Assembly: GCA_022644775.1 (NCBI GenBank)
Contig: JALCHN010000021.1
Span: 1-32,799, forward strand
Reading direction: 5' to 3'
Source: Eggerthellaceae bacterium
GTDB taxonomy: Bacteria; Actinomycetota; Coriobacteriia; Coriobacteriales; Eggerthellaceae
DNA: 32,799 nucleotides
This document shows, piece after piece, positions 1-32,799 of the stretch; the first letter of the stretch is position 1; every line of letters begins with the position of its first letter. Made by a program: the position numbers and the translations under genes. The notes beneath the pieces are model-generated. The model saw only the letters and a list, made by a program, of their open reading frames with translations. It was not told the origin of the DNA and searched no databases.

Positions 1-7
1 CACAAAA

Positions 8-90
8 GTGTGACAACATCACGCGCCCCCGTTGTCATGCGAAGGGGCAGCTATCGATATTTACGTCATTTGGCGCCCCCGTTGTCACAC
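8..90. repeat. Intergenic inverted and direct repeat cluster
   Basis: A perfect 10-bp inverted repeat, GTGTGACAAC at 8-17 and GTTGTCACAC at 81-90, encloses two direct copies of GCGCCCCCGTTGTCA at 23-37 and 73-87. The second copy overlaps the right arm. A degenerate relative (GTGACAGGGGGAC then GTTGTCACAC) occurs at 2138-2167. The unit therefore looks like a small dispersed palindromic element in this genome rather than a one-off hairpin. No U-tract makes it a convincing terminator for the adjacent minus-strand phosphatase gene. Function unknown. Confidence 0.6.
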
Positions 91-107
91 AGACGCCCGT
101 GCGCACG

Positions 108-788
108 CTACCCCAGCTGCGCGTCGATGCGCTCCACGGCCGGCGCGATGTCGGCCGCGCGCTCCACGAGCTCGGTCGCTCCGGCGAGTTCCTCGCGCGT
201 CCCGTACCCGTAGAGGCAGCCCACGCTCGGCAGCGTGTGCGCCCGCGCCAGGTTCAGATCCTTGTAGCGGTCCCCCACCACCGCGTAGCCGCCCGGAAAC
301 GCCTGCGCGATATCGACGAAGATCTCTTCCTTCGACTTGCCCGGGTTCTCTTCGGCGTTGTAATAGGCGCTGAAATACACGTCGAGCCCAAAGGCCCGCC
401 GGCTCGCCTCCTGGTAGTCAAGGCGGCAGTTGGAAAGGAACACGAGCGCGTAACCGTCGGCCTTCAAACGCGCGAGCATGTCGGGCACGCCCGGATACAG
501 GCGCGCCGTGCCGTTCTCGATCAGCTCGTCCATAGCGACCCCCACGCGTGCCGCCGCGCGCTCCCAGGCCCCGTCGGGCAGGTTGGGAAAATGCTTGGTC
601 CAGGCCTCTTCGGCCGTGAGCCCGATGAAATCGGCCAGATCGGCAGCCGCAAACGTGCGCGGCGGTACGAGTCCCTCGTCGACGAGCACCTGGTAGCCCT
701 TGTTGAAGGCGCGCTCGTAGATGTACATGCTGTCGTGCAGCGTGCCGTCGAAATCGAAGACGACCGTGCGGATCTCACCCGTATGCAT
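108..788 (-). CDS. HAD-superfamily hydrolase, subfamily IA (phosphoglycolate phosphatase-like)
   Basis: A 226-residue cytosolic phosphatase of the haloacid dehalogenase family. Motif I DFDGT is at residues 12-16 (nucleophile D12, acid/base D14). An SN motif II lies in VFLSN, a lysine in NPGKSKEE, and the Mg-binding motif IV GDRYKD is at 172-177. The late GYGTREEL segment resembles that of Gph-type phosphatases. The substrate cannot be read from sequence. ATG at 788 is preferred because GGGAGGG lies just upstream; a TTG at 800 in the same frame has no such site. It starts 15 bp after the stop of the cation exporter gene and is probably co-transcribed with it. Confidence 0.87.
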   Translation of the reverse strand: MHTGEIRTVVFDFDGTLHDSMYIYERAFNKGYQVLVDEGLVPPRTFAAADLADFIGLTAEEAWTKHFPNLPDGAWERAAARVGVAMDELIENGTARLYPGVPDMLARLKADGYALVFLSNCRLDYQEASRRAFGLDVYFSAYYNAEENPGKSKEEIFVDIAQAFPGGYAVVGDRYKDLNLARAHTLPSVGCLYGYGTREELAGATELVERAADIAPAVERIDAQLG

Positions 789-803
789 GGGCCCTCCCAA
801 AGG

Positions 804-2045
804 CTAGTCTGCCGCGTGCTTCGAGATGTCGCTCGAATCGATGTCGAGCGCCACGTTGAAGGTGAACGCGGGGTACGCGCGCTCGATTTCGTCGCACACC
901 TCGCGGAAGACCGCGCGACGGTCGGGCGCATCGAAGCTTACCACGACGTCGAAGCTCGCCTCGTGCGTGGCGAAGTCCACATGGAAGCCGTGCACCTGCA
1001 GCACGTACGCGTGCGCCATGGCGCGGCGCACGATGTCTTCACGCATGGCGACCGCCTCCGGGTCGACGTTGCGCGCGTAGACGCCCACCGTCCCCATGAG
1101 CACGCCGGTGCGCTCGTGCACCGCGCGCTGGATGCGGCGCGTGAGGTCGTCGATGCCTTCGGCGGTCATCGTGTCGGGCACCTCGATGTGGATCGATCCG
1201 ACCGTCATGCTGGGCCCGTAGCTGTGCAGCAGCAGGTCGAAGGCGCCGAGCACGCCGTCTTGCGCCTTCACGACGTCGACGATTTCGTGCGCCCGGTCGC
1301 TATCGACGCGGTTGCCCAGGATGTCGTCGACCGAATCGCGCAGCATGTCGATGCCCGCCTTCACGATCACGATCGAGATGACCACGCCCACGTAGGCTTC
1401 CAGGCTCACGCCGCTTACCAGGTAGATGATCGCCGCAGCGAGCACCGATGCCGAAAGCACGGCGTCGAAGAGAGCGTCCTTGCCCGAAGCTTCGAGCGAG
1501 CCCGAATGAACCTTCGCGCCCTGGGCGCTCACGAACCGACCGAGCACGAGCTTGACCACCACGGCCGCCGCGATCACGAGCAGCGTGACCGCAGAGTAGT
1601 CGGCGGTTTCGGGCCAGATGATCTTCTTCACCGATTCGCTGAGCGATTCGAAGCCGGCATAGAGGACGATCGCTGCGATGACCGTCGCCGAAAGGTACTC
1701 GATGCGCCCGTAGCCCAGCGGATGCTTTTCGTCGGGCGCGCGGCCGGCCAGCTTGGCGCCCACAATCGTGATCACCGACGACAGGGCGTCGGAAAGGTTG
1801 TTGACCGCATCGAGAATGACCGCGATTGAGTTGGACGCGAAGCCCACTATCGCCTTGAAAGCCGCGAGCAGGACGTTGGCCACGATGCCCACCACGCTCG
1901 TGCGCACGATGACCGCTTCGCGCGTCTGCGCGGCATCCATCGCCATTTGCCCTGCGGCCGCATCTGGCTTGGCCCCCATCGCTCGTCGGGCGGCTTCGGG
2001 CTGAACTTCGCCCAACGACTGCCCCTCCTTGGTCCGCGTATCCAT
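804..2045 (-). CDS. Cation diffusion facilitator (CDF) family metal exporter
   Basis: A 413-residue inner-membrane divalent cation/proton antiporter. The first ~45 residues are a soluble Ala/Gln-rich extension, then about six transmembrane helices follow (roughly 48-235), then a C-terminal cytoplasmic metal-binding ferredoxin-like domain. TM2 carries DAVNNLSD (79-86), the loop has the family signature EKHPLGYGR (106-114), and TM5 has DALFD (190-194). The transport site is thus N/D in TM2 and D/D in TM5, without the histidines usual in zinc exporters. That pattern is reported for Mn-exporting CDF proteins, so manganese (or iron) is plausible but inferred. The C-terminal half is longer than in minimal CDFs. 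Start ATG 2045 has an AGAGGT site upstream. Confidence 0.93.
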   Translation of the reverse strand: MDTRTKEGQSLGEVQPEAARRAMGAKPDAAAGQMAMDAAQTREAVIVRTSVVGIVANVLLAAFKAIVGFASNSIAVILDAVNNLSDALSSVITIVGAKLAGRAPDEKHPLGYGRIEYLSATVIAAIVLYAGFESLSESVKKIIWPETADYSAVTLLVIAAAVVVKLVLGRFVSAQGAKVHSGSLEASGKDALFDAVLSASVLAAAIIYLVSGVSLEAYVGVVISIVIVKAGIDMLRDSVDDILGNRVDSDRAHEIVDVVKAQDGVLGAFDLLLHSYGPSMTVGSIHIEVPDTMTAEGIDDLTRRIQRAVHERTGVLMGTVGVYARNVDPEAVAMREDIVRRAMAHAYVLQVHGFHVDFATHEASFDVVVSFDAPDRRAVFREVCDEIERAYPAFTFNVALDIDSSDISKHAAD

Positions 2046-2063
2046 TACACATTACCTCTTTCG

Positions 2064-2079
2064 ATTGTACGCAATTGTA
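2064..2079 (-). promoter_or_regulatory. Candidate promoter -10 elements upstream of the CDF gene
   Basis: The unusually AT-rich stretch 2051-2100 contains two minus-strand TACAAT hexamers (2064-2069 and 2074-2079) before the exporter start. Neither has a good -35 box at 16-18 bp, and the nearer one would start transcription inside the ribosome-binding site. A promoter here is likely from composition, but its exact position is uncertain. Confidence 0.3.
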
Positions 2080-2120
2080 TTTTGCAATTAATGTATTCTA
2101 GCACTAAAGCGCAGAGATGC

Positions 2121-2131
2121 GGGGGGGGGGG
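2121..2131. repeat. Homopolymeric G tract (11 G)
   Basis: Eleven consecutive G residues at 2121-2131, between the orphan TPR gene (stop 2226) and the cation exporter start (2045). It is the longest homopolymer I noticed in the window and lies about 75 bp upstream of the exporter start, next to the candidate promoter. Such tracts are prone to slippage. Confidence 0.85.
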
Positions 2132-2137
2132 CGAAAC

Positions 2138-2167
2138 GTGACAGGGGGACGGAGGTCGTTGTCACAC
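2138..2167. repeat. Degenerate copy of the GTGACAAC/GTTGTCAC palindromic element
   Basis: GTGACAGGGGGAC (2138-2150) followed by GTTGTCACAC (2158-2167) forms an imperfect inverted repeat with GTGACA/TGTCAC arms. It shares the right-arm decamer exactly with the cluster at 8-90 and sits 59 bp downstream of the orphan TPR gene stop. Confidence 0.5.
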
Positions 2168-2225
2168 CGAGAGCGCGGAGCCCAGGCGCCCCACCTCCGC
2201 TCTCGCACAACCCCCTCGCGCCGCT

Positions 2226-4658
2226 CTACGCGCGGTGCAACGACTTGGCGGCGGCGATGAGCACGTCGCTGCGCCAGAAGGTCGCCAGCGCGCAGGCCGG
2301 CGCATAGGCCGCTTCGAAAAAGCCGGCGTCGACCAGACCCAACGTGCAGCGGGCGATGAGCGACCGAGTCTTCTTGGCGTCGGCGGGCACCCCAGCGGCG
2401 ATGAGCGTGCGCAGCGCCTGCCCGAAGGACGGCGCGGCCTCGATGCCCAACGCCTCGAGCACGCCCGCAAGCTCGTCGGCGGGCGCCGGGCTGCCCGTGA
2501 CCGCCGGAAACACCACGTAACAGGCAAGCGCCTCGTCGATGCGGCCCAAGCTGCGGAAGGCATAGGCCAAATGCGCGTAGAACTGGGCGGCCGATTCGGG
2601 GCCGAAGGCCGTGGGCAGGCCGGTCGAAAGCGTGCGCAGGCCGGCTTCGGCCTGCCCCGCGTCGAGCTGCACCTGGGCGAGCAAGAGATAGCCCGTGGGG
2701 CTCGACGGCGCGAGCGAGATGCACTTGCGCGCCATCGCGAGCGCGCGGTCGACGTCGTCCATCCCGTGGTAGAGCCGCGTGAGGTCGCAACAGGCCTGGA
2801 AGACCGCGTCGGGCAGGCGGCGATAGCGGGCGTCCCTGTTGGGCTCGAAGGCATCGATCAGGCAGCGCGCCACCTGGCTGGCGCAGTAGAGGGGCACGAG
2901 CCCGTCGTCGGGCACGCTGTCCTCCCACTGGGATACCTGCTCTTCAAGCGAGGCGCAGGCGAGCAGGGGCGAATCCTGCGACGTCGCCATGATCTGCTGC
3001 TCGCATTCGAGCGCGGCCGCGTCGTCGGGCGTCATCACGTCGAGGTCGCAGGCGACGTCGGCGTGCAGCAGGCGCGCGAGCGCGGGCGGCAGCAGGCGCG
3101 TATCGGTCGCGAGTGGCACATGGACGCGCGCGAGCAGGGGCGCCGGCGCCTCCCCCGGCACGAGCAGGCCGTCCCCGTCGAAGGCGGGCAGCTCGCAGGC
3201 GAACGCCAGATGGGCAGCCATCGTCGCGGGCTTGGCCCAGGCGTCGGTCGCCTGCGCCATCCCCCGGTGGGCGGTGTCGAACAGGTGGGCCTCCCACGCC
3301 TCGCGCTCGACGGCCACGCGGCCCATGAAGGCCCCGTCGACCGTGCTCGCATGCAGATCGACCGCCACGCGGTCGACGGGGGTGAGCGAAAAGGCCGCCG
3401 CGCACATGAGGGCAGCCAGGCGCAGCCCGTAGGTCTGCACGGCCCCGCGGCGCAGGTCCGCCACGTCCATCCATTCGTCGGACACGGCGTTCCATCGCCA
3501 CGCGGGCATCGCGCGCTCGGAAGGCAGAGCCACCGCGAACTCTGCCGCGCGGTCGTTGGCCGAACAGTCCATCTGGTAGATCAGGCGGAAGGGCAGGTGC
3601 GCGTACTCGCAGGCGAAGGCCAGCCGCGTGCGCATGTCCCACTCGCCGCCCTTGCGGGCATGCGCCCCATCGAGGTTCAGCAGCGGGTTGTCGGGAACGC
3701 CGTTCAGCGCCACCAACCCCAGCAGGAAGCCCAGATACGAACTGCACACCCATTCGTCGGCCAGGGCTACCTGGGCCTCGTCGAAATGGGCGAGCAGGCC
3801 CCAGCCCCCGTCGAGCCGGCGCAGGTGCATGTCGATCATGATCAGGCGGTTCACGATCGATTCGCAGGTGAGCAGGCAGTCGCGGTCCTCGCTGCTCATG
3901 AAGGTCTCGTCGAAGCCCAACCATAGTTGGCCGGTGCTCGAAAGCCAGCGCACGTCGACGTTGAAGGAATCGACGACCTCGCGCAGCTGGTCGGCTCCCA
4001 TCGCGTCGAACAGGCGCGACGCGTAGCGCACGAAGCCCGACACGCACGAATCGTCGCCGGTGAGCTCGGCCACCTGCACGTTGAAGAGCAGCTTGTCTAT
4101 CGCATCGGGCAGGGGCCCTTCGCGCAGCTTGCCGAGCACGTCGCTCATGCAGCCGGCCACGTAGCCCGCCGCATGCAGGCTCGTGCGCGGCAGGTAGGAA
4201 AAGACCAGGTAGGCGACCGCCAAAAAGACGCGGCTGTCCCAGCGGTCGTAATAGTAGTCGCCCATGTCGGCGACCATGTAGGCGAACTCGTATTCCGAAG
4301 CCGAATAGCGCTTGGGATGCACGATGCAGCCGCCCACGAGCAGCAGATCGTCGTCGGTCTGCTTGGCGAGCACCCGTCCGCCCTGTAGGTCGCCGTCGAT
4401 GCGCACTTCCACGTCGGGCACGGCGGAGGGGAAGGCGTCGAGCGGCTCGGAGCAGCGATAGACCTTGCCGTCGACGCTCATGCAGCCCACGATGCGGGCC
4501 CCCGACACACCCAGGGACACCACGTAGCCCAGGCTGCCTTCGGGCAGGGGCACGCCGTCGAAGACCACCCCGAAGCGGGCGCCGGCGTCCTGGCCGGGCA
4601 CGGGATAGGGCAGCTCGAGACTGTTGGTTTCGGTGAGGGAGTCGATTCGAAAGGCCAC
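2226..4658 (-). CDS. Large conserved-type hypothetical protein with C-terminal TPR-like repeats
   Basis: An 810-residue soluble protein that I do not recognise as a named family. The N-terminal ~130 residues look beta-rich (short GVVFDG, VVSLGVSGARIVG strands). The middle ~400 residues are helical and aromatic-rich. The last ~200 contain tetratricopeptide-like helices (for example DAVFQACCDLTRLYHG, DDVDRALAMARKCISLAP, GYLLLAQVQLDAGQAEAGL, AHLAYAFRSLGRIDEALACY). No signal peptide or membrane segment is seen. The open frame extends to 5237, but that extension overlaps the phosphatase gene out of frame. GTG 4658 is the likely start: GGAGGA lies at 4668-4673, and GTG overlaps the upstream TAG (TAGTG), implying translational coupling. 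A scaffold or protein-interaction role is only a guess from the TPRs. Confidence 0.7.
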   Translation of the reverse strand: MAFRIDSLTETNSLELPYPVPGQDAGARFGVVFDGVPLPEGSLGYVVSLGVSGARIVGCMSVDGKVYRCSEPLDAFPSAVPDVEVRIDGDLQGGRVLAKQTDDDLLLVGGCIVHPKRYSASEYEFAYMVADMGDYYYDRWDSRVFLAVAYLVFSYLPRTSLHAAGYVAGCMSDVLGKLREGPLPDAIDKLLFNVQVAELTGDDSCVSGFVRYASRLFDAMGADQLREVVDSFNVDVRWLSSTGQLWLGFDETFMSSEDRDCLLTCESIVNRLIMIDMHLRRLDGGWGLLAHFDEAQVALADEWVCSSYLGFLLGLVALNGVPDNPLLNLDGAHARKGGEWDMRTRLAFACEYAHLPFRLIYQMDCSANDRAAEFAVALPSERAMPAWRWNAVSDEWMDVADLRRGAVQTYGLRLAALMCAAAFSLTPVDRVAVDLHASTVDGAFMGRVAVEREAWEAHLFDTAHRGMAQATDAWAKPATMAAHLAFACELPAFDGDGLLVPGEAPAPLLARVHVPLATDTRLLPPALARLLHADVACDLDVMTPDDAAALECEQQIMATSQDSPLLACASLEEQVSQWEDSVPDDGLVPLYCASQVARCLIDAFEPNRDARYRRLPDAVFQACCDLTRLYHGMDDVDRALAMARKCISLAPSSPTGYLLLAQVQLDAGQAEAGLRTLSTGLPTAFGPESAAQFYAHLAYAFRSLGRIDEALACYVVFPAVTGSPAPADELAGVLEALGIEAAPSFGQALRTLIAAGVPADAKKTRSLIARCTLGLVDAGFFEAAYAPACALATFWRSDVLIAAAKSLHRA

Positions 4659-5311
4659 TAGAGCAAATCCTCCAAGGTGAGCACGCAGACGTCGGTGGCG
4701 GCGGTGAGCTCTTCGATGCTGCCGGCGGTTTCGTCGCAGTCGTAGGCGCCCACGGTATGCAGGCCCGTATCGCGCATGACCTTCACGGCGTAGAGCGCGT
4801 CGTCGACGCCCCAGGTGCTCGCCAGCCGCGAGCCCATGCGGTCGATCGCGTAGCGGTAGATGCGCGGATCCTGCTTGGAGAGCTTCACCGTGTCGGTGGA
4901 CACGACTTCGCGGAAGAGCCCGTCGAAGCCGTTGTTGGAAAGGCCCGCGTCGATGTAGCGGGCCGGGCTCGACGACACCACGGTGCAGGGGATGCCCACG
5001 TCCGCGAGCTCCCGCACGAAGGCGAGGGCGCCGGGGCGCGCTTCGACCTTGGTGCCGTAGAAGGACAGGAGCATGTCGTCGATCAGGGCGAGCACTTCGT
5101 CGGCGGTGGGGGCCACGCCGTGCGCGGCGAAGATCCCGGCCGCCTGGGTGATCGGCAGGGCGCGCACGTCTTCCACGTCCTGCGCGGTCAGCGGCTCGCG
5201 GCACATATCCGCCAGCCGCGCCTCGGTCGCGTTCCACGCCGGCATGCTGTCGAGCAGCGTCCCGTCACAATCGAAGATGAATCCTGTCGCCGTAGCGAAT
5301 TCCGAACGCAT
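4658..5311 (-). CDS. HAD-superfamily hydrolase, subfamily IA (beta-phosphoglucomutase/phosphatase-like)
   Basis: A 217-residue phosphatase with motif I DCDGTLLDS (D14, D16), motif II in TVVSSSPARY, a lysine in KLSKQDPRIY and a modified acidic motif IV around WGVDDALYAVKVM. It differs clearly from the HAD protein at 108-788. Two in-frame ATGs lie 6 bp apart (5317, 5311). AAAGGA abuts the first but is well spaced for the second, so 5311 is preferred. Its stop codon overlaps the start of the TPR protein gene and it follows the pRiA4b-type gene by 26 bp, so all three are probably translated from one mRNA. Substrate unknown. Confidence 0.85.
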   Translation of the reverse strand: MRSEFATATGFIFDCDGTLLDSMPAWNATEARLADMCREPLTAQDVEDVRALPITQAAGIFAAHGVAPTADEVLALIDDMLLSFYGTKVEARPGALAFVRELADVGIPCTVVSSSPARYIDAGLSNNGFDGLFREVVSTDTVKLSKQDPRIYRYAIDRMGSRLASTWGVDDALYAVKVMRDTGLHTVGAYDCDETAGSIEELTAATDVCVLTLEDLL

Positions 5312-5337
5312 CGGCATCCTTTCGCTGGTCGCGGGCG

Positions 5338-6342
5338 CTACTTAGCGCCGCCATGTTCCTTCTTGCCGGCCTTGTCGCCGTCGTCTGCGGGGCCGAACAG
5401 GGCGTCGAGGTCGAAGTCCGCATCGTCGTCCATGCCCGAAAGCAGGCCCATGTCGCCCATGCGCTTCATCATCTCGTCCATCGAAGCGCCCATGCCGTCC
5501 TCGCCGGCGCCCATGTCCATCCCCAGGGCCCGTTCGGCCTCGTCGAGCGCGAACAGGTCGTTGGCCACGCCGAAGTCCTCGCCGCTGCGCAGGCGCCCCA
5601 TGACGTCCTGGTAGTCGTCGTTGGCCTTGCGCGTGTCCTCCCGCTCGATCGCGGTCTGCACGTCGTTGGAAATCTTGTCGGCCAGAAGGTCGAGGTAGCG
5701 GCGCTTGAGCTCTTCGATGCTCGCAGGAAAGGCCGCCTCCCCCATCGAGGCGAGCGCCTGCGAAGCGAACGCGACGTTGGCCGGCTTGGGGTCGAAGGCC
5801 ATCGGGTCGAAGTGGGCGTAGGGGTCGAGCCCCATTTCGAGCAGAAGGGGACCGCGCTGCGAAGCCGGCGTTTCGTCGATTCGGTCGAGGAAGGACTCGA
5901 AGCCCTCCAGGTCGCCGGCCGCCTCGGGCGGGTTGGCGCAGTGGCCGGCCGTGCACACGGGCAGCAGCGGATAGGGGAAGCTGTCGTCGTTGGCGAGCAC
6001 GGCTTCGGTGCGCACCGCCACCTCCCAGGTGCCGTCATAGGTGTAGGCCGCCGTGGCGCCTTCGGTGCCCAGCACGGCGCCCGCGTCGGGCGTGCGCGCG
6101 TCGACGTGGTCGTCCTCGCCGGCATGTTCGGCGAACAGGCCCGGGTCGTCGTAGTGCACGCCGTCGACCACGAGGCTCGCCTGCGCGCCGCCGCCCCAGC
6201 CGAACGCCACGGCGATGAAGGCGTTCACGTCCCACACGCTCGACGACGCGGGCACGATCAGCGTGCGCCACACCACGGGCAGCGACCCGTCCAGTTCCAC
6301 GTGCAGCTGCAGGGCCTGCGCTTCGTATGCGCTCGATTCCAT
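5338..6342 (-). CDS. Plasmid pRiA4b ORF-3-like domain protein
   Basis: A 334-residue protein whose N-terminal half matches the pRiA4b ORF-3 family (PF07929): LHVELDGSLPVVWRTLIVP, then FIAVAFGWGG, then YTYDGTWEVAVRTE, then LPVCTAGHCANPPE and a final block ending in DPYAHFDPMAFDPKPANV. The spacing of the VWR, YDxGTWE and C-x(4)-C-PPE blocks fits the family; its biochemical role is unknown. The C-terminal third is acidic and helical with many Met/Asp/Gly (MGDMGLLSGMDDDADFD) and may be disordered or an interaction tail. Start 6342 is chosen over ATG 6348 because GAGGGG is correctly spaced only for the inner ATG. It begins 13 bp after the tatD stop. Confidence 0.82.
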   Translation of the reverse strand: MESSAYEAQALQLHVELDGSLPVVWRTLIVPASSSVWDVNAFIAVAFGWGGGAQASLVVDGVHYDDPGLFAEHAGEDDHVDARTPDAGAVLGTEGATAAYTYDGTWEVAVRTEAVLANDDSFPYPLLPVCTAGHCANPPEAAGDLEGFESFLDRIDETPASQRGPLLLEMGLDPYAHFDPMAFDPKPANVAFASQALASMGEAAFPASIEELKRRYLDLLADKISNDVQTAIEREDTRKANDDYQDVMGRLRSGEDFGVANDLFALDEAERALGMDMGAGEDGMGASMDEMMKRMGDMGLLSGMDDDADFDLDALFGPADDGDKAGKKEHGGAK

Positions 6343-6355
6343 GGCCATCCCCTCT

Positions 6356-7093
6356 TCATTGCCCGAACAGCTCGCGCGCCGTGCGGTCGATCGCGTCCCG
6401 CGTTTCGGGGCCGTGCAGCCGGACCAGCTGTTCGTAGGTGTCTTCTATCTGGTTCTGGTAGCTATGATACTCGAGCCGCTCCCCCGCCGTAGATGGCAGG
6501 TCGGTTTCAACTAGGAGGCGCTCTGGCGGAAGCTGGCGGGCGTACTCGCGCCCGCGCCGGGTGGCGAGCATGCGGGCGCCCACCGAAAAGTAGCAACCCG
6601 CCCGCCGCGCGCGGGCAAGCTCGTCGGAGGTGCCGGAAAACCAATGGAAGATGCAGGCGTTCGCGTCGAGCGCGCCCGTGCGCTCGAGCACGTCGAGCAC
6701 GGAAGACGCTGCCCCCACCGCATGTATCGACACGACGTGGAACCCGCCGGATGCCGCCTCCATCGCGGCGGCGAAGGCGGACGTCTGCGCCTCGCGCGTG
6801 TCCGCATGCGCCCGGCCGAAATCGAGCCCCACTTCCCCGATGAAGCGGGCGCCCGCCGCCTGGGCGCAGAAGGCCTCGACCTGAGCCGCGCCCGCAGCGC
6901 CCGCGCGCACCTGCCAGGGATGCAGGCCCAAGCCCACGCGCACACAGGGGAAGGCGGCGAAGGCCCGCCGGTCGGCCGCGTAGGCCTGCGGCTCTACCGT
7001 ACAGGAAAAGAGGCCCAGGCCGGCCGCCTGCGCTTCGCCGGCCACGTCCGCACCGTTGGGGGCGAATCCCGCGTGGCAGTGCGCGTCGAACAT
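6356..7093 (-). CDS. tatD: TatD-family metal-dependent deoxyribonuclease/hydrolase
   Basis: A 245-residue TIM-barrel metallohydrolase. Visible ligands are the N-terminal DAHCH (HxH at H4 and H6), the glutamate in GEVGLDF, histidines in SIHAVG and IFHWFSG, and the late aspartate in LLVETDLPST. TatD proteins are Mg-dependent 3'-5' exonucleases implicated in DNA repair and turnover. The length is slightly short of the usual ~260. The reading frame is open far upstream (to 8407) but antisense-frame overlap with the flippase gene shows that part is not coding. ATG 7093 overlaps the flippase stop region (TAG at 7096-7098, 2 bp away), consistent with coupled translation. Confidence 0.88.
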   Translation of the reverse strand: MFDAHCHAGFAPNGADVAGEAQAAGLGLFSCTVEPQAYAADRRAFAAFPCVRVGLGLHPWQVRAGAAGAAQVEAFCAQAAGARFIGEVGLDFGRAHADTREAQTSAFAAAMEAASGGFHVVSIHAVGAASSVLDVLERTGALDANACIFHWFSGTSDELARARRAGCYFSVGARMLATRRGREYARQLPPERLLVETDLPSTAGERLEYHSYQNQIEDTYEQLVRLHGPETRDAIDRTARELFGQ

Positions 7094-7095
7094 GG

Positions 7096-8934
7096 CTAGC
7101 GCTCGGCAGGGTCGTCGGATTGGCGCACGTCGCCCGGCCGCACGCGCGCGTCCGCGCCGGTTGCCGGCACGATGCGCGTGCGCGACGGCGCGCTCGCCGC
7201 TTCGGCCCGTTCCGCGCGCGCCCGGGCCGCCGCCGCCCGCGAGGTGCGCGGGCCGGGTTCGGCCGCGCCGCGCCCGGCAGCCGCCGTGCCGGCAGCACGC
7301 GTCCCCTTCGGCGCTCCCTGCGCCGTGCGGGCGGTCGGCGCCTTCCTGGCGCGCTCGCCCGGGGCCGCTTCGGCCGCCTGGCGAGCGGCGAGCGTCGCCT
7401 GCAGTTCGGCGTAGGCCGGGTCGTCTTCGGGGTGCTTGCGGTAGAGCAGGCGCACCGACACGTATTCCATGAGCAGCATCGCGAACAGGATCGTCATCAC
7501 GATCAGGTAGCCCAGCACGGCGCCGCGCAGGCCGCTCATGCGGATGAGCATGTAGGGGATGAGAATCGCGAGCACGAACACGACCAGGTAGATCCGCGTG
7601 ACCGATTTCTGCCGCCGCATGATCGTGATCACCTGGTAGAGGAAGTCGATACCGGCGATGATGCCGCCCGCCACGACCATGAGCAGGGCGAAGTTGCGGA
7701 AGGGTTCGAAATCGACGCCGTAGAGGAAGCTCATGACGGGCACGCCGATCCAGTTCATCAGGAAGGCCATGACCGCGGTGAGCAGGGCGATGCCCAACAG
7801 GAAGACCACGATGAACAGGTCGAAGCGCTTGCGGCGGTCGGGGTCGACCCAGGCATGCGACAGGCGCACGAGCTGGGGCTTGTAGACGAAGCCCGAAATG
7901 AGCAGGATCGCTTCGGCCGGGAAGTACATGGCGTTGAAGTAGAGCTGGTTGTCGTAGGGCAGCGTGCCGTCCATGAGGAACTTCGGCATGTTGTCGATGC
8001 AGGCGTAGAGGAACAGGGCGCAGAACAGCGGGGCGCACTGGCGGAAGAGGTCGGCCACGCCCGCGAGCGACAGCCGGCCCGACCGCGGCGTTTCCAGCAG
8101 GGCGAGCGGGAGCGTGACGAGCACGAACGACGCCACGGCGGCGATGGCCATGACGGTGGAGGCGATCCCCAAGCTGCGCGAGATGAACAGGGCCACGGTG
8201 AACAGGATGAGCACCGCGAGCGAGCGGATCATCTGCGACACGCCGGCCAGATAGAGCTTGTCCATCTGCTGCAGGCGGCCTTCGTAGACGTCGGCCAGGC
8301 CGTCGATCATCTTGTAGACGAACACGCAGTTGGCCATGAGGAACATGTCGTCGGAATAGCCGCGCGCCCGGCAGACCGCCCAGCCCACCAAGAGCATGGC
8401 CGCGCACGTGATCCAGCGGTTGACCTGGTAGTCGAGGAAGGAATGCTTTTCATGGATGTCGGAGACCTGGAAGGTGCGCACGCCGAAGTTGGCCAGAATC
8501 ATGAGCAGCATGCCGGCCACGTAGGCCAGCGAGAACATACCGGCCTGTTCGACGCCCACCAGCTGGGTGACGATGATCGTGAGCAGGGGGAAGACGATGC
8601 CGTACGACGTGACGCCGGCCGTGTTCCACATGTAGTCGAGCGAGGTGCGCCCGGCCTGGTACTCGGCGGCCTGGCCGCTGAAGGTGCGGTCCTTGGCGGC
8701 GCCGAGCAGGCGGCCGCCCCAGTCGTAGACGAGCTGCTTGAGCTTGCCGGGCTTTTTGACCGCTTCGGGGCCGCGCTCCTCTTCGATGACCGAAGACCGC
8801 TTGAAGAAGCCGTGCTGGGCATGGCCTTCCTGCGAAGCGCCCCGATGGGCGAGCACGCCTGCAAGCCCGCGCCGGGGCTTGCTCCCCCGCGCGCCGCCGT
8901 TGGTCCTGCGTGTCCCCTTCGTGTTTCCAGCCAT
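7096..8934 (-). CDS. Polysaccharide/lipid-linked oligosaccharide flippase-like membrane protein (MVF/MATE superfamily)
   Basis: A 612-residue polytopic membrane protein. About 95 hydrophilic basic residues come first, then roughly 12 hydrophobic segments between ~100 and ~500 (for example SYGIVFPLLTIIVTQLVG, AYVAGMLLMILANFGV, RIYLVVFVLAILIPYML). The layout and the FGVRTFQVSD segment fit the Wzx/RfbX-type exporters that move undecaprenyl-linked glycans across the membrane. The last ~110 residues are a low-complexity Ala/Arg/Gly/Pro tail that is not typical of the family and must be cytoplasmic or disordered. Start ATG 8934 has GGAAG upstream. It heads the tatD/pRiA4b/HAD/TPR set; no glycosyltransferases are nearby to name the glycan. 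Confidence 0.8.
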   Translation of the reverse strand: MAGNTKGTRRTNGGARGSKPRRGLAGVLAHRGASQEGHAQHGFFKRSSVIEEERGPEAVKKPGKLKQLVYDWGGRLLGAAKDRTFSGQAAEYQAGRTSLDYMWNTAGVTSYGIVFPLLTIIVTQLVGVEQAGMFSLAYVAGMLLMILANFGVRTFQVSDIHEKHSFLDYQVNRWITCAAMLLVGWAVCRARGYSDDMFLMANCVFVYKMIDGLADVYEGRLQQMDKLYLAGVSQMIRSLAVLILFTVALFISRSLGIASTVMAIAAVASFVLVTLPLALLETPRSGRLSLAGVADLFRQCAPLFCALFLYACIDNMPKFLMDGTLPYDNQLYFNAMYFPAEAILLISGFVYKPQLVRLSHAWVDPDRRKRFDLFIVVFLLGIALLTAVMAFLMNWIGVPVMSFLYGVDFEPFRNFALLMVVAGGIIAGIDFLYQVITIMRRQKSVTRIYLVVFVLAILIPYMLIRMSGLRGAVLGYLIVMTILFAMLLMEYVSVRLLYRKHPEDDPAYAELQATLAARQAAEAAPGERARKAPTARTAQGAPKGTRAAGTAAAGRGAAEPGPRTSRAAAARARAERAEAASAPSRTRIVPATGADARVRPGDVRQSDDPAER

Positions 8935-9038
8935 AGGTTCTTCCAGGCTCGCGCCCGCGTTTCACCAGCCCTTATACGTTGCCGACTCTCCGAAGCCCCA
9001 TTGTACGCGACGCCCCGCGCCGCCTTGCCGATTGCACA

Positions 9039-10130
9039 CTACTTACAAGCGCCGCCCACACCCGCGCCGGCAGGGGCGCCCGCTTCGGAAGCCGCTTCCG
9101 CGCCGGTAGACAACCCGGCTGCCGCGCCCGCTGCGCCCGCATCCGCCGGGTTGGGATAGAGCCCGGCGATGGCCCGCAAGTGGGCGGCGTAGCCCGCCGC
9201 GAGCGAGGCCGGCCCCACGACGGTCACCTGCGTGCCGAACTGGGCGAGCCATCCGTAGAGCACGGGGCTTTCCTGCACGGTGGCCCGCACGCGCGCCCGC
9301 GCGCCGTCGAGGGGCTCGCTTTCGACGTCGGTGCCGAACCGGTCGACGATCGCGTTCATCACCGATTGATCGACGTCGAGCTCCATGCGCACCGTCTCGC
9401 CCTTGTACATGCCGAAGGTCTGCGCGCTGTAGGCCGCCAGGTCGAAACCGTCGATCGCTTCGTTGTGCGCGGCAGGTTCCCTGGTCTCGCACACGCGGTC
9501 CATGCGGTCGACGCGATAGGCGGTGATCCCGTGCTCGTCGCTGTAGGCGATCAGATAGTAGCGGTCGCGGGCGTACACGAGCCCCAGCGGGGTCACGCAG
9601 TAGACCTTGCCGCCGTGCCGGGGCTCGCGAGCGAGCGCGACCGTGTAGCTCAAGTAGGTGAAGGCGACCTTGTTTTGGTCGGCAAGGGCCCGCTCGATGG
9701 CGTCGAAGGCGTAGTAGACGTGCTCGTTTTCCGTACCCTGCTGCCCTTCGGCGTGCAGGTGGGCCGTGAGCGCGTCCGCCTGATGCACGGACGCGAGCTT
9801 CTTCAGACGGTCGATCATCACATCGCGCTTGCCTTGCGTGAGGAAGCGCGACTCCTGCACCGCGTCGATGAGCAGCTGCAGTTCGACGTGCTCGAAGAGG
9901 CGCACGCCGATCGCGTATTCCCGCGGTTTCTGCCGCCGCACGATGTCGAAGCCGAAGGATTCGAGGGCCTTGATGTCGTCGTAAATCGACTTGCGCTCCG
10001 CTTCGATGCCGTGATTCTTCAGACGGTCGATGATCTGGTTCGCCGTTAACCCGTGGTTGTCGTCGGTTTCCTCCCAGAGCGTGCGCGCCACGTAGAGGGT
10101 CTTGAGCTTCTGGTTGGGTTTGCGCGTCAT
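9039..10130 (-). CDS. WYL-domain transcriptional regulator with N-terminal HTH
   Basis: A 363-residue regulator. Residues ~5-75 form a winged helix of the DeoR/HTH_11 type (LTANQIIDRLKNHGIEAERKSIYDDIKALESFGFDIV). Residues ~140-225 are a WYL domain (TPLGLVYARDRYYLIAYSD followed by ITAYRVDRMD), the SH3-like fold that senses nucleic acid or nucleotide ligands. A C-terminal extension (WCX-like) follows, ending in an Ala/Gly-rich tail of ~45 residues. Start ATG 10130 has AAGGA eight bases upstream. It stands alone, 104 bp from the flippase start. The target is unknown; WYL regulators often respond to DNA stress, but that is family knowledge, not seen here. Confidence 0.9.
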   Translation of the reverse strand: MTRKPNQKLKTLYVARTLWEETDDNHGLTANQIIDRLKNHGIEAERKSIYDDIKALESFGFDIVRRQKPREYAIGVRLFEHVELQLLIDAVQESRFLTQGKRDVMIDRLKKLASVHQADALTAHLHAEGQQGTENEHVYYAFDAIERALADQNKVAFTYLSYTVALAREPRHGGKVYCVTPLGLVYARDRYYLIAYSDEHGITAYRVDRMDRVCETREPAAHNEAIDGFDLAAYSAQTFGMYKGETVRMELDVDQSVMNAIVDRFGTDVESEPLDGARARVRATVQESPVLYGWLAQFGTQVTVVGPASLAAGYAAHLRAIAGLYPNPADAGAAGAAAGLSTGAEAASEAGAPAGAGVGGACK

Positions 10131-10191
10131 TGCCGGTCCTTCCCGCGCGCCGCCGGTCTGTACCGGCCCCAGCCTACCACAGGGGGCGGGC

Positions 10192-10234
10192 GCCTGTCCG
10201 TTCTACTGGACAGGCCAGGCGGCAGGCTGCCGCC
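10192..10234 (-). terminator. Tandem hairpins after the activase gene
   Basis: Two strong stems directly follow the activase stop on the minus strand: GGCGGCA/TGCCGCC with a 3-nt loop (10218-10234), then GCCTGTCC/GGACAGGC with an 8-nt loop (10192-10215). No U-run follows either. They may terminate transcription in a rho-dependent way or protect the 3' end; intrinsic termination is not proven. Confidence 0.45.
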
Positions 10235-10981
10235 CTACGCCGAAAGCGCCGCCCCGATCGCGCCCGCCCAGCGCGCTTCGGGCCGCGTGCGCACGGGCGC
10301 GCCCAGGGCCGCCGCCAGGCGCTCGACCACGTAGGCGTTGTCGCACAGGCCGCCGGTGAGGAAGTAGGCGTCGGCGGGCAGCTTGCCGGCGAGGGCCGCC
10401 ACGCGGGCCGCAATCGACTCGATCACACCGCTCGCGATGTTTTCGGCCGGCTCGCCCTGGCCCACGAGCGAGATGACCTCGCTTTCGGCGAAGACCGTGC
10501 ACATGTTGGAAATGGGCGCCGGACGCCCCGCGCGCGCCAGGTCGGCGAGCTCGTCTTGGGTGACGCCCATCCGGTTGGCCATGACTTCCAAGAACTTGCC
10601 CGTGCCCGCAGCGCACTTGTCGTTCATGAGGAACTTGACCACGCGGCCGCCCACGAGCCTGATCGTCTTGGTGTCCTGCCCGCCCACGTCGACCACCACG
10701 CCGTCGGGGCCGAACAGGTAGGCGGCCCCGCGCCCGTGGCAGGTGATTTCGGTCACCGTGCGGTCGGCGTAGGGCACCGCCACGCGGCCGTAGCCGGTGG
10801 CCACCATGCGGCTGTTGCCCGGCGCGTAGCCCCGCTGGGCGAGCTCGTCTTTCACGCGGGCCGCCACCTCGGCGCTGTTGAAGCCCGTGGGCAGAAGCAG
10901 AGTGCCCGCCAGCTCGTCGCCTTCGAGCACCGCCACCTTGGACGCGGTGGACCCTATGTCGATTCCGATACGTGCCGTCAT
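10235..10981 (-). CDS. Acyl-CoA dehydratase activase (CoA-substrate-specific enzyme activase, HgdC/DCCR-like)
   Basis: A 248-residue ASKHA-fold ATPase that, in its family, holds a [4Fe-4S] cluster between two subunits and injects a low-potential electron into a dehydratase-type partner upon ATP hydrolysis. Visible motifs are GIDIGSTASK (6-15), TGYGR (62-66), TEITCHGRGA (77-86), VVDVGGQDTK (96-105) and NDKCAAGTGKFLE with C123. CTVFAESE with C161 follows; C123 and C161 are the expected cluster ligands. Near the end comes FLTGG. The open frame reaches 11047, but ATG 10981 with GGGGAAG upstream removes a 22-residue extension that would overlap the DUF3343 gene. It is last in the leftward operon, 10 bp after DUF3343, and is the likely reductase for the double-cubane-type protein at 13354-14628. 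Confidence 0.93.
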   Translation of the reverse strand: MTARIGIDIGSTASKVAVLEGDELAGTLLLPTGFNSAEVAARVKDELAQRGYAPGNSRMVATGYGRVAVPYADRTVTEITCHGRGAAYLFGPDGVVVDVGGQDTKTIRLVGGRVVKFLMNDKCAAGTGKFLEVMANRMGVTQDELADLARAGRPAPISNMCTVFAESEVISLVGQGEPAENIASGVIESIAARVAALAGKLPADAYFLTGGLCDNAYVVERLAAALGAPVRTRPEARWAGAIGAALSA

Positions 10982-10991
10982 CTCTTCCCCT

Positions 10992-11243
10992 TTATGCGTA
11001 CAAATCCACCGTGAACACGCCCTCGTGCGGCAGGTCGTTGGCCGCAAGGGCGGCGCGCAGGGCGGCCTCCGCTTCGGCAGGCGCCGCCCACGCCATTCCG
11101 CATCCCGCCGAGATCTCGGAGGGCACGGGAATGATGCGCCCGGGCATCCCCTGGTCCCGGGCGGCCATCTCGCATTCGGCCGCGTCGTCGAGCGACGAGA
11201 ACGTCACCACGACGTGCGGCTTCTTCACGCGCGCGTTCCTCAT
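10992..11243 (-). CDS. DUF3343 putative Se/S carrier-like small protein (copy 2)
   Basis: An 83-residue cytosolic protein of the DUF3343 family. It starts HVVVTFSSLDDAAECEMAAR and contains the signature PSEISAGCGMAW with conserved C48. DUF3343 proteins have a small alpha/beta fold and regularly travel with YedF, class V desulfurases and dehydratase-like proteins, hence the proposed role as a sulfur or selenium carrier; this is inferred from association. Its ATG overlaps the desulfurase stop codon (ATGA), so the two are translationally coupled. It diverges strongly from the second DUF3343 protein at 13049-13354, which has CC where this has GC. Confidence 0.87.
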   Translation of the reverse strand: MRNARVKKPHVVVTFSSLDDAAECEMAARDQGMPGRIIPVPSEISAGCGMAWAAPAEAEAALRAALAANDLPHEGVFTVDLYA

Positions 11244-12388
11244 AGCAGCTCCCCGGCGTTCGCGCGCAGGGCCTCGATGCCCTCGTCGATCTCCTCTTCG
11301 GCAGTAAACGACGAGAAGCTGAAGCGCACGGCCCCCTGCCGTTCGGTGCCCAGGGCCCGGTGCATGAGCGGGGCGCAGTGGGCGCCCGCCCGCACGCAGA
11401 TCCCATAGTCGCGCGCCAGGGCATCGGCCACGATCGCCGCGTCGACGCCGCCCACGTTGAGCGCCACGATCCCGCAGCGCTCGCGGGTGGCGTGTCCGCC
11501 CAGCACGGTGACGCCCGGGATGGTGCGCACGCCCGCCTCGAAGCGGTCTGCCAGGGCGCCTACCTGCTCGTGCAGGGCTTCCACGCCCTTGCTCTCTATA
11601 TAGTCGAGCCCCGCCGAAAGGCCGGCGAGCCCGTGGGCGTTGGGCGTGCCCGCCTCCAGATGCTCGGGATACATCGCGGGCTGGCGGCGGTCGTAGCTGT
11701 GCACGCCCGTGCCGCCCTCTCGGTAGGCGGGCAGGTCGACGCCGGGCGCGACGACCGCGCCGCCCGTGCCCTGCGGGCCGTAGAGGCTCTTGTGGCCGGT
11801 GAAGCAGACCACGTCGAGCGCTTGGGCCTGCATGTCGATCGGTACCAGGCCCGCCGTCTGCGCCGCGTCGACCACGAGCAGGGCCCCGTGGGCATGGGCG
11901 ATGCGGGCGAGCGCTGCCACGTCGTAGACGTCGCCGGTGAGGTTGCTCGCATGCGTGACGACCGCGACCTTGGTGGCGGGCGTGAAGGCGGCGTCGAAGG
12001 CGGCAAGGTCGAGGCTCGCGTCGGGCGCTATGGGCACGACGGTCACGTCGACCCCCTCGCGGTCCTGCTTGCGAAAGAGGGGCCGCAGCACGGAATTGTG
12101 CGAGGCCGCCGTCGTCACCGCCGCGTCGCCCGGGCCCAGCAGCCCGTCGATCACCGCGTTCAGGGCGTCGGTCACGTTGAGCCCGAAGACCACCCGCTTG
12201 GCGTCGGGGGCGTTGAACAGGCGCGCGACCTGCTTGCGCGTCTTGTGGATCGTCATCCCGGCGTCGAGCGAGGCCTCGTGCACGCCGCGGCCCGCTCCCC
12301 CGAACGAATCGATGGCGGCGGCCACGGCGCGGGCCACTTCGGGCGGCTTGCGCATCGTGGTCGCCGCGTTGTCGAAGTAGATAGCCAT
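11240..12388 (-). CDS. Class V aminotransferase, cysteine desulfurase/selenocysteine lyase-like
   Basis: A 382-residue PLP enzyme expected to take sulfur from cysteine (or selenium from selenocysteine) as a persulfide/perselenide. It opens with YFDNAATT and has ASHNSV with the PLP-stacking H97. D174 lies in VVDAAQTAG, the Schiff-base lysine K200 in FTGHKSLYGPQG, and the catalytic cysteine C338 in RAGAHCAPLMH. The RAGAHCAP loop places it with the SufS/CsdA-like group II family rather than NifS/IscS. No SufBCD or SufU genes are near; its neighbours are the YedF-like carrier 7 bp upstream and DUF3343 overlapping downstream. This suggests a dedicated delivery role rather than general Fe-S assembly. 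Start ATG has GGGGGA upstream. Confidence 0.92.
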   Translation of the reverse strand: MAIYFDNAATTMRKPPEVARAVAAAIDSFGGAGRGVHEASLDAGMTIHKTRKQVARLFNAPDAKRVVFGLNVTDALNAVIDGLLGPGDAAVTTAASHNSVLRPLFRKQDREGVDVTVVPIAPDASLDLAAFDAAFTPATKVAVVTHASNLTGDVYDVAALARIAHAHGALLVVDAAQTAGLVPIDMQAQALDVVCFTGHKSLYGPQGTGGAVVAPGVDLPAYREGGTGVHSYDRRQPAMYPEHLEAGTPNAHGLAGLSAGLDYIESKGVEALHEQVGALADRFEAGVRTIPGVTVLGGHATRERCGIVALNVGGVDAAIVADALARDYGICVRAGAHCAPLMHRALGTERQGAVRFSFSSFTAEEEIDEGIEALRANAGELL

Positions 12389-12395
12389 GATCCCC

Positions 12396-12983
12396 CTACG
12401 GACGAACGACTACGCCGGCTTCCAGCTGCTTCTGGGCGATCACGTACATGTTGGTGACGCCGCCCACGGCCAGCTTGTCGGTCCAGTCGTGGAAGGCCAG
12501 GCAGGTGCCGCAACTCAGGATCTCGACGCCCGCGTCGGCGAGCTTCTGCAGGTCTTCGAGAACCGGCGAGCCTTCGGTGGTGAGCTTCACGCCGTCGTTG
12601 AAGAAGAGCAGAGTGTCGGGCAGGACGTCCTGCTGGGTGAGCGAGAAGACGAAGGCGCTCATGAGCTTGGCGCCGAGCTCGTCGTCGCCCTCGCCCATGA
12701 CGGCCTTGCCGAAGGCGACCACGCGGGTGCCGGCCGAAGCGGCGGGCTCGGCGACGGCGGACGCCTCGGTCTTCTTCAGGAGCACGTGGAAGGTGCCGTC
12801 GCCGGCATCTTCGACGGTGGTCTCGCACTTCAGATCACGCCCGAGGTTCTCGAGGTTGTGCATGGCGGTTTCGTTGTCCACGATCATCTCGACCGTGCCT
12901 TCGTCGATCGTGCCGAGGGCCTTCTTGGCGCGCACGACCGGGATCGGGCACTCCTGGCCCGTTGCGTCGATAGTCAGTTCCAT
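12396..12983 (-). CDS. yedF: YedF-like selenium metabolism protein (TusA domain plus DsrE-like domain)
   Basis: A 195-residue two-domain protein. Residues 1-75 are a TusA/SirA sulfur-carrier domain with the CPxP motif (ECPIPVVRAKKAL, persulfide cysteine C12). Residues ~90-195 are a DsrE/DsrF-like domain (RVVAFGKAVMGEGDDELGAKLM, LFFNDGVKL) with a conserved SCGTC at 157-161. This architecture is that of TIGR03527, annotated as selenium metabolism protein YedF, usually near selD and yedE; neither occurs in this window. The frame is open upstream to 13406, but ATG 12983 begins the TusA fold and has AAAGGA ten bases upstream. It lies between DUF3343 copy 1 (65 bp away, with a hairpin between) and the desulfurase (7 bp). 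Confidence 0.9.
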   Translation of the reverse strand: MELTIDATGQECPIPVVRAKKALGTIDEGTVEMIVDNETAMHNLENLGRDLKCETTVEDAGDGTFHVLLKKTEASAVAEPAASAGTRVVAFGKAVMGEGDDELGAKLMSAFVFSLTQQDVLPDTLLFFNDGVKLTTEGSPVLEDLQKLADAGVEILSCGTCLAFHDWTDKLAVGGVTNMYVIAQKQLEAGVVVRP

Positions 12984-13010
12984 GCGGATGGTTCCTTTCT
13001 CTTGGGAGTA

Positions 13011-13035
13011 GGGGCCGCCCAAGGCGAGCGGCCCC
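13011..13035 (-). other. Intra-operon hairpin between DUF3343 and yedF
   Basis: A perfect 8-bp stem, GGGGCCGC at 13011-13018 and GCGGCCCC at 13028-13035, lies in the 65-bp gap between DUF3343 copy 1 and yedF. There is no U-tract, so it more likely stabilises or attenuates the mRNA than ends it. It is the largest gap inside an otherwise overlapping operon. Confidence 0.5.
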
Positions 13036-13048
13036 TGCTCGCAGTGTA

Positions 13049-13354
13049 CTAGCAATAGCGGTCGCGGCGCGCGTCCAACTGGCGCGGCAGAGGCACCACG
13101 CCCTCCACCGCGATATCCGACCGACGGGCCACGTCGAGCACGGAGCGCACCTGGTCGCGGCCCACGAGCAGCGACACGCCGCAGCAGGCCTGCGTGGCGC
13201 GCGGCGTGGGCGTGATACGGGCGGTAAGGCCCGCCGCCCGCGCCGCTTCGTGCAGATCGAAGGCCGCTTCGTGGTCGGGCATGAGCACGTAGCAGTCGAT
13301 CGGCTCGCCGGGATGCGCCCGGACGACGTCGGCGATGCGCTCGTCGATACGCAC
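13049..13354 (-). CDS. DUF3343 putative Se/S carrier-like small protein (copy 1)
   Basis: A 101-residue protein recognisable as DUF3343 from CYVLMPDHEAAFDLHEAAR followed by ARITPTPRATQACCGVSLLV. The usual single cysteine is here a vicinal pair (C57-C58), and the protein ends in a further C-terminal Cys (C101). GTG 13354 is the probable start: it overlaps the TAG of the upstream double-cubane gene (TAGTG). The longer open frame to 13714 runs antisense-framed through that gene and is not coding. Tight coupling to the double-cubane protein suggests it serves that enzyme. The function is inferred from association; the family assignment is fairly sure. Confidence 0.82.
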   Translation of the reverse strand: MRIDERIADVVRAHPGEPIDCYVLMPDHEAAFDLHEAARAAGLTARITPTPRATQACCGVSLLVGRDQVRSVLDVARRSDIAVEGVVPLPRQLDARRDRYC

Positions 13355-14628
13355 TAGCCCAGCATCTCCACGAAGGCCTCGACGCGGGTGCGCAGCTGGC
13401 CGGCATCGTTGTCGGTGTAGTCGGTCTCGATGTCGAGCACGGGGATGCCCGCGTCTTCGAGCGCCTTTTCGAGCGCCGGCGCCTCGGTCTTGAAGGTGGT
13501 GCAGAACTTGAGGTTGGTGTTGATCACGCCGTCGACCTGGTAGTCGCGCGCCAGCTCGAGCACCTCGTCGATGCGGGCGCGGTTGGGCGTGAAGCAGGCG
13601 CAGTTGATCTTCATGTAGCGCTCGGCCAGGGCGCGGAACTGGCCCTCGAGCGTGGTCTGGGTGTCGTCGACCAGGTTGCGGAAGAACTTGGTGCCCGTGC
13701 AGTTCTCCTCGCAAACGATCGCCGCGCCGCTCGTCTCGATGATGTGGTGCAGCTTCCAGTTGGGGATGGCCAGCGGCGTGCCCGTGAGCAGGATGCGCTT
13801 GGTGCCGGCCGGGAACACGCTCACGCCGTCGCGCAGGCGCTCCTCGAGTTCGCAGGCAAGCTTGTTGGCCATCTGGGTGCAGCGCTCGGGGTCGTCGAAG
13901 AAGGCAATCTGCATCATGAGCAGAGCGTCAGTGCCCGAAATGGGAATGACGTCGGGGTTCTTGCGCGTCTCGTAGACGCGGGCGAGGGCCCGGCGACGGG
14001 CGTTGATCACGTCGATCGCGTGGGCGAGATTTTCGGCCGTGAGCTCGACGCCGGTTACCTCCTGGACGTTCTGCGCGAAATCGGCGATCTCGCTCGCCCA
14101 GAAGTCGATGTCCTTGGGGCGCTTCATCTGGGGCGTTTCCATGATGTGCATGGGCACGTCGGTGGCCATGATCTCGTACATCTTCTTCTTGCCGTCGCAG
14201 GTGGTCTCGCCCACGATTTCGTCGACGAGGCGGAAGAAGGGGCAGGTGCGGCCCATGCGGGCGCCGAGCGAGGCCTTGACCAGGGGGCACACGTCGTTCT
14301 GCAGGTACTTCTCGCCTTCGGGAACCCAGAATTCCGAACCGCCGCACAAACCCGTGACGATGCCGTTGCAGGCGATGACCACTTCGTCGGGCACGTAGGT
14401 GCAGAAGGTGCCGAAAACCTTGCGGCCCTTCTTCTTCTCTTCCACGAGCTCGGCGGGGCGGATGCCGTGCACGTCGGCGGCGACCATGTCCCAGAAGGCC
14501 ATGCCCTCGGGACGCATCTTCTGCGTGAGGAACACGTCGCCGAACGCGGCGGGAAGCGCTTCGCACAGCTGGTCGTGCGCTTCGAGGTCCATGCCTAGGT
14601 CTTTCCACATCGGATGACGATCGACCAT
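13354..14628 (-). CDS. 2-hydroxyacyl-CoA dehydratase family protein, double-cubane-cluster type
   Basis: A 424-residue iron-sulfur protein of the HgdB/FldC/BcrC superfamily (PF06050). Six cysteines cluster in the N-terminal third: C76 (GTFCTYVPDE), C87 (IACNG), C95 (TGLCGG), C114 (NDVCP), C129 (RTCPFF) and C144 (ETTCDG). Further ones occur in ENCTGT, INCACF and LKFC. It ends with the family signature IETDYTDNDAGQLRTRVEAF. A single-subunit, cysteine-rich member next to a lone activase matches the double-cubane cluster proteins (DCCP), which carry an [8Fe-9S] cluster and reduce small molecules such as acetylene in ATP-dependent fashion. The natural substrate is unknown. ATG 14628 has GGAG nine bases upstream. 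It is first in the leftward operon. Confidence 0.87.
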   Translation of the reverse strand: MVDRHPMWKDLGMDLEAHDQLCEALPAAFGDVFLTQKMRPEGMAFWDMVAADVHGIRPAELVEEKKKGRKVFGTFCTYVPDEVVIACNGIVTGLCGGSEFWVPEGEKYLQNDVCPLVKASLGARMGRTCPFFRLVDEIVGETTCDGKKKMYEIMATDVPMHIMETPQMKRPKDIDFWASEIADFAQNVQEVTGVELTAENLAHAIDVINARRRALARVYETRKNPDVIPISGTDALLMMQIAFFDDPERCTQMANKLACELEERLRDGVSVFPAGTKRILLTGTPLAIPNWKLHHIIETSGAAIVCEENCTGTKFFRNLVDDTQTTLEGQFRALAERYMKINCACFTPNRARIDEVLELARDYQVDGVINTNLKFCTTFKTEAPALEKALEDAGIPVLDIETDYTDNDAGQLRTRVEAFVEMLG

Positions 14629-14976
14629 GTTGCTCTCCTTCTCGCGCGTGCCCTTCGGTTGCCCGGCGAGGCGAGGCCCCGGGACGGGCGTCGCGGGCGC
14701 GCGTGCTATCGATTGGATTGATCGTTGCGTTGCAGAATGGGTGCGTGCGGCGAGGCAGAATGCCGCAGGGCGAGCGAGCGCACGGGCGGGCGGCGCATCG
14801 GAAAGGCAGAATCGACGGCCGCGGGCGCCGGAAGCGCTCTTTACCACTATATCGCAGGCCGCGCGCGTCCAACGCAAGGGTTTTCCCGTAAGAGCGCCAA
14901 GTCCGAAGGCGCGCGGCGCGTGCACGGGGACCGCGACTGCGTTAGTATGCATTACTTAGCTTATCGAAAGGTTTCC
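14629..14976. promoter_or_regulatory. Divergent control region between the two dehydratase-like operons
   Basis: A 348-bp gene-free region that must hold promoters for both operons. A minus-strand TATAGT (14846-14851) and a plus-strand TAGTAT (14943-14948) are the best -10 candidates, but neither has a good -35. Three plus-strand copies of GCAGAAT occur at 14732-14738, 14755-14761 and 14806-14812, a possible operator motif. The composition is very GC-rich outside 14835-14855 and 14940-14975. No small gene is convincing here. Confidence 0.45.
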
Positions 14977-16260
14977 ATGAACGTCGTTTCCCTGTTCGGC
15001 CGGCTTGTGGGTGAGCAAGCCGCGACCAACCCCGAAGGCGCGCGCAAGATCCTGCTGGCCGGATACGCCGCCCAGCAGGCCAAGCTCTCCGTCGCCCCCA
15101 ACCCCCGCTTGCCCAAGAGCCGCCAGCGCATCGCGGTCGACACGATGAAGCTCGTGCGGAACGCCCTCGACCATCCCGAAACCGCCGCGGCCACGAGCCT
15201 GTTCACCCCCACCGAGTTCCTGCACACGGCCGGCGTGACCCCCTATTCGGTCGAGGTCATCTCCGCGTTTCTGGCCGGGACCCAGTGCGAGCAGTACTGG
15301 CTGCGCGACGCCGAGCAGGCGGGCTTCCCCGAAACCCTCTGCAGCTACCACCGCACCTTCCTGGGCGCGCTCGAATCGGGCATCCTGCCCCAGCCCAAGT
15401 CGATCGTCTACACCAACATCGCCTGCGACGGCAACATGGTCACTTTCCCCCATGCCGAAGAGGCCTTCAACGTGCCCGCCTTCTTCATCGACGTGCCCTG
15501 GGAGCACAGCGAGGATTCGGTGGCCTTCGTAGCCGACCGCCTGCGCCAGCTGCCCGAGTTCGTGGGCGACGTGCACGGCACCGCCCCCACCGACGACGAC
15601 CTGTCGCGCTGCCTGGTGCGCGAGCAGCGCTGTGCGGCCGACTACGGCCACTACCTCGACATGCAGCCCACCCGCTACCTCGCCAACGACATGACGAGCG
15701 AGATGTACGCGATGGTCGCCCTGCGCGTCATGCTCGGCTCCGAGCTTTCGGAATCCTTCGCGCGCCGCCTCGCCGCCGAAATCGACGCGGCCCCCGAAGC
15801 CGACGGCCTGCGCCTCGTGTGGATGCACGTCATCCCCAACATGCTGCCGCCAATCGTGTCGGCGTTGAGTTTCAACGACCGCGCCTACATCGCCGCGACC
15901 GACATCATCGTCGACGGGCTCGCCACCCCGATCGACCCCGCAAAGCCCTACGAGACGCTCGCCCGCCGCATGGTCTACAGCGCCTACAACGGCTCGACCG
16001 ACCTGCGCATCGAGCGCGCGCTCGACCTGTGCCGGCGCACCCATGCCGACGGCGTGGTCTACTTCGCCCACTGGGGCTGCAAGATGACCTTGGGCGCCGC
16101 CCACCTGGCCAAGACCGCGATCGAGGACGCTGGCTACCCCTGCCTGGTGCTCGACGGCGACGGCTGCGATAGGGTGAACACGAGCGAGGGCCAGGTCGCC
16201 ACCCGCCTGAACGCCTTCCTCGAACTGCTCGAAGCCCGTCGCGCGGAACAGGAGGCCTAA
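14977..16260 (+). CDS. 2-hydroxyacyl-CoA dehydratase family protein, large (A/HgdA-like) subunit
   Basis: A 427-residue member of the same superfamily as 13354-14628 but clearly divergent. The family blocks are SLFTPTEFLHTAGVTPYSVE, ETLCSYHRTFLGALE (C122), VYTNIACDGN (C150) and, near the end, VVYFAHWGCKMTLGAAHLA (C368). C122, C150 and C368 are likely [4Fe-4S] ligands. It ends with DGDGCDRVNTSEGQVATRLNAFLELLE. ATG 14977 has AAAGG six bases upstream. It is followed at zero spacing by the fusion protein gene, so the two probably form a heterodimer. It acts in the cytosol; the substrate cannot be read. Upstream in-frame Met codons exist but lack ribosome-binding sites. Confidence 0.87.
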   Translation: MNVVSLFGRLVGEQAATNPEGARKILLAGYAAQQAKLSVAPNPRLPKSRQRIAVDTMKLVRNALDHPETAAATSLFTPTEFLHTAGVTPYSVEVISAFLAGTQCEQYWLRDAEQAGFPETLCSYHRTFLGALESGILPQPKSIVYTNIACDGNMVTFPHAEEAFNVPAFFIDVPWEHSEDSVAFVADRLRQLPEFVGDVHGTAPTDDDLSRCLVREQRCAADYGHYLDMQPTRYLANDMTSEMYAMVALRVMLGSELSESFARRLAAEIDAAPEADGLRLVWMHVIPNMLPPIVSALSFNDRAYIAATDIIVDGLATPIDPAKPYETLARRMVYSAYNGSTDLRIERALDLCRRTHADGVVYFAHWGCKMTLGAAHLAKTAIEDAGYPCLVLDGDGCDRVNTSEGQVATRLNAFLELLEARRAEQEA

Positions 16261-17901
16261 GTGACCGTCATCTACACCTGCAAGTACGCCCCCGTCGAGC
16301 TGTTCGCGGGCTTCGGCGAGACCTGCGCCCCCTTCGACGACGCGCCCGAAGACTTCGCGGCCGCCGACGAGTTCGTCCACCCCAACCTGTGCGGCTTCGG
16401 CAAAGACGTCGTGCAGAAGGCCCTTTCGGGCGCGATCGACCAGCTCGTTCTGGTGAACTGCTGCGACACCAACCGCCGCGTCTTCGACATCGTGAAGGCG
16501 TCGGGGAAATGCCGCTTCGTCTACCTGCTCGACCTGCCCCACTGCGCCGACGCCTGCGCAATCGACCGCTTCGCCTTCGAGCTCGGCAAGCTCGCGCGCG
16601 CCTACGCGGCGTTTTCGGGCAAGGCCTTCAACGCAACCGCCTTCCGCGCCGCCTTCGCTCCCCAGCCGCCCGTCGACTACGACTACGTGGGGCTCGTGGG
16701 CGTGCGCGCCAACCACTACACCGAACAGGTGGTGCAGGCCGCCCTGTCGCTTCCCGTGCGCAACCTCACCTGCACGGGCCTGCGCAGCGTGGCGCCCTTA
16801 GACGACGCCGAAGACGAGGACGCCCTCTTTTCCGCCTACGCCGCCTCCCTGCTCGGCCAGATTCCCTGCGCCCGCATGGAGCGCACGGGCGGTCGGCGCC
16901 AAATCCTCGCCGACCCGCACCTGACCGGCATCGTCTACCACACCCTGCGCTTCTGCGACTACTACGCCCCCGAAGGGGCGCGCTGGCACGCGGCGGCCCA
17001 GGTCCCCTTCCTCCAGATCGAAAGCGACTACACCAAATCGGGCAGCGAGCAGCTTCGCACGCGCGTCGAAGCGTTCGCCGAAGAGCTCGAGGGCGCGCAG
17101 AAGAAAGGCCCCGCCATGACCATCACCGAAGACACCCTCGTCGCCGGCATCGATTCCGGCTCCACTTCTACCGACGTCGTCATCATGAACGGCAAGCGCG
17201 AAATCGTGGCGAGCGCGATCATCCCCACCCGGGGCAGCGCGAGCGCGAGCGCCGAGCGCAGCCTGCAGGAAGCCCTCGACCAGGCGGGCATCCCGCGGAA
17301 GTCGATTGCCGCCGTCGTGGCCACCGGCTACGGGCGCGACGCGATCGGCAGCACCGACAGCTCGGTGACCGAAATCACCTGCCACGCCAAGGGCGCCCAC
17401 TACCTGAACCCCCAGGTGCGCACGATCGTCGACATCGGCGGCCAGGACAGCAAGGCCATCGCCGTCGACGAGCACGGCAACGTGACCTCGTTCGCGATGA
17501 ACGACAAGTGCGCCGCGGGCACGGGCCGGTTCCTGGAGATGATGGCCCGCACCCTGGGCGTCGAGCTCGCCGAGATGAGCACCCTGGGCGCCAAAAGCGG
17601 GCACGCCGTGTCCATTTCGAGCACCTGTTCGGTCTTCGCCGAAAGCGAGGTCGTCTCGCTCGTGGCCAACGACATGCCCCTGCCCGACATCGTCGCGGGC
17701 CTCAACCGGTCGGTCGCCCGCCGCACTGCGGCCCTTGCCAAGCGCGTGGGCGTCAACGACACCTGCATGATGACCGGCGGCGTGGCCAAAAACGAAGGCG
17801 TCGTGCGCGCGATCGAGGAGGCCATGGGCCATGCGCTCGTGGTGGACGACCGCGCCCAGCTGGCCGGCGCCATCGGCGCGGCCCTGTTCGCCCTCGCCTA
17901 A
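16261..17901 (+). CDS. Fusion of 2-hydroxyacyl-CoA dehydratase small (B/HgdB-like) subunit with its activase
   Basis: A 546-residue fusion. Residues 1-275 are a compact dehydratase-type subunit: IYTCKYAPVELFAGFG (C7), VHPNLCGFGKDV (C44), LVNCCDTNRRVFDIV (C67-C68), YHTLRFCDYYAPE (C232) and IESDYTKSGSEQLRTRVEAF. It is about 100 residues shorter than usual. Residues 287-546 are a complete activase: AGIDSGSTSTD, ATGYGRD, TEITCHAKGA, IVDIGGQDSK, NDKCAAGTGRFLE (C417), TCSVFAESE (C456), MMTGGVAKNEG. The GTG start has AGGAGG five bases upstream and follows the preceding TAA directly. An internal ATG (17116, residue 286) sits behind AAAGG, so free activase might also be made. In the families these are normally separate polypeptides. 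Confidence 0.88.
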   Translation: MTVIYTCKYAPVELFAGFGETCAPFDDAPEDFAAADEFVHPNLCGFGKDVVQKALSGAIDQLVLVNCCDTNRRVFDIVKASGKCRFVYLLDLPHCADACAIDRFAFELGKLARAYAAFSGKAFNATAFRAAFAPQPPVDYDYVGLVGVRANHYTEQVVQAALSLPVRNLTCTGLRSVAPLDDAEDEDALFSAYAASLLGQIPCARMERTGGRRQILADPHLTGIVYHTLRFCDYYAPEGARWHAAAQVPFLQIESDYTKSGSEQLRTRVEAFAEELEGAQKKGPAMTITEDTLVAGIDSGSTSTDVVIMNGKREIVASAIIPTRGSASASAERSLQEALDQAGIPRKSIAAVVATGYGRDAIGSTDSSVTEITCHAKGAHYLNPQVRTIVDIGGQDSKAIAVDEHGNVTSFAMNDKCAAGTGRFLEMMARTLGVELAEMSTLGAKSGHAVSISSTCSVFAESEVVSLVANDMPLPDIVAGLNRSVARRTAALAKRVGVNDTCMMTGGVAKNEGVVRAIEEAMGHALVVDDRAQLAGAIGAALFALA

Positions 17902-17944
17902 GCCCGAAACGCAGAGGGTCGACTACGGCCCCGCATTCCTTCGC

Positions 17945-17982
17945 GCGAGCGCCCGGCGGTCTTCGGCCTGCCGGGCGCTCGC
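17945..17982 (+). terminator. Terminator-like hairpin after the fusion gene
   Basis: A perfect 13-bp stem, GCGAGCGCCCGGC (17945-17957) with GCCGGGCGCTCGC (17970-17982) and a 12-nt loop, 44 bp after the stop codon. No U-run follows, so it is strong structure with probable but unproven terminator function. Confidence 0.6.
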
Positions 17983-18243
17983 TGTGTCACGGGGCCTGTG
18001 CGCTCTACCCGTTGTCGGCCGCGCGGGCAACCCCCACATGTAGGTTTCGCACCCCGCCCGCGCTGCACGGCGCCCGCACGGTCCTTCCGCGTTTTCGACC
18101 GAGCCCAATGCGGTTCTCCACCGTCTCCACCGCGCAGGCGGAGGCTGCAAACCGCCCGCTCCAAGGCGTGGCACACCGTTTTCGGGACACCTGTGTCCAC
18201 CCTTTCCACCGTCCTATTGCTACTGGGTATGTTCCATTTTTAA

Positions 18244-18290
18244 CCACTATATGTTGTGGTTATACGAGTTATGGATTCTATATGTGCTGC
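18244..18290 (+). promoter_or_regulatory. Paired NrdR-box-like sites and probable nrdD promoter
   Basis: Box 1 CCACTATATGTTGTGG (18244-18259) is a 16-bp imperfect palindrome of the NrdR type. Box 2 ATTCTATATGTGCTGC (18275-18290) is a weaker copy sharing the CTATATGT core. The cores start exactly 31 bp apart (18247 and 18278), the three-turn spacing typical of tandem NrdR boxes. NrdR is the ATP/dATP-sensing repressor of ribonucleotide reductase operons. TTGTGG (18254-18259) and TCTATA (18277-18282) with a 17-bp spacer could form the promoter, so binding would block polymerase. Confidence 0.7.
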
Positions 18291-18481
18291 ACTCCCCAAC
18301 TTTCGGGAATTGTCACGGCCTTCCAATGTCAAGCCTTGCGCCCCATCTTTTTTCAAGGCATAACAGTATGCGTAGAAACGCGGCGCGCGAGTTTCACCCT
18401 CGCTGCGGACCGCACGCACCACCCTCATTTCCCGCCTTAGGACGCACGCCGCCCCAAGGCATACGACGCTAAGGAGAGCCG

Positions 18482-20704
18482 ATGAAAGTCATCAAGCGAA
18501 ACGGGTCCGAAGTCGTCTTCGACGTCACGAAGATCGTGAACGCCATTGCCGCTGCCAACGAAGAGGTCGTGCCCGAAAACCGCCTGTCCCAGGCCGACAT
18601 CCTCTCTGCGGCCAACAAGGTCACCGACCGCTGCGAGCATTTGGGCCACGCCCCCGCGGTCGAAGAGATTCAGGACATGGTGGAAGACGAGATCATGGCC
18701 CTGGGCTGCTACGAAGTCGCCCGCAAGTACATCATCTACCGCTACGTGCAGAACCAGCTGCGCGCTTCCAACACCACCGACGACAAGATCCTGGCCCTCA
18801 TCGAATGCAACAACGAAGAGGTCAAGCAGGAAAACTCCAACAAGAACCCCACCGTCGTGTCGGTGCAGCGCGACTACATGGCAGGCGAAGTGTCCAAGGA
18901 CCTGGCCGAGCGCATGCTCCTGCCCGAAGACGTGGTCGAAGCCCACGAAGAGGGCATCATCCACTTCCATGACGCCGACTACTACGCCCAGCGCATGCAC
19001 AACTGCGACCTGGTCAACCTGGAAGACATGCTGCAGAACGGCACAGTGATTTCGGGCACCCTCATCGAAAAGCCCCACAGCTTCTCGACCGCCTGCAACA
19101 TCGCCACGCAGATCATCGCCCAGGTGGCCAGCTGCCAGTACGGCGGCCAGTCCATCAGCCTGGCCCACCTGGCCCCCTTCGTCGACGTGAGCCGTCAGAA
19201 GATCCGCCGCCAGGTCATCGCCGAGATGAACTCCTTCGGCCTCGAACCGTCCAAGGAAAAGATGGACAAGATCGTCGAAGAGCGCGTGCGCGACGAGATC
19301 CGCCGCGGCGTCCAGACCATCCAGTACCAGGTGGTCACCCTCATGACCACCAACGGCCAGGCCCCCTTCATCACCGTGTTCATGTACCTCAACGAGGCTA
19401 AAAACGAACAGGAGAAGCACGACCTTGCCATCTGCATCGAAGAGATGCTGCGCCAGCGCTACCAGGGCGTGAAGAACGAAAAGGGCGTCTGGATCACCCC
19501 GGCCTTCCCGAAGCTGATCTACGTGCTCGAAAGCGACAACATCCACGAAGGCGACCCCTACTTCTATCTCACCAAGCTCGCCGCCAAGTGCACCGCCAAG
19601 CGCATGGTGCCCGACTACATCTCCGAAAAGAAGATGCGCGAGTACAAGCTCTCCAAGGGCGAGGTCGAAGGCGAAGGCGACGTCTACACCTGCATGGGCT
19701 GCCGTTCCTTCCTCACCCCCGACCGTTCGGGCAACGGCTACGACAACGTGGCCCGCGCCAAGAACTGGGAGCCCGACAAGCCCAAGTACTACGGCCGCTT
19801 CAACCAGGGCGTCGTGACGATCAACCTGGTCGACGTGGCGCTGTCGAGCGAGGGCGACGTCGACCGCTTCTGGGAGATCTTCGACGAACGCCTCGAGCTG
19901 TGCCATAAGGCCCTCATGTGCCGCCATAACCGCCTGAAGGGCACCCTGTCCGACGCTGCCCCGATCCTGTGGCAGTACGGCGCCCTCGCGCGCCTGGAAA
20001 AGGGCGAGACGATCGACAAGCTGCTCTACGGCGGCTACTCCACGATTAGCCTGGGCTACGCCGGCCTCTACGAGTGCGTGAAGTTCATGACGGGCGAGTC
20101 GCACACCGACCCCGACGCCACCCCGTTCGCGCTTTCGGTCATGCAGCACATGAACGACAAGTGCGCCGAATGGAAGGCTGAGCACAACATCGACTTCAGC
20201 CTCTACGGCACGCCGCTCGAATCGACGACCTACAAGTTCGCCAAGGCCCTGCAGCGCCGCTTCGGCATCGCGCCCGGCATCACCGACCACGGCTACATCA
20301 CCAACAGCTACCACGTGAACGTGCGCGAGGACATCGACGCCTTCACCAAGCTCAAGTTCGAGAGCCAGTTCCAGCGCCTGTCCCCCGGCGGGGCCATCTC
20401 CTACGTGGAGGTGCCCAACATGCAGGACAACCTGGAAGCGGTCATCTCGGTCATGCAGTACATCTACGAGAACATCATGTACGCCGAGCTCAACACCAAG
20501 AGCGACTACTGCCAGAAGTGCGGCTACGACGGTGAGATCAAGATCGTCGAAGACGACGGCAAGCTCGTGTGGGAATGCCCCAGCTGCGGCAACCGCGACC
20601 AGAGCACGCTCAACGTCGCCCGCCGTACCTGCGGCTACATCGGCACCCAGTTCTGGAACCAGGGCCGCACCGAAGAGATCAAGGACCGCGTGCTGCACCT
20701 GTAA
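18482..20704 (+). CDS. nrdD: Anaerobic (class III) ribonucleoside-triphosphate reductase
   Basis: A 740-residue oxygen-sensitive enzyme that reduces NTPs to dNTPs using a glycyl radical. Residues 1-95 form an ATP-cone regulatory domain (MKVIKRNGSEVVFDVTKI onward). The catalytic barrel follows, with FSTACNIATQI, YGGQSISLAHLAPFVDVSR and YTCMGCRSFLTP, which bears the probable thiyl cysteine. The C-terminus has a zinc site (CQKC at 677-680, CPSC at 699-702) and the glycyl-radical loop RRTCGYIG, in which G718 is the radical residue. The length is typical. ATG 18482 has AAGGAG upstream. Expression is likely NrdR-controlled through the boxes at 18244-18290. The activase gene nrdG follows after an 82-bp gap with a hairpin. 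Confidence 0.98.
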   Translation: MKVIKRNGSEVVFDVTKIVNAIAAANEEVVPENRLSQADILSAANKVTDRCEHLGHAPAVEEIQDMVEDEIMALGCYEVARKYIIYRYVQNQLRASNTTDDKILALIECNNEEVKQENSNKNPTVVSVQRDYMAGEVSKDLAERMLLPEDVVEAHEEGIIHFHDADYYAQRMHNCDLVNLEDMLQNGTVISGTLIEKPHSFSTACNIATQIIAQVASCQYGGQSISLAHLAPFVDVSRQKIRRQVIAEMNSFGLEPSKEKMDKIVEERVRDEIRRGVQTIQYQVVTLMTTNGQAPFITVFMYLNEAKNEQEKHDLAICIEEMLRQRYQGVKNEKGVWITPAFPKLIYVLESDNIHEGDPYFYLTKLAAKCTAKRMVPDYISEKKMREYKLSKGEVEGEGDVYTCMGCRSFLTPDRSGNGYDNVARAKNWEPDKPKYYGRFNQGVVTINLVDVALSSEGDVDRFWEIFDERLELCHKALMCRHNRLKGTLSDAAPILWQYGALARLEKGETIDKLLYGGYSTISLGYAGLYECVKFMTGESHTDPDATPFALSVMQHMNDKCAEWKAEHNIDFSLYGTPLESTTYKFAKALQRRFGIAPGITDHGYITNSYHVNVREDIDAFTKLKFESQFQRLSPGGAISYVEVPNMQDNLEAVISVMQYIYENIMYAELNTKSDYCQKCGYDGEIKIVEDDGKLVWECPSCGNRDQSTLNVARRTCGYIGTQFWNQGRTEEIKDRVLHL

Positions 20705-20723
20705 GCGCGCATCGATAGCCTAA

Positions 20724-20767
20724 AAGGCCCGCACCCGCCCGCAGCGCTCTGCGACGGTGCGGGCCTT
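20724..20767 (+). terminator. Hairpin between nrdD and nrdG (partial terminator/processing element)
   Basis: A perfect 12-bp stem, AAGGCCCGCACC (20724-20735) and GGTGCGGGCCTT (20756-20767). The loop itself can form GCAG/CTGC. Only a short pyrimidine stretch follows. Its place just after the nrdD stop suggests it lowers read-through into nrdG or stabilises the nrdD mRNA, giving unequal amounts of reductase and activase. Confidence 0.6.
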
Positions 20768-20786
20768 CTGCTGCGAAAGGGAGACC

Positions 20787-21335
20787 ATGTACTACGGCAA
20801 CATCAAATACTCCGACATCGCCAACGGCGAAGGCGTCCGCACGTCCCTGTTCGTGTCGGGCTGCACCCACCACTGCAAGGAATGCTTCCAGCCCGAAACG
20901 TGGAACTTCTCGTTCGGCCAGGAGTTCACCGACGAGGTGGCCGACCAAATCATCGAGAGCCTGAAAGCGCCCTGGGTCGAAGGCCTCACCGTGCTCGGCG
21001 GCGAGCCCATGGAACCGGTCAACCAGCATGGCCTCGTGCCCCTGCTGCGCCGCGTGCGCGCCGAAGCGCCGGGCAAGAACATCTGGTGCTACACGGGCGA
21101 CCGTTTCGAGGCGCTCGTCGACCCGCAGAGCCCGCGCCATACCGACGCGACCGACGAGCTCCTCTCGCTTATCGACGTGCTCGTCGACGGGCCCTTCGAG
21201 CGCGACCTGCACGACATCACCCTGCGCTTCCGCGGCTCGTCGAACCAGCGGCTCATCGACGTGCCCGCCACCCTCGAAGCAGGCGAGGTCGTGCTGTGGA
21301 CCGGCGACGAAGAGCTCGCTCGCCACAGCATGTAG
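20787..21335 (+). CDS. nrdG: Anaerobic ribonucleoside-triphosphate reductase activating protein (radical SAM)
   Basis: A 182-residue radical SAM enzyme that generates the glycyl radical on NrdD. The CxxxCxxC cluster motif is SGCTHHCKECF (C26, C30, C33). GLTVLGGEPM is the SAM-binding GGE block, and NIWCYTG and LVDGPF follow. The length and order are typical for NrdG. ATG 20787 has GGGAG five bases upstream; the open frame starts 30 bp earlier but that part lies in the hairpin. A terminator follows at 21427. Confidence 0.96.
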   Translation: MYYGNIKYSDIANGEGVRTSLFVSGCTHHCKECFQPETWNFSFGQEFTDEVADQIIESLKAPWVEGLTVLGGEPMEPVNQHGLVPLLRRVRAEAPGKNIWCYTGDRFEALVDPQSPRHTDATDELLSLIDVLVDGPFERDLHDITLRFRGSSNQRLIDVPATLEAGEVVLWTGDEELARHSM

Positions 21336-21426
21336 GGAGCCCTGCCCACCCCGCGCAGCAGAGAGCATGCGAGGCGCACGCGCCAAGCCGTCCCGAGGAA
21401 GCGCGGTTCGACAGCCCGGATTGCAA

Positions 21427-21458
21427 AGCTCCTCTGACGCTCAGAGGGGCTTTTGTTT
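21427..21458 (+). terminator. Rho-independent terminator of nrdDG
   Basis: An 11-bp stem with one G-U pair (21427-21437 with 21441-21451), a 3-nt loop, and the U-tract TTTTGTTT. It lies 92 bp after the nrdG stop. Confidence 0.85.
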
Positions 21459-21505
21459 ACGACGTACAGACAATTCCGCCGCAGAGAGGCAAAGCGGCAT
21501 CGGCT

Positions 21506-21528
21506 CGTGATATAACGTGATATATAAT
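21506..21528 (+). promoter_or_regulatory. Promoter of the diguanylate cyclase gene with tandem decamer repeat
   Basis: A consensus -10 TATAAT at 21523-21528 lies 28 bp before the start codon. No -35 consensus is present at the right distance. Two adjacent decamers, CGTGATATAA (21506-21515) and CGTGATATAT (21516-21525), are 9/10 identical, one helical turn apart, and overlap the -10. This suits an activator or repressor dimer site. The factor is unknown. Confidence 0.6.
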
Positions 21529-21556
21529 CGCATCGCACATCCACAGAAAGCGAACT

Positions 21557-22924
21557 ATGCACGAGCCGCTCTTCACACCCGATCCCTTCCGCGACATTCC
21601 GGTGGCCTATGCGGTGTATCGGGTGCTCATGGACGAAGACCGCACGCGCTGCGTCGACACGCGCTACGTCTACGTCAACGAATGCTATTGCACGATGGCG
21701 GGCAAGAGCCAAGACGAGCTTCTGGGGCACTCGTTCATGGATTCCTACGTCGAGGCCGACGCGCGCTGGCTCGACTACTGTTACCAGGCGGTCACCACCC
21801 GCAAGGCCGTGCACGACACCATCTTCGCACCCGAAATCGATCACTGGCTCGATTTCACCGTGAGCCCGCTTTCCGAGCCCGACCTCGTGGCCTACGCCTT
21901 CACCAACGTCGACCACCAGCAGAAAGTCAACGCCGCCATCAATCGGCTGCGCGTCACCAACGACATCGTCCTGCGGGTTTCGCGCCGTCTCAACAGCGGT
22001 GAAGACTACCGCGCCTGCATGGACGGCGCCCTCGCCCAATTGAGCACCTACGTCAAACCCGACCGGCTCTACGTTCTGGAAACCGACGGCATCACCGTTT
22101 CGAACACCTTCGAATGGTGCGCCGAAGGCATCAGGCCGGAAATCGACACCCTGCAGAACCGCAACTACGACGAATACATCGGCGGGTGGGAAGAATTCCT
22201 CAAACACGACACGAGCGTGGTGATTCCCGATATCGAGTTGCTCAAAGAACATGACCCTATCGACTATTACAACCTGAAACGGCAGGGGATCAAGCGCTTG
22301 CTCTGCTCCCCCTTCTATAGCGAGGGCCGCATCGTCGGCTACCTGGGCGCCGACAACTACGAGGTGTCCGACCTGGTGAACACCAAGGAGATATTGGAAT
22401 CGGTGTCGTACTTCATCGGCGCGAAGATCGCCAACCACAATCTGGTCACCCAGCTCGAATACCTCAGCCGCCACGACGACCTCACCGGGGTCGGCAACCG
22501 CACGGCCCTTTCCCAACAGGTGGAACTGCTCTCCCACATGAACGGCAGCGTCGGCATCATCTTCGCCGACGTGAACGGGCTCAAGGAAACCAACGACGAG
22601 CAGGGCCATTGCGCCGGCGACGAAGTGCTGCAGTTCGCCGCGAACGCTCTCTCGCAGATTTGGGGCGCCGCGAACGTCTATCGCGACGGCGGCGACGAAT
22701 TCATCGTGCTGGTTCCCCTCATTTCGCGGAGCGATTTCGACCACGGATGCGAAAAGCTCGTGCGTCTCATCAGAGACAACGGCCATCACCGCCTTGCCAT
22801 CGGCACCACCTGGATAGCCGATGGCTCCCACATCAGCGATGCGATCGCCGATGCCGACCACCGCATGTACCAAGACAAGGCCGAATACTACAACCGCCAC
22901 AAGCAGGGCCCCGACGCCCGCTGA
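21557..22924 (+). CDS. PAS-GAF-GGDEF diguanylate cyclase
   Basis: A 455-residue cytosolic signalling enzyme without transmembrane segments. Residues ~10-120 resemble a PAS fold (VYVNECYCTMAGKSQDELLG). Residues ~135-300 resemble a GAF domain (LCSPFYSEGRIVGYLGADN). Residues 305-450 are a GGDEF domain with DDLTGVGNR, an intact catalytic motif GGDEF at 378-382 and DADHRMYQDK near the end. It should make cyclic di-GMP from GTP. I see no RxxD inhibitory site just before the catalytic motif. No EAL partner is nearby. The start ATG has only a weak GAAAG ribosome-binding site. It is preceded by a clear -10 and forms its own unit after the nrdDG terminator. Confidence 0.92.
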   Translation: MHEPLFTPDPFRDIPVAYAVYRVLMDEDRTRCVDTRYVYVNECYCTMAGKSQDELLGHSFMDSYVEADARWLDYCYQAVTTRKAVHDTIFAPEIDHWLDFTVSPLSEPDLVAYAFTNVDHQQKVNAAINRLRVTNDIVLRVSRRLNSGEDYRACMDGALAQLSTYVKPDRLYVLETDGITVSNTFEWCAEGIRPEIDTLQNRNYDEYIGGWEEFLKHDTSVVIPDIELLKEHDPIDYYNLKRQGIKRLLCSPFYSEGRIVGYLGADNYEVSDLVNTKEILESVSYFIGAKIANHNLVTQLEYLSRHDDLTGVGNRTALSQQVELLSHMNGSVGIIFADVNGLKETNDEQGHCAGDEVLQFAANALSQIWGAANVYRDGGDEFIVLVPLISRSDFDHGCEKLVRLIRDNGHHRLAIGTTWIADGSHISDAIADADHRMYQDKAEYYNRHKQGPDAR

Positions 22925-22934
22925 GTCAACGTGA

Positions 22935-22969
22935 GTCAATGGGGTCACATCTCTTTGACTCATTCCGCC
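22935..22969. repeat. 35-bp direct repeat, left copy (REP-like)
   Basis: Begins GTCAATGGGGTCAC and ends CTCATTCCGCC. It matches 24146-24180 at 31 of 35 positions, all four differences being transitions. This copy also carries an inverted repeat, GAGTCAA (22933-22939) with TTGACTC (22955-22961), and an extra GAGTCAAC at 22923. It directly follows the cyclase stop codon. Sequences with a TCAATGGGGTCA core are familiar to me from REP-type elements in other bacteria; that parallel is from memory. Confidence 0.75.
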
Positions 22970-22981
22970 GGCGCCCGCGAA

Positions 22982-23989
22982 TTACATCCGCATCTTCAAG
23001 AACGCCGTTATCGCCCCGTACAGGACGCCCGCGACCGGCCAGATGACCCAGGTAATCGCCCAGCCCACGGTAAGGAAGCTCACGAGCAGATAGACAGCCG
23101 TCACCACCGGCCAATAGATGCTGCCGATACGGCGACTGACCGCTTTCATTGCGCGGTCGTAGTCGCCTTCCTCGAGCAGTACCTTGCAGCCGTCCTCGAT
23201 GCAGCACGTGCGCACAATCAGATACACGCCGACCGCGACGAAGCAGAGGAGCAAGCACACGCCGATGCACTCGTAGAAACCCACTATCGGGGCGTCAGTC
23301 GAATCGCCCGCGAGGGCCATGGCAACGAACAGAGGGATGGACGACGCCACGCAGAGCACGATGCCCAACGTGAGCTCGCGCGTATAGGAGGCGCGGTGGT
23401 TCCGCTGGCGTTCCCGCACCATGCCCTCCACCCCGTAGGCCGTATCGAGATTGTCCTGCTTGAGGTAGGCGAACGGCTCGTCGTGAAGCCCTGCCTGGAT
23501 GAAGAGAGCCACTGCGGGAGCAACGAGTAGGAACAAGACGATCATACCCACAACGGTTGCCTGGTCTTCGCTGAGCGAAACGAGGTGGGCGGCTCCCGCG
23601 CCCGACAAAGCGATGAGCGCTATGGGCGAAAGGATGCAGAGCATCACGCCGAGGGATATTCTGCGTGCGTTGCGTTCGTTATGCGCCAGAAAGGCGGATG
23701 CGTCTTCCATGGACACGGGCGTGAGCGATGCCCCGTCGCACGCCGCCGCGTCCGGTTCTTCGCCACAAACGGCGGCCCCTTCCGCGTCTTCCCTGTCGTC
23801 CTTCAGAAGATAGTCGGTCGACACGCCGAAGAGCTCCGACAGAGCCACGACCTTCTTCATGTCGGGCGTCGACTGAGCGCTCTCCCATTTCGAAATGGAC
23901 TGGCGACTCACCCCAAGCTTTTCGGCAAGCTGCTCTTGGGACCATCCGCTTTTCTTCCTCAGATCGACGATTTTTTCCGCCAGAATCAC
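22982..23989 (-). CDS. XRE-family HTH protein with C-terminal membrane domain
   Basis: A 335-residue predicted membrane-tethered regulator. Residues 5-60 form a Cro/CI-type helix-turn-helix ([20 protein letters not shown] followed by [13 protein letters not shown]). An acidic linker follows (~65-100), then about six hydrophobic segments (for example [90 protein letters not shown]). Such HTH-plus-membrane proteins are common in Gram-positive bacteria and presumably sense envelope state. GTG 23989 is the start, with AAGGAG well placed upstream. The gene opposes its left neighbour and is bracketed by the two 35-bp repeat copies, so it might be a mobile or recombined cassette. Confidence 0.85.
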
Positions 23990-24145
23990 GGGATTCTCCT
24001 TCCCCGAAGGACGATTCCAGCATGCCCGATATGCCCGGTTGCGTCTACCAAGCGACCTTTACATTCCGCCAACCGACGGTTGCAAGCGAGCGCACCGGGC
24101 GTGTCGGGAGACGGTTCTCTTTGGCGCAAGCATTCCCCTGTAATG

Positions 24146-24180
24146 GTCAATGGGGTCACGTCTCTTCGGCTCATTCCACC
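24146..24180. repeat. 35-bp direct repeat, right copy (REP-like)
   Basis: GTCAATGGGGTCAC at the left end and CTCATTCCACC at the right end; 31/35 identity to 22935-22969, same orientation. It lies between the XRE gene and the rplL terminator and lacks the perfect internal inverted repeat of the left copy. Confidence 0.75.
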
Positions 24181-24187
24181 CCGACAC

Positions 24188-24223
24188 AAAAAGGACCGCG
24201 CGGGCACTCCCTGCGCGGTCCTT
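24188..24223 (-). terminator. Rho-independent terminator of rplJL
   Basis: Minus-strand stem of 11 perfect pairs (24213-24223 with 24191-24201), an 11-nt loop and a following U-run (complement of 24188-24192). It lies 37 bp after the rplL stop. Confidence 0.9.
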
Positions 24224-24260
24224 GGCGATTCGCTAAAAGCGATGATGCAACCGAAGCGAT

Positions 24261-24635
24261 TTACTTCAGGGTTACAGCAGCACCGGCTTCCTCGAGCTTG
24301 GCCTTGATTTCCTCGGCCTCTTCCTTCTTCACGCCTTCCTTGAGCGTGTTCGGAGCAGCCTCGACGGCAGCCTTGGCTTCCTTCAGGCCCAGGCCGGTGA
24401 TCTCGCGAACGACCTTGATGACGGCGATCTTGTTGTCGCCGAAGCCCTCGAGCACGACGTCGAAGTCGGTCTTCTCAGCGGCAGCTTCGCCACCGGCAGC
24501 CGGAGCGGCAGCCACGGCAACGGGAGCAGCGGCGGAAACGCCGAAGGTCTCCTCGATGTCCTTGACGAGTTCGGAAGCCTCGAGCAGAGACATCTCCTTC
24601 AGAGCCTCAATGATTTCTTCTTTGGTCACAGCCAT
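24261..24635 (-). CDS. rplL: 50S ribosomal protein L7/L12
   Basis: A 124-residue stalk protein of the large ribosomal subunit that recruits translation GTPases. The N-terminal dimerisation helix region (1-33, [20 protein letters not shown]) is followed by an Ala/Pro/Gly-rich hinge (~34-52). The conserved C-terminal domain comes last ([33 protein letters not shown]). AAAGGA stands upstream of ATG 24635. It follows rplJ by 84 bp in the usual order and shares its terminator at 24188. Confidence 0.99.
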
Positions 24636-24719
24636 GTTAGTTTCCTTTCAAGGGAGCCGCACGTCTTCGCGCGACTCGAAATGTCAAATGTGCGCGGCGC
24701 GCTGCGCCACAATGCTGCG

Positions 24720-25241
24720 CTAGGCAGCGGGCTTCTGTTCGGCAACCTGGCTGATTGCCTGCGCCAGACCCTGCGGCACGCCGTTGATCGTAACGGCAAG
24801 ACCGCGCGCCACACCTGCGATAGCAGCTGCGATGGAAGCGTAGAGCTCTTCGCGGGAAGGCAGAGAAGCGATAGCCTCGACCTGCGCTGCGTCGTACTCG
24901 ACACCGTCCATGATGCCGCCGCGGATCTCGAGATTCTCGTTATCCTTGGCGAAGGTCTTCAGGGCCTTCGCAGCGGCAGCAGGATCGCCATCGGCGAACA
25001 CGAAAGCGTTCGGGCCGTCGAGGATGTCTTCCATCGTCGGCTGGCCGGCTTCGCTGAGGGCCAGCTTCACCAGGGTGTTCTTGTAGACCACCATGTGCGC
25101 GCCGGCCTCGCGGATGTCGCGACGGAGCTGCTGGACTTCCTTCACGGTCAGGCCGCGATAGTCGACAACCCACAGCGCGGAGACACCTTCGAGCTCCCCT
25201 TTGATCTTTTCCAGGGTTTCCTTGTTCTGAGCGTTGGGCAT
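24720..25241 (-). CDS. rplJ: 50S ribosomal protein L10
   Basis: A 173-residue protein that anchors the L7/L12 dimers to 23S rRNA and represses its own operon through the leader. Conserved blocks are ALWVVDYRGLTVKEVQQLRR, VVYKNTLVKLAL, NAFVFADGDPAAAAKALKTF and a long C-terminal helix that binds L12. ATG 25241 is chosen: a perfect AAGGAGGT sits seven bases upstream. An in-frame TTG eight codons earlier would bury that site in coding sequence. rplK and rplA, often upstream, are absent here. Confidence 0.98.
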   Translation of the reverse strand: MPNAQNKETLEKIKGELEGVSALWVVDYRGLTVKEVQQLRRDIREAGAHMVVYKNTLVKLALSEAGQPTMEDILDGPNAFVFADGDPAAAAKALKTFAKDNENLEIRGGIMDGVEYDAAQVEAIASLPSREELYASIAAAIAGVARGLAVTINGVPQGLAQAISQVAEQKPAA

Positions 25242-25299
25242 GTAGTACACCTCCTTCTTTTCCAAAACGGGTTCCGCCCCAAGGGAGGATCGCGTCTTG

Positions 25300-25337
25300 A
25301 AAAAGAAACGACCTCCTGCCGGACAGCAGGAGGTCGT
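25300..25337 (-). terminator. Attenuator terminator in the rplJ leader
   Basis: Minus-strand 12-bp perfect stem (25326-25337 with 25308-25319, loop 6 nt) followed by a U-rich run (TTTCTTTTT, complement of 25300-25308). It lies between the rplJ promoter and start codon, so it must be conditional. The upstream segment GAGGTGGTTC (25359-25368) can pair with GAACGACCTC (25330-25339) in the 5' stem arm, 9 of 10 positions, as an antiterminator. Confidence 0.85.
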
Positions 25338-25456
25338 TCAAAGCTCAAAGCGTTATCTGAACCACCTCGGCAGGCCGCTTGCGCGATTAAACCCGAACGG
25401 GTGCCGGCTGTCTTTGGCAGCGGAACTATTCCACTCATAGGCCGCATTTCTGCAGC
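25308..25456 (-). ncRNA. Ribosomal protein L10 leader (autoregulatory mRNA element)
   Basis: The transcript from ~25456 to the attenuator holds the family's hallmark small stem GCTGCCAAAGACAGC (complement of 25407-25421), a later CCTGCCGAGGTGG block and the terminator/antiterminator pair. By established knowledge of L10 leaders, excess L10(L12)4 binds this RNA and favours termination. Identification rests on the motif, on the position directly upstream of rplJ and on the visible alternative pairing. Confidence 0.78.
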
Positions 25457-25462
25457 CATGAT

Positions 25463-25491
25463 AGTATGCCAAACAGCCGGGCCGCTTGCAA
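25463..25491 (-). promoter_or_regulatory. rplJL promoter
   Basis: Minus-strand -35 TTGCAA (25486-25491) and -10 CATACT (25463-25468) with a 17-bp spacer, placing the start near 25456 at the head of the L10 leader. It lies 55 bp downstream of the preceding gene's stop, within a 304-bp gene-free stretch (25242-25545). Confidence 0.55.
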
Positions 25492-25545
25492 GACATCACA
25501 GCCCTGCCCCGCCGATTCGTCACAGCTTCACCACGCGCGGGGCGC

Positions 25546-27585
25546 CTAGGCAGCCGCTTGCGCCGAAGACGAGGCGCTCGAAGCGTCCGATGACGTCGCG
25601 CCGTTGCTCGCTGCGGCCGTGTCATCCGCCTGCGAAGACGACCCGCTCGCTGTAGCGCTCGCATCCGAACCGCCCGCCGCGCTCGACTCGATCGACTGCA
25701 CCGTGCAGGTGGGATCGCCATCCACATAGGTGAAGGCGATATCGTCGCCCACGCCATAGCGCACGACGTCGATCATGCTCGGCAGAGGGAAGTCGTAGAT
25801 GTTGCCGTCGCCTTCGAGCGTGAGGTAGAAGTGCGTGTTGCTGTCGACGACCGCCTGAGAGATCGTGCGGATCTGCCCGTCGGCCTTCTGCAGGGACGAT
25901 TCGTCGACGGCGCCCACCGCCCCGTTGGTCGCGAGCAGCGCCTTGTAGGATTTCTGGCAGTCGGCCACCGTGTCGCCGATTGCCACGTTCTGGTAGCGCT
26001 GGATGTCGATCATCGCGAACTTTTTGGCCAGGCCGGCGTCGTCCTTCAAGGCCATGAAGTAGGTGGGCTGCCCGTTGATGTTGAGCAGCAGCGGGAAGCT
26101 CGCATGGTAGCCCAGGTTCTGCACCTGGCCCTCGGCGCTCTTCATCGCCGATTCTTCGGTCGCGCCGGCCACGCTGTAGTAGTGCGTTTCGGCCGTGCGC
26201 TGGTTCACCAGCACGAAGCCCACAATCGCGTTGTCTGCCGTGGCACTCGTCACGCCCGAATAGAGCCAGACGTCGTCGTCCTTGGCGATGTAGTTGTAGC
26301 CCGCGTTCCCGTCGGTGCCGGGGGTGGTCTGCACCACGCCGCTCTGGCCCAGCCAGCTGTTGAGCCAGCCGCCCTTCAGGCTGCCGTACCAGTTGTACTG
26401 CTGCACGACCAAATCGCTCGGGTAGGCCCTATCGACCCACTGGGGCACGTCACCGATCGCGTAGTCCTGGGTCTCGCCCGTGCTCGCGTTCACGAGCACC
26501 ACGCGCGAGATGGTCTCACCGCCGAACAGGCCGATCGTACGGTCCTGCACGGGGCAGATCCACCAGGGCGTGCCGTCCTCGTCGATTTCGAAGCTCTTCT
26601 CTTCGAACATGTAGAAGGGGTACTTCAACTGCACGTAGCGGTCGATGTTGCGCTCGAGCGGTTCGGAATCCACGTAGTAGATCGGCTGGTCAAGACGGAC
26701 GACCTGGGTGTCTTGGCTCGCCATATCGACGAGCACGTAGGCGGGCACGCCCGTGTCCTTGTTGTAGAACCACTTGAAGAGGTCGGCGTACTCGAGCGGG
26801 CTCACGCGAACCGGCCGTCCCTGGTAGTTGATCTGCGAATAGATGTTGGAGATCTCGAACTGGCTCACGTATTCGGGAATCTCGCCGAGCGTGCGGTTGC
26901 CCAACAGCACCGAGGATTCCTTGTCGATGACGGGAATCGAGTTGTAGTCGACTTCCTGGATGTCTGAAGCGAAGTCGCTGTCCTCCACGTGGAGCAGCGA
27001 AGCGTACTTTTCGGCGTTGCCCGGCCAAATCGAGTACGACGCCACCGCCCCCACGATGCCCACGACGGCCACCGCGACGGGCACCCACGACAGGTGCTTG
27101 AAGCGGGCGGCCTTCTTCTCGCTGCGCTCGCGCTTGCCGTCGCCGGTGGCGTAGGAGCGGCTGATCGTGCGGAAGGTGATGAAGGAAGGCAGGATCACGA
27201 AGATCGCCAGGAACACCCACAGGTCGGACGAGTGAATGTTGATCGGCGGATGGAACCACCAGTAGGCAATCGCGATGATCGCCACGAGCACCGCGATGAG
27301 CACGATGAGGGTCTTGCGCGGCAGGGCCGGCACGTCGAAATCGAACGACGAGCCGTCGCCCGAGCCCCCGTCATGCCCGTGACCCCCGAAGCCGGCGAAG
27401 GGGTTGCCCCCGCCGAAGGGGCTGCCGCCTGCGGCGTCCTTGCCCGCCTCGAAGGGAACGCGCTGCCCGCGGGCGCGCTTGCCTTCCTTCCCCGGGCTCG
27501 CGCCCGCGTCGCCGCTCTTCTTGTCGGTCGACGACGGGTCGAACCCCACCATCTTGAAATACTCTTCCATCTGCTTCTTATCCAC
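25546..27585 (-). CDS. Large membrane protein of unknown function with extracytoplasmic domain
   Basis: A 679-residue protein that I cannot assign to a named family. Residues 1-85 are cytoplasmic, Gly/Asp-rich and probably disordered. Hydrophobic helices lie near 90-110 (TLIVLIAVLVAIIAIAYWWF), 120-140 (LWVFLAIFVILPSFITF) and 165-187 (VPVAVAVVGIVGAVASYSIW). About 430 residues of mixed beta-rich sequence with many Tyr/Trp follow (VDMASQDTQVVRLDQPIYYV, TPWWICPVQDRTIGLFGGE), and then a ~50-residue Ser/Ala tail (681-type low complexity). Three helices put the large domain outside if the N-terminus is inside. GTG 27585 is the start, with a GGGGG site upstream. The neighbours (rplJL, acnA) do not explain it. 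Confidence 0.75.
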   Translation of the reverse strand: MDKKQMEEYFKMVGFDPSSTDKKSGDAGASPGKEGKRARGQRVPFEAGKDAAGGSPFGGGNPFAGFGGHGHDGGSGDGSSFDFDVPALPRKTLIVLIAVLVAIIAIAYWWFHPPINIHSSDLWVFLAIFVILPSFITFRTISRSYATGDGKRERSEKKAARFKHLSWVPVAVAVVGIVGAVASYSIWPGNAEKYASLLHVEDSDFASDIQEVDYNSIPVIDKESSVLLGNRTLGEIPEYVSQFEISNIYSQINYQGRPVRVSPLEYADLFKWFYNKDTGVPAYVLVDMASQDTQVVRLDQPIYYVDSEPLERNIDRYVQLKYPFYMFEEKSFEIDEDGTPWWICPVQDRTIGLFGGETISRVVLVNASTGETQDYAIGDVPQWVDRAYPSDLVVQQYNWYGSLKGGWLNSWLGQSGVVQTTPGTDGNAGYNYIAKDDDVWLYSGVTSATADNAIVGFVLVNQRTAETHYYSVAGATEESAMKSAEGQVQNLGYHASFPLLLNINGQPTYFMALKDDAGLAKKFAMIDIQRYQNVAIGDTVADCQKSYKALLATNGAVGAVDESSLQKADGQIRTISQAVVDSNTHFYLTLEGDGNIYDFPLPSMIDVVRYGVGDDIAFTYVDGDPTCTVQSIESSAAGGSDASATASGSSSQADDTAAASNGATSSDASSASSSAQAAA

Positions 27586-27643
27586 AGCGTATCCCCCTTT
27601 AGGCTGCGCTATCCGTGGTCGATTTCGGCTCAGTATACAGGAA

Positions 27644-27672
27644 ACGGGCGCCGCCCTTTCGGTAGCGCCCGT
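27644..27672 (-). terminator. Probable terminator after acnA
   Basis: Minus-strand 8-bp stem ACGGGCGC (27665-27672) with GCGCCCGT (27644-27651) and a 13-nt loop, 54 bp past the acnA stop, followed by only three U residues. A TATACT hexamer just beyond it could be the -10 of the membrane protein gene. Confidence 0.5.
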
Positions 27673-27725
27673 CCGTTACCTTCGCATTGACCGCCGTCGC
27701 GCGACGTCCCGGCCGCGCACGGGGC

Positions 27726-30371
27726 CTAGCGCGTCAGGTTGCGCAGCACGTACTGCAGGATGCCCCCATGTTCATAGTAGGCGCCTTCGGTGGGCGTGTC
27801 GATGCGCACCGTGCAGGTGAAGTCGACGGCCGAACCGTCGGCGCGCTCGGCATGCACGCGGACATGCGCCGGCTGCGGAAGGCCGTGCGAGAAGTCGATC
27901 GGCTCGACCGAGAAGGTCTCGGTTCCGTCGAGCCCCAAACTCGCCACGCTTTCGCCCTCTTCGAACTGCAGGGGCAGGATGCCCATGCCGATCAGGTTGC
28001 TGCGGTGGATGCGCTCGAAGCTTTCGGCGAAGACCGCGCGCACGCCCAAGAGCATGGGGCCTTTGGCCGCCCAGTCGCGCGACGACCCGCTGCCGTACAT
28101 CTTGCCCGCAAGGACCACGAGCGGCACGCCCGCCGCGCGGTAGTCTTCCGACGCGTCGAAGATCAGCTTCACGTCCCCGTCAATCAGGTCGCGCGTCCAG
28201 CCGCCCTTCTTGCCGTCTGCCAGCGCGTTCGAAAGCTTCACGTTGGCGAAGGTGCCGCGCGCCATGACCTCGTGGTTGCCGCGACGGCTGCCGTAGGTGT
28301 TGAAGTCGGCATCGGCCACGCCGCGCTCGCGCAGGTAGCGGGCCGCGGCCGAATCGGGCGCGATCGCGCCAGCCGGCGAGATATGGTCGGTCGTGATGAA
28401 GTCGCCCAGCTTGACCAGGGCGCGCGCGCCCTGAATCGGCGCAGGCGCGGCGACCTCCTTGGTCATGCCGTCGAAGTAGGTGGCGCGGCGCACGTAGGTC
28501 GAGCCCTCGTCCCAAGCGAACACGTCGCTCGCCGGACGGTCGAGCGCGTCCCACGCCTCGTCGCCTTCGAAGAGGCCCTTGCCTCCTTCTTCAAAGAGGT
28601 CGCGGTCGACCACCTGGGCCATGAGCGCCGCAACATCGGCGTTGCTCGGCCAGATGTCGCGCAGGTAGACCGGCTGGCCCTGGGCGTCGCGCCCGAGCGG
28701 CTCGGTTTCGAAATCGAAGTCCATCGTGCCCGCGAGCGCATAGGCGATCACGCCGGCCGGGGCGCTCAGGTAGTTCTGGGACACGTCGGGCGAGATGCGG
28801 CCTTCGAAGTTGCGGTTGCCCGACAGCACGCTGGCGAGCTCGATCTTGTCGGCGACCTCGTGCAGGGCAGGCAGGACCGGGCCCGAATTGCCGATGCAGC
28901 TCATGCAGCCGAAACCGCAGGTGTAGAAGCCGAGCTGCTGCAGGCCTTCGATGAGGCCCGCCCGTTCGAGCAGAAGCTCGGTCGCCTTGCTGCCCGGGGC
29001 CAGGATGGTCTTCACCCAAGGCTTGGGAGCCAGGCCGCGCGCCGCCGCGTTGCGCGCGAGCAGGCCGCAGGCGAGCATCATGGCCGGGTCGGTGGCCGTC
29101 GTGCAGCTCGTCACCGCGGCGATCGCGATCGCGCCCGGGGCGAGCTCGTAGTCGACGCCGGCAATCGTGACCGTGGCGCGCTCGGCACTCACGCCGCGGT
29201 CGGCGCAGATCCGCTCGAAGGCCTGCTTGGCGCCCGTGCAGGAAATGCGGTCGTGCGGGCGGCTCGGACCGGCGATGCTACGTTCCACCGTGCCCAGATC
29301 GAGATGGAGGACCTTGGCGTAGGTGCGCTCGGAACCGTCGTTCCACAGGCCCTGGGCCTTGGCGTAGGCCTCGACCAGTGCGATGCTCTCTTCGCTGCGG
29401 CCCGTGAGGCGCAGATAGCCAATCGTCTGCTCGTCGACGGGGAACAGGGTGCAGGTGCTGCCGTATTCGGGCGTCATATTGGAAATGCAGGCGCGCTGGG
29501 TGGCCGTGAGGTTGCCCACGCCCTCGCCGAAGCATTCCACAAAGCAGCCCACGACGCCCTCTTCGCGCAGCATCTGGGCGAAGCGCAGCGACACGTCCAT
29601 TGCCGCCACGCCTTCGGGCAGCTCGCCCGTGAGCTCCACGCCGATCACGCGCGGAACGAGCTGGGTGATCGGCTGGCCAAGGGCCGCCGCCTCGGCTTCG
29701 ATGCCGCCCACGCCCCAGCCGAGCACGCCGATGCCGTTGGCGGTGGGGGTATGGCTGTCGGTGCCCACCAGGGTGTCGAAGTAGGCCGTGGTGCCCTCGT
29801 CGGTTTCGGCGGTCATGACCACCTGGGCGAACCGCTCGATGTTGAGCTGATGGCAGATGCCCTGTCCGGGCGGCACGATGCTCACGTTCTGGAAGGAGTG
29901 CTGCGCCCACTTCAAGAAATCGTAGCGCTCGCGGTTGCGGTGGAATTCGGTGGCCATGTTGTCGGCGAGCGCCGCCTGGCAGCCGAACTCGTCGGCGATG
30001 ACCGAATGGTCGATGACCAGGTTGCAGGGCACCTGGGGGTTGATCGTGCGCGGGTCGCCGCCGAGCTCTTTGCAGGCTTCGCGCATGACGGCGAAGTCGA
30101 CGAAGACGGGCACGCCCGTGAAGTCCTGGAAGAGCACGCGCGCAGGCGAAAAGGCCACTTCCCCGCCGGCTTTGCCGGCAAGGCCGGCCTCGAGCAGGCG
30201 GTCGGCAAGCGTGCGCGCCTCTGCCGGGTCGGGCACGTTGCGCAGGATATTTTCGAGCAGCACCGTGAGCGAATACGGCAGTTTTTCCGCGCCGGGCAGC
30301 GCCCGTACCGGATAGTAGCGATAGGTCGCGTCGCCCACCTTAAGCGTCGCAAGGTTCTTCTGATCAGCCAT
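27726..30371 (-). CDS. acnA: Aconitate hydratase A
   Basis: An 881-residue [4Fe-4S] enzyme that isomerises citrate to isocitrate. The cluster ligands are C423 (TSCTTATDP) and C489/C492 (GFGCMSCIGNSGP; many homologues read CTTC). Other signatures are LVGTDSHTPTANG, GNRNFEGR, YGSRRGNHEVMARG and the swivel-domain GSGSSRDWAAKG. The length is typical for AcnA/IRP1 type. ATG 30371 has GAGGGG upstream. With icd 900 bp upstream it covers the citrate-to-2-oxoglutarate branch. No citrate synthase lies in the window. The 95-bp gap before it shows no clear promoter, so co-transcription with the HEAT-like gene is possible. Confidence 0.97.
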   Translation of the reverse strand: MADQKNLATLKVGDATYRYYPVRALPGAEKLPYSLTVLLENILRNVPDPAEARTLADRLLEAGLAGKAGGEVAFSPARVLFQDFTGVPVFVDFAVMREACKELGGDPRTINPQVPCNLVIDHSVIADEFGCQAALADNMATEFHRNRERYDFLKWAQHSFQNVSIVPPGQGICHQLNIERFAQVVMTAETDEGTTAYFDTLVGTDSHTPTANGIGVLGWGVGGIEAEAAALGQPITQLVPRVIGVELTGELPEGVAAMDVSLRFAQMLREEGVVGCFVECFGEGVGNLTATQRACISNMTPEYGSTCTLFPVDEQTIGYLRLTGRSEESIALVEAYAKAQGLWNDGSERTYAKVLHLDLGTVERSIAGPSRPHDRISCTGAKQAFERICADRGVSAERATVTIAGVDYELAPGAIAIAAVTSCTTATDPAMMLACGLLARNAAARGLAPKPWVKTILAPGSKATELLLERAGLIEGLQQLGFYTCGFGCMSCIGNSGPVLPALHEVADKIELASVLSGNRNFEGRISPDVSQNYLSAPAGVIAYALAGTMDFDFETEPLGRDAQGQPVYLRDIWPSNADVAALMAQVVDRDLFEEGGKGLFEGDEAWDALDRPASDVFAWDEGSTYVRRATYFDGMTKEVAAPAPIQGARALVKLGDFITTDHISPAGAIAPDSAAARYLRERGVADADFNTYGSRRGNHEVMARGTFANVKLSNALADGKKGGWTRDLIDGDVKLIFDASEDYRAAGVPLVVLAGKMYGSGSSRDWAAKGPMLLGVRAVFAESFERIHRSNLIGMGILPLQFEEGESVASLGLDGTETFSVEPIDFSHGLPQPAHVRVHAERADGSAVDFTCTVRIDTPTEGAYYEHGGILQYVLRNLTR

Positions 30372-30466
30372 TCGGCCGCCCCTCTCGTCTGATACGCGAC
30401 GGCCGCGGCACCTGCCCCGTGAAAGGCCGGTGCGCGGCCCGTGCTGCGCATGCGTGTGCGTGATGG

Positions 30467-31069
30467 TTACTTGGAAAGGTTATCGATGATCTGGCTGGCG
30501 CGCGCCTTCAGGGCGCCTTTGCCGTTCTTGGCGTCGAAGGCCATGCGGTCCTTGAGCTCGTCCTTCACCTTGTCGGAAAGCTTGCCTTCGGAAAAGCCGA
30601 TGACCGCGTTGAGCATTTCCTGGAAGCCCAAATCGCCGTGGTAGCACTGGATGCCCTCGTCGATGAGGGGCCAGGTCTTCTCCGACCGGTTTTCGGTCGT
30701 GGCTCCCAGGCGGCAGAGGAAACGCATGGCCGAAAGGCGCACCATGCTGTTCGATTCGTCGAACAGGGACGCTTCCGCACCGGGAATCGCCTTGTCGCAG
30801 GCACGGGAATCGATCGGCACGATTTCCGTGAGCGCATCGAGGCATTCCCACCGCGTCTGCGCTTCGGGGCGGTTGAGGGCGTCTACGAGCTCGTCTGCGT
30901 AAGGCACGAGCACCTCGGGCTTCTGCTTGGCAACGCCTCCTACTACGTGCGCGGCCGTCTGGCGGGCGCGGCGCGACGAACCCTTCAGCTCGCCGATGAT
31001 CTTCATCAGCAGGCCCTGTTTGATAATTGCCGATTTAACCAGTTCATCGATCGTCTCGTTATCTGTCAC
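30467..31069 (-). CDS. HEAT/ARM-like helical repeat protein of unknown function
   Basis: A ~200-residue soluble all-helical protein. Paired helices such as SRRARQTAAHVVGGVAKQ, LVPYADELVDALNRPEAQTR, WECLDALTEIVPID and SMVRLSAMRFLCRLGA follow the HEAT-repeat spacing of ~35 residues, suggesting a protein-binding solenoid. No catalytic motif is visible. The start is uncertain: ATG 31075 and TTG 31078 lie too near the GAAGGG site. GTG 31069 (first residues MTDNETIDEL) has it nine bases upstream and is preferred. It sits between icd and acnA on the same strand. I do not recognise a named family. Confidence 0.75.
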   Translation of the reverse strand: MTDNETIDELVKSAIIKQGLLMKIIGELKGSSRRARQTAAHVVGGVAKQKPEVLVPYADELVDALNRPEAQTRWECLDALTEIVPIDSRACDKAIPGAEASLFDESNSMVRLSAMRFLCRLGATTENRSEKTWPLIDEGIQCYHGDLGFQEMLNAVIGFSEGKLSDKVKDELKDRMAFDAKNGKGALKARASQIIDNLSK

Positions 31070-31248
31070 GAGCATCAACCCTTCACTCTGACTCTCTGCG
31101 AATCAAAACCCAATAGTCCAATCAAAGTATACTCCAACCAACTAAAGCAACCCTTTGAGCGGACACGAGAGCGTGATTTGCGCACATGAACGGACCGCGC
31201 TGGCCACCGCTGCCCCGTTGCAAGGCAGAGGCACCCCGTGCACGACCG

Positions 31249-32451
31249 CTAGGCCAAACGACGGGCGATAGCGGCGATGAAGTCCTCGGTATTGAGCTGA
31301 CGCGGGTTCGCAAGCGTCGTAATGCGGGCCAGATCGCCCGTCATCTCGCCGGATTCGATCGTGTCGATCGTGGCCTTTTCAAGCTTGTCGGCAAAGGCCA
31401 CGAGCTCGGGCAGGTCGTCGAGCTGGCCGCGCTTGCGGAAGGCGCCCGTCCAAGCGAAGATCGTCGCGACCGGATTGGTCGAGGTTTCCTCGCCGCGCAG
31501 GTACTTGTAGTAGTGGCGCTGCACGGTGCCATGCGCTGCTTCGTATTCCCAATAGCCATGCGGCGACACGAGCACCGACGTCATCATCGCCAAGGACCCG
31601 AACGCCGTTGACACCATGTCGCTCATGACGTCACCGTCGTAGTTCTTGCAGGCCCAGATGAAGCCGCCTTCGCTGCGCACCACGCGTGCGACCGCATCGT
31701 CGATGAGCGTGTAGAAGTACTCGATCCCCGCCTCTTCGAAACGGGTGCGATATTCGGCTTCATAAAGGTCGGCAAAGATATCCTTGAAGCGATGGTCGTA
31801 GGTTTTGGAAATGGTGTCCTTGGTTGCGAACCAAAGGTCCTGCTTGGTTTCGAGCGCATAGTTGAAGCAGGCGCGCGCGAAGCCCTCGATCGACGCGTCG
31901 ATGTTATGCATGCCCTCGACGATGCCGGCACCATCGAAGTCGTGCACGGTGACGCGCTGCTCGGCGCTCCCGTCGGCCGGGGTATAGACGAGCTCGACTT
32001 TGCCCGGACCCGGAACCTTCATCTCGACGTCGCGATAGAGGTCGCCGTAGGCATGACGGGCAATCGTGATGGGGGCCTTCCAAGTAGGAATGTAGGGCTC
32101 GATGCCCTTCACGATGATCGGGGCGCGGAAAACCGTACCGTCGAGCAGGGCGCGGATGGTGCCATTAGGGCTCTTCCAGATCTCGTCGAGGTCGTATTCC
32201 TTCTTGCGCGCGGCATTGGGGGTGATCGTGGCGCACTTCACGGCCACGCCGTACTTCTTGGTCGCGTTCGAGGCATCGATAGTGACCTGGTCGCGCGTTT
32301 CGTTTCGATGCTTGAGGCCCAAGTCGTAGTATTCGGTCTTCAAATCGACGTAGGGCTCGATGAGCTGCTCCTTGATCAGCTTCCAGAGCACGCGCGTCAT
32401 CTCGTCGCCGTCCATTTCGACGAGCGGGGTCTTCATGGCGATTTTTCCCAT
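31249..32451 (-). CDS. icd: NADP-dependent isocitrate dehydrogenase, homodimeric (eukaryotic-like) type
   Basis: A 400-residue enzyme converting isocitrate to 2-oxoglutarate with NADPH and CO2 release. The sequence follows the subfamily shared with eukaryotic cytosolic/mitochondrial IDH rather than the E. coli type. It begins [17 protein letters not shown], has the substrate loop [19 protein letters not shown], then [16 protein letters not shown] with metal-binding aspartates, and [11 protein letters not shown] for NADP binding. ATG 32451 has AGGAG seven bases upstream. A TACACT (32507-32512) may be its -10; a TTGACT lies upstream but 23 bp away, too far for a standard promoter. The rRNA operon ends upstream on the same strand. 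Confidence 0.97.
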
Positions 32452-32712
32452 AGTCTCTCCTGTATCGCTACCTCAACTGCAGAGTGTTTGTTCTCGGCAT
32501 TTCAGTAGTGTACCCCGAGCCTGGCCACACAACGAAGTCAACAGAGTATCGGGAAATACGAAACGAGGCAGAAACGAAAAGAACGCAGGGCGCTGCCTCA
32601 CTCTCGCCTGATTACCGCGCCCTTCGAGCCGGGCTCGCGCCCGTCAGGCAGAATAAGCAGGCAATGCGCGCCGCTCGGCGCCCGCGCGCGGACGGCCCCG
32701 CAAACGCGAAAA
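32452..32712. other. Gene-free spacer between the rRNA operon and icd
   Basis: About 260 bp between the rRNA terminator and the icd start. The half nearer icd is AT-richer and probably holds its promoter. The GC-rich part 32620-32700 has no recognisable tRNA or small gene on either strand. Confidence 0.5.
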
Positions 32713-32734
32713 GGGGCCGCCCGAAGGCGGCCCC
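32709..32734 (-). terminator. rRNA operon terminator
   Basis: Minus-strand 9-bp stem GGGGCCGCC/GGCGGCCCC (32726-32734 with 32713-32721) closed by a TTCG tetraloop and followed by TTTT. A second U-rich run (TTTTTCTTTTTT, complement of 32742-32753) lies between it and the 5S end, possibly an earlier termination point. Confidence 0.88.
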
Positions 32735-32767
32735 CTGCGCGAAAAAAGAAAAAGCGCCCTCCGCGAG

Positions 32768-32799
32768 CGCGACGCCCTATCCTCCCACGGGCTTCCCCC
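32768..32799 (-). rRNA. rrf: 5S ribosomal RNA, 3' end only
   Basis: Read on the minus strand, the last ~32 bases begin GGGGGAAGCCCGTGGGAGG and continue ATAGGGCGTCGC. This matches the conserved 3' part of 5S rRNA (family pattern CCxGUGGGAGAGUAGGxCGxCGC). The 5' ~85 nt lie outside the window. The exact 3' end is estimated. It is followed by a U-run and the strong UUCG hairpin, as expected at the end of an rRNA operon. Confidence 0.8.

Follow-up and report, generated by a model that had tools for sequence, protein, structure and literature searches.

We found that the single-subunit double-cubane cluster protein DCC is, across hundreds of genomes, almost confined to selenophosphate-producing bacteria, with a tie to SelD that is nearly absolute in two bacterial classes, and that the leftward operon encoding DCC in the window (the whole stretch of 32,799 nucleotides analysed) is, judged by its sequence, a gut-bacterial selenium cluster. 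We consider it likely that this operon is a selenium-assimilation module acting ahead of SelD, in which DCC and its activase would power a selenium step, and that the neighboring rightward gene pair is separate. The DCC-SelD numbers, the pairing of DCC with DUF3343 and the test case in E. coli are new here; a link between double-cubane cluster proteins (DCCPs) and selenium had previously been noted in passing.

At 10235-17901, the locus comprises two divergent operons with eight genes between them (Table 1); the open reading frames and profile matches bore out both the coordinates and the families given in the original prediction. In order of transcription, the leftward genes encode DCC, a DUF3343 protein, YedF, a class V desulfurase/Sec lyase, a second DUF3343 protein and the activase. 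We treat them as one operon because the genes overlap by 1 and 4 bp or are separated by gaps of 65, 7 and 10 bp. On the opposite strand, the HGD-D protein two1 directly abuts the HGD-D/activase fusion two2 (0-bp gap). An Rfam search returned no match in the operon or in the divergent intergenic region. The leftward gene set is kept in other genera, and this conservation, together with full-length family matches, places the leftward operon well above chance.

Table 1. Features of the two divergent operons, with positions in the window.
Feature	Positions	Strand	Basis
Activase / DCCP reductase (HgdC/YjiL type, ATPase)	10235..10981	-	TIGR00241 234 bits, PF01869
duf1, DUF3343 (Se_S_carrier), Cys48-Gly motif	10992..11243	-	PF11823 67 bits
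Class V PLP cysteine desulfurase / selenocysteine lyase, Lys200, catalytic-loop Cys338	11240..12388	-	PF00266 274 bits, TIGR01977
YedF, TusA domain (CPxP, Cys12) + DsrE-like domain (Cys158-x-x-Cys161)	12396..12983	-	TIGR03527
duf2, DUF3343 (Se_S_carrier), Cys58-Gly motif + C-terminal Cys; DUF3343 type found after DCC	13049..13354	-	PF11823 50 bits
DCC, single-subunit double-cubane cluster protein (DCCP/YjiM family), 424 aa	13354..14628	-	NF040772, PF06050
Intergenic spacer separating the divergent operons, 348 bp	14629..14976		ORF boundaries
two1, HadB/BzdO-like catalytic subunit	14977..16260	+	PF06050 189 bits
two2, shortened BzdN/DCCP-like domain + fused C-terminal activase (Cys417, Cys456)	16261..17901	+	PF06050, PF01869, TIGR00241 263 bits

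DCC scores above the curated cut-off of NF040772 (477 bits vs 350) and matches the DCCP of Carboxydothermus hydrogenoformans (6eno/7yyl) over its full length (454 bits, 47% identity). Its six cluster ligands, Cys76/114/144/310/343/376, are the counterparts of BzdN Cys36/73/100/263/293/327, were also aligned with DCCP, and are invariant in an alignment of 13 sequences. We predict that DCC is a double-cubane ([8Fe-9S]) protein with ATP-dependent reduction; the cognate ATPase activase sits in its own operon, and an activase lies close to DCC in 63 of 80 DCC loci. DCCPs probably represent the archetype of the family that comprises benzoyl-CoA reductases and hydroxyacyl-CoA dehydratases. Their physiological role is stated to be unknown, and the unrelated small molecules that DCCP is known to reduce include acetylene, hydrazine and azide (PMC11971306).

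The carriers and the desulfurase of the leftward operon have conserved cysteines. Both DUF3343 proteins pass the PF11823 gathering cut-off of 25, with Cys58 of duf2 conserved in 70/70 sequences and Cys48 of duf1 in 24/24. At 72 of the 80 loci, the gene immediately 3' of DCC encodes a DUF3343 protein. YedF is of the TIGR03527 selenium type (199.8 bits; cut-off 110), and its cysteines are conserved in 34-35 of 35 sequences. The desulfurase, found near DCC in 38 of the 80 loci, has Lys200 and Cys338 invariant (57/57 sequences). It falls just below the TIGR01977 cut-off (374.3 vs 377 bits) and misses the SclA model NF040779 (310.6 vs 525); because it is 3 bits short of the one and missed by the other, it may use cysteine instead of selenocysteine as its substrate.

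To relate DCC to selenium use, we compared genomes with and without it, having searched the window genome family by family. In a panel of 243 Clostridia, SelD was present in 34/34 genomes with DCC vs 26/209 without (Fisher p 2e-25), and in Coriobacteriia in 67/68 vs 51/80, an association that was weaker when reduced to genera (34/35 vs 30/42, p 0.004); the panels are not phylogenetically independent. SelD is also present in every genome from which a named DCC locus comes (50/50). In a set of 14 control genomes, E. coli and M. jannaschii alone had DCC; the same held for SelD above cut-off and for DUF3343. E. coli yjiM-yjiL-ytiA is a DCC-activase-DUF3343 trio. A single genome, G131, encodes DCC plus the activase with SelD, YedF and DUF3343 undetected. 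SelD-positive genomes that lack DCC are common (51/118 Coriobacteriia, 26/60 Clostridia); therefore, DCC is not essential to selenium use. The co-occurrence itself is silent on what DCC reduces. We also considered DUF3343 as a selenium marker and rejected it, since most Clostridia carrying DUF3343 have no SelD (it is present in 110 of 183 SelD-less Clostridia).

DCC is tied to selenium gene clusters as well as to SelD. The window genome encodes SelD (365 bits, with an in-frame UGA (TGA) in the gene) as well as SelA and SelB (same contig, C54), both of which, as queries, matched sel genes elsewhere; SelD/A/B are on a different contig from the leftward operon. The cassette is physically joined to sel genes in relatives (L143, L110, L114, L151, L091 and L163). 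In L143, the whole cassette lies between selB and selD on one strand (selA-selB-DCC-DUF3343-yedF-csd-DUF3343-activase-selD), and Clostridia have the orders yedF-selD-DCC-activase (L159-L161) and selD-selA-selB-DCC-DUF3343-activase (L163). The original prediction joined a double-cubane reductase and activase to Se/S carriers in the leftward operon, and took a lack of co-occurrence in related genomes as evidence against itself. We found co-occurrence: YedF or SelD lies within 10 kb of DCC in 39 of the 46 DCC genomes of the window's order, and the predicted combination is a conserved unit. Moreover, DCC stays beside the carriers through many rearranged gene orders in several clades.

The recurrent neighbours at the 80 DCC loci are mostly clade-shared genes (an ABC ATPase at 15 loci), joined by a LysR-family regulator (7) and a YedE-like sulphur transporter (3). 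We sought a type I mlp/methyl-selenide link among these neighbours and set it aside; the subset of them run against Pfam included nothing recognisable as a methyltransferase family.

We infer both the order of the following relay and the action of DCC on selenium. The desulfurase/Sec lyase would withdraw Se (or S) from selenocysteine (or cysteine) and bind it to Cys338 in an adduct of the persulfide type, and the DUF3343 proteins and YedF would hand on or hold it at their conserved cysteines. DCC, energised by the ATPase, would feed electrons of very low potential into a selenium step. This step is most likely a reduction that frees selenide (HSe-) from a Se compound that is oxidised, organic or bound to a carrier, and SelD would then turn selenide into selenophosphate for selenocysteine synthesis. 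If this model of DCC is true, bacterial selenium metabolism gains an ATP-driven low-potential redox step. Because of the near-absolute SelD tie in two classes, the E. coli K-12 trio and the constant DUF3343 partner, the role of DCCPs is now testable in a model organism.

The original prediction had offered two inferences, that the system acts on a Se/S substrate, which our data favour, or that the metal site is made or altered by the carriers, which they disfavour. In the latter case, carriers and desulfurase would serve DCC by supplying or repairing the sulfur (including bridging sulfide) of its [8Fe-9S] cluster. The frequency with which DUF3343 (72/80), the activase (63) and the desulfurase (38) accompany DCC, and the retention of the trio in E. 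coli, are consistent with such a role, but 41 of 148 Coriobacteriia have SelD, DUF3343 and YedF yet lack DCC, and DUF3343 is present in 168 of 243 Clostridia compared to 34 for DCC, such that most Clostridia with DUF3343 have no DCC. Since the carriers are found without DCC, they are not simply for building its cluster. Moreover, no desulfurase adjoins E. coli yjiML-ytiA, and sulfur-only building leaves the near-restriction of DCC to SelD genomes (34/34, 50/50) unexplained; we regard this explanation as unlikely. It is quite unlikely that DCC instead lacks a specific selenium role and serves strict anaerobes as a general reductase of low potential, with SelD co-occurring through shared anaerobic-fermenter hosts and joint gene transfer. 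The reduction of acetylene, hydrazine and azide by DCCP (PMC11971306) and the presence of DCC without SelD in G131 would fit, yet most panel Clostridia lack both genes and none has DCC without SelD, several clades have DCC within their sel operons, and the related two1/two2 radical system has no SelD tie.

We also considered that the carriers and desulfurase might serve SelD alone, with DCC and its activase an independent passenger that uses a product of a selenoprotein-related pathway. In Coriobacteriia, YedF (111/112) and DUF3343 (113/115) do match SelD more tightly than either matches DCC; however, DCC is kept beside the carriers in many rearranged orders and itself tracks SelD, which makes a passenger very unlikely. 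Similarly, we see very little chance that DCC is itself a selenium enzyme without selenocysteine, into whose cluster carriers and/or selenophosphate put Se (for example, as a bridging mu-chalcogenide). Such a cluster would account both for the need of DCC for SelD without a UGA codon and for the dedicated DUF3343 carrier behind DCC, and, if real, this Fe-S cofactor would be a further SelD-dependent use of selenium.

The claim that the two systems are packaged together did not hold. The rightward pair is unlinked to the leftward operon in other genera, the two being neighbours in this genus only, and it is present in SelD-negative genomes (G051, G083, G089 and G131); a single eight-gene package was rejected on the former ground. 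On both grounds, the closeness of the pair to the leftward operon is probably incidental. Its sequence features mark it as a radical enzyme in its own right, BzdNO/HAD-like and fused to an activase, and it is probably CoA-ester-dependent. Cys122, Cys150 and Cys368 of two1 align with BzdO Cys95/128/380 (conserved in 15/15 sequences), and two2 has six ligand-type cysteines (7/44/68/171/203/232; 13/13 sequences), a BzdNO-type pattern of a three-Cys [4Fe-4S] subunit and a six-Cys double-cubane subunit. The predicted iron content is 12 Fe for each heterodimer, with the activase cluster in addition. HadC has no Cys equivalent to C76 and C310 of DCC, whereas two2 retains both. The predicted structure of two1 (pLDDT 92.6) gave VIA-align Z scores of 36.2 to HadB and 33.9 to BzdO, a gap too slight to decide between dehydratase and reductase, for which we used the ligand-Cys count; in a structure search, two2 matched the MbdQ/HgdC activases and DCCP/BzdN.

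Comparison with known systems places both operons. The rightward pair shares folds and an activase with HadBC 2-hydroxyisocaproyl-CoA dehydratase (3o3m) and, in addition, the three-Cys catalytic and six-Cys subunits with BzdNO class I benzoyl-CoA reductase (8s02). It differs from both in its shortened, activase-fused six-Cys domain, and it falls below the equivalog cut-offs of both families (two1 51.3 vs 448.6 bits for BzdO TIGR03191, no TIGR03190 match for two2; for HadBC, NF052455 45.0 vs 750 and NF052456 18.2 vs 700).

For the leftward operon, the available text on Se-regulated Methanococcus proteomes (PMC11097638) and on C. difficile SDMH (PMC11448449) did not contain the dehydratase/DCC families under the terms used. 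A 2023 preprint on type I mlp clusters describes a dicubane cluster protein as 'provisionally linked to selenium metabolism' (PMC10418091); in its available text, those clusters centre on methyltransferases and the Se link is unquantified. In orphan SelD/SDMH loci, TIGR03527 YedF and TIGR01977 Sec lyase adjoin SelD, the same families as here (Haft and Self 2008, PMC2276186), but the accessible part of that paper does not mention a double-cubane protein, and the window genome additionally has SelA/SelB. E. coli yjiLM fall in one iModulon with yedEF (PMC7888660); compared to the window, the E. coli DCC subtype is shorter, the adjoining desulfurase is absent and SelD lies elsewhere. The C. hydrogenoformans DCCP/DCCP reductase (6eno, 7yyl) has all cluster cysteines and an operon activase in common with the window DCC, which, unlike it, sits in a selenium operon. 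A counterpart in layout is present in Slackia heliotrinireducens, where, going by the locus numbers in Table 1 of Lin et al. 2015 (PMC5322559), all six genes of Shel_25420-25470 line up one for one with the leftward operon: activase, DUF3343, a member of the Sec lyase family, YedF, DUF3343 and 2-hydroxyglutaryl-CoA dehydratase subunit. As far as the available text goes, dehydratase and activase appear there in a STRING table with no role given for them, and SelD (Shel_25360), SelA and SelB are close by, whereas SelD/A/B of the window genome are on another contig. The window locus is an ordinary representative of a published cluster type.

We found that all eight genes of the original prediction are present where it placed them, in two divergent operons that lie between a WYL regulator and nrdD, the flanking genes. 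Within the leftward operon, two neighboring pairs overlap, by 1 and 4 bp, the other gene boundaries being gaps of 7 to 65 bp, and the desulfurase scores 3 bits below the TIGR01977 cut-off.

Genes of the two divergent operons, and one ordinary RNA leader elsewhere in the window
Feature	Coordinates	Strand	Assignment
Leftward gene 1 (DCC)	starts 14628	minus	double-cubane protein (NF040772, 477 bits)
Leftward gene 2		minus	DUF3343 protein, 3' of DCC
Leftward gene 3		minus	YedF (TIGR03527, 200 bits)
Leftward gene 4 (csd)		minus	class V PLP desulfurase (TIGR01977, 374.3 bits)
Leftward gene 5		minus	second DUF3343 protein
Leftward gene 6	ends 10235	minus	activase (TIGR00241)
Rightward gene 1 (two1)	14977-16260	plus	HGD-D protein
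Rightward gene 2 (two2)	16261-17901	plus	shortened HGD-D domain + activase fusion, zero gap after two1
L10 leader	24720-25435	minus	RF00557, immediately 5' of the ribosomal protein L10 gene

The leftward genes form a selenium cluster. In the Coriobacteriaceae MAG SIG38, one strand carries selA, selB, DCC, DUF3343, yedF, csd, DUF3343, activase and selD (selenophosphate synthetase), and the cassette is retained, in the same or a shuffled order, across many genera of the window's family and order. The window's own genome encodes a SelD with an in-frame TGA (locus L038 on contig C54, 149-1258), which is probably itself a selenoprotein; selB and selA lie on the same contig after selD, as do fdhD and a cytochrome c nitrite reductase-like gene.

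In counts that ignore shared ancestry, SelD was found in 67/68 Coriobacteriia genomes with DCC above cut-off compared to 51/80 without (n = 148), and in 34/34 Clostridia genomes with DCC compared to 26/209 without (n = 243); counted by genus, the association in Coriobacteriia was weaker (34/35 vs 30/42, P = 0.004). We picked 50 further genomes for carrying a DCC with 51% or more identity to that of the window, and every one had SelD; three of them (G155, G186 and G193) are shared with the Clostridia panel. The 14 control genomes included two with DCC, E. coli and M. jannaschii, and these were also the two with DUF3343 and above-cut-off SelD. The genes are also neighbors: DCC lies within 10 kb of YedF or SelD in 39 of the 46 DCC genomes of the window's order (chance about 1% per gene pair), and Clostridia have operons of yedF-selD-DCC-activase (three loci), DCC-activase-selD-csd-yedF-DUF3343-selB and selD-selA-selB-DCC-DUF3343-activase.

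Genome G131 (C14:18000-34000) was the sole surveyed genome with DCC and activase in which none of SelD, YedF and DUF3343 was detected. In G127, a decayed DCC (locus L051, 4906-5465), in two short pieces in different frames, is directly 5' of an intact yedF-DUF3343, with SelD nearby; thus, DCC can be lost while the selenium genes remain. Tissierellia and Synergistota loci (L144 8262-8999; L138-L142) encode, between activase and DCC, a 245-aa protein with no Pfam or NCBIfam match.

In Coriobacteriia, SelD was tracked by the carriers YedF (111/112) and DUF3343 (113/115), and 41 genomes had both carriers with SelD but no DCC. In Clostridia, DUF3343 occurred in 168/243 genomes, the majority without SelD, consistent with the description by Lin et al. 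(2015), in their account of the family, of DUF3343 as having no Se-specific branch (PMC5322559). Of 80 named loci, 72 have a DUF3343 gene directly 3' of DCC; among the remaining eight, two are at a contig end (cut off or nearly so). Desulfurase Cys338 (57/57), the Cys-Gly motifs of two DUF3343 types (24/24 and 70/70), and YedF Cys12 (34/35) and Cys158/Cys161 (35/35) are conserved, a pattern that would fit a relay.

DCCP uses ATP-driven electrons to reduce small molecules, its physiological role not being established (PMC11971306). The window DCC is 47% identical to the C. hydrogenoformans DCCP and retains all cysteines that ligate the [8Fe-9S] cluster in BzdN. Since DCC is tied to SelD, we consider it most economical that DCC and activase would power a difficult reductive step, on a presumed substrate, in the supply of selenium, and that selenium would be held or passed on by desulfurase, DUF3343 and YedF in a putative relay. 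If instead the carriers were there to build the DCC cluster, as originally suggested, the DCC-DUF3343 pairing would be accounted for, but both the SelD dependence of DCC and the carriers in DCC-less genomes would be left unexplained. A selenium atom within the DCC cluster itself is a conceivable but improbable alternative.

The claim that the two systems form one package did not hold, as in G118 the rightward pair and the selenium operon are about 1.1 Mb apart, and the pair is also present in SelD-negative genomes. Adjacency to the selenium operon was observed solely in the window's genus (locus L039), so we regard the pair as a neighbor. Two1-two2 is conserved in many Coriobacteriales, and the inspected loci keep this gene order; in some genomes the HadB/BzdO-like first subunit is present twice. 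Two1 has a HadB/BzdO-like predicted structure (pLDDT 92.6) and carries three invariant cysteines, which match the [4Fe-4S]-ligating trio of BzdO in the alignment. In two2, all six double-cubane ligand positions are retained in 13/13 aligned sequences, which sets it apart from HadC and MbdN, and the C-terminal part is an activase. From these cysteine sets and the activase, we predict a BzdNO-like enzyme with a built-in activase, a radical enzyme of Coriobacteriales.

The leftward gene set is already published. In the Slackia heliotrinireducens genes listed by Lin et al. (2015), Shel_25420 (activase), 25430 (DUF3343), 25440 (Sec lyase family), 25450 (YedF), 25460 (DUF3343) and 25470 (2-hydroxyglutaryl-CoA dehydratase subunit) have the window's order, judged by locus numbers, with SelD (25360), SelA and SelB near (PMC5322559). 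Haft and Self (2008) noted YedF and Sec lyase adjoining SelD (PMC2276186), and a provisional DCCP-selenium link is in print (PMC10418091); a full-text search for double-cubane and selenium, whose coverage included neither the key DCCP papers nor Haft and Gwadz 2023, found no other relevant paper. What appears new is that, in two classes, DCC depends almost absolutely on SelD, that DUF3343 is the constant partner of DCC and that YtiA is recognized as DUF3343. In the yjiM-yjiL-ytiA operon of E. coli MG1655 (4563668-4565871; locus L158, 3669-5872), ytiA overlaps the end of yjiL. An independent expression study grouped yjiLM with yedEF, ynjXYZABCD and ynjE and proposed a connection with molybdenum and selenium use (PMC7888660). 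Since YjiM is an NF040772 member (531 bits) and YtiA, annotated as uncharacterised, matches PF11823 (Se_S_carrier), K-12 has the same DCC-activase-DUF3343 set.
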